Positions 1 to 64,000 of a DNA stretch of 64,000 nucleotides are shown one piece after another (the first letter of the stretch is position 1; each line of letters starts with the position of its first letter). The notes below the pieces were generated by a model, which ran no database searches, had not been told where the DNA came from, and was given only the letters and a program-made list of their open reading frames with translations. The translations under genes and the position numbers were made by a program. The DNA comes from Mytilisepta virgata (taxonomy: Eukaryota; Mollusca; Bivalvia; Mytilida; Mytilidae), in NCBI GenBank assembly GCA_028015205.1, contig CM051516.1, forward strand, positions 56,486,230 through 56,550,229. Direction: 5' to 3'.

Positions 1-601
1 TTTAACAAATATGATTCTAACATAAATTCAAAATAAAATCGCCTCTCGAAGAGTTATTAAGAGTTGAAAACCATGTTTGAATAAATTGATCTTTTAACAA
101 GGTTTTTCATTATATTTCTATCCATAGGTATTTGGTAAAATAAATGGACTATAACTTTAATTATTCTGTTCTCAAATGAGGACTAATCCATCCTGTAATT
201 AAAATAGTGGGCACTTAGAGAATAAAACCACGCTTAGTTACTACTTTGTCACATAACAACAGGAAACAACATAGTTTAAACAGGGCCTCCTATTCACATA
301 AATGGTCGATGTTTAAAGAGATAGTTATTTTAGATAAATACTTAATGCGAGGCAAAACATAACCATACATTTTTTACAGATTTCAATGAATATTGCTTAA
401 GAATGATCATTGTTAAAATCTTAGTCAAAATTGTGAAACAATTAATAAATAATTAGTCGAGCAACGTGTTAAATAAGGGACATTATGAAATGTTGTCTCT
501 TAGTCCTTCAGGTCCAAAGTGAGAAAATCTATAGAATTCTGTTCAACTGTAGTCTTGTCTATTCTGTGTTTATTTTGTATTTTTTTGTGTTTAGGCTGAC
601 C
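1..601. other. AT-rich intergenic stretch
   Basis: No open frame, splice-flanked exon or repeat could be supported here. The sequence is AT-rich with scattered stops in all frames. Confidence 0.5.
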
Positions 602-882
602 TTAATTGGGTGGTTGGTAATTCGGGTAGGCCGAGATCGAACCTGAGCCGGAAATCCAGAGGCGGAAATATTTTCGTGATATAATTGTCATTATAGGTAA
701 ATATCGTATGATTTGTAATTTTATAGATATTTTGAACATAAAAACACTATTTACCGTATTGATGTTTATGCACATGTTTATTCAACATTTCCATCTCCAA
801 AGTTGGTACTTCGGGTATGCCGTGATCACAAAGGGAGAAAATCCAAACACGAAAGCACGGAAATTGTTTCTTTACTGTTGTC
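602..882 (+). repeat. Dispersed 280-bp repeat, left copy of an inverted pair
   Basis: This stretch matches the reverse complement of 5926-6212 over nearly its whole length. Shared blocks include GGTGGTTGGTAATTCGGGTA near the outer end and CAACATTTCCATCTCCAAAG further in. The 64-codon open frame across it (708-902) is a by-product of the repeat. The two copies face each other about 5 kb apart around LINE and Penelope-like debris, so they could be two separate insertions or the arms of one large element. Confidence 0.75.
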
Positions 883-1500
883 AGATTTCAAAGAATAATT
901 GACTAGACTACCGAAAAAAACTTCAGCGAAAATAAATATTTGCACACGTAAAATATAAATATATTCATTCTGTTGGCTATTAATGTTACATGTAGTATTA
1001 AATGTAAGTTTTTCTGTTTCTCTTAGACTGTGCTAGCAGTTCATACGAAAAGGAAAATAATAATTTTTAATTAATAGTTTGACATTATAGAATTTTCATT
1101 TTAATTTATTTTTCTCATTTTCAATTTATTTTTTTTTAATTTTAATTTTTGTAGTATACTTATTTTTTACTCAAAACTTATTTTCATAGATATATATTCT
1201 ACTTTTCTATAATTATTAAAGGTCACAATTAAAAGACTTTAAACATTCAAACAAAATCTCATATATAAAAAAAAATTAAATTAAAAGGAAATATCTATAT
1301 AAAAATAAGAAATTAATATATTATTTATTATCAATATACATACAAATACATAGACCCATTCTCAATATTAAAGCATATTACAACATCAATGTAGCAATTG
1401 AAAGTCAGTGAATTTTATTGCAATTGAAAAAATAAATAAAAATGAATATATATACATATTTTATTGATAATTAAATCAATAGAATTGGACAAAAGGCTAA

Positions 1501-1502
<2 letters not shown>
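883..1502. other. AT-rich intergenic stretch
   Basis: Very AT-rich, with A/T homopolymer runs. I see no gene or recognisable repeat. Confidence 0.5.

Positions 1503-1582
<80 letters not shown>
1503..1582. repeat. (AT)n microsatellite, 40 units
   Basis: An uninterrupted AT dinucleotide run of 80 bp. It produces an artefactual Tyr-Ile repeat open frame on the minus strand. Confidence 0.98.
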
Positions 1583-1586
<4 letters not shown>

Positions 1587-2149
1587 CCTCTCCTATACAT
1601 TACAAGATGGAACATCAGATAAAATTACAATCTTATAAAAATAGATTATTTAAATTTAAAACGTCATGAACGTGTTGCAGGTAGCATTGTGTCCTAATTC
1701 CATTTGACTAGGTTTATTTTAATATACTATTAAGTGGTTGTTATTTATATTCCGTCATTGTTTTAGCTATTATATAACGTTTAAAGATAAAAATATTGTA
1801 TTTGTAGAAAGGAGAACTTAAAATTTAAAATCTAGGATTGAATAGAAACCCTTATTATATCATTAATTAAAGAAAGATATATACAATTATGAAATAGAAG
1901 CCTTTGGGAGCTGGTGGGAGGGATCACAACATCTATATATATATAGCAAGTTAATTTAAAAATATATAATACATGTATATCATCAAATTACGTAATGTTG
2001 GCACATTTGCCTCAACGGTTTGAAATAGTATACACTCAATATCAATTAAACCTTTTAGTGGCATTAATGTATGCCAATACGGATCTGGTGATTTCTGCAT
2101 TTTAATCTGGAGCAAGATCGTATTACAACCAAGAATATTTTTAGTATCT
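1583..2149. other. Intergenic stretch, nothing recognised
   Basis: AT-rich, with no supported feature. Confidence 0.45.
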
Positions 2150-3312
2150 AAGAGTCAGCAGATTTTCTGAGGTCTAAAAATACCTGTACCCGTTGCAACA
2201 TATAATATGGACAAACCCAGACGTAACGAAACTTATCTTCTATTCCCTTTCGTCAGTTACACTGCTAGCTCTCCGATAGATGCGATTGAAATAAGTAATG
2301 TTTTAGATCACGTACATCATTACTAAGCTGACAATAAATAATATTAAGTTTCCGTGATCCTATTGTAAAATCATTCGGAGGCTTCTCTACATCTTGATTA
2401 AGTTTATTCTTCAACAAAGAAAGAAAGTTAATATTTTGAGTATCTACATCCAAATGATTCCATGCATCTAAGGCAATGTGAAAAAACTTTTTGTATGACT
2501 GTGTATGTGACAGTGGAACATTGAAAAATCCGTTCTTTCTACATTGTTCTAAGTGGATAGTTAAATATCATGGGGTAAAAAGTGGTCCGAAAAATAACTT
2601 GGAAGGCACCCATGCAGAGCATGGAAATCAACATCCTGTTTTCTAGTAAATAGCATGGACTTAGTTTTTGCAGAATTAAAGGTCACATCAGTTGTAGCCC
2701 TGACATGAAGTTCATTAAGATCATCATTTAGCGACTCTGCAGCTATTTCCTAGTCATCAATAACACCAAAGAGTAATGTATCATCAGCAAATAATTTAAT
2801 AATGTTAGAGACAACATCCACTATGCCATTAACAAACAAGAGAATCAAGTAAGGACATAAACTAAGAGCCCTGGGGCACTCTCGCATTTATTGTCTTCCA
2901 AGAGGAAAAATATCCATCCATCCAAACACTCTGTCTGCGATCAGATAGATAGCTTCTAAACCAATTCCATAAGTTTCCATTTATTCCATATTTTGGTAAC
3001 TTAAACAGTAGACCCTTATGTCATACCCTGTCAGAGGCCTTGGAGACATCAAAAAAAAATGAACCTAATATCCTTGCCAATGTCCAAATTTTACATAATG
3101 ACATCATAGATTACCAATAACTGATTGACCGTATAATCCTTGTGTCGGAAACCATACTGGTTATCAGTCAGACTGTTGTTTCGGAGGAGGTAGTTGAGAA
3201 GGTGTTTAAAAATAATTTTTTCCAACATCTTACTAAAAACAGCTGGTAACAGATATTGGTCTATCATTACAAATAGTCTCACTGCCACCCTTTCCTTTGT
3301 AAATTGCAGTAG
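2150..3312 (-). pseudogene. Degenerate LINE reverse transcriptase (3' part)
   Basis: Conceptual minus-strand translation gives pieces of a non-LTR reverse transcriptase in several frames. Around 3100-3310 there is an RT segment with FSKMLEKIIFKHL and YGFRH, the usual finger/palm entry. Around 2760-2830 a damaged catalytic box reads LADDTLLFG. At 2265-2453 there is the typical C-terminal stretch with GSRKLNIIYCQLSND. Many stops and frameshifts separate the pieces, so the copy is dead. It stops abruptly at about 3312, where plus-strand Penelope-like sequence begins, so one element has been cut by or joined to the other. The LINE clade was not determined; CR1/Jockey-like is a guess. Confidence 0.75.
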
Positions 3313-4745
3313 CATTGGCTAACTTCCAAAGTTCCATATTTAAAGACCCTAAGGTTGTTGAAAACTTCACTCGCCTCCATGACAAATATATAGTTGTCCC
3401 ACCTGACAAAGCCCCCAATAATATCGTTTTTGTCTGCAAGAACTATTATTTTGAGTGCCTTAGAAACGAATTGGGAATAGATAACACTGCGAGTAACCCA
3501 GCTTATACACCGACCACACTGACTAAGCAGAAAATCCTTGATAACCACAGGACCGTTCTTCATTCCTTTGGAATTCTACAAAGGGTGAAGAAATGGACCT
3601 TGCTGCTCTTTATTGGATTCATAAACTACATAAGAATCCGTTTAAACAAAGGTACATTGCTGGGTCAGTTAATTGCTCTACAAAATCTCTTTCAAAGATT
3701 TTAACATTCATATTGACATGTATTAAAGAGGGCCTTCAGAATTACTGTGAAACATCATATTCCAACAATGGCGTCAATCAAATGTGGATTCTTAAAAACT
3801 CCAAAAATTTACTACAATTTCTAAAATCAAAATCTTTGGCTACATGCAACAGCATAAAAACATTCGACTTCTCTACACTACCATACCACATCCTCAAATT
3901 AAAAGATCGCTGAAAGCAACTAGTTCATCACTGTTTTTTTTTTCAAGAAAAAATGGCACACGCAGGTATACATTTTTAGTTCTAGGTAGAGAAAAGGCTT
4001 ATTTCGTGTAGAACCACTCTGATTCTGACAAAAAGTATTCTAAAGATGAAATTACAAACATGTTAGATTTTCTCATAGACAACATATTCGTTGAATTTGG
4101 CGGTCTAATTTTTCAAGAAACAATGGGCATTCCAATGGGAACCAACTGTGCTCCTGTCCTCGTCGATCTATTTCTGTACTCAAATGAAGCGGACTTCATT
4201 CAAGGGTTACTACGTGAAAACAAAAAGAAACTAAATCCTTTAATTTCACTTTTCGTTATATAGATGACGTGTTGTCGTTAAATAACGACAAATTCCAAGA
4301 CTTTCTACATCTTATCTACCCAAGTGAGCTTGAAATTAAGGATACTACTGATACACCAAAGTCCGCTTCATATTTGGATTTTTTTCTTGAAATAGACTAT
4401 GAGTAACATTTGAAGACAAAACTTTATGACAAACTTGATGACTTCAACTTTCCTATTGTTAATTTTCCCTTCTTGAGTAGCAATATACCAGTATCGCCTG
4501 CATATGGCGTTTACGTTTCGCAGCTTATCCGATTTTCAATGGGATGCGTTAGTTACCCTGGCTTTCGACAAAGAGGACTACGGCTGTCACAAAAGCTTCT
4601 TAACCAGGGTTTTATCAGGGATAAGTTGATGTCATCATTTAGGACATTTTACGATCGTCATCACGAATTGATTGACCATTACAGTGTTCCAATATCTATG
4701 ATGATGTTGGACCTGTGCCCATTGTCGTAACTTTTCATGTGCCTC
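3313..4745 (+). pseudogene. Penelope-like element reverse transcriptase, fragment 1
   Basis: Four overlapping open pieces in different frames add up to one reverse transcriptase. They contain VVPPDKAPNNIVFVCK (about 3390), YWIHKLHKNPFKQRYIAGS (about 3605-3665), FDFSTL (motif A, about 3865), GIPMGTNCAP (motif B, about 4127), FRYIDDVLSLNN (catalytic motif C, 4251-4286), then SSNIPVSPAYGVYVSQLIR and FYDRHHELIDHY at the end. At least three frameshifts and several stops make it non-functional. The KLHKNP, GIPMG and YIDD combination is that of Penelope-like RTs common in bivalves; I saw no GIY-YIG endonuclease. RT identity is strong, superfamily assignment moderate. Confidence 0.72.
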
Positions 4746-5468
4746 CGCCGATTTGTGTATGTAGGCGGTACGGTTTTTGTTTAATTAACTTCTCCTACAA
4801 CTTTTCCCCCAGGTATAAGCATATATGTTCATATATGTTTCACGAAGGAGTATGATTTCATTTGGATAGCTGTTTTCAGATTTTTTTTTTTGCAACAATT
4901 GCATATTAGTGCAATCAACTTCTTCTAGTGTTGCATGAACATTTTGTGTAAATATTATCACCAGAATGATTGGATTGTGATGAGGAAATATTTATAGTAT
5001 TGAATGTAGGAAAGATAAGTAATATGCGTTCTCAAGGATTTAAATACTATTTAGATCCTTGGTGTTCTTTGACAAAAAACAATTGACGCAACCACAAGAT
5101 AACCATGACCCGGAATAAATAGTTCAAATGCATTCAGAAATACATTTCTAATTAAAACACCTGATGTAAAAGCACCATTTGTTCAATAACTCGATGAAAT
5201 GTGTAACTATTGAAGGGAATACTATACCATATTATTAGGTTCCTCTAGATTTTATGCTGAAAATTTACCACATGGTTTTTAAATTTGTAATCTTTTCCAA
5301 TAAAGAAAAAATTTTGGTTATAAAATGTAAGAATACCAATTCAACTACCTTCTGTAAATATTTCTATTACAGACATTATTTCAGAACAAATTTATTAATA
5401 TATCCCGTAATTTATTTGTAAAGTTCTTGTAATTTTTACTTTATAAATATAAAAGAAATATAATAAAA
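4746..5468. other. Intergenic stretch, nothing recognised
   Basis: AT-rich sequence with no coding, RNA or repeat signal that I can support. Confidence 0.45.
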
Positions 5469-5484
5469 TTCTTTGATACCAATT

Positions 5485-5539
5485 TTGATGCACAAGATGT
5501 GCACATTTTGTTGATTTACGACTCATCAGTTGTGATCAA
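5485..5539 (-). ncRNA. Hammerhead-ribozyme-like motif, degenerate copy 1
   Basis: Read on the minus strand: 5' stem I TTGATCACAA (5530-5539), core CTGATGA (5523-5529), stem-loop II GTCGTAAATCAAC (5510-5522), AAAA where GAAA is expected (5506-5509), then a short stem III, the cleavage triplet ATC and the 3' stem I strand TTGTGCATCAA. The two stem I strands pair over 10 bp with one bulged C. The lost G of the GAAA box and one mismatch in stem II mean this copy should be inactive. The flanking sequence (about 5470-5640) is shared with other copies in the window. Confidence 0.6.
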
Positions 5540-5550
5540 GTCCTAACATG

Positions 5551-5925
5551 CTGACAAAACAACACAACAGTCCAAAAGTTTGAAGAACTAATTCAAAAAT
5601 ACCAAAATGACCAAAAGGAGTAAGACCAAAATATTTCTTTTAATTTTTTAAACAAATATAAATAAATTATAATAAAATTAAGGAAATACATTATTAAAGG
5701 AAAAAAATTGAATAGATTAGCAAATAATTTTGTTTTAGTGAATAAATTGATATTTAAATATTCCTTTTAAGACATTATTTGACAATGCTGAATTTATTGT
5801 AATATTCTTTTAATTGTTCCTTTATAAATATAAACATAAATAAAAAGTTGTATAATAAATCATCATTTTAAATTTTTTTTCTGCTTCCAAAATAATATTT
5901 TCTATAAAATGTACAAAAATAAAGA
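5551..5925. other. AT-rich intergenic stretch
   Basis: The first 90 bp continue the ribozyme-bearing repeat. The rest is AT-rich with no recognised feature. Confidence 0.4.
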
Positions 5926-6212
5926 AACAATTTCCGTGCTATGGTGTTTTGGGTTGTCTCCCTTTGTGACCACGGCATACACGAATTACCAACTTTGGAG
6001 ATGGAAATGTTGAATAAACAGGTTCATAAACGTCAAATTTTACGTTAAATGGTATTTGTATATTCAGTTTATCTATAAAATTACGGAACAGACGATATTG
6101 TCCGATAAAGACAACTATATCACGAAAATGAGCATTTTAAAGATTTCCGCCTTGGAATTTCCGGGTCGGGTTCGGTCTCGGCCTACCCGAATTACCAACC
6201 ACCGATTAATTG
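5926..6212 (-). repeat. Dispersed 280-bp repeat, right copy of an inverted pair
   Basis: Reverse-complement partner of 602-882, with strongest agreement at CTTTGGAGATGGAAATGTTG and TACCCGAATTACCAACCACC. The overlapping 69-codon open frame is a repeat by-product. Confidence 0.75.
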
Positions 6213-6690
6213 TACGTGTACCATTATCACGATGTTTAGGACATAAACTATCAATAGTACAGTAAAGCCACTGGTTTTAGTTGAAACCGGGTTTAACCTA
6301 GTGTAATGTAAAAAAATCTTAATTTCAATTCATTTACTAAGTATGCACACTTTTTGCGGTGCAGTTATCTTATATATGGTACGTTTTCTATACATCACAA
6401 CGTCAAAGATATTATTTTACTTATTTTTACTATATAATTTTACTATCTACCTTGCCACTTCTGTATTTTCTATGAAATACGTTTACTGATCGACACCCAC
6501 GTCAAATGAATTTTCTTTTTGTTTACATTTCATGTACATACTCAGTCTTAATCTGGGTTTCAAAGAGTTAATACCTTTTTATTTTTATTTTTTACATGCT
6601 CGTGATCAAGAACATATTGATCGAAAAGCTGGGTATTTTAAACTTTTAAGTTGGATTGTTGTTTGTTTACGATTTTATATTTGATTTTGT

Positions 6691-6719
6691 TCTCTCTCTC
6701 TCTCTCTCTCTCTGATTTT

Positions 6720-6765
<46 letters not shown>
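6691..6765. repeat. (TC)n microsatellite in two blocks
   Basis: TC runs at 6691-6713 and 6722-6765 are separated by GATTTTGT. The same GATTTTGT precedes the first block, so the flank and repeat were duplicated together. Confidence 0.95.
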
Positions 6766-6768
<3 letters not shown>

Positions 6769-7040
6769 AAAGAAATCAAACTGCGTCACAATTTTGCATC
6801 AACTCAAAGCAAAAACGCAGAAGCATCTTTAAACACTCATGCACAATTAATTATCCGAACACTTTTTAATGAATGCTTCACATAATTGTTTTCTCTGCTC
6901 GTCTGCTTCCTTCAAACCTATATTTCCGCCATTTTTTATAGAAGTTTTAGTGACATATTTTTCATACTACATATAACAATTCAATAAACTTTAATTGCAA
7001 ATGGAAATGAAATTAATCTTTAAATAAGTATATAATTGAC

Positions 7041-7432
7041 TTAAGGACGATCGCTGGTCTAATAGGAAATAAATAGGATTCGAAATAGGTGTTTTAGTTT
7101 GAGAGAACATATGAATAGTAAACAAATAAGCAAGAAAAAAATATAGGTTTATGTGCTCATTTTAGAGCTACAAGGTCTTGAAAATTTGCAGGAAATGGGT
7201 TTTCTCTGGAATTTTTATTGTCTTTCCATTGACAATTTCAGTCTCTCAAAAATATATGAAAAAATAAAAAGGATTCCATAAAATTTTGTCAAATACCATT
7301 TTAAGGTATATATGATTGAATTATAAAAGAAAAAGTGGGGGTGCATGGACAAAATATTTCATGTTTAAGAAGTGGATAAAACCCGAGGATTCCGAAAATC
7401 TGACAAAAAGAACAAAACCTGACCATCCTTAA
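7041..7432 (+). mobile_element. Non-autonomous TTAA-flanked MITE, copy 1
   Basis: A 392-bp element bounded by TTAA on both sides. Its left end reads GGACGATCGCTGGT and its right end is a damaged inverted repeat of it. A second copy of similar length lies in opposite orientation at 41581-41979 and has better-preserved terminal inverted repeats (GGATGMTCGCTGGT). There is no transposase. TTAA target duplication is the hallmark of piggyBac-type transposition; that family link is an inference. Confidence 0.72.
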
Positions 7433-8075
7433 GTAATATATTTTCTTATATTAAAAACCATTTATTCTCAAAAGGAGATTTCTCAAAGAGGAATTGTTTT
7501 CTTTTCTTTTTTTCACAGTGGGATGTAACTTGGCTACGTAGACACCGCCCACCTTTTCTTCATCTTTCTCCCAGTGACAATGTAAATATTTCGGTGGAAA
7601 TAGACCAGCTTTAGGTCGACTTCCAATATTTATAATAAATCTGTCTTGTCCTAATCAAATATTTTTCTACTGAACGTTAATCAAACAATATCAACGATTC
7701 GTTTATTTTTTTTTTTATTTATTAAAAAAAAAAATTCTTTAATAGTCGACCATGTCTAAAGAACAAATCAACTTTGGTTTATGGATAATTTAATGTCATT
7801 GTAATTTTTTTGAGAGTTGAATTTGAAAATATGTTTTACCAAAATATACCATTACTTTGTACGATAAACTTGGATTCGAGTATTGTTGAATAACCTTCCA
7901 GAAGTAGCCAAAGTGCTAAAACAATACATTCTATCATCTTTGATTTCTTTCTTCATTTTTTGCCTCGCCTTTCCAAGACTATTTCAATCATAACTGTCAA
8001 AACCAGGAACCTGACAAAACCTTTAAATACACGGTCAGTTATAATTTGTCCATGGCCTTGTAGTCAATATCTAAA
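7433..8075. other. Intergenic stretch, nothing recognised
   Basis: AT-rich, with short A/T runs near 7700. No gene is supported. Confidence 0.4.
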
Positions 8076-8360
8076 GGGCGCCGTGGTATAGTGGCGCATC
8101 GGACTACAAAGCCACAGGTCCCTTGTTCGATTCCCGTTCGGGATGAAAATTTCAGGGATCAAATTTGTGACGCCCAATCGACACCATTTCCGAGGATAAT
8201 CTCGATAAAAGATGCTAGTCCGTCGGATGGGGGCGGTCCCGTGTTAAGAGAGAGCAACACCCTTAGCACGTTTAAGACTCCTCTGTAGATGCCGAAAAAT
8301 AGTAGGCTAAAACGCCGCTACAGGGGCTGCTCTCGTACCCGCCAACTGGAGAGGATTAGT
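8076..8360 (+). mobile_element. tRNA-derived SINE
   Basis: The 5' end carries an internal RNA polymerase III promoter: A box TGGTATAGTGG (8084-8094) and B box TGTTCGATTCC (8124-8134) at tRNA spacing. These are followed by a GC-richer body of about 220 bp unlike the surrounding DNA. The tRNA-like head does not fold into a clean modern tRNA and has no intact acceptor stem, so it is a SINE rather than a tRNA gene. The 65-codon open frame across it is not a gene. Confidence 0.8.
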
Positions 8361-8370
8361 ATAAATTGTT

Positions 8371-9720
8371 ATAACTTGTTTCCCAATCAACTATATATAA
8401 ATAACTTTAAAGTAATATCTAATTCCGTCTTATGAAGTTGTTTTTTCCCACATCTCAGTATTCCGTTGTATCATAATCTTGCATACCGTCTTCAACAAAT
8501 GCTAATTTTTTTACCTATATATATGTTATCTTTTTCTTAGCCTCAGTTTCTTTTCTTTTTTTTAGTTCGCCGTGTTACAAAAATTGCTTATTTTATTTGC
8601 TTATTTTACTTAACAACATGCTTAATAAAAGACAAATTTTGTTTCTTTTATTCTTTTAAATTTCCATTAGTATATTTTTCTCTGTATTCTTTTGAATTTT
8701 TAAAATGTTGACTTTTATTTATTGATGACAATGTCATCCCAGTAAAACTCATCCATTTACTATGTTTATACGTTTAATTGAGGTTAAACTATTTGTTCAA
8801 TTTTTAATTAAAGCAATCAATTCTGTGCTGCGAGTTTAATATTTTGATTTATATTTCAATTACAATGTGTTTGTTTTGTTAATTGAAATTTAACCGATAC
8901 ATTTTACTTTGTGCAACATCAATGCGTTATTTATACTTTAAAGTACAACGAACATCTTTCCCCTCAGTAAAAGTGCATTGTATGACTGAAGTACAAACTA
9001 TATTATATTTTGAACTAAAAAATCATATTTTCTAGGGCTGCTTAATCCACACTAAAATAAATATTGTAGTGTTAATAAATGTTACAAGATGTGTAATTTT
9101 ATGCATTAGGAAAAAATCTTGGAACACCCTTTTCAATAAGCGTCAATTTCAAGTTTTATATTTATGTAATGTGTATTGTTTATGTAGTTTATTTGGTATT
9201 TATATACAATTATTATGTTATTATGTTGCGGACATTCGCTACAGTTCTGAAAATTTCCCACAACAGTGGTGTTCTGAGATGCGTATATCGATGAGCGTGT
9301 TGTATTTTATTAAGACACATGTCCTTTTTGAAGGATTGGTTCATTCTTATGTAAAACTTAGGCCTATTTTCGTTGTTATTCCATTGATCTGCATATTCGA
9401 GTACAGCGTATAATCAGTATAAGACATATCATAGACTAAATTTCCGTTTTCACTATGACGTCATTAATCGGAATCCCAAAGTTTTAGACTCCAAAGCAAC
9501 CGTTGGGATTGACTGTAATTTTTTATTCAGTTTAGTCGAAATAACCTCAATGCACATGGTACACACATTCAAATAACCCGCTACGAATAGATTCATGCTT
9601 GTGGGCTTAAAAAACAATCCTATGTACACATATCTCTATTTTTAGACAGCTTTTGGGATTATAATTTTCAACATTCTTTTATTACCAGAATTCTTTCGAT
9701 TTTCTGCATTATTTCACATA
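8371..9720. other. Intergenic stretch, nothing recognised
   Basis: AT-rich. A 114-codon open frame at 9069-9413 has no family resemblance, flanking splice signals or codon pattern to support it. Confidence 0.4.
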
Positions 9721-9781
9721 AGGGAAGAGATCAAAAGTTCAATGTAGGATAAAAAACTTAATTCACATAGTTTTCTCACTG

Positions 9782-9813
<32 letters not shown>

Positions 9814-10105
9814 ACCTCTTAACTTAATTTGGGAAAAAATTGATTGCCCAATATGGGCATATGCTTTGAGAGTATACTTTTTGTATCATGGGTCCTGTTT
9901 TTCCTTAACAATGTATGTATGATGGCTTTTATTTGGTTTAAAAGACCAAACATATGTTAGTGCCGAACTTGAATCCATATTTTACAATCCGAAAATCGAT
10001 GTCGGACAACAAAACATGGAGCGATTTTTACACCCCCCATCCGCCCCCCAAAAAAATATTTGAATTAAGTTTTTGATCCTACATTGAACTTTTGATCTCG
10101 TCCCT
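9721..10105. repeat. Foldback element with 45-bp inverted ends and poly-C core
   Basis: The left arm (9721-9765) and right arm (10061-10105) are inverted copies with about three differences; both contain AGATCAAAAGTTCAATGTAG in one orientation. The 295-bp spacer holds a 31-base C run (9783-9813). The form is that of a MITE or foldback transposon. No flanking duplication could be assigned with confidence. Confidence 0.7.
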
Positions 10106-11843
10106 AATGAAACATAATTTGATATGTGCATTTACAGTGCAACGTTGTTTTATTGAATATTTATCGAATTCTTTTGTTAAGGTTAACTGGCGAACATCTC
10201 ATATTGTCAAGCTTGGGTCATTTCAATTAAGAAGTCATTTATAATACATGTAATAATTGTGTTAAAACACACAGTTAAACATAACAACAATAGCTTGATC
10301 TAGAGTTTCAACTTACAATGTACTTATCACTAAGTTCAAGATATAAATTAATAAGTACATCCAAATATGCTTTACATTATATTTACTCCTTGTGACTCAA
10401 AATTCCTAATGATGCAAAATATTTTTGTTACTTAATTCAATTGAAAGTTTGTCTCGAGTGTCTCACAATTTCAGGAGCACTACTCAAAACATTACAAGTT
10501 TTACAGTGATAAATATAACATAAATACACAACCGTTCATTCATACGAATGAAATCAAGACCATTTTCCCATTAAAGGAAAAAGAATTACTTTTTACTTTA
10601 TGTCAGGAGAGTATTGTCCTTTGTGACTAAAGTCTTGTCTTTAGGTCACACGTATTTATATATCGATTTATTTTGTAAAATTGTTCAACTTAAAATATGA
10701 ATAATATTTACGTACCTTTCTTATTGTTGTCCTTCTTCTTTTGAATATCACTTTCTTCAACCTGTCTAAACACCGAGGCATCTTTTTTGGAAGGAAAATT
10801 ATAAAATGCGTTTTTTCCTTTTCCGCCTATATTGTATTCATTTTGCATTTTCCTGCAAAACTGCTGACTTTTTTTAACTATTTACCTTCCCATGGATTCG
10901 TTTTATACATTTATAAGAAATTTTAAGATTAAGTAACCAAGGAATTAGTCCAGTTTTTATGTTAAATACCGGTTTTTATCAGATTAAGGAAGTTCCGATG
11001 GCAGTTAATAATCAGGTAGTTCGCTGGCTTAACAAAAATTGTTATCGACAAAATAGAAGTTTTAACTCATCAATAAAAGAATATATATTTGCTTATAATT
11101 CACCTTACTGGTATTATATATTATTAATTGAAAACGATTTTTTCAGTATTAAAAAAATAACATTTATTTAACGGCTTTGAAGGTAAAAATTGATTTTGTA
11201 TATATCTTTTTGATATTCATGAGCCAATAATTTGTTCCCCTTATATATGCGTTTTTGAGTTAAAAAACCATATTAATTTCATTTAACCTAAATTGACATT
11301 GAAAGTGTGTCAAGACATCGTCATCACAAACATGGGGAGTCAAAGAGAACAAAGACTAAAGTCCAGAGGGACGGTTGTAATTGCCATAAACCAAGAAATG
11401 TTCCACTTTTAAAGTGCACTCTGACCTGCTTTCCACCAAAATACCTAATTTAGTTAAAACATTCGTTTTACATCAGAATAAAGACTGAACAAAGAATGGA
11501 GTCGGAGCAGATTTCAAGAAATGGAACAAAGATGCAAACGAAAAAATACAAGAGAAAAAAGTTCGAGAAGCAAAACAATAGAATATGAAAATCTAACAAA
11601 CAACATTTTCGTTGCTGTGCTTCTACTTGAAAGTCAGCAGAATGAACTTCAATAATAGGAAAAAAAACCACTGAATTGTCAGTTTGTTGATGGTTGTATC
11701 ATTTGTTCAGTAGCTACAACGTCTAGCGTATGAAACGTGCCGCTATAACCAATGAATAATGTTACAAAAGGACTAAATGTTCCCGCTTCCCTTGGTACAA
11801 AAATACCACCTTAAACACGATGTCCAATACATGAAAATATGTC
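10106..11843. other. Intergenic stretch, nothing recognised
   Basis: AT-rich. Short open frames at 10741-10926, 10959-11171 and 11468-11671 show no recognisable domain and were not accepted as genes. Confidence 0.4.
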
Positions 11844-12545
11844 TTTTAGCTCACCTGACCAAAATGTCAGATGAGCTTATCTCATCACTTGGCGTTCGTT
11901 GTCCATCATCCGTTAGGCTTCTCTGAAACTACTTGGATAAAATGGAACCAAACTTGGCCACATGCATTATAAGGGTATCTAGTTTAAAAAATATGTTCGA
12001 TGACCCCGCCTGCCAACCAACATGGCCGACATGGCTAAAAATAGAATATAGGGGTAAACTGCAGTTTTTTTAATTATATCTCAAAAACTAAAGCATTAAA
12101 GGCAAAGCTGACAAAAATTTTTATCAGGTCAAGATCTACAAGCCATGAAATTTTCAGATGAATCGGTCAACCATTTCTTGGGTTATTGCCCCATAATTTT
12201 TAATTTAAAGGAAATTTTGCAATTTTAGGTTATTATCTTGAATATTATTATAGATAAGACAACTTTGTTGAACAAAAATGTTCAACAAAGTAGTATCTAG
12301 CAAAATCATTAATTGACCCCTTAAACGAGTTTTTGCCCTTCAACCGAACTTAGTTTAACGTAGGACGCTACGGGAAAATTCATTTAAAAATCTTCTTATC
12401 TGAGACCATTTTGCCACTTGGGACCAGACTTGGCAGCAGAATATGTAGCCGCTGACCATGCTGACCTGGCCTGTCAATCAGCATGGTCACCAAAGTTAAA
12501 TCCAGGTGAGCGATACAGGCTTTTGAGCTTTTGAGAGCCTCTAGT
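11844..12545 (+). repeat. Dispersed ~700-bp repeat with hairpin end, copy 1
   Basis: It opens with a near-perfect hairpin (AGCTCACCTGAC at 11848 against GTCAGATGAGCT ending 11876). It closes with CAGGTGAGCGATACAGGC and GAGAGCCTCTAGTTT. Inside are phrases typical of an abundant bivalve repeat, such as CCAAACTTGGCCACATGCAT and CCAACCAACATGGCCGACAT. A diverged second copy lies at 28555-29266 and ends with the same CAGGCTC...GAGCCTCTAGTTT block. No coding capacity is seen; the repeat class is unknown to me. Confidence 0.7.
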
Positions 12546-12677
12546 TTCAATTACTACTACTAGATTTATGACTCTTCTCTTAATGTTATGTCCTTATACA
12601 TGAATAATTTGCTCAATAGTCATAAGACAATGACCCGGTTGTTTAAGTCATTTGCCATTTTAACGACTCACCAATTT

Positions 12678-12735
12678 CACACACACACACATACACACAC
12701 ACACACATATATATATGTATATATATATATATATA
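12678..12735. repeat. Compound (CA)n-(TA)n microsatellite
   Basis: A CA run with one TA interruption passes into a TA run with one TG interruption. Confidence 0.95.
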
Positions 12736-12792
12736 ACATTGTTGTGTGATTTTTTAATCTTAAATATTTAAAAATCGCAGATCAAAATCTAT

Positions 12793-12819
12793 AAGTCTCC
12801 CACTTCGTTTGGGAGACTT
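12793..12819. repeat. Perfect 10-bp stem hairpin
   Basis: AAGTCTCCCA (12793-12802) and TGGGAGACTT (12810-12819) are perfect inverted repeats around the 7-base loop CTTCGTT. It is not near a supported gene, so no regulatory role is proposed. Confidence 0.7.
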
Positions 12820-13302
12820 AACTACTTTTCATTGTAGACGAGTGTATGCAATGCATCTTTAGACATGTTATGCTTAATCATTAACAAATTCGAGTTTTCT
12901 ATCGGCAAAGGTCTTGTATGTACACATGTAGGTGATTTGGGTCAATTTGTATCACGTTTTGGAATATTGCCAAGAAGGACATACAGAACCATAACCATTC
13001 ATCTGTCATATGAAAGGAAATACATAAACTAACAGAGTGTAATGATGTTCCTCATAAAACCCCAGCATTCGTTGTAATGTCAGTTTCTTGTTCTAAGAAG
13101 AAAGAAACCTACTCTAAAGGTGGTCCAGCCGAAGATCTGATCTTATTCAGATATAAAATACTGTGTTCATGTTCTAGTTTAATTGCACGGTTAGTGTTAT
13201 CACGTATATGCTACTGAACTTTACACCACATTAATATTCTACAAAAAAAATAATGTTTAAAATATGGTTATATTCAACTCGACACTGTGGGACAGCAGAA
13301 AT

Positions 13303-13424
13303 TAATAAAGACACAACAGCTATAAAAGTCCTTCTGGTGATGACGCATCATTTTTTTCTTTACTACATCTTTTGGTCTTTGACGAGCTATGTAATATTCA
13401 GAATTTCATTTATTTTGGTATAAG
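13303..13424 (+). repeat. Dispersed 120-bp repeat, copy 1
   Basis: Direct counterpart of 27393-27510. Both contain GGCTATAAAAGTCCTTCTG or a near variant, followed by TATGTAATATTCAGAATTTC or a near variant. Confidence 0.65.
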
Positions 13425-13608
13425 GTCATATGAAAGGAAATAAATAAACTGGCTTACATAAAAAAAATTATTTTGGTTCTGAGTGTCCTTCACATTGAAA
13501 AACTGTCTTAAAGTTAATTTGGCAAAGTTGTGTTAAAACTGAACCCAAAGCGATATTCGCGTACGTAGTAAATTTGGGAGTAACTTGTTTGTTAGTTATT
13601 GTTAGTGT

Positions 13609-13820
13609 CCTGCAAGAAGCAGAGACTGCTTACTCTTCCGGAGCACCTGAGTCTACCCCCGGTTTTTTGGTGGGGTCCATGTTGTTCATACGTTTTTAGT
13701 TTTTAATTGTGATGCATGTATTGTTTTGGTCTTGTCTTCGTTGTTCTCCGGAGTTTGTCAGTTGTAACGATTTTTCTCTCCTTCGAATATCCCTTTGGTA
13801 TTTCTTGACTTTACTTATTA
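13609..13820 (+). repeat. Penelope-like element 3' end, solo copy
   Basis: It contains GGAGCACCTGAGTCTACCCC and then GGTGGGGTCCATGTTG. The same block follows the RT 3' end in the minus-strand element at 26040-27115 and, more diverged, the element at 45200-49290, so it is read as that family's 3' untranslated end. Other copies: 36003-36165 (minus), 34728-34800 and 59232-59300 (both diverged). Translations of it produce look-alike open frames that are not genes. Confidence 0.6.
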
Positions 13821-13829
13821 TTAGAAAGT

Positions 13830-13972
13830 CTGTAGAGACTACATACCAGGCTATGCCCCCAGATATTTTGAAAGGTTTAAGGGGAATTTTTGAGAATGAT
13901 CCTAGAATTAAAATAAATGCAAAGGAAAATGGCCCGACTTCTTTCACAGTTGATTCGTTACTGCGAATGTGA
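13830..13972 (+). CDS. Possible orphan exon or gene fragment of unknown function
   Basis: An open stretch of about 48 codons ending in TGA follows a good splice-acceptor context (pyrimidine-rich sequence then TTATTATTAG at about 13830). Its peptide includes PPDILKGLRGIFENDPRIKI and ENGPTSFTVDSLL, a composition much more protein-like than neighbouring frames. I do not recognise the family, and no upstream exon was found. It directly follows a Penelope-like 3' end, so it may be a transduced or captured fragment rather than part of a live gene. Confidence 0.3.
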
Positions 13973-14324
13973 TTTGTCAGTTGACTTTCTTGTCAGAACG
14001 AAATAAGTCTAAGATGAGGTTATAATCAGATATGATCAGATATTTTATGACTTGATTAATCAATACGAAGTTTCAATAAACAAATGAGAATAGATATCTT
14101 CAATTAGCTTCAAAGTCTACCTTGAATTGTCGTTTCACCGGACTTTTGACACTGTACTGATTTTCCCAATGTTTAAACAACAAAATGGATAGCAAAAGAG
14201 GTCAACAATGAGGTCGAACAGGACAGAATGCTATGGATCAATGAACTTTCGCAGCCATGACATGAGAGAACAGGTGCATTGACAGAGTAAGAATTTCCAG
14301 CCATGAAAGCATAACCCCGCATAT

Positions 14325-14935
14325 ATGATAACCAACGAAACATCTATATCCATAGAGTGTCCAATCAGGGGAAATGTCCTTTCAATGATAGCAAAGATGA
14401 AGGAAAGTGAAAAGATCTATGACAAAATGAAGACGTCAGGCGTAAGTGGAGAAACAGAAACAGCACATCGATCATCAACTCCTGATGTCGTCCGAAGAAC
14501 TTTCGAAGAGACAATTTCAGTCTTTCCTCCTCATACCCCTGATTAAGTAACTTCAGTGTTAGATAAATACTTCCAGTAACACAATCTTGATAATCAGAAG
14601 AAGCCCTAGAGTATCTAATTAATTGTGATACAAAGACACCATAGGCTAGAGCAGAGGGAGCATTGCTGCCCAAAAATGGTAAGTTGGCAATTTTAAACGG
14701 AAATCATCCCATTTGTCATAGATCATAGTTCTGTGTCGTCCATCATCGTCAGTTGTGAGATGAAGTTCGAGGTATGAAGCAGATCTTCTGGTTTCAGTGG
14801 TGTCCTTTATTTCAAGTTCTTCAGGGTATATTAGATATAAATCTTTTTTTGATATTGGATTATTGATAGAAAGGACATCATCTATAAACGGAAAGGTAAA
14901 AATGAAGGACTTGGCGAGCTTCTTTCTTTTTTGTA
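14325..14935 (-). pseudogene. Penelope-like reverse transcriptase, fragment 2
   Basis: Minus-strand conceptual translation gives the C-terminal half of the same RT as fragment 1. A motif C variant FPFIDDVLSINNP (about 14860-14900) comes first, then EELEIKDTTETRRSASYLEL, then AYGVFVSQLIRYSRA and KSSLRKFFGRHQEL-like sequence (14365-14673). The first catalytic-box residue is Phe rather than Tyr, and frames are broken between the pieces. Only the 3' part of the ORF is present. Confidence 0.7.
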
Positions 14936-14988
14936 TTTAAAAGTATAAAAGAGCACCAAATACAGACAAAAACACAACAGTCAATTTT

Positions 14989-15467
14989 GACGATTTTTAA
15001 TTTTGTCATTCTGGAATTATAGGACTTAGATTGTCTAAATATAAGCAATTTTTCACCTGTCGCTCACTAACCCGAATATGCCTTGACTAATTTCTTCAAA
15101 ATTTAACAAGTTATTACAATTCATGGTCTGAGGGTCTGTGAACTTTTTGACGATTTTCACTTTTGTCGTTCCAGAGTATTGGGGTTAGATTGTCCAATAA
15201 AAAACCCAATTGTTCATATGTCGCACACTAACTCGAGTACAACTTGACTGATTTTCTTCAAACTTTAACACATTATTAAAAATGGTAATTTGAGAGTCTG
15301 TATAATTTTTGAAGATTTTCACTTTTGTCGTTCCAGAATTATGGGACTTTAATAGATTGTCCAAATATAAGCAATTTTTCACATGTCGCCCACTAACTCC
15401 AGTACGGCTTGACTGATTTTTTTAAAACTTTTACACATTCTACAAATGGGGGTCTGAGGGTCTATAG
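14989..15467 (+). repeat. 161-bp tandem array (three units), host of a LINE insertion
   Basis: Three units start at 14989, 15149 and 15311 with the phrase GACGATTTTCACTTTTGTCG or a near variant. They share TTAGATTGTCCAAATATAAG and AAACTTTAACACATT-like blocks. The array is cut at 15467 by the LINE, and its next unit resumes at 22298-22375 beyond it. Confidence 0.8.
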
Positions 15468-15505
15468 AATAGAATAGAATAGAATAGAATAGAATAGAAT
15501 AGAAT
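15466..15505 (-). repeat. (AGAAT)n pentanucleotide tail of the LINE
   Basis: About eight AGAAT units on the plus strand, i.e. (ATTCT)n at the RNA 3' end of the minus-strand LINE. Short tandem 3' tails of this sort occur in I- and CR1-type LINEs. Confidence 0.9.
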
Positions 15506-15856
15506 ATTTTATTGACCAAATCAGGGCCCTCGAGGGGCAAATGGCAATACAATTATAATTTGACATATAAAATAAAATACGTAACATAACAATTACAGAA
15601 CAGCATTTAAGCATGAACTACAATAGTTCTATACATTATAATGGCATGTTTCACCAGTGATCCATAAAACCGCATAATTATATCAAGTTCAAATACAAAA
15701 AATATACTAGTATAATAGTAATGTGTATCGTCGAGGAAGCAGAGAACGAAGGATGAAGGATTTTAAAACATATACCAGAAATTAGGGAACTCTTATTCTC
15801 ATTGAGTGCACATTTGCATAATCTTAGCTAGCATAAACGGGCCAACAATAATATAA

Positions 15857-16088
15857 GACCTCCTCGTACCTGATGCATCATAGCAAAAATTGTTGCTATA
15901 ATGCAAAAGGTACCAAGGGTAGATACTAAAAGGTCAATTTGGTCAATTTATAGATGAAGTGCACCAAATATACACAAAGAAGAATCATATGAATAAGATA
16001 ATGGACCTCCTCGTACCTGGTGCATTATAACAAGATTTTATTGCCATAATGCAGAAGGTACCAAGGGTAGATACAAAAAGGTCCAATT
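15857..16088 (-). repeat. Tandem duplication in the LINE 3' UTR
   Basis: Two similar blocks of about 88 bp start at 15857 and 16002 (offset 145). Both contain GACCTCCTCGTACCTG and AGGTACCAAGGGTAGATAC. They lie between the ORF2 stop and the tail, so they may be a structured 3' end recognised by the element's own RT; that role is inference. Confidence 0.7.
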
Positions 16089-16148
16089 ATGCATAATGAT
16101 AAATATGTGTGAGGTATATGAATCTTTGGTAAAGGACGTCACAATGAT

Positions 16149-19100
16149 TCAGTCACATGTATCGTTTGAAACATTTTTGGTTTCATTTCTGGCTATATAT
16201 TGTGAGAGATTTAATAAGATTTGCACATTTTCACAGCACATCAGCCATTTAAGTTTATCTGTATTACAAAGATCATCAAATTTATCACAAGAATCTGAGA
16301 TTAATTGAAGAAGACGCTTTCTGTCTTCAAGGTGAGATGGACATGTGAAGAGAAAGTGAACTTCGTCCTCCACCTCGCCCGACGAACACTTTAAACAAAA
16401 CCTTTCACTACTTGCCACACCTGTATATCTACCTTGTTCTATCATAAGTTTATGTGATGACACCCTAAATTGTGTAATTTTTTTCCTGTCTGTAATTTTA
16501 TTAAGAAGTAAAAGGTATTTTTCAAACCCAAAATTGGTTTTAAATAAAGTATAAGTTCTTAATTTACCATCCGAACTATTTTTTAGATCTTTATGCCATT
16601 GATCCACATAGTAAGAAAGGACAATTTTATTGAGTTGCTTTCTAAAGCTATATTCGCTAAGAGTTGAAGGATTAACATTATTCAAATCAAGGGTTGTAAG
16701 AATTTGATTGATAGCTCCATACCAGGATGGTAGTTTGTTTTGAAATAATTGTTTAGAAGATAAATATGCATCATTTAGTAAAGGAAAAGAGGTACCAAGA
16801 TTCTCAAGTCTATGCCAGTATTTTAACATACTTTTGATAATATCAAAATGTAAAGGAAATCTACCAAGTTCAGATAATACTGCTAAATTGCTAGTTTTTT
16901 TTGTGTGTTCCAAGAATATATTTGCAAAATCTTATATGTAATTTCTCACATTGCGTATTAGAATATATTCTGTCGAATGGTATGATACCATTTCTAAAAC
17001 GAGCTGTTGTTGCATTGAATGTACCCCAGATTTCACATCCATATAAAAGAATTGGTTTTATTGTGTGATCAAAAACATGCAAAAAAGTTTTGACACTAGG
17101 ATTATGGGATAAAAAATCCTTACTTAATTTGAAGTAACCCTTAAGTGCTTTTTTATACAATTCGTCTTGAGCAAATGAAAATGAGCCAGATGCACTAAAG
17201 TAAAGCCCTAGATATTTGTATCTGTTAACACATTCAATATTGCTATCACATAAAGTAAAATTTTGAGAGAGATGTCGGCCTGCTTTGTTGAAAACCAAAA
17301 CTTTATTTTTTTTAGTATTTACATTTAAACACCAGTCCTTACAATAATTAGTTAATTTGTCCAGTCTTTTTTGTAGACCAGTAGCGGAATATGATAGGAT
17401 AATAACATCATCTGCATACATTAGACAGTTGACAGCACGATCATTTGTTCAATGGAATCTGAAAGACCGTCAAAGTATCTAGGGAGATCATTAATAAAAA
17501 TTTTGAATAGGTTGGGCTTAAATTGTCACCCTGTCTAACTCCTACTTTGTTATCAAACCATGATGTTCTTTTTTGACATATTCTTATACAAGATTTGCTG
17601 TTCGAATAAATGGCCTTTATGATTTTGTAAAATAACGATCCAACTCCTATGTCAAGGAGTTTAAGCTTGATTCCTGTATGTACAACGGTATCAAACGCTT
17701 TTTGAAAATCAACAAAGCAGGCAAACACCCTCCCACCTTTGTTATGACAATACTTGTTTATGATACATCTCAAGATAAACATATGATCAGATGTCCTTGC
17801 TTTTTTTGTAAAGCCGATTTGACATGGGTCTATAATTTTGTTTTTTTCTAAAAACTTACTTAGTCTTCTGTCTAGTATAGCATTAAATAATTTTCCCAGT
17901 GCACTTGTGATAGTAATACCTCTATAGTTATTTGGATCAGTTGGATCATTACCCTTGTGTAAAGTTACAATGTAACCTTCTGCCCATGCATCTGGATATA
18001 TACTAAGGGCTAAACATGCATTAAAAATATTGCATAAACTATGCAGTAAACTGGATTGACCATATTTTAACATATTGTTTGAAATGGTATCAAGTCCAGA
18101 AGCTTTATTGCATTTTAATTTTGCAATTGCCTCTGAGATCTCAGCTATATTTATCTTTATATCAAGTTCATTAAAGCATTTGAGCTTTTCTAAATTTTCC
18201 AGCGTCTTTCCTAATACTTTCAATCTCTCTGAGAACCTATCGTTTATACTTCCCAGGTTTTTAAAATGTGAGAACCATAACTCTGGATCAACCAACGAAC
18301 TTGGATCATCTTTTCGGTCCTCCCTAAGTTCATTTACTAAATTCCAATATTTTTTTGGATTGTCGTGGTGTAACTGATCAAGTTGTTGTATAATGGATTT
18401 TTTAAAAGATTTGAATTTAAATTTTCTCAGTTTGTTGTACTCTCTGTACAATTTGTAGTAGTGCCCTTTAATAATGGGATCTTTTGGATATTTAGAATAT
18501 ATTTTCCCATACTCTATAAGGTGTTTCCTCTTTTTTTTCAAATCAAAATCAAACCATGTTTTGTTTTTTGGTCCATTTTCCTTCCTAATTTTATTTTTTT
18601 TCAGTGATGCATTTGCAGCAGATAATAGAACATTGGTTAAATTGGTTGTTGCCTAATTGACATCATCAATGCATGCTAATTTGCTGTTATTAATTTCTAA
18701 AATTTTTGTCTGTAGTTCTGGTGTGAGTAATGCAGATTGAAATAAATACTCGGAACCATCTGACCATATGAAATCTTGCGACATATCAACCATAGACATC
18801 TGAGAAGCATTTGTATCACATACATCATAGTTAGCAGACATTACCCATTCTAACTTGCAATGACAATCTGACAATGTTGGAATAAAATTAGCAACATGAA
18901 AATATAATATTTGATTCATAATGTTCTGAGATACAATAACATAATCCACTGTACTTTCACCATTTGGTGTATAACATGACAAAGCACCAAACGAGTCACC
19001 AAATAATCTACCATTTAAGAGTCTCAATTGATGCCCAATGCACAGATCTGCAAGTTCTTTACCTCTAGTATCAGTGATTGTATCTTGACTAGCACGGTTA

Positions 19101-19703
19101 TTAATTTGTTGGTCAATTGGGTATGATTCAAACAATGGTGTATATTTGTTTGCATCCCCTTCTATAAAATCTAATTGGGTCCCAATTCTGGCATTAAAAT
19201 CGCCACAAAGTGTTACATTACCCATTTTTTTTATATTTTAATAAATCTTTTTCAATTTCTTGCAGCAAATCAAGATTGAGGCTTCTAGAATATGATGACC
19301 CGCTCGGTGGATTATATATTAAACAAATGTATAGATCACTGGTGAAACCAAAATATTTTTTTTCTAGCTTTACCCATTGATAATCAGGGTTACTGTTATC
19401 TAAAATTTTCACATGGGGTTTAATATGTTCTTTTCGAAGAATTGCCAATCCCCCAAAATATCTTTTATTTCCACGGGACATGTTCCTACTTATGGAATGA
19501 TAGAAAAAAGGGCCGACTTTTGCAAGTGACGGATCGTGGCCCATATGTGTTTCTGCTAAAAATACAATATCGAAATTTTCAATATTATCTAGGAAGAGTT
19601 TGTCCTCTAATTTGTTGTGGGCCCTAGATTTTAGTCCTCCAACATTCCAGAAACAAAATTTAATGGATTTGCACATCTTCGGTGCAGAAGGACTTTTACA
19701 CAT
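16149..19703 (-). pseudogene. LINE ORF2: endonuclease + reverse transcriptase, frameshifted
   Basis: The frame begins at an ATG at 19703 and shows APE endonuclease landmarks in order: FWNVGGL, LAETH, CLIYNPP, LCGDFNAR, STVDYV and SDCH. The RT follows with GYIVTLHKGNDPTDPNNYRG, motif A VDFQKAFDT, GVRQGDNLSP, and motif C YADD (about 17406-17417). A C-terminal Cys/His knuckle lies near 16380. Breaks: a +1 in an A8 run at about 19225, an in-frame TAG (probably from CAG) at 18653-18655, at least two shifts between 17540 and 17420, and a +1 in an A run at about 16905. Catalytic residues survive, so the copy is young but not translatable as it stands. Confidence 0.88.
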
Positions 19704-19735
19704 AATATTGTAACAATTGAAAAACTTATGAAAAA

Positions 19736-19837
19736 AGTAATAAAACTTTTAGACACAAATCTGATGTAAAATATGAGCAAAAGACTTTCTATAGAAAAAT
19801 AGTAATAAAACTTTTAGACACAAATCTGATGTAAAAT
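19736..19837 (-). repeat. 65-bp tandem duplication between LINE ORF1 and ORF2
   Basis: A 37-bp block beginning AGTAATAAAACTTTTAGACA occurs at 19736 and again at 19801. It sits in the 475-bp inter-ORF spacer. Confidence 0.8.
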
Positions 19838-20178
19838 AAAAAAAAAAGGACTTTTCTATTATTAAGTAAGCTTGTTACACTTATTGTTGCTGTGATATAA
19901 ATCAATCCAAGTAGTTAGATCAATGCGAAAAGTATCAAAAAGGGAAATAATTATCTTTTCAATATTCAAAGCTTCTGTTTAAGAATATAAATTTATAGCC
20001 AAAAATAAGAGAATACCTTTCCCTTACTATAATATTGAATGAAATGACACTTTTACGAGATTAAATCATAGATTAACAACAAATATCTAAATTCACAATC
20101 AGTAATAAACATTTGGCAATCAAAATAAACATTCTACACTACAAACAAAAATTCTTGAAGCACAGAATGCTATCATGG

Positions 20179-22173
20179 TTATTCGCCACCACGTCCACGT
20201 CCTCTCATATTGAATTTTCCGCGACCACGATTTGGTCCTCGTCTCATTCTTGAGCGACTTCTATCATTTCTGTGCATCGGAACGTCGAGAATCTGATGTA
20301 TTACTTTCTTTATATTACTGGCAAGTTGAAAGGTGCCTTTAGAATTTAAATGAAATCCGTCTCCTTCTAGAAGATCATCTATAGGATTTCCTCCATGACA
20401 CATGTTGCTGTGATCAGCAAATTTAACACGGTTTTCTTCGTTGTATTTTTGCTTTAACATTGCACTTATAATTTGCCCATTTGTATGGAACATATAGTTA
20501 TCTTTCCTCGGAGTTGGCAATGAAATTATACATACCGCTTTTTCCCACTTTTGATGTATGGTGGTCAAGATGTTTCCTATTTGATCGACACACGATTGTG
20601 GATCTACATTTCTCAGATCGTTAGTGAGAGAATGTAAGATGACTATATCAGGTTGGTCTGTCGAATCATTTATGTATTCATAGGTAGTGTTTAGTGTATA
20701 TTTAATTACTTTCTTCACCGAAGCGGCTGTTGTTAACTTTTCTTCATTGATTCCTTTTATGTTTGATGTTCCAATTAATAGCACAACTGGCTGTTTTGAG
20801 ATAGGATGTCGGCCATCGTATGTGGCCCTTTGTTCCTCCTGGAGACGTGCTGCATGTTCTTCCAGACGTAATGTATGCTCGTCATGTAGTTTTGATATTT
20901 GTAGTTTAAGTTCGATATTATCCTCCATACTTTTTTCCAACTGAGCAGTCAAATCTTGTATTTTTCTGTTAAGTTTATCTACTTCAGCATTTTTTTCGTC
21001 CAGTTGGTCAGTGTTGAACTTTAGTTCTGATGTTGATGAAGTAATGTATTGTCTTAGCTGCTCTCTGCTATTTTCAACCATTTGTTTTTCATGTTTAATC
21101 TGATTTTCGAGACTACTTGTTAGAGTCATGTGATTGTTCCTTTCAGTTTGTAGCTGAAATTCAAGAGCCTTTTTATCTGTTTTCAGTGATGAGATTTTAT
21201 CGTGTAGTTCACTCACATTTGATTTCTTTTTGTCATCTGATATTTGTTTGATAAGATCAATAATCAGTGTTTGACCAGCTTCAATTTTGTCAGTTAATGT
21301 TTTAGTATCTGTTGCCCTGTTAGTTTCCAGCTTGCGAACAGTATCTAGAATGTTATTCTCAAATATGGAGAAATTTTCAACTGTGAGTACTTTTTTTTCA
21401 TTGACACTTGGTTTTGCTGAGGCTTTGTTCGTCTGAACTGAACTATCAAATTGTTTAACATCTGTTGATCTTGTCTGATTTTTCGTGTGACTTTTATCCG
21501 TCTCGTTCGCAGGTTGTTTGAGTAGGGTTTCTTCGTCAAATGTTAATGAGTCAACTTCGTCTAATGTGCTAGAACTGGATGATTCGGATTCAGATTTTTC
21601 AGATTCATGTACTTGATTGGAGTTTACATCAATTTCTACTTTTTGCAACTTTTGTTGAGGAGCAATACCATCATATGGACCTGCCAAATTTGCGACAATT
21701 TGCAGCAGGCGCGGAAAATCCTCATTCAAGAACATTTCGTAGTGATTACCCTGACTTTGGATAAATCCAGTTTTGATGAAGAATGTCAATTTATATAGCA
21801 ATGGATTATCTTTCTGTTCAGTTGTTGAAACTTCTATAGTTACTGATTTCAATGGTTCGGTCTTAGATATGGTGTTAGGGCTGTCTTGCCAGTCAATATC
21901 TTTGTTTGGGCGTTTTCCTAAATATTCATAATAATATGCCCCGATGGCCTTTAACCAGGGAGTTATGCGCTCTTTCGAGGTTCTAAGCCCGACCATTCTG
22001 GCGCTTGCTTCATAGATTGCAGTATCAATCATTTCAAATTTACATTGTTTCGCTTTGGCTGTTGTTGGTTTGTTCAATTTTGGCGGGAGATATGCTTGTG
22101 GGTATAATTTTTCTGTTTTACCACTATTAATGTAATCCTGAATGTCTGGGTGATTTACATTGAAATTTGACAT
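20179..22173 (-). CDS. LINE ORF1 protein with coiled coil and SGNH esterase domain (664 aa)
   Basis: An intact ORF from ATG at 22173 to the stop at 20179. Residues 1-180 form an N-terminal region I do not recognise. Residues 185-260 are acidic and Ser-rich. Residues about 270-450 are a long coiled coil rich in Lys, Glu and Leu heptads. Residues 462-630 form an SGNH/GDSL hydrolase fold: LLIGTSN gives the nucleophile Ser470, LTND gives Asn518, and DGFHLN gives Asp605/His608. The tail (640-664) is an Arg-Gly-rich stretch expected to bind RNA. Esterase-type ORF1 proteins are known in CR1 and several other LINE clades, where they are thought to form RNP trimers and bind lipid or RNA. ORF2 downstream is broken. 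Confidence 0.9.
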   Translation of the reverse strand: MSNFNVNHPDIQDYINSGKTEKLYPQAYLPPKLNKPTTAKAKQCKFEMIDTAIYEASARMVGLRTSKERITPWLKAIGAYYYEYLGKRPNKDIDWQDSPNTISKTEPLKSVTIEVSTTEQKDNPLLYKLTFFIKTGFIQSQGNHYEMFLNEDFPRLLQIVANLAGPYDGIAPQQKLQKVEIDVNSNQVHESEKSESESSSSSTLDEVDSLTFDEETLLKQPANETDKSHTKNQTRSTDVKQFDSSVQTNKASAKPSVNEKKVLTVENFSIFENNILDTVRKLETNRATDTKTLTDKIEAGQTLIIDLIKQISDDKKKSNVSELHDKISSLKTDKKALEFQLQTERNNHMTLTSSLENQIKHEKQMVENSREQLRQYITSSTSELKFNTDQLDEKNAEVDKLNRKIQDLTAQLEKSMEDNIELKLQISKLHDEHTLRLEEHAARLQEEQRATYDGRHPISKQPVVLLIGTSNIKGINEEKLTTAASVKKVIKYTLNTTYEYINDSTDQPDIVILHSLTNDLRNVDPQSCVDQIGNILTTIHQKWEKAVCIISLPTPRKDNYMFHTNGQIISAMLKQKYNEENRVKFADHSNMCHGGNPIDDLLEGDGFHLNSKGTFQLASNIKKVIHQILDVPMHRNDRSRSRMRRGPNRGRGKFNMRGRGRGGE

Positions 22174-22297
22174 CTCTGCTTCCTTTTTGCGTAATAATAG
22201 CAGGTCAGTTTTGCTTCAAACAGTGGACGTGGTTGTTTTTTCTGATTACAAATTCAATTTTGCTTCCATATTAACCGGAAGCGGAAGTATCCCTATA

Positions 22298-22375
22298 TAC
22301 CTTTTGAAGATTTTCACTTTTGTTGTTCCAGCGTTATGGGAATTAGATTGTCCAAGTATAAGCAATTTTTTATAA
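22298..22375 (+). repeat. Remainder of the 161-bp array, right of the LINE
   Basis: It restarts with GAAGATTTTCACTTTTGTTG and continues with TTAGATTGTCCAAGTATAAG, matching the units at 14989-15467. It marks the far side of the LINE insertion. Confidence 0.8.
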
Positions 22376-25300
22376 GTATAAAATTTCCTGTTTACACGAA
22401 CATGATATTTAGTTTGTTGCTACAGTGTTATAATTTGGATATGTTAAGCCGTTGAAAAAATCAATGTTAAAAATTCCCACGGGCGCATCATGCGCATATG
22501 GCACAGCCGTTTATTTACATATTACTCCAAAATTTTGATTAAAAAAAATAATAAAAATTATAATTAATATATATAACGCCTTCACACAGCGCCCCCTTGC
22601 AAGATTAATCTTCCTACGGAAGTAAACTGGATTGTTTGAAAAACTGACAACATGAATTGTTGCATACCTTATTGTATTTATATTGTCTCAGTGACTGAAC
22701 TATGAACAAAGAAATATTTCTATAAAATGTTGATTTATGTCTGAAACATATTTTGCAATTACACCATACAATACAAAGTAGAAAGTAAACTTTCTTTGTT
22801 ATTGAAAGTTATATAAAATGTATTCACTGTTATCTAAATATCTAATATTGATTATGTCATACGTGTTACTTAAACTACTGTTGTCAATATAATAATACAA
22901 TAATTAGAAAATTATAATAGAAAAATTTATTGGAAAAGTATAACTAACTGGTCTTGTAGAACCTATTATAGATAAAGCTGATTATAGAATACATAATTCT
23001 TAGTCATGTTAGTATGAACTTATTTCAGCTGTCAAATATACAGATTCTTTAATATTGTTGTTAAGATTAATATCGACAAAAAAATACTGAGGTCCGTAAA
23101 TGCGAAATCCAATGAAAAGACAAAGTCAAGAGAATAAAGCACAACAAACAAACGCAACAAGGATACATGTATGACTAAAATAATATAACATATAATAAAC
23201 ATAATAAAAAATAGATAAATACAACACAGAAACTAAAGCACTAGCAATGTAAAAAAAGATTATAACGCAAAGTTAAATAAAAAGTTGAGTAAATATTTCA
23301 TTATAACATTTCATGTGATAAATTTGAACTTCTACCTTGCAAAAAAACTGAATCAGAATTATTTTCGACAACATGAAGACAAGAATTTTTTTAAACAAAT
23401 TAACTTCTTTATAATTATACATCTTTTGTACGACTTGAGTTTATTTTGTTTATATGCTATTTCGGATTTTTAAAAGAAATATAAATCAACGGGTTTTTAG
23501 TTAAATATTTATATAAGGATTCATTTATGACGTTTGCTCTTAAGAAATATGAAATGGCACATAAACCTATAGATACAGATTTATTTATAATTCGTAAAAT
23601 CTAAGAGTAAACTAACGATCCATTGGGTCAAACCTGATGGTTGTGCATTGTGGATTATAATATAAAAGTTTTGAAATCTAAATAATGAGCAAACAATATT
23701 TTTATCCGAAAGTCACTAGTTTGTGAGCTCCTGGTGATTCTAATAACAGTCAGTACATTCTAAACACAAAGATTCAATGTAATTATTCATAATTACCAAA
23801 AAAAACAGCCGATATGGTTTGCCTTTAAAAAAGAGAAAAAATGCTTACCCTGTCGGAGTATCAGGAGTAACCACTCACCATCCTTTCGAGTTTGTTGATG
23901 GGTTCTTGATTTAATGTCTTAGTTTTCTGTTTTTAGTTTGTTAATGTCGATATGGACAGGTCTAAAATTGACTTGACGTTAATCACGATTTATTTATTTA
24001 TTTTGTTTAAATTATTTATTTTTTGTTGTAACTGCTTTTGTTTGCGTATCACCTTTTAGTAGTTGGATTTTTTGTTTCTTTTAGTAGGTGTCTTTTCCAT
24101 ATTTTCCATATTTTTCTCTTATTAAATTTTCGTGGTATTTATGTACTTTGTTACATGTGTTTGCTCTGGCTTTGAATTTCGTTTTTGTAGATTTTTCCAA
24201 CTATCTTATCTGTTTGGTATTCTTTTGTCGATATTTATGTGACTCTTTCTGGATAGTGCCCTTTTGCCGGACAGATATAACGTTAATTTTTGTTCCAGAT
24301 GTTTTGTTATAGATTTATTATTGATGATCGCCCCTAGGTTATTTCTTTGATTGTTGTACCACAGCAGTGTTCATATACACTCTTAGATATGAAATTTTAC
24401 CAAAGTTAGCAAAGTACCCTTCTAACTTCATTCTACGTCTTGACATATAGCATTCAACAGGGGAGGGTAAACAAACGGATTTCAGTGTTATTATAAAAAC
24501 ATTCATATTTGTTGGCCTCCAGAAATTTAGTAGACAAATCATCTTTGATTTCCATAACGATATAAAGATTAAATCACGGTGATACGCAGGAAAAATGACA
24601 ACAAATACCAACATGAATTACACACAAACCTGAGTTAATATATTACCCAATTAATAAAAGAAATTAGATTATGGTACTTGAATGCTGTTCACACGCCCAC
24701 TCATCTCTCTCCTGGATACTGCTGTATTTAATAATTACGGTAATATGGTTCGGTATGTTTGCTAAATTCTAGTTAATTGCAGGTGTACCGTAAAATCTGA
24801 ACTGAACTAATTTTTCAATCTGTTTTCTAACCATTATTTATTCGGAGCAGATTTTGCAACCATATTTGTGTGTACCCAAATTAAGTAATACACATACTTC
24901 AAACGGGAACTATTTCATCGAATCGCAGTTCCTAAATTTGTAAATTGCTAAGCATATTGTGAAAATTTATACACAAATATTGTTCCCTTCATTCTACATG
25001 TTCTTATGATCATATTCCGTATGAAAGTATGACGTACATTTGAGTTCTAGTGTAACGAAAAATAATATTACTTTTAAAACAGTAATATGATTCTTCGAGT
25101 TTAGAGAAGGTAATTAGTGATTGGTTCATAGGTCTCCCTTGTAGAATTATTTTGATATATTTTGTTAGAAGGCATGAGAGTTAATGTATACGAAAACTGG
25201 AACATATAATTTACAAATTTGGTATAGAAATTTCATGTGAGCTTAAGCATTTTTACAACAATAGAATGTACAAAAGGAAAGTTATTTATATTACTATATC

Positions 25301-26039
25301 TAAACTATTATCCAAAATCAATATTTACATAAACGTTAAACTGATCTTCTGCACGAGCCTCGCTCCTTTGAGAAAATATTGAATTCGTAAATTTAACATA
25401 AAAATAGTACGAATATTTTAAGTACTGAAGATTCATTTGTCTATTTTCGTTTCAATGAAAATTTGATGTTTGGAGGATACCAAATTTCGTGGTTTTGATA
25501 AATGTCATTAATAACGTGTTACATTCTTTGAAAACCTAAATAACGAAAATAACAAAAGTTGGCATCCAACTAAATCCAGTATCTTGAAAATAAGCTCAAG
25601 ATACTAAATGTTTTGTATATGATTCGCATTGAGCATCCAAATTCTGAAAGCGAAAGCCAAAAAATAAGGATTGGTATAGCTATAGTATATATATCGAGAT
25701 GAACTTAGTAAAACCCAACGTCGGCATTTGAGGTGATCCTTCGTTGCAGAATCGTACTTTCTTAACAAACTATAGGTACGTGTGTATGTAATAAATAGTA
25801 TTCATTATAGTCCATTGTCATATACTGAGATGTATATTGGATATACATTTTATATCAGAAATAAAACACAAAACTAAAACAAATGTCGGGATGGGCAACA
25901 TAGATTCAACCAAAAAAGGGGGTTGAATTATAAGTCAAATAAGACAACTGCTAGGTTGTTCGTGCCAAGTTTATAGTGTCATGTGCTGTGATACCGAAGC
26001 AACAAATCTACGAATTTTCATCTGGAAATCTGATATTTC
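22376..26039. other. 3.7-kb intergenic stretch without recognised genes
   Basis: AT-rich throughout. Short open frames (23285, 24088, 24339) show no domain. A phrase near 23845-23880 faintly resembles the Penelope-like 3' end but is too diverged to claim. Confidence 0.4.
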
Positions 26040-27115
26040 GTAGTTCGTGATGACTACCGGACAATTGTTGAAGTGACGACAACAACCATTCCCCGTTTAA
26101 TAAAGTCAATAAATACCAAAGGGATATTCGAAGCAGGGAAAAATCGAGAACAACGAAGATAAGGCCAAAACAATACATGCACTACAATTAAAAACTAAAA
26201 ACAAATTAACAACATGGACCCCACCAAAAAACCGGGGCTAGACTCAGGTGCTCCGAAAGAGTAAGCAGTCTCTGCTTTCTGCAGGACAACTGTCATGCTG
26301 ACAATGTCAAATCCGGTATGAGGTAGGGATAACATCAATGGAACAGGTCCATTTTCATTTAGGAAACGGTTTTTTCATACCTGTCAACCAAGTCATGATG
26401 ACGTCCATAAAACTTTAATAAGGATTTTAGGTAGATTTTACTTATGAGTGAAGAAACAAATAGGCAAGGACATAAGCACAATTTGTTTTCATTAATATAC
26501 CCTTCGATTGCCCAAAAATCAATAAAGATGTTATCGATGAGAAATTCCAACGTGTATTCTTTGTTACAACAGGTGTGTCATTTGACCAAATAAGCATTTT
26601 CTTGCCTAAATCTTTGTAGTCCTCGTTAGTCCGGAAGCATTGGTGAATTAAATCAGAAAAAAAAGATTTATCATGGGTGTAGGGCACAGCGTCTTTATAC
26701 AATAGGCAATTTTACTAGAAGAGAGATTTCCCTTTTAGTCTAAAAACAATTAAGATCCACATCAGATCCACAGTACTCGCTTAGAATTAATATGTACCTC
26801 TTTAGTGTCTCATTAATTGTTGTAGGTAAGCAGTAAGGATTTTTGAAAAGGGTTTAGTAGAGCACTTGGTAGAGGCAGCAATGTACCTTTCCATGTATGG
26901 ACACTTATGAAATTGAGCATCCAATAAATGGAAAGGAGGTTATAATTGTCATCAGTTACTTCGCTAGAACAAATTAGATCTACATATGTATTATTGATAA
27001 TGTCTTCCTTGATATATCGTAATACATGTGTAAGAGGGTTTGGAAAGTGAGTGTTAATCCATCTATTATTTAGACATTCAATGTAGTTAGCTGGTACAAT
27101 GACGTGAAGGCAGGA
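26040..27115 (-). pseudogene. Penelope-like element, RT 3' part plus 3' untranslated end
   Basis: Read on the minus strand from about 27115: NLLSIYWMLNF (the YWIPKLHK region), a run also seen in the 45-kb copy (PSALLNPFQKSLL), then NMLEFLIDNIFIDF-like sequence with the GIPMGTNCA box degraded to GILMKTNCA, and FYGRHHDLVDRY (26359-26460). Internal deletions remove the YIDD region. Downstream at 26089-26292 follows the family's 3' end (GGAGCACCTGAGTCTA in this orientation), directly linking that dispersed block to the RT. The copy is dead. Confidence 0.65.
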
Positions 27116-27392
27116 TAAAGTTTTTTTTTTTTTAATTGGAGATAGTTTATTCTTCTATGCATAAAAAGATTTATAACATGCATAGAAGAAATGGGTGTTA
27201 TGAGGCGCCGAATACGAGCAAAATTGATGACCTTATAAATGTATGGAAATAATTTGTTAGTAGTATAATTTCAAGGACCCTTTTTTTTTTATTTTTATCA
27301 AAGTGAAGAAATTTTTTTTCCAATTTATAAATGAAAACGTATGATCAGTTAACATCTAGTTGTTTAAACTAGATATATTAATATGATATTAT
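27116..27392. other. Intergenic, poly-T rich
   Basis: Contains T runs near 27120 and 27280. Nothing else is recognised. Confidence 0.4.
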
Positions 27393-27510
27393 TGAATGAG
27401 GACACAACGGCTATAAAAGTCCTTCTGATGAGACATATCAATTTTTTCATTACTATATCTTTTGTTTTTTGGACTGGTTATGTAATATTTAGTATTTCAT
27501 TAATTTTCGG
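27393..27510 (+). repeat. Dispersed 120-bp repeat, copy 2
   Basis: Same-orientation counterpart of 13303-13424, diverged at roughly one base in eight by eye. Confidence 0.65.
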
Positions 27511-27920
27511 ATACGTCTATGGTACTTATTCTTTATAGTATTTTTCACAATTTACTGATTAAACTTTGTTGAGCAGAGATGATGAGATATAAAAAAAGTA
27601 TGGGTAAACAGTCAATCAAATTAAAATATTTATAATGTAAAAGTACATATCAAAGTCGTTTATAAAAATATTGATAGTTAATTTCATTTGGAGTTCACCG
27701 TAGGTAAGAATATAATTCCATCGTACAGTCATGACAGTTCCCTAGTGAATTAAAATAACGTAAACAATTTATTTCTTATTTATTACGTTCATTAGTTAAT
27801 TGCTTGTACCCTGACTATAGAACTTTGCAAAGAGACTATTAGGTCAGCCATTATGAACAATTCAATTGATACAGTCACAAAAATGTTAAATTTTGTTTTG
27901 GTTTTTCAAAACGGTAGGAC

Positions 27921-27975
27921 TTGATCACAACTGATGAGTCGTAAATCGACGAAATGTGCACGTGCTGTGCATCAA
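27921..27975 (+). ncRNA. Hammerhead-ribozyme-like motif, copy 2 (core intact, site lost)
   Basis: On the plus strand: stem I 5' strand TTGATCACAA (27921-27930), core CTGATGA (27931-27937), stem II GTCG-TAAAT-CGAC (27938-27950, four perfect pairs), GAAA (27951-27954), stem III, and 3' stem I strand CTGTGCATCAA ending 27975. All conserved core bases are present. The cleavage-site nucleotide at 27964 is G where A, C or T is required, and the first stem I pair is mismatched, so self-cleavage is not expected. Confidence 0.65.
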
Positions 27976-28554
27976 AATTGGTATAGAAGAATTCAACACG
28001 TTTAGTTTGTGTATTTTACATACGTTTGTAATCAACTGGAGGCAAATAAATTTCGAGTCTACTTCATAAATTAATATAATTATGCTGTTTTTCCCATAGC
28101 ACGAATATTGTTCATGTGTTTTAACAAGAATATTTGTGGTGTGATTTGAAGAAAAATTCAGATAACAATCATGGTAGCCAACTCTCATTTAGTGAAAATG
28201 ATAATAATTATACACACAAGATAGTCATGTACCTTTAACACACATTTTGTTTCTCAATTCTATATCTATTGGTCATAATAAGAATTAAATATACCACTTA
28301 AAGTTTGTTCTTTGGTCAGTGGCAGACATATAAGTTCCAGTAGACGTAACCTTGGGATATGTTTTACATAGATATTTAAAAAGGTGTAGATAATGTCAGG
28401 AACACCGGAGTCTCCAAGGCGTCTTTTCTCTCAGAGTTGACCCGGATTCAAGTCCGAAAACGTTAATGACTTTCAGAAGTAGGTTATGAAAAAAACTTAA
28501 GAAACTTACCCTTGATTCCTCTTCAGAAAAGAAGATGTTATAAATGTTAATCAA
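27976..28554. other. Intergenic stretch, nothing recognised
   Basis: AT-rich, with no supported coding or repeat feature. Confidence 0.4.
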
Positions 28555-29266
28555 ACGCCAGTGTGAGATATAACCATCATTTGTCGTCCGTCGTGCGTCA
28601 TCCGTCCATTACATTTTCACATTTAGACCTTCTTGAGAACCACTGAGCAGATTGTGACCAAACTCAGCAGAAATGTTCCTTATAACGTCCTTTCTAATTG
28701 CTGTTACGTTGGTACCGATTGGTCATTAGTATGGCTGCCAGAGCCTATTCTAAAATATGATGGCTGAACTCAAGAACGATTTACCTGATTAAACCCAAAC
28801 TTTACAAAAATGTTTATATGGAGGTTCTTAACGAGTGTTGTTACTTTGGTGAAGATGGGAAATCCAAGATGGCCGCCATTGCCAAACTGAAATTCATTTA
28901 AACATCTTGTCTGAAACAACTTAGCCAATTGGAACCAGACTTGGCAGCAATGGCCCTTATATGGCACTCTACTCAGCGAAGATTGAAGTTAGTTGAAGAT
29001 AGGACCCGATGGGAAAATTAATTTAAAATCTTCTTGTCTGAAACCACTTGGCCAACTTTTTAGAAGTAGTCTAAGATGATCCTCTTTCAGAAATGTGTTT
29101 GACGACTTAAATGACTGTAACTAAGCCTGCCACCACAGCAGAACTTTGTTTGAAATAGGACCCTATTTGAAAACCAGCCATGATGACTGCTACATTTAAA
29201 ATTTTCAGTCCTGCTCATGGTGGACAATACAGGTGACTGATACAGGCTCATTAGAGCCTCTAGTTT
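28555..29266 (+). repeat. Dispersed ~700-bp repeat, copy 2
   Basis: Diverged relative of 11844-12545. It shares CTTCTTGTCTGAAACCACTT-type phrases, ATGGCCGCCATT, ACTTGGCAGCA and the terminal GAGCCTCTAGTTT. The hairpin end is not preserved. Confidence 0.6.
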
Positions 29267-30702
29267 GTTACTGCAATCATGTTGGTTGGTTGCATGTCCG
29301 ATATATTCATAGGTTGTATACCTGAGAACCATTCTACTAAATTTTGGTCTCAATAAGTCGGGATTTCCAGCAGAAGATTTTAGAATATCTTATTTTTTAA
29401 AAATAACGAAGGTCATATTGGTTGAATGTGAGGACATCCAAACCAATATTTGAAAAGAGAATAGCCAAGGGTCAATCCTCCTAAATTTTTGGTCTCAGTT
29501 TTGCATAGTGGTTTCATAAAAACAAAATATGTTTAAAGGAAAGTTTACGACGACAGACGTACAAGTGTAGCCCTTTGCGCAATATTTATTTGAAACAGAG
29601 AAAATCTCGAAAACCTTTTGGACGGATCTACTGTGAAATGGTGATAAACAATTCAAACAGACAAAAGGCAATCCATATCAAGTTTCAAACCATATTGTCT
29701 TGGATGGGTTCTTTCTCATGTAATACCTTATTACCGCTTAATTTATATCTTTCCATCTTTATAAAAGAACATAAAAATGTGAATTGCTGATGAATGATGG
29801 CATTTGAAGGAAAAGGAGATTTAAAGCGTGTTGCTGCATTTATTCTATGTATAAACGAGAAATAACACGAAATTAATTTTGTATCCTTCCTTTTAACTAC
29901 TTGCTCTGAAAAAAAAATGTAAAATTGTAAGCTAATCAATGCGCAAAATGTATTTCATTACTGGAATTATGCTTCGTTGAAATAAGTTATCTAGCAAGAG
30001 AAAAATTAAAACAAAAACAATAGACAAAACCGAATGTCTTTGTCGCATGGCATTTGCTCTTTCGAGATAATATACAGCTACGAAAGAATTGCATACGTTT
30101 TAATTTTTATATTTTATTTTATTCTTTTTATTCTTTTATTTTATTTTTTTTTATTGTATAATGATCCAATATTTCATAATTTATTTTTCAGGTAGAATAT
30201 TAACTGAAATACCTTGTTTCTTGGAGTGGAATTAAAACTTTTTTTTAACAACTATACAATGTATATCTTTTATTGTATTTAATACCATCACAAGAATACA
30301 ATTTGTAACTTTAAAAAAAAGTTGAAGTTGTTATAATGGTATTTGAATAAGTCTATACAACTTATAGTAATTCTGTACCGGGTTTAGCAGTTAATATATC
30401 TGTATTTGTTTATCCTTACTTGGTTTTTTTTAATTACTTATTGTATCTAGAATTATTAAAATGAGATATACTAAAGTTACGGATTTAATACTGTATATTT
30501 TCTTTTTCTTGTACATATATTCATTATATGACTTTTGTGTATTTTTCATTCAATACTATTGTGATATAAATGTCATTATACATTTTGTTAAGTTTCGCAA
30601 AAAATATATTCGATATTTTAATATCTAATTGCAGTTGATTTCATATAATTCTTGAAATTCATTGAAAGGAAAGAAATGGCACGGAAAGGTAAATTTCACA
30701 AC
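29267..30702. other. Region 3' of lectin gene A
   Basis: No repeat or gene is recognised. It includes the presumed 3' UTR of gene A. TTTATT (AATAAA on the minus strand) first clusters near 30111-30155, about 550 bp past the stop, so the polyadenylation site is not fixed. Confidence 0.4.
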
Positions 30703-32727
30703 CTACTTTTTTTCACACATATAGTAGCTTCCTCCTCTGTTGGAATGATGGGCTGATTCACATTTTGCATCATACCAGAGAATGTCAGTGTTATTCCATG
30801 ACGTCATAGCACAATTTTGTGTAGTGTCGCCATCTGGTTGTCCAGGTGCCCACTTATTAAACGTACCGATGGGCTGTCCAGTTTCGATCCAACGCCATTC
30901 TCCCTCAATCGGAGCATCTTTAGCTCCTAACCAGTAATGGGTAAAATGAAAATCTGAAATATGAACGTACCTTACATGTTAACTTAACGTAAGTCAAAAC
31001 AAACTAAAATTTCATTGAGTTTTTGGAAAAAACCTAGAAATTTCGACGATAATCCTGGAATTACATTATATATCGACATTTTTGTTAATGCTTTAAAGGT
31101 TAGAAACCGAAACTAGTAATTGTATTAATAATATAAGAATGGGTTCCGCTCAGTAGGCGCTTAACAGTTTTACTTTGTATATCCTTATTTAAGACAAAAT
31201 AAAAATGTTCAGTTAAAAGACAACGATTTTCTAAAATATAGATATAATAATTATGGGAAATTTGGGATTTAATGCGAATTTTGTTTGTTTTTTTTTTTTG
31301 TTTTTTTGACACCACTGTATAGGCTATTTAGGTCATGTCTTGTGCTGTTCATTGTTGTTCATTGTTGGGAGGCCTCGGTGTTATCTCCAATACCCAGTCT
31401 AATGGGATATTCCTTCACTTCATATAATATGCAATTTCTTTGAAAGAACAACAGTAAAGTATAATTACTCCTGAATACGTTGAGAAATGGTGTTAGGAAG
31501 TTCATTTTGTCTTCAGTGTCAATAGTGACAAGGAAAGCACCTAACTTTTCACAAGCAGTCTGAAATTGAATAAATTAGATAATCACTTATGTATGTATTC
31601 AATGTCCATATGAATATTCATGTTTCATCATAAATTATAAATTTCTGAAATATTTAGGTAGTAATATTTTCTACATGCTTACTAAATAATAAAAATAAGT
31701 AAATAAATTATTATTATTATATTCACAATTTTCACAAAAAGTTCAGAAAATGTGGGATTCTTCTGAAACGTATCTAAGAAAAAGATATAACATCCATAAT
31801 ATTATTATCACTGCATTTCCCGAAGAGTGAAAATTCATTCATTGAATTGAATTACCTCTGCCTCATTCCAATACATCTGCTGGTTGCTGAAGTAAATACA
31901 TTTATCTTTGTATTGTGTCCACCCTAAATCGCATGCCGGAAATACAATAGCAGCGGCTTGAAGGAGACAAAAATAAATAAATAAACAAGTCACGTCTTTA
32001 TATTTTACAAATACAATCTTAATTATATCAAATCATATATGCAAACGTTTGATCCTCGTACATTGAACCTTAAATGACCAATGAACACGTATGGAGTTGT
32101 CTTAACCTGTCTCATGGATAAGCCTTGATCGACACTCAGCAAAGAATTCCGCTCAAACCACTGCTAAGGGATCTTTCTCTGTGTTGCAAACTTCACTTTA
32201 ATTTGAGTTTAAGATGAAAAATATCAATAAACGCCACAACATGCTTCCATGCTCATTGGCTAAAATGGTTTTATATCTTTTTATACTGATCACCTTCTGA
32301 AATGCTTTTGATGTTTCAAAATAAGGAAGGCAGTATTAGATACGATAAATATGTATGTTTAAGCAAAAAAAAAGGGCTTTTTATTCATTATTTATTGTTA
32401 AGCTGATATTATATGGACTTATGGGTCTATTTATCTAAGCTCGTCTTTTTTCACTATTTTTAGCGTAGCTGAAATTAAAGCAAAACAATTCTAAAACTAG
32501 TCAAAACATGACAAAACTAAAGGCTTTTCGTTGTCATATTCCATTAAAAGTTTGTGTACTCCAGACAACTATATTGTTCTCTAATACTAAGTATATCCTT
32601 AAAACTTTTACCATTTTAATGAATTTATAGTGTATATAGTGCTTTAATTCATAATAATTCTTTTAATTCAGCTGAAACTGATTTCCTTACCTGCTGATAA
32701 GATTAAACCTTGAATCAAATAGCCCAT
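30703..32727 (-). CDS. Secreted C-type lectin A (159 aa, four exons), QPD type
   Basis: Exons read 32727-32691, 31956-31856, 31559-31469 and 30953-30703, all with GT-AG borders; intron phases are 1, 0, 1. Exon 1 plus the start of exon 2 encodes a signal peptide (MGYLIQGLILSA, then a hydrophobic run ending before PACDLGW). The rest is one long-form C-type lectin domain with six Cys, from CDLGW to MCEKK at the C terminus. The calcium and sugar motifs are QPD (residues 115-117, galactose-type in classical lectins) and WYD (136-138) where WND is usual. N-glycosylation is possible at NNT. The protein probably acts in haemolymph or mucus as a pattern-recognition lectin; perlucin-like shell-matrix roles use the same fold. 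Start choice rests on the signal peptide and matching exon 1 of gene D. Confidence 0.9.
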
Positions 32728-32783
32728 TTTAAACAGGTGTGAAGACTAAAGTTGTGATCCCAGTTTTAGTGCGGGGGTTCTAC

Positions 32784-32789
32784 CTTATC
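32784..32789 (-). promoter_or_regulatory. GATA-type site upstream of lectin gene A
   Basis: TGATAAG on the minus strand (WGATAR), 57-62 bp before the ATG. Comparable motifs lie upstream of the other three lectin genes. Confidence 0.4.
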
Positions 32790-33064
32790 ACATGTCTAAA
32801 GTACGTATAGAAATTTAAGTTTCACGACATTGACGTATGTCATGATCTAAATTTTCACATGCAAGATAAGATGATGTACTAAAATAAAAATGGAATTAAG
32901 CTTTGTGGAAATTACAAACGACTATTTGCGACATTTATAAATCTTCAATAAGTCAATTTTCGTTGCTGTTATGAAATATATTATATATAAATATACTAAA
33001 TAAATAAGTGATTTGGAAAATACGTTAAAGGTATAAAAAGTCATGAGATTTCCGAATGCAATTA

Positions 33065-33228
33065 GGTTCTATCCGGGCACTGTGGTTCAAAACCTTGGTT
33101 CCATCCGGGTCTTTTGGTTCTGAACCTTGGTTCTATCCGGGTTATTTGGTTCGAAACCATGGTAACTGGTTCAACATCCGGGTTGTTTGGTTATAGGAAC
33201 CTAACTTCTTGGTTCTATCGCGGTTCTT
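33065..33228. repeat. ~32-bp minisatellite upstream of lectin gene A
   Basis: About five imperfect units with GGTTCTATCCGGG at their heart. ATCCGGG occurs at 33071, 33103, 33135 and 33175, with a variant ATCGCGG at 33218, giving spacings of 32, 32, 40 and 43 bp. It lies 340-500 bp upstream of the ATG. Confidence 0.8.
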
Positions 33229-34727
33229 TTCTAATATCCCCGTTTAACTTTGAGAAGATATCCGCAAGTATCCGAATAAAGAGATAGAGTAGGTCAAAGA
33301 CGCTTATCTTGTTTTATATCATTTATACATTTCAGCATCGCCGGAAATGAAGCTGTAAGGTAAATACCTTCTCATTTTAATTATTTAACATGGGAAACTG
33401 GACAAAAATATAACATCGTATGTATTTATATCAACCCAAATATACAGTATATCTAACATCCGTTTTTAGAATCATAATCGTTCCGTTTTCATTTATTTTT
33501 CACTACTCATCCCTCATTTCATTCATAATAAATTTTAAAACTTGAAAAAAAAACGACATTCAAAAGGTCAACCATTCTAATTATGTGATTTAAAGAATCG
33601 GCATTTCAAAGATGTGGGTCAACACGGTGTGGATCAATAACGTCCGCGTCAATGAATTGAGACAAAACTGTGTGTATGGACATTTATATTTCTATTTATA
33701 GATCGTATGCATAGGAAACTGCAATGAAAAGTGTAAAAATGGATTATTTTTAATCACAAAATATTTTTTAATATGAATGCAGTTCAAGCAGTATTCATGA
33801 TCAAAAATACTTTTTTTCCAAGTACTTTTTTGTTGAGCTGACTAACATGACTAAATGATGAACTATCAGATAGCGAAACGGCTCGAGGCCCGGGAATGTG
33901 GAAGACTTAACAAATTTAAAGTTTTGTTTTGAATTGTATTTATTGTTATTTTCGTCTATTTTAGAAATCCAGGAAAACAATATTCTATTTTAACCGAATC
34001 TTAACAAATTTAATTTCGCGCGCATGAGGGAATTATTAGTGTTTTCCGGTCACGAGTTGAATATTTTCGATATTAAAATTCTTGAATTAGTTATCCTATA
34101 AATAATTCACGTCGTATATTTATATAAACGGTCAAACTTGTTAAATCTAAATAAATTATGCTCATTTTAATTTTGTCTGCATTAACGATTACTTCCATTG
34201 TTAAATCTAATAAAGAAACAATCTAATTATGTTTTTTCTTACTTTAACCCTATAATATATTTATATATTGTATATTGACTATATTATTCCTATGTTTACA
34301 TTACAGTACATGAAAATACGAATATCGCACAGTACATATGTCAATCTAATCAAATTGAATAGTACAATGATTTTGCGCGGGAATTTTTTTTCTTTCATGT
34401 AGTAAAAACATATTATGCATACTATGGCTTCTGTACGATTTTCGAGAGCATGTGTAGGTTGCGATGATTTGCTAAAAAGCTTACGGTGCTTTAACAAAAG
34501 CTACATAACCAGATGTTTATATGTGGAACATTGATGGTTATTGTAATGGATACTGAAATTCCCTCGACATCATGGATTAATCGTTACAATTTCCCAAAAT
34601 CAGAAATGACGTTGGACTTCTTTCTTCTGTGTGAAGACGTAATGATTAATCTATTTCATTTGTCGCATTTTTTGTTTCTCTATCACCGATAATGACATTT
34701 CATTGCACTTAACATGATCATGTGTCT
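33229..34727. other. Intergenic stretch, nothing recognised
   Basis: AT-rich; no gene is supported. Confidence 0.4.
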
Positions 34728-34800
34728 TACAGGAGGCAGGTCTTGCTTACCCTTCCGGACTACCTGACTTAACACCCGTTTTTTTCTTGTTTCATGTTAC
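34728..34800 (+). repeat. Diverged Penelope-like 3' end fragment
   Basis: Contains GCTTACCCTTCCGGACTACC and an ACCCGTTTTTTTC continuation matching the block at 13609-13820. Confidence 0.45.
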
Positions 34801-36002
34801 TCATCACTTTTAAGGTATTTTTATTTTTATATGTTGTTTCTTTGTTCTCGCCCGTCCCCATCTTTGGTTTGTTTTTTGTCTCTGGATTAGATTGTCGGAT
34901 TACCAATCAAATTTTTCTCACCTGTTTCTAATGCTTTATGCTCATTTCTGAATTGACTATATGTTGGATAACACGAAAGGTGCCGTATACGGAGGGGAAT
35001 GCTTACAAGTCGCAATCCTCGAGTTCACGTATCTGTTTATATAGGATTTTTTTTCAATATTTATATGTTTTTTAGTTACTTTTATATGCTTGTTTATATG
35101 CATTGATCTATATCATATTAGATTTTATGTGTAGTTAATAGGTAGTTTTCTTTACAGCAATAAACGGGAGATAATTCATTGCATATTATTATATGCCTTA
35201 TCGTCAAACTTAATTGTCATAGATTTTATTTTAATGAGTAGTTGTCGGATAAGTAAAAATAAATTAGAAAAAAAATCTATGCTGAAATATTATGTTTATA
35301 TAAACACCCATATTTTATAAATTCTACAAATCAAAGAGAAAACCACCCTTTCATTCATCTTATACAGTGTTTTCAAAATATGAAAATAACATGAACAACA
35401 TATCTATGGAAATAGAATTGGGTACACGACTTTCAAAATTGTCCATACAGATATGCTATAGAAAAAATGTTACTTGAAAAATAAAATATTTTTTATGGTG
35501 AACTGGTCTATGCAAAATTTAAATTCAGGTTTTAAATTGTGGAATGCTTGACGTTTTAACTTGTGAAGTCTGGATAAACTCTCTGAATTTAGCTTCACAA
35601 TACAAATTAATTCTTTAATTCTTTGGATTTTATGAATTTAAATCCAATCTCATAATACCTAAAAAAATTAATGCTACCTATATTTGAAATAAATATTTGA
35701 GCTTCTATGTACCATCTATGTACAATGTGCATACTTATGTTATTGAAGTTAAATAGTTAATACATCTTACGACAGTTTGACATTCTATCATATTAATAAT
35801 ATCTTGGGTATAAGTCTTCAACAAAAGACAAATCGCCATGATTGCATGGAAACATTATTAGCGATTGTCTGGAATACTGACAACAATCTCTTATGCTTGT
35901 GCAAGGCAAATTTTACTTCAGCTAAAGAAAATATTCTGTAATTGTCAACCTTCAGGTCTGACGTTTACAGCTGAAAGGATCTTGCTGTAAAGTGTTAATA
36001 CG
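34801..36002. other. Intergenic stretch, nothing recognised
   Basis: AT-rich; no coding or RNA feature is supported. Confidence 0.4.
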
Positions 36003-36165
36003 TAAAGTCAAGAAATACCAAAGGCATATCCGAAGGAGGGGAAAATCGAAACGACTGAAAAACTCCGGAGAACAACGAAGACAAGACCAAACAATACATA
36101 AACAATATATGAACAACATAAACCCCACCAAAAAAACTGGGGTAGATTCAGGTGCTCCGAAAGAG
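36003..36165 (-). repeat. Penelope-like element 3' end, minus-strand solo copy
   Basis: Reverse-complement match to 13609-13820, including CCGGAGAACAACGAAGACAA and TCAGGTGCTCCGAAAGAGTA. It creates opposing 72-76 codon open frames that are not genes. Confidence 0.65.
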
Positions 36166-37255
36166 TACATATTGTTGAAGGAAAAAGCGAAAAGAAACGC
36201 TGTTCAGTAGCCTTTTGTTTTGCATTAATCCGACACACAGTGTTTATCTTATTGTATTTGTCACAATCATGTTCCTTGCTTTATCATATTGATTTATGCG
36301 CAGTTTGCCAAGATGGCGGGTATGTTTTTACTCAAGTATTGGAAAATTATATTGCAGTGTCCTCTGTTAATCTGTTTGTAAAATAAGAATTTTGTGCATT
36401 AAACCAAAACATCAAACAAGTTATGTTAGTTTTGTCGTCGTTTTGAATCTTTAACAGGCTACAATGTTACCTTACTGGAACTTCAAAATGAACACAATAG
36501 ACATTCAGGATAGTTTATACATATTCATATAATAGAAACCAAACCAAACCAAAACAATACTATTGTCTTTGATAAATCATGTTTATGTGTGAATTTATCA
36601 AACATCTCCTTTCTTACTTACCATATCAACGTATAGGTATTACTAAGTCTTAATTTGAAACATTTGCAAAGTCTGTTAGTATACTTCTTAGTGACAAATA
36701 TGGTTCCAAAAGATAAAACAAAATGTCATTTGAGTTTTCCAATTATGAAGGAAATTGACAGTATATATATTGGATTTCGCATAACCTACCAAAGTGTTAA
36801 AATAATGTTAAACGGATAAACATCCAGATGGTCATTTTGATATCTTTGAAATATAGTGGTTTAATGAAGACTTTTACCAACATTAGATGGATTTTATTCG
36901 GATTGAAATAAATTGTATACATATATGTCAGTGTTGAGGACAGATGTTTAAAACAAGCACATTCTGGCCTTGCGTTCTAAATATTGTACCATCCAACTTA
37001 ATTTTGCAGTGTTGTTTTTTGTCCGGGATTCTGTCTGGTGGGTGGCCTTTATTGATTGCTATATCATTGTTAACTTATCCTGAAATCCATTTTGTTGTTT
37101 ATTTAAATCTATCTGGACAGTTAGCGAACCTAGAAATAATATGAATCTTTCTTTTGAGTTAGAGAAGTAATTTATATTAAAAACTACTTTAGCTGAATAC
37201 TGATAAGTTTTTTTATTTGATTTTTTTTATCTTTATTAACCCTAAATGCAAAGGG
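36166..37255. other. Intergenic stretch with a weak repeat near 37001-37095
   Basis: The phrase around GTCCGGGATTCTGTCTGGTG resembles 41490-41580 (TTCGGGGTTTTGTCTGTTAG). This suggests a diverged dispersed repeat just outside the TTAA MITE. Otherwise nothing is seen. Confidence 0.4.
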
Positions 37256-37846
37256 AAATATCAGTTTGCGCCAGTTTGACGTCCTTTTGCGCCACAACTT
37301 AATTGCGCCAGTATATCAATTGCGCCAACATATTTTTTGAGAGGGTAAGATCATTTGCGCCAATAAATAATGAATCATATTGCGCCACTTATATTAATGT
37401 TTTAGGAAAATGAATTGAATTTTTGTAAATATTGAATTATTGACTCCCCTCCTCCTTTATCCGGGCTTGTGACCGGCAGTTTATTTTCACTGGCGGAGTT
37501 ACAGTCATTTTTTACTCTATTTTTTAATAAGTGAGAAATCAATTTAAAAGGGTATTTACAACATATTTAAAACTTAAACAGTTTTAAATTGCATATCAGT
37601 CTCAATTCAAATTAATGGCTGGAATTTGTAGCTCATCACGAACACGTACTCTTGTCGACTTAGTTCCCCGTCGGTATACTTGTAACATCCATGGTCAATG
37701 ATAAACTGAGAAGACTGATTTTATGAAATCTCAGTGAGCACTTTTTGTTTTCTTATCTTACCATGTGACATTACTTTTAATCTTTTCATTAATAAGTACC
37801 CTATACTTTCAACTTCTTTTATTCAGTAATAATTAATTTTGTTAGG

Positions 37847-37856
37847 GGGGGGGGGG
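37847..37856. repeat. Poly-G run
   Basis: A run of about ten G followed by TGTATTTCAC, inside the GCGCCA foldback element. Confidence 0.8.
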
Positions 37857-38069
37857 TGTATTTCACAAAAACTATTTACCACTGAATGTTTATTCACTGC
37901 AATTACATTGATCTTTTGGTGAACGTAAAAATCAGTACAGGTAAACTGGCGCAAATAAGTTCCGAAAACTGGCGCAATTCAAGCCACCAAAATACAAATA
38001 TGTGGCGCAATTGATACCTCCAAAATAACAATCCAAAGATACTAATATTAGATATAGTAAATTTATACT

Positions 38070-38116
38070 ATGCTGTATACGACGCATTTCAAGGAGTTAC
38101 CTCTCATCAGCAGCAT
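38070..38116 (-). ncRNA. Hammerhead ribozyme (type I layout), retrozyme unit 1
   Basis: Minus strand: stem I ATGCTG (38116-38111), core CTGATGA (38110-38104), stem II GAGG-TAACT-CCTT (38103-38091, with one G-U pair), GAAA (38090-38087), a short stem III with a three-base loop, cleavage triplet ATA (38078-38076), and stem I partner CAGCAT (38075-38070). The six stem I pairs are perfect, and every conserved hammerhead core base is present. Predicted cut: between 38076 and 38075. Confidence 0.8.
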
Positions 38117-38447
38117 TAAAACCGAAACATTTGGAAGACCAAAAACCAAACTTATATTAAACAAGAAGTACTCAACCAAAAATACCGAAATAGGAAGCCA
38201 AATTTCAACTAAGGAGATCTACCATGTGCAATACAAGGAATGAACCCTTAGTATTTCTATTATTTTTGAATTTTGCTAAATACTGGTAATTTCTGTAACA
38301 AATCAATGAATAATCATGTCAGACAAGTCTGACGACTGGGTTGGCGAATACCCTCGGGGACCTAGGGTCCACCAGCAGAGGCATCATCCCAGGAGTTTCA
38401 AAATAACAATCCAAAGATACTAATATTAGATATTGTAAATTTATACT

Positions 38448-38494
38448 ATGCTGTATACGACGCATTTCAAGGAGTTACCTCTCATCAGCAGCAT
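38448..38494 (-). ncRNA. Hammerhead ribozyme, retrozyme unit 2
   Basis: Core and stems are identical to the unit 1 ribozyme, offset by exactly 378 bp. Predicted cut: between 38454 and 38453. Confidence 0.8.
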
Positions 38495-38824
38495 TAAAAC
38501 CGAAACATTTGGAAGACCAAAAACCAAACTTATATTAAACAAGAAGTACTCAACCAAAACTACCGAAATAGGAAGCCAAATTTCAGCTAAGGAGATCTAC
38601 CATGTGCAATACAAGGAATGAACCCTTAGTATTTCTATTATTTTTGAATTTTGCTAAATACTGATAATTTCTGTAACAATCAATGAATAATCATGTCAGA
38701 CAAGTCTGACGACTGGGTTGGCGAATACCCTCGGGGACCTAGGGTCCACCAGCAGAGGCATCATCCCAGGAGTTTCAAAATAACAATCCAAAGATACTAA
38801 TATTAGATATAGTAAATTTAAACT

Positions 38825-38871
38825 ATGCTGTATACGACGCATTTCAAGGAGTTACCTCTCATCAGCAGCAT
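38825..38871 (-). ncRNA. Hammerhead ribozyme, retrozyme unit 3
   Basis: Core and stems are identical to the other two, offset by 377 bp from unit 2. Predicted cut: between 38831 and 38830. The repeat ends a few bases beyond its stem I, where the GCGCCA foldback sequence resumes. Confidence 0.8.
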
Positions 38872-38899
38872 TAAAATTATGCAATTGGCGCAAAAGGAC

Positions 38900-39565
38900 T
38901 CTTCCCAATGCAAACAATTTCAATCTATCAATTTATTGTTATAAAAACAAGAAATTAAAAGATACCAAATTTGGTGTGTACGATTGTTCTGTACTTAATG
39001 TCCTAATGTTTGCTTATATTTAAATGTCCTAAAAACAAATATGAAACCTTTTAGAACGGAAGGACCATTAAACAGATATAAATAACCTTTTGCATGTATA
39101 TATGCAACCTGATTTTGTATGTACATGTAAATTCCACAAAGCATGTCAATATAAGTTCATAATTCGGGTCACATGAAAATATATCGTCCTGAATTTAAGG
39201 GGGAATGCTTAAATTATCACGACTCTATGTACGGCAATACAGTTTTAAATTGGGACCAATTTTCAAAATCGGAAAAAATATAGAGCGGCTTTATCAGGCC
39301 ATTGTATTAGAGGTCGAATGGTTGAATCGACCAATGAGAATGACCGTTCCATTTCTTATTCATCGCAAACAGTTTTTCATATTATTGTGTCGAACATCCT
39401 TTCGCTAAGCTAAGTGTATTGCAGCGTGATACCGAAGTCAGTAATACCGAGCTCAAGGGTGACCTTAATTTAGCCAATCGCAATTGTGAAACATATATAG
39501 CTGACCTAAATCAGCTCGTCTCACCAGTATTTTTTTTATTATAGGATATATAATAATTATTTTTA
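38900..39565. other. Intergenic stretch, nothing recognised
   Basis: No supported gene or repeat. Confidence 0.4.
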
Positions 39566-39720
39566 GTAGTGTTGTAGTAATTTATTTGTTGGAGACACAG
39601 ATTTATGTAACTGCAACAAAACTAACCAATCACACTACCAGGATTTAAGTCAGGATCTCTGGAAAATAATAAATTTATGTGTATATTAAAGTCTTGTGGT
39701 ATATCAAAAGAGTAAGAAAT
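39566..39720. repeat. Duplicated block downstream of lectin gene B
   Basis: Shares ACCAATCACACTACCAGGAT, AGTCAGGATCTCTG and AGTCTTGTGGTATATCAAAA with 50136-50270. It lies about 1.2-1.4 kb past the stop of gene B. Its partner lies about 0.75-0.87 kb past the stop of gene C, in the same orientation. This suggests the two lectin genes were duplicated together with 3' flank. Confidence 0.65.
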
Positions 39721-40944
39721 TCCAATACCCCACATGTATCCAATGTGTAAAAGTACTAACCTGGAGTCTCCGGTCATCTATAATCATGGAACATATCATT
39801 TATATTGTTTATGTAATCAACCTATTGAATGTCTTCAAAACGTTTTAATAAAATGCAAATTAGTGTTTTTTATACAGTCTGGACACAGGCTGACTCCATT
39901 TTATACTTTTAAGTCCAGTTTCAGGCTAGTTGTATCATTGACAATTACCCATATCTAATTTATTTCTATCATGTCTATGGCGTAATGTAAAAAAAAAAAC
40001 GAGTTTATTACTAGGTTCTTTAAAAAGTTCCTTGTATTTCCAGGAACTCAGATAATATTATGAGCTTCATGTGGATACAGTTTGACGTAATTATCAGTTT
40101 TCTATACTTCAGTAGATAATGTCTGAATCAGTTTTGGCTATAAAAAAAGAACCATATCAGTTATTTGCACTTTTTATTGCAAGTTCGTTCTATTTTTAAC
40201 ATAAATATCACTATTTAACCAATGATATTATCAGGCTGATCCGACCTACAACAGAAACAGTATATAGTCACTTCAAATGTACTTAAAAGTAGGGGCAAAA
40301 TTACAAAAAGCCAAGTTACCGCTACCTGTACGACATCATGTATTTGTTTTCAATATAAATTTCATTATTATTATGCAAATCGTATTCCTCGTACAAAGAC
40401 AGTTACAATAGGTTTTTTCTAACCATGCAAGCAATCGCATAACAACATGCTTTTATTCGTGCAATATTATATTTTTACGAACTCAAGACTTTATATCCAA
40501 ACTGTCAATCACCAAATCTTTGTAATATATTTTTTTTAAATCTAGTGCATTCAAATTGACAACACTTTGCAGTAAGGGTAAGTTGGACATTTTCATCATT
40601 TTTGAAGACGGATTACATGGACGTTTAGGAAGAACAGTAATAAACGCACTGATCGGTTGTTTTTTGTTTTTGTTTTTTTCCCATTACATTCCAGTATGTC
40701 ATGCATTACTGTCTTATGTACATTACCCCTATCTGTACATTACCCCTATTTGTACATTTCACCTATCTGTACATTACCCCTATCATGTCATATATATAAG
40801 TTACGTATATATATATTTCAGAGTTAGAGCATTTTGGAATCGTATTAGATTATTAGATTATGTTTTACATGTACTTCAACATGAAAATGTAAGAACTGGA
40901 GTAGGATTCAGTGGATGCCACGTCTGATATATTTAGATAATATG
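39721..40944. other. Region 3' of lectin gene B
   Basis: Presumed 3' UTR and flank. TTTATT (minus-strand AATAAA) occurs at about 40453, 490 bp past the stop. The 123-codon open frame at 40556-40927 runs through a tandem repeat and is not accepted. Confidence 0.4.
40713..40788. repeat. 18-bp minisatellite (four units)
   Basis: Four units of TCTGTACATTACCCCTAT or near variants in direct order, 157 bp downstream of the gene B stop. Confidence 0.85.
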
Positions 40945-43347
40945 TTACAACATGGTATTAGATTGATAATATTTTTTACAATAACTGTAAACATACGCTT
41001 TTTCACATATATAGTTGTATCCATGTGTTGCCCTTTTGCGACCGTGATGTTGTGTAGCTTTACCACAATTCCCATCCTGCCAAAACATTTCCATTCCATT
41101 AAAGTATGTGCTTAAGCAACTGTGGCCAAGACCCCCTCTGGGATAACCAGGCCCCCAGATTGAAAAGCCAGTCATGGAGATACCAGTCTCTACCCATCGC
41201 CATTGTCCTTCTATGACATAATCTGTTCCACCCAACCAGAAATGGGAAGCACCCCATGCTGAAATTTACAAAATAAATTGGGTAACAGAATTCATAGGAT
41301 AAAAATTGAAAAACAATTAACGAATATTAACAATGAATAGAGTCGGATACCACTTTTGAAGCGTATGTTGAACATTTCTGGTTTAACCATAAGCCACGCA
41401 TCTGAACGAACTCTTGAAAACCAACAGAATGAATAATAAAATCCAAACAATGAAGAGTATTATAATTATGTTTCTGTTTTTTGTTCTTCCGTTTAATTTT
41501 TTGTTCGGGGTTTTGTCTGTTAGGTGGCGTTTATTGATGAATATTTCATTGTTGACATTTCCTGTTATTCTTTTTGTTGTTTAAGGATGCTCGCTGGTCA
41601 TGTTTTGGTCTTTTTGTCAGATTTTCGGAATCCTCGGGTTTTATCCATTTCTTAAACATGGATTTTTTTGCCCATGAACCCCCACTTTTTCTTTTATAAT
41701 TCAATCATATATACCTTAAAATGGTATTTGACAAAATTTTATGACATCCTTTTTATTTTTTCATACATTTTTGAGAGACTGAAGTTGTCAATGCAGAGAC
41801 GATGAAAAATCCAGAGAAAACCCATTTCCTGCAAATTTTCAAGGCTTTATAGCTCTAAAATGAGCACACGAACCTATATTTTTTTCTTGCTTATTTGTTT
41901 ACTATTCATATGTTCTCGCAAACTGAAACACCTATTTCAAATCCTATTTATTTCCTATTATACCAGCGATCATCCTTAATTGTAACAAAATAATAATGAA
42001 ATTCTTGTTCAGATTTGGTATCACAGAACATTCATCATGAAAAAAATTGAGGTTTTCAAGTAAATTCTACTTGTAAACCATAACATTTGATAATTTACCA
42101 CGATTTAAACAGAAGAAAATATTACAACCTGGATTAAATGTTTACTTACTCAGAAATACATTCAGGTAATTTCTTATAAATTCATGTTTCTTGGGATTAT
42201 CGTCAGTGGCAAGATATGCGTTTTTTGCTCTGCAAGAAGCCTGCAAAGAAGGAATAGAAATAATGTATTGTTATATTCCATACAAACCATTACACATTAG
42301 ATACTGAAAAACATAAGAATTAATTATGTTAAATGTGTATCTTTTGTTATCTTGTCATTCCAAGCTTAATATATTTTCTCTTCGTTTTTGTAGTAACAGT
42401 GAGTTGTATAGAAAGACAAATTATAAAGAAATAGCCTTGTATTGTAGAATTCTAAAAATAGAAAAATGCAGTGACAGGTTAATCCTATCCAACGTTTATT
42501 TTGAAAGATCATTCTTTTTTCAGTCATTTAGAGTCTTTTACTAAGCACAAACTTTTAAGCAACATAATTTCTAGTGTATATTATTATACTAATTGCGAAC
42601 CGCTGCTAACTCACAATAAAAAGTCATGTTAAAGGCTTTGTATTTCTGTAAGCACTCTTCTCTGCTTGATCGTTTGGGCTCTGGAGAGTTGATTTTATGT
42701 CTAGAGGTTTTCCATCGTCCATATTACTTACTTAGTTCTAATGGATTTGGAAGCAAAGGCAAATTTTACCGGTGACATTTTTATCCCGAAAGTGAATCGA
42801 ACCGGTTAGTTTCAATTAGTAGCATATACTAAATTTTTTTGGAACCATATGTTTATCATCTACATTGAAAATACAGAAATATTTCTGAGGTATGCGTTAT
42901 TTATTTTCAAAATTTATAACTCACCTCTGCATCTGGCCAAGTTTTAGGAGTTTTACCGAAGTAAAGACATTCTCCATCAAATTCTGCCCAACCAGTAGGA
43001 CAAGAGCAATATACCAAGCTGATGCCTGTAAACACATTGTGGAATTGTCGATCAAATTTTGACAGTTCATGTTACGGTTTCTTTGCCTATGTTGAAATCG
43101 CAGAGACAGTTATATTTTCCTAGTATTAATGGTTTCATTGTGATTAAAGATGAAGAACAACGATTTAATTTTGCTTGATCTGATGTAATTTTATTGTTTT
43201 ATATATGTATCTGTAGTTTCTTATTGTCTATGAGGCACTAAAAAGGTAGAATTCTTTTCTAAAGCTAATACAATAATGTTTGAAATGAATAAAAAAGAAT
43301 TGTTTGAACTACTCACTTAGAACAAGAAGAACAACATGTAACGCCAT
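40945..43347 (-). CDS. Secreted C-type lectin B (178 aa, four exons), non-canonical sugar site
   Basis: Exons read 43347-43317, 43025-42925, 42240-42150 and 41258-40945, with GT-AG borders and intron phases 1, 0, 1. The signal peptide is MALHVVLLVL plus SISLVYC from exon 2; the mature protein starts near SCPTGW. It is one long-form C-type lectin domain. The loop that normally holds EPN or QPD reads YPR (residues 113-115), and WND is WQD (134-136), so classical calcium-dependent sugar binding is doubtful. A basic insert HHGRKRATHG (about 145-154) precedes YICEK. Compared with A and C, the C terminus is extended by about 17 residues with an extra Cys. A TTAA MITE sits in intron 3. Confidence 0.9.
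41581..41979 (-). mobile_element. TTAA-flanked MITE, copy 2 (in lectin B intron 3)
   Basis: A 399-bp element with TTAA at both ends. Its terminal inverted repeats agree at 13 of 14 positions (GGATGCTCGCTGGT against GGATGATCGCTGGT). It is the reverse complement of 7041-7432 along its length. Confidence 0.8.
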
Positions 43348-43370
43348 TTCGATATCTCTGGGTCACGACA

Positions 43371-43377
43371 AGATAAG
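43371..43377. promoter_or_regulatory. GATA-type site upstream of lectin gene B
   Basis: AGATAAG on the plus strand, 24-30 bp before the minus-strand ATG. Confidence 0.4.
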
Positions 43378-45199
43378 AAGTGCTTCTATTCTTACTGAAC
43401 TTTAGAGTTATCTGTATATCTGTCTATACATAATAGGCCTACATGATATTTACGGATTAGCCTTTAACTTATGATCTTTAATATAGCCATAACTACATGT
43501 ACCTTTCACTGGTTATGTAATAGTATTGTGATCATATAAATCAATCTCTCGTAAAAATACCACAGAAATTAGCACATGCTTGCCATTTTTGTTGTCTTTA
43601 ATATGACTGACGTAATCCTCAAATATTGAATATCAGTTTTTTTCTTAAATTAAGCACTCATAATGAGAAACATTAGTTGAAATATGTACATAAAGCATTC
43701 CTGTTATAAGACGCAACTTTTAAAATAATAGCATTGAGATGATTTAGGTTACCCGTAATATTTTTTTGATTTTACCACGATGAATTATAATTTTATTTAC
43801 ATACAATTAAAATTTACCCCACATACATTTTTAGAGAAAATAAGGTTAACGACTGAAGCATACAAAAAAGAAACCAGCCTAGATCTTAGTAACATTTCAT
43901 CCATACACCGATAATGTTATACAGATTAACAACAATAGACGATTTGTGGAAAATCCAGGGAATCCGAATCTTTACAGTACATTGTTTTGGTCGTTGTTAC
44001 CAAAACTCATTTATTGTGAGCTGGTGTTATAGTACTGACTATTTAGGTCCATTTTTATTTTAATGGCCACCACATTTTATGGTTTCAGATATTTAGCAAG
44101 GAATGTATCTGGTGAAGATCATTTCAAACATACACTTTTGTCGAATTCATTTTATCACTTCCTAACTTATACCCTTGCTGATGGACCACTAGTCTGTTAG
44201 ACTACTTTGACAATGACAATTTTCAGTTACATGTCAATGGGTGAAATATTTTTGACACGTTCAATAGTCTTGGGTTTTTCAGTTAATTTAAAAGCCCGAT
44301 TATCAAAGTACTAGCTAAGAACTTGTAGGGAACTTGTAGGGTACTGGGTATGAAAATGATGTTGCCCCTCTCACATTATAATGGTAGCCGTCCAGATATA
44401 GCGATCTCTAATCGACTCAAAAAAAAAATAAGAGTCCACTGACAAAAAAATTCTCGGGCGTCGGGATTTAGATGTGTTCAAATTATCGGTTGGGGAGTTT
44501 CTTGTAAACTTTGAACAGCCTACAATAAAGTTGACTTTCCCTTTTTTATGGGATCGTTCTACTGTCCCCACAGTACGCATATGTATCAGCACTCTTGTAA
44601 AAAATACTTTCCATTCCGGTACTATGAAGTAAATGAGAGATGGCACCATGTTATCTTGTATGCAGGAAAAGAGTCAAGGATCAAAGAGCGATTAGGTCAT
44701 TGTGACTTACATTTCATGTTTTATCTACTGATTAAAATTATGACCAGGCGTGTATGTTAAATTGTAACAGAAATACGATCTTGTAATCTTGTATTCAGAT
44801 GTATTTTACAATGGGACCAGCATCCAGTTCGGATTAGGTGACCGATTTAAAGTTTACGCAGAACTAACTTTGGTTAAGATTTACGTCCTAGCTTAAATTG
44901 CAAATGCTATAAGAATAAAATTATGTAATATATTATGCAGATGCATTTGTGGGAGAAGTATAGCATTCATTTTTGTCCTTGAACAGTGCTGTCTAAAAAC
45001 AAATTGTAGACATGAGCACAATGTGGTATCATGGAATGCTAACTATCACTAGAATTTTTAACAAAATTGTAATGAAGTTACAAAGATGTAGACGAACATT
45101 TGTCTGCTTTTTATATTGTTGGCTTACTTTAATATACTGCTCGCAATTTTTATTTGGAGTCCATATACTTAGTTGTACATATTTCTGTTTTATCTTCCT
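43378..45199. other. 1.8-kb stretch 5' of lectin gene B, nothing recognised
   Basis: No gene or repeat is supported. Paired open frames at 44371-44760 on opposite strands lack any domain. Confidence 0.4.
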
Positions 45200-46046
45200 T
45201 TGGTATTGCTGTAAGGGATGACAATTTTAACCTCCCTTCCATTTACTGGATACACAAACTTCTCATAAATGTCCATACAAATAAAGGTACACAGCAGGCT
45301 CTGCCAAATGCACTACTAAATGCCTTTCAAAATTCCTTACTATTTCAGCAGTAACGGACTGTCTCAATAGCTACTATGATAAGGCCTACTCAATTAGTGA
45401 TGTGAATCAGATGTGGATTCTAAAAAAGTCTAAAGACTTACAGGAATATTTCTCTTCAAGTGACCTTACCTATTGTAATAGCATAAAACTTCTGATTTTT
45501 CTACACTGTATACGGCTCTACCACATGATAAGCTAAAAACTGCTTTTGCTAAGGCATATCTGCGTAAACCTTTCTCTCTGGTATTATGTAAGGATAAGGC
45601 TTACTTTGTCAACAAACACTGATTCTAACAAAAATTACTCTGAGACTGATTTTGTGAACATGCTGAAATTTTTATCGACATCTTTCTAGAGTTTGGTGGA
45701 CAGGTTTGTCAATAGACGATCGGCATCCCAATGGTGATAAACTGTGCGCAGCTGTTGGCCTAAATTATTACTGAACCTGAATCTGGAAGAAAAGAAACTA
45801 GCCTAGTCCTTTAATTTCAGTTTCTGCTACATAGATGATGTTTTGTCACTTAATCATCCTTACGTTAAGAATCACCTTTATTTCATCTATCCCAGTGAAT
45901 TTTATATTAAAAAGACCACAGGCACACCAACGTCTGCTTCATATCTAGTTTTGTACTTGTACATAGATAAAAATGGGCGACTGGAATCAAAACTTTTTGA
46001 CAAACGTGATGATTTTAATTTTTTCCGATTGTGAACTTCTCCTTTC
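45200..46046 (+). pseudogene. Penelope-like RT, 5' half split by a minisatellite
   Basis: Conceptual translation in shifting frames gives FNLPSIYWIHKL, NALLNAFQNSLL, VNQMWILKKSK, a degraded GIPMG box, CYIDDVLSLNHP (YIDD at 45828-45839) and SASYL-like sequence. It ends with FPIVNFSFLSSNIPRSPA, exactly where the 29-bp array begins. Numerous stops and frameshifts. The remaining 3' part of the RT appears beyond the array at about 49057. Confidence 0.72.
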
Positions 46047-48755
46047 TTAGTAGTAACATACCAAGGTCTCCAGCCTTAGTAGTAACATACAAAGGTCTCC
46101 AGCCTTAGTAGTAACATACCAAGGTCTCCAGCCCTAGTAGTAACATACCAAGGTCTCCAGCCTTAGTAGTAACATACCAAGGTCTCCAGCCTTAGTAGTA
46201 ACATACCAAGGTCTCCAGTCTTTGTAGTAACATACCAAGGTCTCCAGCCTTAGTAGTAACATACCAAGGTCTCCAGCCTTAGTAGTAACATACCAAGGTC
46301 TCCAGCCTTTGTAGTAACATTCCAAGGTCTCCAGCCTTAGTAGTAACAAACATACCAAGGTCTCCAGCCTTAGTAGTAACATACCAAGGTCTCCAGCCTT
46401 AGTAGTAACATACCAAGGTCTCCAGCCTTTGTAGTAACATACCAAGGTCTCCAGCCTTAGTAGTAACATACCAAGGTCTCCAGCCCTAGTAGTAACATAC
46501 CAAGGTCTCCAGCCTTTGTAGTAACTTACCAAGGTCTCCAGCCTTAGTAGTAACATACCAAGGTCTCCAGCATTTGTAGTAACATACCAAGGTCTCCAGT
46601 CTTAGTAGTAACATACCAAGGTCTCCAGCCTTTGTAGTAACATACCAAGGTCTCCAGCCTTAGTAGTAACATACCAAGGTCTCCAGCCTTAGTAGTAACA
46701 TACCAAGGTCTCCAGCCTTTGTAGTAACATACCAAGGTCTCCAGCCTTAGTAGTAACAAACATACCAAGGTCTCCAGCCTTTGTAGTAACATACCAAGGT
46801 CTCCAGCCTTAGTAGTAACATACCAAGGTCTCCAGCCTTTGTAGTAACATACCAAGGTCTCCAGCCTTAGTAGTAACATACCAAGGTCTCCAGCCCTAGT
46901 AGTAACATACCAAGGTCTCCAGCCTTTGTAGTAACTTACCAAGGTCTCCAGCCTTAGTAGTAACATACCAAGGTCTCCAGCATTTGTAGTAACATACCAA
47001 GGTCTCCAGTCTTAGTAGTAACATACCAAGGTCTCCAGCCTTTGTAGTAACTTACCAAGGTCTCCAGCCTTAGTAGTAACATACCAAGGTCTCCAGCATT
47101 TGTAGTAACATACCAAGGTCTCCAGTCTTAGTAGTAACATACCAAGGTCTCCAGCCTTTGTAGTAACATACCAAGGTCTCCAGCCTTAGTAGTAACAAAC
47201 ATACCAAGGTCTCCAGCCTTAGTAGTAACATACCAAGGTCTCCAGCCTTAGTAGTAACATACCAAGGTCTCCAGCCTTAGTATTAACATACCAAGGTCTC
47301 CAGCCCTAGTAGTAACATACCAAAGTCTCCAGCCTTTGTAGTAACTTACCAAGGTCTCCAGCCTTAGTAGTAACATACCAAGGTCTCCAGCATTTGTAGT
47401 AACATACCAAGGTCTCCAGTCTTAGTAGTAACATACCAAGGTCTCCAGCCTTTGTAGTAACATACCAAGGTCTCCAGCCTTAGTAGTAACATACCAAGGT
47501 CTCCAGCCTTTGTAGTAACATACCAAGGTCTCCAGCCTTAGTAGTAACATACCAAGGTCTCCAGCCTTAGTAGTAACATACCAAGGTCTCCAGCCTTAGT
47601 AGTAACATACCAAGGTCTCCAGCCTTAGTAGTAACATACCAAGGTCTCCAGCCTTTGTAGTAACTTACCAAGGTCTCCAGCCTTAGTAGTAACATACCAA
47701 GGTCTCCAGCCTTAGTAGTAACATACCAAGGTCTCCAGCCTTTGGAGTAACTTACCAAGGTCTCCAGCTTTAGTAGTAACATGCCAATGTCTCCAGCCTT
47801 TGTAGTAACATACCAAGGTATCCAGCCTTAGTAGTAACATACCAAGGTATCCAGCCTTTGTAGTAACATACCAAGGTCTCCAGCCTTAGTAGTAACATAT
47901 CAAGGTCTCCAGCCTTAGTAGTAACATACCAAGGTCTCCAGCCTTAGTAGTAACATACCAAGGTTTCCAGCCTTTGTAGTAACTTACCAAGGTCTCCAGC
48001 CTTAGTAGTAACATACCAAGGTCTCCAGCCTTAGTAGTAACATACCAAGGTCTCCAGCCTTTGTAGTAACTTACCAAGGTCTCCAGCCTTAGTAGTAACA
48101 TACCAAGGTCTCCAGCCTTTGTAGTAACATACCAAGGTATCCAGCCTTAGTAGTAACATACCAAGGTCTCCAGCCTTTGTAGTAACATACCAAGGTCTCC
48201 AGCCTTAGTAGTAACATACCAAGGTCTCCAGCCTTAGTAGTAACATACCAAGGTCTCCAGCCTTTGTAGTAACTTACCAAGGTCTCCAGCCTTAGTAGTA
48301 ACATACCAAGGTCTCCAGCCTTTGTAGTAACATACCAAGGTATCCAGCCTTAGTAGTAACATACCAAGGTATCCAGCCTTTGTAGTAACATACCAAGGTC
48401 TCCAGCCTTAGTAGTAACATATCAAGGTCTCCAGCCTTAGTAGTAACATACCAAGGTCTCCAGCCTTAGTAGTAACATACCAAGGTTTCCAGCCTTTGTA
48501 GTAACTTACCAAGGTCTCCAGCCTTAGTAGTAACATACCAAGGTCTCCAGCCTTAGTAGTAACATACCAAGGTCTCCAGCCTTTGTAGTAACTTACCAAG
48601 GTCTCCAGCCTTAGTAGTAACATACCAAGGTCTCCAGCCTTTGTAGTAACATACCAAGGTATCCAGCCTTAGTAGTAACATACCAAGGTATCCAGCCTTG
48701 GTAGTAACATACCAAGGTATCCAGCCTTAGTAGTAACATATCAAGGTCTCCATCC
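46047..48755. repeat. 29-bp minisatellite, 93 units, born from the Penelope-like RT frame
   Basis: Units start TTAGTAGTAACATACCAAGG and end TCTCCAGCC (29 bp). The 2709-bp span equals exactly 93 units of 29 bp plus three 4-bp AACA insertions (near 46346, 46755 and 47195). Common variants are TTAG/TTTG at the start, ACATA/ACTTA, and GGTCTCC/GGTATCC. Read with the upstream RT, the first unit encodes LSSNIPRSPA. This is the segment that follows NFPF in the intact family (fragment 1 has SSNIPVSPAYGVY at about 4480). Because 29 is not a multiple of three, minus-strand frames stay open for long distances; those open frames are not genes. Confidence 0.95.
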
Positions 48756-49290
48756 TTTGAGGTGTACATTTCACAGTAGACTATTTACTGCCGCATATGT
48801 GATATATACGGTGCCTTTGTGGCTTTGTTTAGTTTGTTGAATTCTCTTGACTTTGTCTTTTCCTTTGATTTCGAATGTATGGACTTTTCTCACTGTTTTG
48901 TGGCTTAAGTTTTCTCTTGCCGATATGTAGTAACATACCAAGGTCTCCAGTCTTTGAGGTGTACATTTCACAGTAGATTATTTACTGCCGCATATGTGAT
49001 ATATACGGCGCCTTTCTCGGCAGAGTTATGTTCAGTCTCTCTTAATTTCATCACTCCAAAAGTTTTACGATCGTGGTCACGAATTGATTGCCCGATACGA
49101 CGCTCCTATCTAACGTATAAGATTAAATATCTTCAGTTAGATTTCACGTCCTTCTGGAATTGACACCTCACAGGACTTGACACTTAACTGCTTTTACTCA
49201 ATGGTGCCGTTAACGGAACGGGAAATGCTTACCCTTTTCGGAGCACCTAATGTCACTCTCGGTTTTAAATGGGTGTTCACATTTCTTGTG
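48756..49290 (+). pseudogene. Penelope-like RT 3' end beyond the minisatellite, rearranged
   Basis: After the array a 55-bp block (starting GTGTACATTTCACAGTAG) occurs twice, at about 48768 and 48960, with a lone satellite unit at 48929-48951 between them. The RT resumes at 49057 with a frame reading KFYDRGHELIARYDAPI. It is followed at about 49210-49290 by the family's 3' end (GCTTACCCTTTTCGGAGCAC). A block around 48820-48927 is duplicated at 49355-49465. Confidence 0.6.
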
Positions 49291-50135
49291 CTTTAGTTTC
49301 TGTGCTGTCTTGTTCTTATTTTGTTTTTTATTCTTTTAGTTATACATGTTTCTTTGTGGTTTTGTTTGGTTTGTTGAATTCTCTTGACTTTGTCTTTTCC
49401 TTTTGATTTCGAATGTATGGACTTTTCCCACTGTTGTGTGGCTTCGGTTTTCTCTTGCCGATATGTTGTAAATGGATTTAAATTTTTAGGTAGGCATATC
49501 ACTTGGAAATAGTAAGTGTAGTTGATATGAGTGGAGATGCAACCTGCTCATTTATAACCGTTAATTCTTGGATTGTTTGATAAAACGTTCTACTTGGGGA
49601 ATAATAATTCGATTAGCAATTTGTTATTGTTTATTAATTAAGATTTCTTAATGATATCTCTGTCTTTAGTAGTTTTGTCATTTTTACAATAAGTTTTGCT
49701 AGGTTTCCGAACTTGGGGTCCACCTTTGTACACTGCTCATTGTGTAGCGGTGTTTATTTCGTGAAATTTATATATTACCACATATTTTCATCATTCAAAG
49801 ATGCCACTGTTGGTGAATGTATGATTTCCTGATTTTAAAGCGTATCTTCATAACATTGAATTTTTAAAACCACATCCTATTGGATAATAATTTTGTTTTC
49901 TATATAAATCTGTATATACAGGAAGCAAATCATATAAGAAAAAGTATTGATTTTTGTTGGGATTTGTTATTATAAGTAATTAGTATTAAAAAATATCATA
50001 TATTTCAGCGTTTTGCATTTGCGGTAATTTGCATTTTATTTGTATCATTTTTTTTATGGCTTTGCGCTAACAAATTGTATTTCTTATTTTCATAAGCAAC
50101 CTTTTTCGGCTTTTCGTGATAAAAAAAAAAACGTA
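49291..50135. other. Intergenic stretch, partly duplicated
   Basis: Bases 49355-49465 repeat 48820-48927 (TGTTGAATTCTCTTGACTTT and GTATGGACTTTTC are shared). Nothing is recognised in the remainder. Confidence 0.5.
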
Positions 50136-50270
50136 GGTTGTAGTGTCGAAGTAATTTATTGTTTGGATGTAAATAACTGCAACCCAAATTAACCAATCAC
50201 ACTACCAGGATTAAAGTCAGGATCTCTGAAAAAGAAGAAAAGTCTTGTGGTATATCAAAAGAGTAAGACA
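50136..50270. repeat. Duplicated block downstream of lectin gene C
   Basis: Direct counterpart of 39566-39720; see shared phrases there. Confidence 0.65.
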
Positions 50271-50433
50271 CATATATATTATTATTAACTATTGCACTTA
50301 GCCTTTATTATGTATTTCAATACATATCCAAAATTATACAAAGTCAATAAACGGACCTGTCGATCTTTCTGTAATGTATAATTTTCCTTACTGTCCTTAA
50401 TACATACAATTCCAGTAAATTCTATAATGCCAA

Positions 50434-50489
50434 TTTTGATGCATATGATTTTCAAATTTCACCGTTTACGACTTATCAGTTGTAATCGA
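50434..50489 (-). ncRNA. Hammerhead-ribozyme-like motif, degenerate copy 3
   Basis: Minus strand: CTGATAA (50479-50473, one core change from CTGATGA), stem II GTCG-TAAA-CGGT and GAAA (50460-50457), followed by a decayed stem III and ATC. Expected inactive. A second half-copy at 50655-50700 lies 231 bp further on. The stretch between them carries CCTAGTTCCCTCATGGAC and CATCAGCAGAGG, echoing the retrozyme monomer near 38350-38390, so this is a shortened, decayed tandem element. Confidence 0.5.
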
Positions 50490-51006
50490 AATTTAAATCT
50501 TTGAAAATAATATTAAAAATTATCCAAGCGTTGAATAAAAATACAAAAATGACTAAAAGGGTCAAAATCATCTAATGAAAGAACCACACACGAGGAAGAT
50601 ATTCCCTAGTTCCCTCATGGACTTATTCCATCAGCAGAGGTAATAATAACTTCTATGATACCAGTTTTAATGCACAAAATGTGTATTTATGTTCGAATTA
50701 TATTACTTATATACGATATAAGCTGTACATGTAGGTATTACAGTTGTGTTACAGAGTTCTTGCACTCAGCATTATATTTGATTATTGTACGTTTTGATGA
50801 ACATAGCGAAGAGGAATTTAGATTATGTATACATATTTTATGTTTCAAATTTGGATACACTTGGCGAAATATGATTGTTAATTTTTAGCTAATCGCTTGT
50901 TACTATCTGTATCTGAAATATAAGATTAAAGAAAGCGTAAATTGTAACCTGAATCATTAATTCATAAGTTATACATATATACAATTTTGTTCGTTTCTAT
51001 TTCAAC

Positions 51007-54000
51007 TTACTGCTTTTCACAGATGTAGTTCAAACCCGAGGAATGGTGATGTCTGAGGTCACATCTTGCGTCATTCCAATATAGTTCAGTACCGTTAAAT
51101 TGTGTCATCAAACAATTTTGTGTCTTATTTCCACTTGGCTGGCCTGGTAACCAAGGTGTGAATCCTGTGACAATACCACCTGTTTCTAACCATTGCCAGC
51201 GATTTTCAAATGCATAATCATTTGCTCCTAACCAGAAATTATTTATTCCCCAACCTGAAAAGTATTAATTAGAGTATATTCATTAAGAAATATTTTTTTC
51301 TAAAATTAAGTTAATTTAAAAAAGTAAAATAAAAAAAAAAATAACAGAAAGACCGTCTCCGGGTAGTCTTGTGCCATTTTCTGCTCTTTGGTCGGTTTGT
51401 TGTCTCTTTGATACGTTCCCCGTTTCAATGAACAATATAAGCCTTCGCCACACAGACGAGGGAAAAATACAACAGAGATTCGGAACTGTCTGACATGGTA
51501 CGTGGTATAGACCGTGGTCGAGTTCAAGCGGTTTCCTGTATTCCCAAACTTCCCCTCGTCTCTCCTGACCCCCATCTCCCCGATTTGTCTAAGCAACAAA
51601 GACACCCTTAGCTAGAACAATAACACAAGATAGGTAATTGTTAAATAAGTCAATAAGTCTTTATTCTTATTCTTTCAAGTGAAGGTAGATACGAATCCCC
51701 ATTAGTAAACAATTTTTGAACAAGTCACATGATGATCTTTATAGATGTTTGCAATTTATGTTAATTATAAAAATATTCGCGGCATATTTTATTTACGCAC
51801 ACCCTATATGTTGTATATTCTAAAATAATTGTAGTAGCGAAACTTACTTGTAAATACGTTTAGAAACTTGGCCATAAAATCATGTTTAGCTTGGTTATCA
51901 TCTGTAGCCAAATAAGCACCATGTTTTCTGCAGTCAGCCTGACAATTGATGACAAATATGAATATAGTATAATTATATTTAGAGTTGATATTTATATACA
52001 TGTTTATAGATATGAGTCATACTATTCAAGGCATATTTTATAGTATGACATTTTCTATCATCAGATTCTGAAGAAAAAACTGTACTCTTATTCTAAAAAA
52101 TAATGTTACATGCTGATATTTTCAATACAGAATGGTGGAAATGTCCGCAGAAATGTACACGATAAATATTTATTTTTAAAATCTCTTTTATTTTCTTTCC
52201 CATCTCAGCATGTAAATATTAGATATAAGAAATGTATATTTTTATTAATTTTGATGTAATAATGAAAAACAAAATAACAATTTAATTATACCTCTGCATC
52301 TAACCAGGTCTTTGGAGTTTTACTAAAAGACAAGCATTCTCCCTGAAACTCCGCCCAGCCTTTGTCACATGCTGGCAACACACTTGACAGTCCTGAAAAT
52401 CGTTAAGAGATGTGTACTCAGTTTCTTAAGTATATTACTGCAATATCCGTTGATTTTAGGACTGAATAATGATGTCAGTGATTAAATTAAGCAATATTCT
52501 ATGGAAATTAAATGTCTTATTTTGTTTTCAAACTTCAACAGAAATAATGAAATAACAAAAAAAACTGACTTACATTAATGAAACAAAGTTCTTTGTTTTG
52601 GAGAACATTTGCCCGATATTTCCTGCAAACTTACAGCATTCATATAATTTCATAAGAAATGATATACTGGTGTGTAATTTACACGTATATTATTATAAAT
52701 TGTGTGTGTTTTTTTCTACGTCATGCAAAAATACATTTTCTTTGTTAATGTATAATTTGATTATGTAAAGGCTATGCGTATGTGATTAATACGGTGTCTT
52801 CTGGCTATTCTTACATTTTGTATTTTACTATTCTGGCTATTCCAACATGGGAGATTAACGGATGAACAATAGATGCTGTTATTGCAAAATATGTTGTTTT
52901 AGTCATTAGTGTCTAATTAGGTCACAGGTAAATTTACCTGTGGAAATTAGATAAAAATAATTATTTATATGAAATTTATGTAAATTTATGTAAAAAAAAA
53001 TATTTTTTTTGTTTTTTTTTTTTGTTTGAAAACATGTATCAAGTGTTAAAATTAAGTGTTTCTAATATGGAATTTCTTGAAAATAAAATTATTTAAAAGA
53101 AAGGGCAGTAAAAGCATTTAGTTGTCTGGAAAATAAACGTGTTCCAAGAAATAGAAAATACAGGGAAATAGATGACAGACTTCAAACATTAAAAACAAGG
53201 TTACAGAATGATGAACTTACGCCAGTCCAGTATGGAGATGCTGCTTCTCATCTCCTGCACATTGATTAAGACTTTGTATTCTCTTGTGTGTTCAATTTAG
53301 TGCAATGTATTACTGTGTTAGTGCTCTATTTTAATGTCAATTTAGTGTACTTTTCGGTGCTTTGTTTCAATGAATATGTAGTGTAACTCTAAATTTAGTG
53401 CTTTGTTTCAAAGAATAATTACCACAATTTTAATATATTTATATTTCAATTGACATATATTAATGTTTTCACCTAAATAATTTCAATTGCTTGTGAATAA
53501 CATTGTGCCTATAAATTCATATTCACCAAATCAGTCAACAGCACTACATTTAATGGTCATACAAATATTTTTAATATACAGAGATGTAGGATAGGCGAAT
53601 TCCACCCAAATTGTCACATAGTTCTGTAACACACGAGGCATGCCGAGTGTCTCGCAATAAAAATATGTAATCCAGTGGTTGGTCATTACAGGCCGAGAAA
53701 ATTTGATAAATAGATGGGAAGTTAGAATGGCCGCCACCATAGAAAAAATCTTTCTACAAGACGAATGATTCTAGAGAAGAACAAACATCAGAATCGGAAA
53801 GATCATACGTTATTTGGTTTTATAGTAAAAATATAAAACTTGAAATTAACATTCTAAACGAGAGCTAGCAAAATGTACTGTCGGAATCGACAGTGATCTC
53901 CGCTGCCCCTGGAAGTAGTTGGGCCACTTATCTATAGCCAAACATATAAAACCTTATTCCAATCCAAAAATAGTACACAATCATTCTATAAAGAAATTAA

Positions 54001-55463
54001 ATCAATAAACCCAATGAAAAATGAAAATAACCTTAGTTCACAAGCTTAAACTTTCAATTTTTGACCCCCGATTTAATTATTATGCGACTGCACATAGTCT
54101 AAGATGTGAGATTAGACAATTTCACCCGAGGGTTCACTGATGAAAGAAATGTGAACCCGAGGGTTGAATTGCCCAATCTCACATTTTTTACCATGACTGA
54201 TTATTTTTCTCACATTTCTCCTCTAAGAATTAAAAGAAATAAAAATGGCCGCCATGACACAAAAATGTGTTCTCTTAAACTAGGCGACCTAGTGCAAAAT
54301 AAATTCTATATTCGAAAAGATCGTTAGCGTTTTGGTTTAAAACCAAAGGTACAAAACTTTAAAAAGATATCTTTTAGGTTGCATTTAAGGGGTTTTCGAT
54401 ATTGAAGCGATGTAATTAATTTCGACGTTGCCATATTATCTGTGCGAAGTTGTGTGTTTTCTGACGTTGTAGCATTGTAACGTGAGGTTTTTTTTTGCAT
54501 TGTTACGTCAAGGTAGGTCATGTGATGTGAGATGCATGAATCTCACACTGGTGTCTCACACGTAATATAACTGTCCCAAACACATAGAAATGAATATGAG
54601 AATATAACTATATTTCATACAGATAGATGTAGGATTGGGGAATTCCACCCGAGGGGTCACAATTTTCTGTCAGAAATGAGGCTTGCCGAATGTCTGACAA
54701 TAAAAAAAGTGATCCCGAGGGTGGAATTCCCTTATCCTACATCTTTCTGTTTGAATGATAAATTTTCTTTCGTTAAAGACCGTAAAAATTTAAGAAATAG
54801 ATTGAAAAAAATGGAACCAATCCTGCTACAACACGAGGGATTCTAGAGAAAAACTAACATCATAATCGGAAAGATCATACGCAATATGGTTTTATACTAA
54901 AATTATAAAACTTGAAATTAACTTCTAAATGAGAATCAGGTATTAGTTTTATTTTTATAAGCATTTTCTTTTTGCAATTTTCCGTCCAAATCCGGGAAGG
55001 TTGATGTTTTCTTGACGTTTTGACATTAATACGTCGCTGTGTACTTTGGCGTTACGTTTTCTGTCACGTGATGTAAAACAAGGATATTCCAAATGGGTGT
55101 CTTCAACCGCTTGTAATGAGAGAAATATACATGCTCCAGCGATCAGGCAAAAGTCTTCTTACATTTAGCAAGACCAAGCTATACAGCTGTCTTACACCTC
55201 AAACATTGTCTTAAACCGCTTGTAATGAGAGAAATATACATGCTCCAGCGATCAGGCAAAAGTCTTCTTACATTTAGCAAGACCAAGAAATAAGGCATAA
55301 ACAGAAATACTTGTAATTTATCAATGTCATGCACGTTAAGTTTTATAAATAAAATACGACTTTCATTTTATTACCTTTTCTTTAAAGTCAAAAATAATAG
55401 GATAGATTTACAAAATGTGAATCAATATTTACCTATAATCAGTAAGAACAGAGTCAGCGCCAT
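51007..55463 (-). CDS. Secreted C-type lectin C (156 aa, four exons), QPS/WND
   Basis: Exons read 55463-55433, 52392-52292, 51938-51848 and 51254-51007, all GT-AG; intron phases are 1, 0, 1. The signal peptide MALTLFLLII continues into exon 2 and the mature chain begins near PACDKGW. It is one long-form C-type lectin domain of six Cys, ending YICEKQ. The sugar loop has QPS (113-115) and an intact WND (134-136), and two N-glycosylation sequons (NKT, NGT). Exon 2 and exon 3 are closest to those of gene B (KTPKTW, YLATDDN), marking a recent duplication. Intron 1 is enlarged to 3.0 kb by nested repeats. Likely a pattern-recognition lectin of haemolymph or mucosa. Confidence 0.9.
53087..53269 (+). 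CDS. Unidentified 60-codon open stretch inside lectin C intron 1
   Basis: Plus-strand open frame with no ATG, ending in TAA. Its peptide contains CLENKRVPRNRKYREIDD, RLQTLKTRLQNDELTPVQY and DAASHLLHID, charged and amphipathic and clearly more protein-like than surrounding frames. It follows a pyrimidine-rich tract (about 53000-53035), so it could be a last exon or the tail of a decayed transposon protein. I do not recognise the family. It is antisense to the lectin intron. Confidence 0.35.
   Translation, partial: NYLKERAVKAFSCLENKRVPRNRKYREIDDRLQTLKTRLQNDELTPVQYGDAASHLLHID
53582..53880. repeat. Foldback repeat family in lectin C intron 1, copy 1
   Basis: Starts AGATGTAGGATAGGCGAATT and continues into TCGGAAAGATCATACG and AAAACTTGAAATTAAC, matching 54625-54950 in direct orientation. 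The inverted right end of the palindrome is decayed here. Confidence 0.65.
54102..54330. repeat. Foldback repeat family, copy 2
   Basis: A palindromic head of about 85 bp: AGATGTGAGATT...CACCCGAGGGTTCAC at the left faces GTGAACCCGAGGGTTG...AATCTCACATT at the right (54102-54186). It overlaps a 73-codon open frame, not a gene. Confidence 0.7.
54625..54950. repeat. Foldback repeat family, copy 3
   Basis: A 120-bp palindrome (54625-54744): AGATGTAGGATT...TTCCACCCGAGGG against CCGAGGGTGGAATTCCC...ATCCTACATCT. It is followed by the same tail as copy 1. Confidence 0.75.
55105..55287. repeat. 74-bp direct duplication in lectin C intron 1
   Basis: The block starting AACCGCTTGTAATGAGAGAA occurs at 55105-55178 and 55214-55287, identical by eye. 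It is a recent local duplication 150-330 bp inside intron 1. Confidence 0.9.
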
Positions 55464-55502
55464 TTTGCTCCACTTGAAAGTTGCAAACAAATAGGACGCT
55501 TT

Positions 55503-55509
55503 CTTATCT
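55503..55509 (-). promoter_or_regulatory. GATA-type site upstream of lectin gene C
   Basis: AGATAAG on the minus strand, 40-46 bp before the ATG. Confidence 0.4.
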
Positions 55510-55797
55510 TTCTGTGAGTACGTTTAGTTCCAGCAGAATTCTAGTTCGTGACAAATGTGAACCTAAAAGGTGAAAAGTCAGTAATCAGTACGTAATACAG
55601 ATAAATAATTTTGTCTGTTGTATCTAGAAGCATGATATGGTAGATAAGTTCGCTTATACATGTAATATGCACTGTTTATATTAAATAGAAAATACGGAGC
55701 AACTCTAATCGTAAATTGATTTTTAAATTGTTCTGTGTTTTTGACAAATAGATCTACTATACTTTTTTACAATTTAGGTACGATAGGTGTGATACAG

Positions 55798-56100
55798 TGC
55801 TTTTTGTCCGCCATTTCCTTTTTGTCCGATTTCGCTTTTTGTCTGCAAGTTTTGCTTTTTGTCCGCCACTTTTGCCCTTTGTCCGTAGCTTTTTGTCCGA
55901 TTTCGCTTTTTATCCGCAACTTTTGCTTTTTGTCCGCCACTTTTGCCCTTTGTCCGTTGCTTTTTGTCCGATTTCGCTTTTTATCCGCAACTTTTGCTTT
56001 TTGTCCGCCACTTTTGCCCTTTGTCCGTTGCTTTTTGTCCGACACATTTCCCTTTTGTTCGACACTTTTGACATTTGTACATTGTTATTGTCCAATTTGG
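55798..56100 (+). repeat. TTTTTGTCCG minisatellite, locus 1
   Basis: Many copies of CTTTTTGTCCG or CTTTTTATCCG alternate with CCACTTTTGC and GATTTCG, giving a higher-order unit of about 90 bp repeated two to three times. Several long open frames on both strands come from this low-complexity sequence. The same family lies inverted at 62300-62510. Confidence 0.9.
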
Positions 56101-56224
56101 TTTTTGCTGTGACAAAAACAGAAGGACCGAGGAATTAGGCCTACATGCATGTGGACCAAGATGATTCATATCATCTAAACGTGTATGAATCTCCAAAGTA
56201 TACCCACTTAACATTACGATTATT

Positions 56225-56985
56225 TATGTCTAACATGTAGCATCTCAGATATGAACATCAATGACCTAAAACAGTCAAGTGTAAAATGTAGATCACAGTG
56301 ACCCAATTATCATCTGCAGCAACATCATTCTCCAAGAGGCATCCACTGACCAAAGATGATTGATGTACCACATGTAGTATCTCAGATATGAATCTTAACA
56401 CACTTTAACCTAAGTCATTCAAGCATAAAATGTAGGTCAGAGTGACCCAATTATCATCAGCAGCAGCAACACTCTCCAAGACGCATCCACTGACCAAAGA
56501 TGATTGATGTACCACATGAAGTTTCTCAGATAACGCAAACTTTAACCTGAGTCATTCAAGCATAAAATGTAGGTCAGAGTGACCCAATTATCATCTGCAT
56601 CAGCAACACGACGCATCAGCTGACCAAAGATGATTGATGTACCACATGTAGTTTTTACAGATATGAACCTTAACGCAAACTTTAACCTGAGTCATTCAAG
56701 CATAAAATGTAGGTCAGAGTGATCCAATTATCATTTGCATCAGCAACACTTTCCAAGATCAACTGACCAAAGATGATTGATGTACCACATGTAGTATCTC
56801 AGATATGAACCTAAACGCACACATTAACCTGAGTCATTCAAGCATAAAATGTGACCCAATTATCATCTGCATCAGCAACACTCTCCAAGACGCATCCACT
56901 GACCAAAGATGATTGATGTACCACTTGTAGTTTCTTAGATATGAACCTTAACGCAAACTTTAACCTGAGGTGGGACGAACGGACG
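56225..56985. repeat. ~130-146-bp tandem array, five to six units
   Basis: Landmark GATTGATGTACCACATG recurs at about 56358, 56502, 56631, 56776 and 56910. Units also share ATAAAATGTAGGTCAGAGTG and CTCCAAGACGCATCCACTGA. It ends in GGACGAACGGACGGACACTC and a hairpin-like TCCCCTCCCC...GGGCGAGGGGA block (57012-57043). Confidence 0.85.
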
Positions 56986-57099
56986 GACACTCGGACGGGC
57001 GAGATATTATATCCCCTCCCCAACTCCGTTGGGCGAGGGGATAATGAAGATCGAACCAGATGGGTTTATTTGAGTTTATCTGAGTAAAAAAGACGTGCC

Positions 57100-57290
57100 C
57101 AATGAGTGACTATAATTACGAGATCGGGCACTATTGATTGAGAAAAATGTCATGAATTATTTAAAAACAATAAAAATCGACAAATCACCAGGAATGGACA
57201 AATTACAATCGAAATATCTGAATGTGGCTAAACCGCTCTGCAAATTCTTGCACCAGGTCAATTACAATTACAAAATCGAACAGCGTTCCA
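57100..57290 (+). pseudogene. LINE reverse transcriptase N-terminal fragment
   Basis: The frame around 57134 reads LKTIKIDKSPGMDKLQSKYL and KPLCKFLHQV, the conserved entry of non-LTR RTs (KSPGPDGI-type box followed by a PL..IF helix). Only this short piece is present and it passes into unrelated sequence. Not a functional gene. Confidence 0.55.
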
Positions 57291-57299
57291 ATGTCCCTC

Positions 57300-58029
57300 G
57301 CCGTTCCTGCGGAAAGAGCATAACTCGAATTGAAATATTCAGCCAGGACTCATCTGTGAACTCCCTTGGGGGTATCAGTGAGTTAAAGCTACTGTATAAA
57401 TATGATCCCAATCGGGCCATCAAATCAACATGAACCTGTTCCCGATGCTGAACATCATGCATCATTACTACTGACCTCCTTAGTAAATAATCTACAACTT
57501 CCCAAATTGAAGTTGGCAGACTAAAACATATTTATCAGCTTCGGGGTTCTTATGATAGTGAATGTTGTATTTAATTGTTTTAAAATATGTGAAAATGTGG
57601 TCCGAAATAAAGAAACGACTTTAGATCAAAATATTTTGTTATTTTTTTAAACATTAGATAGTCAGGAGTTTTAACATTTAGTTTTCTGCACTGTATTCAT
57701 GTTTTTTTGTTTTGTTTTGTTTTTTGTTTTTTTTTGTTTTTTTTTGCTTTTCCGGTTCCTGATGCGTTAAACTTAGATTATCATGTCAAACTAATTGAAT
57801 GGTGTTCTGTTGCTACTCTTACTCTTGTTGAACTCTGAAAATATGTATTCACTTATGTGCCGTCTCCCAACATTATATTATGATCCATCAATTGGTGTTT
57901 AATGTATAGAGGCAAATTTCAGGTTTGTTCGCTTTGTACATAAAGACAAGACTAATTGTTATCAAGAGTATTTAATTTTAAAAATGCCAAAATGTAAATC
58001 AATATACCAAACAAAAGTGGACGCTAATA
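57300..58029. other. Intergenic stretch with T-rich runs
   Basis: G/T-rich simple sequence near 57700-57750. Nothing else is recognised. Confidence 0.4.
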
Positions 58030-58760
58030 GATGTCTCACAGGTAAGCGCTTGATCCCAAAGGTAAAGGATTGAAGTCATATTGAAGACTGACATGAGCTA
58101 TCGAAGACCAAGCTAAATACTGAATACTTGTGAAATTGACCTTAGATAAAAACGTTTGCATGATCGCTGAACTATTAAATTGAGGCCAGGGACAAAACAC
58201 TATGGTAGACTGACATTTAATACTCACGAGGTCACTGGGTGGTAAAATTTAGGCCAAGGCCAAAGCCACATAGCAGACTTACATGTACTATCCAAGACCA
58301 AGCTACATACCAAATATCATTGACCTACCATGTATAGTACCTGAGAAACTGGCCTAATCCAAAAAACTTTAACGTGGCCACTGGACCGTGTATTTGAGGT
58401 AAAGAGAAAAAGCCATATGAAAAACTTTCATTTACTACCAAAGACCAAGCTACATATCAAATATCATTGACCTACCATGTATAGTTCCTGAGAAACTGAC
58501 TTAATCAAAAACCTTAACCTGGAAACTGGACCGTGTACTTGATGTCAAGGACAAAAGTCATATGACAGACTGACATATACCACCTAGGACCATGCTACAT
58601 ACCAAATGTTATTGACTTTCCATGTATAGTACTCGATATACTGATCTAATCCAAAAACATTCACGTGGTCACTGGACCGTTAAATATAGGTCAAGGTCAC
58701 ATTACTTCATGTTTATTTGACAGCGCTCGGTGTGTACTGCCAAATATGAAGTTTATACAT
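58030..58760. repeat. ~150-190-bp degenerate tandem array, about four units
   Basis: Recurring phrases are GACCAAGCTACATACCAAAT, ATTGACCTACCATGTATAGT and CTGGACCGT, with units near 58103, 58290, 58442 and 58590. The array ends near a TTTACGTTGTCGTAGACGAC block at 58803. Confidence 0.75.
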
Positions 58761-59231
58761 CAAAGGTTTCCTAAGATAAACTGTTTTTTTTTTTTGTAAA
58801 AAGTTTACGTTGTCGTAGACGACCACATTGACGACATACTTTGTACACCTATGTCTCGCTTACCGGGACGAAAATAAAAAGAAAAACATGATTAGTATCA
58901 AAATTAAAAACATAATTATATACATTGAACAACTAAAATGAAGATTATCAGATCAATATATACTAGCCATAAAAAGAAACGATATCCACTTTAAAAATAC
59001 CATAAGATCAAGATTATTTACAGTTCATGGAAATCAGTTTGTACAATACAGTCAAAGTAAAGATTATCTGAATTTGATAGTGCAGGAAAAAAATCATTCC
59101 AAAAATTAACTGAAGCATTCAAAGGCATTTTTGGAAAACTCATGTCAAGTCTGTTATAATTGATTTGCAACAAAAGTTCCATTAACATGCATGTTTCAGA
59201 AATAATTTATTAATAATGCAGGATTTTAAGG
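58761..59231. other. Intergenic stretch, nothing recognised
   Basis: AT-rich; no supported feature. Confidence 0.4.
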
Positions 59232-59300
59232 GGCAGAGGATGTTTACACTTCTGGAACACCAGATCCTACTCCTAGTGTTTTACGACGTTTGTCGTTCAA
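59232..59300 (+). repeat. Diverged Penelope-like 3' end fragment
   Basis: TTTACACTTCTGGAACACCA then GATCCTACTCCTAGTGTTTT parallels the GGAGCACCTGAGTCTACCCC block at 13640. Confidence 0.35.
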
Positions 59301-60831
59301 GCTATATACACTAGTAATTTAAGATATCCCTACCTGGTACACGTGTAAAATGTACCTTTTTGACAGCTGGAAGTATGGAAGTTAACAGTTTAAAAAGAGG
59401 TTTGGCAGATCCAGCGATGTTGTGTGGGACAATGCCTACAGTCAACATAACTTTTTTGTATCATCTTATATATATATTAAACTTAGTATGTATTCACAGT
59501 ACATATTTTTCTTACTACATACCAAGTTTTATTGCATTTCAATGAAATTCAAGGAAATTCTGAGCACTTCACTCAGTAGATTAAATTATGTCTTATCGGA
59601 ATTGTGCAACAAGAATAACAGTCAACTTTGAAAACTCATGTTACATCCCTCATTTCAAAAAAGTGACTAGAACACAAATAAATAGTAAATAATAATAAAC
59701 AGCTTTAAAAGTTAACACAAATGGTAAGCTTTTAGACTACTGAGTGTCTTTTATAACAGTCGAACTGTTTTTTTTTTTAAACAACTTTTTATTTAAGGGG
59801 TTGCAATTTTTTTTTAAATTAGTCGAAGGGGGTTATGAAGTTTTTTTTCCTATTTTTGACAGCGGGGCACAAAGATTTTTCTTTAACTATTGATTGCTGC
59901 ATACCGCCCCCCTCCCCCCCCCCCCCACTCAAATAAATATTGCACAGTCCCTTATCTAGTGACTGCTTGTGTTTATTGATTCTTTGTGTAACGGGTGAGT
60001 GATTCCGTGCACGAGCTACTTTAAATCGATACAGGTGGTTTAAATACATCTTTATTGTTCATCTACATACATAAACAATTCATATAAATGCGGGTTTGAT
60101 TGAAAATTTCAACAAAAGTGCATTTTAGTCTGCCAATGTTGCAAAATAGTGTTATAAATTATAAGGTACAGACCATTTTTATACTGAGGGGGGGGGGGGG
60201 CCTGGGTTTTTCATTGTGACTAAAAAAAAATTTTCTGTTCTTCATAAAGTTTTTTTTTTCGACAGTGAATGAATTAAAATGTTGATTTTCAGACAAATTG
60301 CAAGTTTGTTTTTTTTTTTAAATTGTGGTGCTTGGGTCCCTAGCCCTCCAAGATGGGTGCCAGTGGGGACCCGATGATAGTTTAACATTGGACCTTATGA
60401 GAAAACAGGCAGAGATGACCAGAGATCCTCGAAGCTAATTGGGACTGGTTCCACTTAAAAATTCTGTCACTCAGGTCCATACTCCATCTAAGATGCACGG
60501 TGCATAGTTTAACATTGGACCCTGTAGAAAAAAAGAAACATAAGCCAATTGGGACTTCACTTGGCCATAATAGTACTTATATTTTTTTTATGAAAACCAG
60601 AAGTCAACATTTTTTTTTTTTTTTTTTTTTTTTTGGCAGTTGTGGAACTTCATGTATTTTTTTCTTGCTACAGAAAAAATATTTTTTTTATTTTTCTCCA
60701 AAGTGAAATTAATATTGTTTTTTTCAAAAATATCCCAGACCCCCCCCCCCCCCCCCTCCCCCAATATAAAAATGGTCGGTGCCTAAGCCATCATGGTAGA
60801 AATTATTGCTGTCGATACCCGTAGGGTATAT
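59301..60831. other. Homopolymer-rich intergenic stretch
   Basis: Contains poly-C at about 59917-59927, poly-G near 60187-60199, poly-T at 60610-60634 and poly-C at 60740-60756. At 60330-60560 a short repeat has TAGTTTAACATTGGACC twice (about 60378 and 60507). No gene. Confidence 0.6.
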
Positions 60832-61240
60832 ATTTTCTGATTCAGTTTGATGAGATGAGTAAAACGAATGGTCACAAGTGGGGTCAAATACCTCAAACAA
60901 AAAAGTTCATCCCTCATACACTGCATCATGTAGCTATACTTGCGGCTTAAGTACAAAAAGAAACTGTTTGCAAACATTCAACAAAATGTGTACATTTTCT
61001 GATTCAATGTAAAGAGATGCCGAGTAAAATGAATGATCACAAGTAGGGTCAAATAACTCAAACAAAAAAGTTCATCCTCAGCATACAGCTGTAAGTATTT
61101 ACCGCATCATGTACTTAGGCTACCCGACTTTGTACTTGTAAGGTTAAAGTACAAAAAGAAACTTTTTGCAAAATATCAACAAATGTATATTTCTGATTCA
61201 ATGTGATGAGATGAGTAAACTGAATGGTCACAAGTAAATT
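60832..61240. repeat. ~160-195-bp tandem array, 2.3 units
   Basis: The landmark TTTCTGATTCA occurs at about 60834, 60994 and 61190. Each is followed by ATGGTCACAAGT or a variant and by CTCAAACAAAAAAGTTCATC in the two full units. Confidence 0.85.
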
Positions 61241-61357
61241 TTACATATATATTTTATACTCTTACATTTTGTGTACTTTACACATGTTACTGATAATAAA
61301 AATGATGTCATATTTTTTGTTTCTAGTATGAAGCATATGATAAAAACATTATAACAG

Positions 61358-61476
61358 GGCTTTTTTCGTATCACTAACTATATCATCCCTTGGCCGATAT
61401 ATCAGCCCTTGAGCTAAAGCTCTCGGGGCTAATATCATGGTCATGGGCTGATATAGTATGTGATACGAAAAAAGCC
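61358..61476. repeat. 119-bp foldback element with 28-bp arms
   Basis: The left arm GGCTTTTTTCGTATCAC...ATATCA (61358-61385) and right arm (61449-61476) are inverted copies with two differences. The loop region contains a second, shorter inverted pair (GATATATCAGCCC against GGGCTGATAT, the latter overlapping the right arm). Confidence 0.8.
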
Positions 61477-62274
61477 ATGTAATAATCTATATTTATTTCA
61501 CCGAGAAATCACGGTATTTCATCGCTTTCAATGTAATAAGTAGCTTTTACATTCACTGACCTACTGAACGTATTTATACGTTTCAAGATTAAAGACCACG
61601 CAGCTTCAATCCATTCTAACAGGGACTCAATCTCCTCTTGTTCTCATTTGATTCATATTCTTGCACAGTCCTCTACGGCGTCCACAAAAAATTTGAAATT
61701 ATAATTCCAGTTTATATGGTGACTCACGGTACTTGGGCCGTTTGGCTAGAATTCTGCCGTAGTGAGATTCACTTTCAACGAAAATGACATGACCGGAAGG
61801 ACTATATACTAGCTTTGAAGTCTTCAGTGGTAACGTTCTGTAATGTCTTTCTGTAGTTGAAAATTTTGGGCGCAATAGTTTTGCTCCTCCCCACGTTCAA
61901 TTTCGTTGCACTGCCTAAGCCAAACACGTGTATTATATTTGGGTGTCATGGTTTTGCGACCTTTCCACTCTCAATTTCGTTCCACTGTCTATGATATATA
62001 TTATATTTGCAGTTCATCGGTTATCGCAGTTTGCAGCACGGACTTGGGCTTGATTATTATTGTTTTGAATGAATGAATATTTTAGTTGCGATCGATAATT
62101 AGTCTCATTTTGTAACCCTGCTGCTTTCAGCTAGAAGTTGGCACTCCATTGCTGATGAGTAACAAGAGAGTAACCTTAATTTTTTATAAAGATTTTCGTT
62201 CAAGTGCACGCTAGGGGCCTTATTGATCTCTCTTGAGGGGATGAATATTGTTTATCTTCGTTGAAGACCCTCGT
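61477..62274. other. Intergenic stretch, nothing recognised
   Basis: Slightly higher GC than its surroundings. No coding or RNA feature is supported. Confidence 0.4.
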
Positions 62275-62299
62275 GTGAAATGATCAAGATGCAGAACAC

Positions 62300-62510
62300 G
62301 GACATAAAGCAAATATTTAGGACAAAAAGGAAATCGGACAGAAAGGGGCGGACAAAGAGCAAAATGTACGGACAAAACGAAAATATTGCGGACAAAAAGC
62401 AAATCGGACAAAAAGCTGCGGACATAAAGCGAAAGTAGCGGACAAAAGTAGCCATTTTGCGGACAAAAAGCAACGGCGGACTGTAGGGAAATAGCGGACA
62501 AAAAACGCCG
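62300..62510 (-). repeat. TTTTTGTCCG minisatellite, locus 2 (inverted)
   Basis: Repeated CGGACAAAAAGC and variants, the reverse complement of the 55798-56100 family. The flank CACCTATGATAC on the minus strand resembles AGGTGTGATACAG beside locus 1, so both loci come from the same larger repeat. Confidence 0.85.
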
Positions 62511-63168
62511 TATCATAGGTGAAACCAAGCAAGGCGTCGGTTTTCATACAGACATGTTAGACATTTCTGCAATAATTGCAACATTCTAACCTTTATAAAA
62601 CTCAGTTTTAAAGAATTTCTTTTATCTTTTTTGATGACTTTTTACACACCTAACATGTTGCCCCATTTAATAAAAAGTTATTGAATGTGGAACAAAACTT
62701 CTAACCAATTTTTTCCATCAGATATTTAACGAAAGGTGTTTTCTCTGATAAGCAAAAACTTACTAATAATGATAATTTGTCAATGAAATTTTTTTTTTAC
62801 ATTTTGCAAAAACTGTCGATGACACAGATTTTAACTAAAACGTTTGAACGTTCTGGCTTACTGTTTTAAATGTATATGAACAATGGAATCGCCCGAAATA
62901 GAGAAGCTCCTAATAATGGGAACTGCCTAATTAAAACGTTTGCTTAATTAACTTAACTTGATTTGCTACACATGACTGGTCCAGTTCTTATTTGCTGTTT
63001 GATTGTTTTTGTTATGATAATGTAAACAGTTTAGATCACTTTATCATTTTTCTACTGTGCAAAACTTTTATATTTTTTATTGTTTGTGTTTCTTTCTTTT
63101 TCTACCATTAAGATCGTTTGCCATAGGTCATAAACAGGTTTGCCTAACGTAATGTAAATTCGATCAAT
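62511..63168. other. Region 5' of lectin gene D
   Basis: AT-rich with no recognised repeat. It contains the presumed promoter of gene D. Confidence 0.4.
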
Positions 63169-63174
63169 AGATAA
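63169..63174 (+). promoter_or_regulatory. GATA-type site upstream of lectin gene D
   Basis: AGATAA, 49-54 bp before the ATG at 63223. Confidence 0.4.
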
Positions 63175-63222
63175 ATTCTATTAGGTCATGCAACATTGAG
63201 ACAAAGTTTTGAACAACACAAC

Positions 63223-64000
63223 ATGTATGGAATTACGTTAATAACAATCTCATTATCAGGTATGTGTTTGATGTTAACACAAACGATTAGATAATTTTAT
63301 TTTTGATGTAAGGTAAGAAAAATTGGAGCAAAAATAGTTTGTAATGGTCATATTTGCCCGACTTTTGTAAATAGGGCAAATAGTGTTATCTCCTTAAGTG
63401 TAGTACTGTTGTCTAAAATTTTGCGTACAAAATTCCCATTCATCCAACGCTTGCTTATGTATTTATAAAATTTTGACTTTGTTCCATTACATATTTTTAG
63501 TGTATTTGATGATAATAAGATACAGGTAACTTATATTAAAATGTTAATATTCGGAAATGTTCAGTAATAAAAATTCTTCGATACCAATATTGATGCACAT
63601 GTATGTGAACATTTCACCCATTTTTGTCATATTATCAGGGTCAAACGTAGTGGAAAAACGAAATAAAGAATGAAAACACTAAAGAGAAGTTTGAATGGCT
63701 TAAATGACCAAGAAAGGTAAAACCGAAAACTAATTCAGAATACTATTGAGCAGGTTAAAAACCCAACATGACCTGAAATGAATTAAATACTATCCATATT
63801 AGGGAGATACACCGAAGTTTCAATTCTTTTTTATAGCAATGAAGGTGTTAATTATATGGCTAACACAGAAACACTAGCAACAGTCGGTGTTAACAATATA
63901 CATCCTCTGATAAATATAGCAAATATAATTTTATGTTTCAGTATTTGGATTGGTGATACCGAAAAATTTATGTCCAGTAACTTGGGCAGAATTCAAAGGC
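63223..64000 (+). CDS. C-type lectin D, 5' part only (runs off the window)
   Basis: Exon 1 is 63223-63259 (MYGITLITISLS plus one base, donor GTATGT), the same 37-nt length and phase as exon 1 of gene A. Exon 2 starts at 63942 after TTTATGTTTCAG. With the split codon it reads FGLVIPKNLCPVTWAEFKG up to the window end, matching the start of the lectin domain in gene B (SCPTGWAEFDG). It is on the opposite strand to genes A-C. Intron 1 (682 bp) holds a degenerate hammerhead-like motif. The rest of the domain lies beyond base 64000, so binding type cannot be judged. Confidence 0.82.
63588..63648 (-). ncRNA. Hammerhead-ribozyme-like motif, degenerate copy 4
   Basis: Minus strand: CTGATAA (63638-63632), no proper stem II, GAAA (63615-63612), then TGTTCACATACATGTGCATC and the shared GATACC-type flank (63580). 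It is recognisable mainly by homology to the copies at 5485 and 27921. Inactive by inspection. Confidence 0.4.

Follow-up and report, generated by a model that had tools for sequence, protein, structure and literature searches.

A hammerhead retrozyme of Mytilisepta virgata that probably uses a reverse-transcription start shared with Penelope-like elements

The window analyzed here, a 64,000-nt stretch of contig CM051516.1 from the bivalve Mytilisepta virgata (assembly GCA_028015205.1, positions 56,486,230 to 56,550,229), carries a tandem hammerhead array lying inside a DNA transposon that we call TW (Table 1). The array has its RNA 5′ end near 38876 and its RNA 3′ end near 38025-38021, and the twister-P1 ribozyme of TW lies on the same minus strand as the hammerheads. 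Elsewhere in the window, a broken LINE (16149-22173, minus strand) comprises a GDSL-type ORF1 and pieces of an endonuclease and a reverse transcriptase, with an (ATTCT)n tail at 15464-15506, and a 29-bp tandem repeat (93 copies, 93% matches) occupies 46046-48757 within a GC-richer stretch.

Table 1. Positions in the window of the retrozyme insertion, its host transposon and the Penelope-like (PLE) probe
Feature	Position	Strand	Basis or remark
Host DNA transposon TW, split by the retrozyme	37253..38906		GGGAA...TTCCC ends; end coordinates by counting
TW left target duplication AATGCAAA, 8 bp	37245..37252		
TW right target duplication AATGCAAA, 8 bp	38907..38914		
Twister-P1 ribozyme inside TW	37443..37505	-	Rfam scan
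Retrozyme insertion, 2.26 units	38021..38876	-	Repeat array and empty site in other TW copies
Hammerhead 1	38825..38871	-	First base after cut 38830
Hammerhead 2	38448..38494	-	First base after cut 38453
Hammerhead 3	38070..38116	-	First base after cut 38075
Predicted PLE-type tail hairpin, copy 1 (unit 69-107)	38724..38762	-	Coordinates by counting; putative reverse-transcription start upstream, ~38780
Predicted PLE-type tail hairpin, copy 2	38347..38385	-	Coordinates by counting; putative reverse-transcription start ~38403
RNA 3′ end of the window insertion (unit 51-55)	38021..38025	-	End region common to 36/37 insertions
Fragment read as Penelope-like ORF, probe for genome PLEs	3315..3704	+	No Pfam match

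A preliminary description of this DNA had claimed three identical type I hammerheads on the minus strand, spaced one repeat unit apart. All three were found with the same letters over the whole motif; the coordinates and cut positions assigned to them were correct, and the spacings measured 378 and 377 bp. Each copy reads ATGCTG-CTGATGA-GAGG/TAACT/CCTT-GAAA-TGCGTCGTATA-CAGCAT, which gives a stem I of 6 bp, a stem II of 4 bp including one G.U pair, and a stem III of A-U, U-A, G.U and C-G with a GUC loop; the cut follows, after ATA. The covariance-model search suggested in that description returned no Rfam hammerhead family at E <= 10 (37200-39400) or E <= 5 (whole window), and the predicted hammerhead fold was not the minimum-energy structure (-7.8 vs -12.6 kcal/mol), so that the case for cleavage comes from the hammerhead core and its conservation.

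Two 479-bp stretches of the array offset by one unit were 98.5% identical, no open frame of 110 aa or more lay within the array, and the GC content of the majority unit was 36%. The tandem non-coding unit, the type I hammerhead, the absence of LTRs, the dispersed copies and the almost unmutated ribozyme bear out the earlier reading and support, from sequence features, an assignment to the metazoan non-LTR retrozymes. The near-identity of the monomers had further been taken to suggest recent activity; the units of the window copy do differ, however, and it is not the youngest, as an array of 17.5 units shows zero unit-to-unit substitutions at scored positions. Another repeat family, likewise dispersed, has a hammerhead-like core and occurs at 27931 (+), 5529 (-), 50507 (-) and 63667 (-) in the window and at position 4584 of locus L058. 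Its core reads CTGATGAGTCGTAAATCGACGAAA in the copy at 27931 and is decayed in the others, stem I pairs poorly, and the likeness between copies ends near TTGGTATAGAAGAATT.

The subterminal repeats of TW are TTGCGCCA on one side and TGGCGCAA on the opposite side. At the position of the window array, most of 14 other TW copies read uninterrupted through ...ACCTCCAAAAATATGCAATTGG... with small differences (L038 is incomplete there), and the retrozyme is therefore an insertion into TW whose empty site is known. Exact 8-bp target duplications were recognized by eye in 10 of 13 TW copies with both ends; counting L009 and L015 as one copy, given their common flanks, makes this 9 of 12. The twister-P1 match scored 67.1 bits against a gathering score of 67.2 (E 4.7e-13 for the whole window), and 13 of the 15 distinct TW copies compared, all of them chosen by their twister, have it at offset 206-212. 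At least 61 twister-P1 matches were found in the genome, some of them in other contexts. A self-cleaving ribozyme inside a transposon of the cut-and-paste type was unexpected, and none of the titles listed in a literature search was about this combination.

We then consider the retrozyme family across the genome (1.03 Gb, 109 contigs). The window array gave at least 91 matches at no fewer than 36 distinct loci (36 of 1298 candidates scored), and the hammerhead was identical in 129 of 132 complete copies from 21 arrays (substitutions only, indels dropped). Tandem copies with a conserved ribozyme thus occur elsewhere in the genome, and the number of matches together with the retention of the motif argues against a chance origin of the hammerheads. 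Insertion ends were surveyed at 36 loci, comprising the window, 20 whole arrays and 15 arrays represented by pairs of ends, with unit positions numbered from the hammerhead cut in the RNA sense. The 3′ ends of 35 of these 36 arrays fell at unit 51-60, that is, 51-60 nt past the ribozyme cut, where the letters are GTTA and then T's from unit 51; the exceptional array (L085/L086) ended at unit 97, about 45 nt further on. The 5′ ends were scattered from unit 10 to 367, with weak clusters near unit 251-256 and 333-335. A Rayleigh test indicated concentration of the 3′ ends (p ~4e-16) and none of the 5′ ends (p ~0.6).

A retrozyme fragment of 0.27 unit (L036), found by chance, had the same 3′ end (unit 51 by eye, 58 by BLAST), bringing the common end to 36 of 37 insertions. 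Selection of loci by their match to a 2.27-unit query may favor the common 3′ end in short arrays; the 21 whole arrays span 2.3 to 17.5 units, and 11 of them, with at least 3.3 units and thus matchable whatever their end, likewise stop there. As the hammerhead cut is not the insertion end, a simple cleaved linear monomer is excluded as the template. Pol III termination was considered as a cause of the common 3′ end and rejected, other TTTTT runs in the unit having no clustered ends.

The Penelope-like probe from the window (3315-3704) gave at least 150 genome matches (150 scored, out of 4593 candidates); many of them share a single score, and their open frames reach 1062 aa. The copy at L095 is an intact-looking candidate PLE of this genome, with an open frame at 900-4085 and pseudo-LTRs at 655-1007 and 4001-4353. 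Pfam matches to GIY-YIG (aa 197-247) and RVT_1 (aa 700-916) in this frame were both weak and below the curated cut-offs, and a CxC motif lies between them. No hammerhead core (CTGANGA followed by GAAA) was found in the L095 pseudo-LTR, so the hammerhead of the retrozyme came from elsewhere. PLEs with an N-terminal GIY-YIG, the 'Naiad' type, were reportedly described by Craig et al. in 2021, and Naiads are not known to have a hammerhead in the pseudo-LTR. L095 resembles a Naiad in its GIY-YIG ahead of RVT_1, the CxC between them and the hammerhead-less pseudo-LTR, a likeness read from one full copy with Pfam scores below cut-offs.

Retrozyme unit 45-106 aligned with L095:998-1060 at 49 of 63 positions with one gap (49.7 bits), whereas the best of 300 dinucleotide-shuffled units reached 36.8 bits against L095. 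In 265 kb of other sequence from the same genome, no better retrozyme match was found except the L036 retrozyme fragment; the next best, L079, scored 35.4 bits and has a similar tail-like motif. The 63-nt shared block spans the common 3′ end of the retrozyme. At L095 and 20 other PLE copies, TTTGTCC is followed by a T-run and unique flank, with the exit 3-9 nt after TTTGTCC in 21 of 21 (by eye); five further PLE ends in the retrieved loci agree, one of them reading TTTGTCT. All 26 inspected PLE 3′ ends therefore lie just past TTTGTC(C/T) and a short T-run, and in the alignment the ends of retrozyme and PLE coincide, give or take a few nucleotides. By analogy with the anole PLE discussed below, this place may be an internal PLE start site. 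Among matches outside the inspected set, those at L055 and in the L049 5′ flank stop at query 69-72 and that at L090 at 48; at three further PLE loci (L116-L118), inspected for the tails of additional PLE families, no tail was found.

Downstream of the end, the retrozyme and PLE tails have the same predicted dot-bracket hairpin (-17.0 and -17.9 kcal/mol). Three pairs of the stem differ and all keep pairing, one through a compensatory C-G/A-U double change. In a longer context, fold stability relative to shuffles gave z -2.16 for the PLE and z -0.56 for the retrozyme; as the latter is no stabler than its shuffles, the retrozyme hairpin rests on the comparison rather than on energy alone. Since the retrozyme and L095 tails are only 78% identical, a closer PLE family may be the real helper. 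Old tail-like motifs were also seen at window position 50643 (-) and at L079:405-460 (CCTCTGCTG.TGGA...TCC..GAGGG and a relative), and are perhaps relics of other PLE families.

We next examined target sites. Paralogous empty sites were available for L041, L045, L046, L051, L069, L071 and the window copy; we left out four more alignments across junctions (L052 and L081, diverged; L073, simple repeat; L088, matching its own 3′ side). Read individually, the seven sites showed no deletion above ~5 bp and no duplication above 6 bp. The insertion point was A/TTT or similar in six and G/CTTG in L045, the T-run of the element blurring the end, and one or two extra bases occurred at the junction in L045 and the window copy. 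Across 35 arrays, the longest flank match averaged 3.31 nt against 3.06 nt in mismatched pairs, with a maximum of 6 bp, and retrozyme insertions thus have no regular target duplication above chance in this set. The AT content of the 20-nt flanks (69% and 66%) was not clearly enriched over that of 200-nt flanks (67%). What looked like long target duplications at L045, L046 and L052 we take to be tandem repeats in the target DNA. The arrays at L039 and L041 lie near copies of one repeat, and L039 holds the empty version of the L041 target.

Substitutions in the 21 arrays were classified at positions with at least three units: 60 were fixed in all units of an array, 24 private and 8 intermediate, or 60, 14 and 8 after masking letters beside array ends, which are probably flank. 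Counting only the 12 arrays that contain three or more full units (94 in all) gave 47 fixed, 6 private and 5 intermediate, whereas 1000 shuffles of units between these arrays gave means of 0.6, 120 and 93, with a maximum of 8 fixed. The units of one array are mostly alike, as if copied from one circular monomer, and repeated copying of one circle would explain the fixed variants. In the array at L048 (G000:C10:45207052-45216052), two variants recur with a period of five units and form a higher-order repeat; some arrays therefore also grew at the DNA level.

The common 3′ end, the scattered 5′ ends, the one-monomer arrays, the empty sites and the PLE-shared hairpin beside the same end are all read from the genome; from them we infer the circle as template, the enzyme, its binding to the hairpin and its priming. 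The retrozyme quite probably depends on a PLE, with the hammerhead making circles and the PLE reverse transcriptase starting at a borrowed signal and running round. Monomers that the hammerhead releases from an array transcript would circularize, giving rings of ~378 nt. The PLE reverse transcriptase would bind the hairpin at unit 69-107 that retrozyme and PLE have in common. Synthesis would begin within the RNA, at the U-run near unit 51-55, with the A-rich 3′ end of a nicked target as primer. The enzyme would then circle the RNA one or more times and halt at an arbitrary point, and the cDNA product would be joined to the target without a regular target duplication.

A close counterpart is the anole PLE Poseidon PAc, of which we draw on part of the published account (Frangieh et al. 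2024, PMC11167929). There, reverse transcription begins internally at two adjacent sites downstream of the hammerhead, genomic copies end at these start sites, some with a tail of 30-40 bp, and the protein cuts AT-rich DNA, mostly at 5′-ATT-3′. The retrozyme has the same layout of hammerhead, ~51 nt, U-run and predicted hairpin, and is likewise found with its 3′ end at an internal site downstream of the hammerhead; AT-rich targets are reported for PAc. The optional PAc tail may be compared with the single retrozyme array that ends ~45 nt further. The distance from the hammerhead cut to the start is 85-92 nt in PAc (by subtraction) and would be ~51-60 nt in the retrozyme. Unlike the retrozyme, PAc is autonomous, with a C-terminal endonuclease (PMC11167929).

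Circles are perhaps not required, since in the same account unprocessed RNA was the main template of the anole PLE in vitro, hammerhead cleavage was dispensable and PLE copies are tandem (PMC11167929). Linear multi-unit transcripts that escaped hammerhead cutting could then be copied by the PLE enzyme, a common internal start with 5′ truncation requiring only a multimer. We regard this as unlikely: a mutation newly arisen in one unit of a linear template would be confined to that unit, but 60 substitutions are shared by every unit of their array, compared with 8 intermediate ones; up to 17.5 units would need copying past intact ribozymes; and the conservation of the hammerhead would be left unexplained. 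Satellite growth at the DNA level, or rolling-circle DNA transposition (Helitron or IS91-like) with an incidental hammerhead, would fit one variable end, the lack of target duplications above chance and the five-unit repeat of L048. It is nevertheless very improbable, as unequal exchange would produce intermediate variants and the 0.27-unit single copy ends at the same 3′ position as the arrays. Helitrons, moreover, end in CTRR at their 3′ side, unlike the retrozyme end of GTTA and T's at unit 51, which coincides with PLE copy ends. Mobilization by a LINE such as the one in this window, which has ORF1, endonuclease and reverse-transcriptase pieces, deserves hardly any credence: target-primed reverse transcription by LINEs also fixes 3′ ends, but their insertions often carry longer target duplications, of which none above chance is seen here, the (ATTCT)n end of this LINE, the sole one compared, is unlike that of the retrozyme, and it is to the PLE that the 3′ region of the retrozyme shows its match.

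We also located variants along the unit. Arrays differ from one another hardly at all in the hairpin and the hammerhead: of 37 distinct between-array variants, none fell in the 50-nt hammerhead and two in the 59 nt of start and tail (unit 88 and 89, in the uppermost pair of the hairpin and its loop), while 7 were in the 45 nt between cut and start and 28 in the 224 nt elsewhere. Two of 37 in the hammerhead plus tail (109 of 378 nt) corresponds to a binomial p = 4e-4, with variants treated as independent. Changes unfixed within arrays, by comparison, fell there in 9 of 29 cases after masking (Fisher p = 0.008 vs between-array variants) and in 16 of 39 without masking (Fisher p = 3e-4). Because between-array variants avoid the hammerhead and tail and unfixed changes do not, these regions seem to matter more for making new copies than for resident copies.

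In the part of the Mytilus galloprovincialis account considered here, ~5000 type I hammerheads are described, usually in ~350-390 bp repeats, with circular RNA seen by northern blot (PMC7229834). By description, the present family resembles those non-LTR retrozymes in its tandem type I hammerhead repeats, low GC, absence of LTRs and many copies (PMC7229834). The common 3′ end, one-monomer arrays and PLE-shared tail do not appear in the passages of that account consulted. Cervera and de la Pena (2020) proposed LINEs or PLEs as retrozyme helpers, with PLEs a strong candidate on account of shared hammerheads, tandem copies and co-occurrence (PMC7229834). The family differs from plant-type LTR retrozymes in having no regular target duplications (35 arrays; longest flank match 6 bp). 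SINEs borrow the 3′ tail of a LINE, and the retrozyme would be like them a non-coding parasite with the reverse-transcription signal of its helper; unlike in SINEs, the signal would belong to a circular RNA and lie largely downstream of the point where copying starts, and the ribozyme would be part of the cycle.

Mussel retrozymes and the proposal of a PLE helper are already known from the literature consulted in part, which names PLEs only as likely helpers in the return of animal retrozymes to DNA, and the new part is the mechanistic link to the PLE. Among the titles and abstract openings listed, none reports a start signal common to retrozymes and PLEs or an insertion end that retrozyme copies share. 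With somewhat less assurance than for this family, we favor the view that retrozymes in general are circular parasites of PLEs, including hammerhead-less PLEs. On this view the ribozyme would serve to give the template no end, and the PLE enzyme, starting from a hairpin taken over from a PLE, would reverse transcribe it by target-primed rolling-circle synthesis. The shared hairpin and common 3′ end would point to a specific helper class, place the start site with a precision of a few nucleotides and assign a function to the hammerhead. If true, these retrozymes would show that in nature a reverse transcriptase can travel round a circular RNA at a DNA target.
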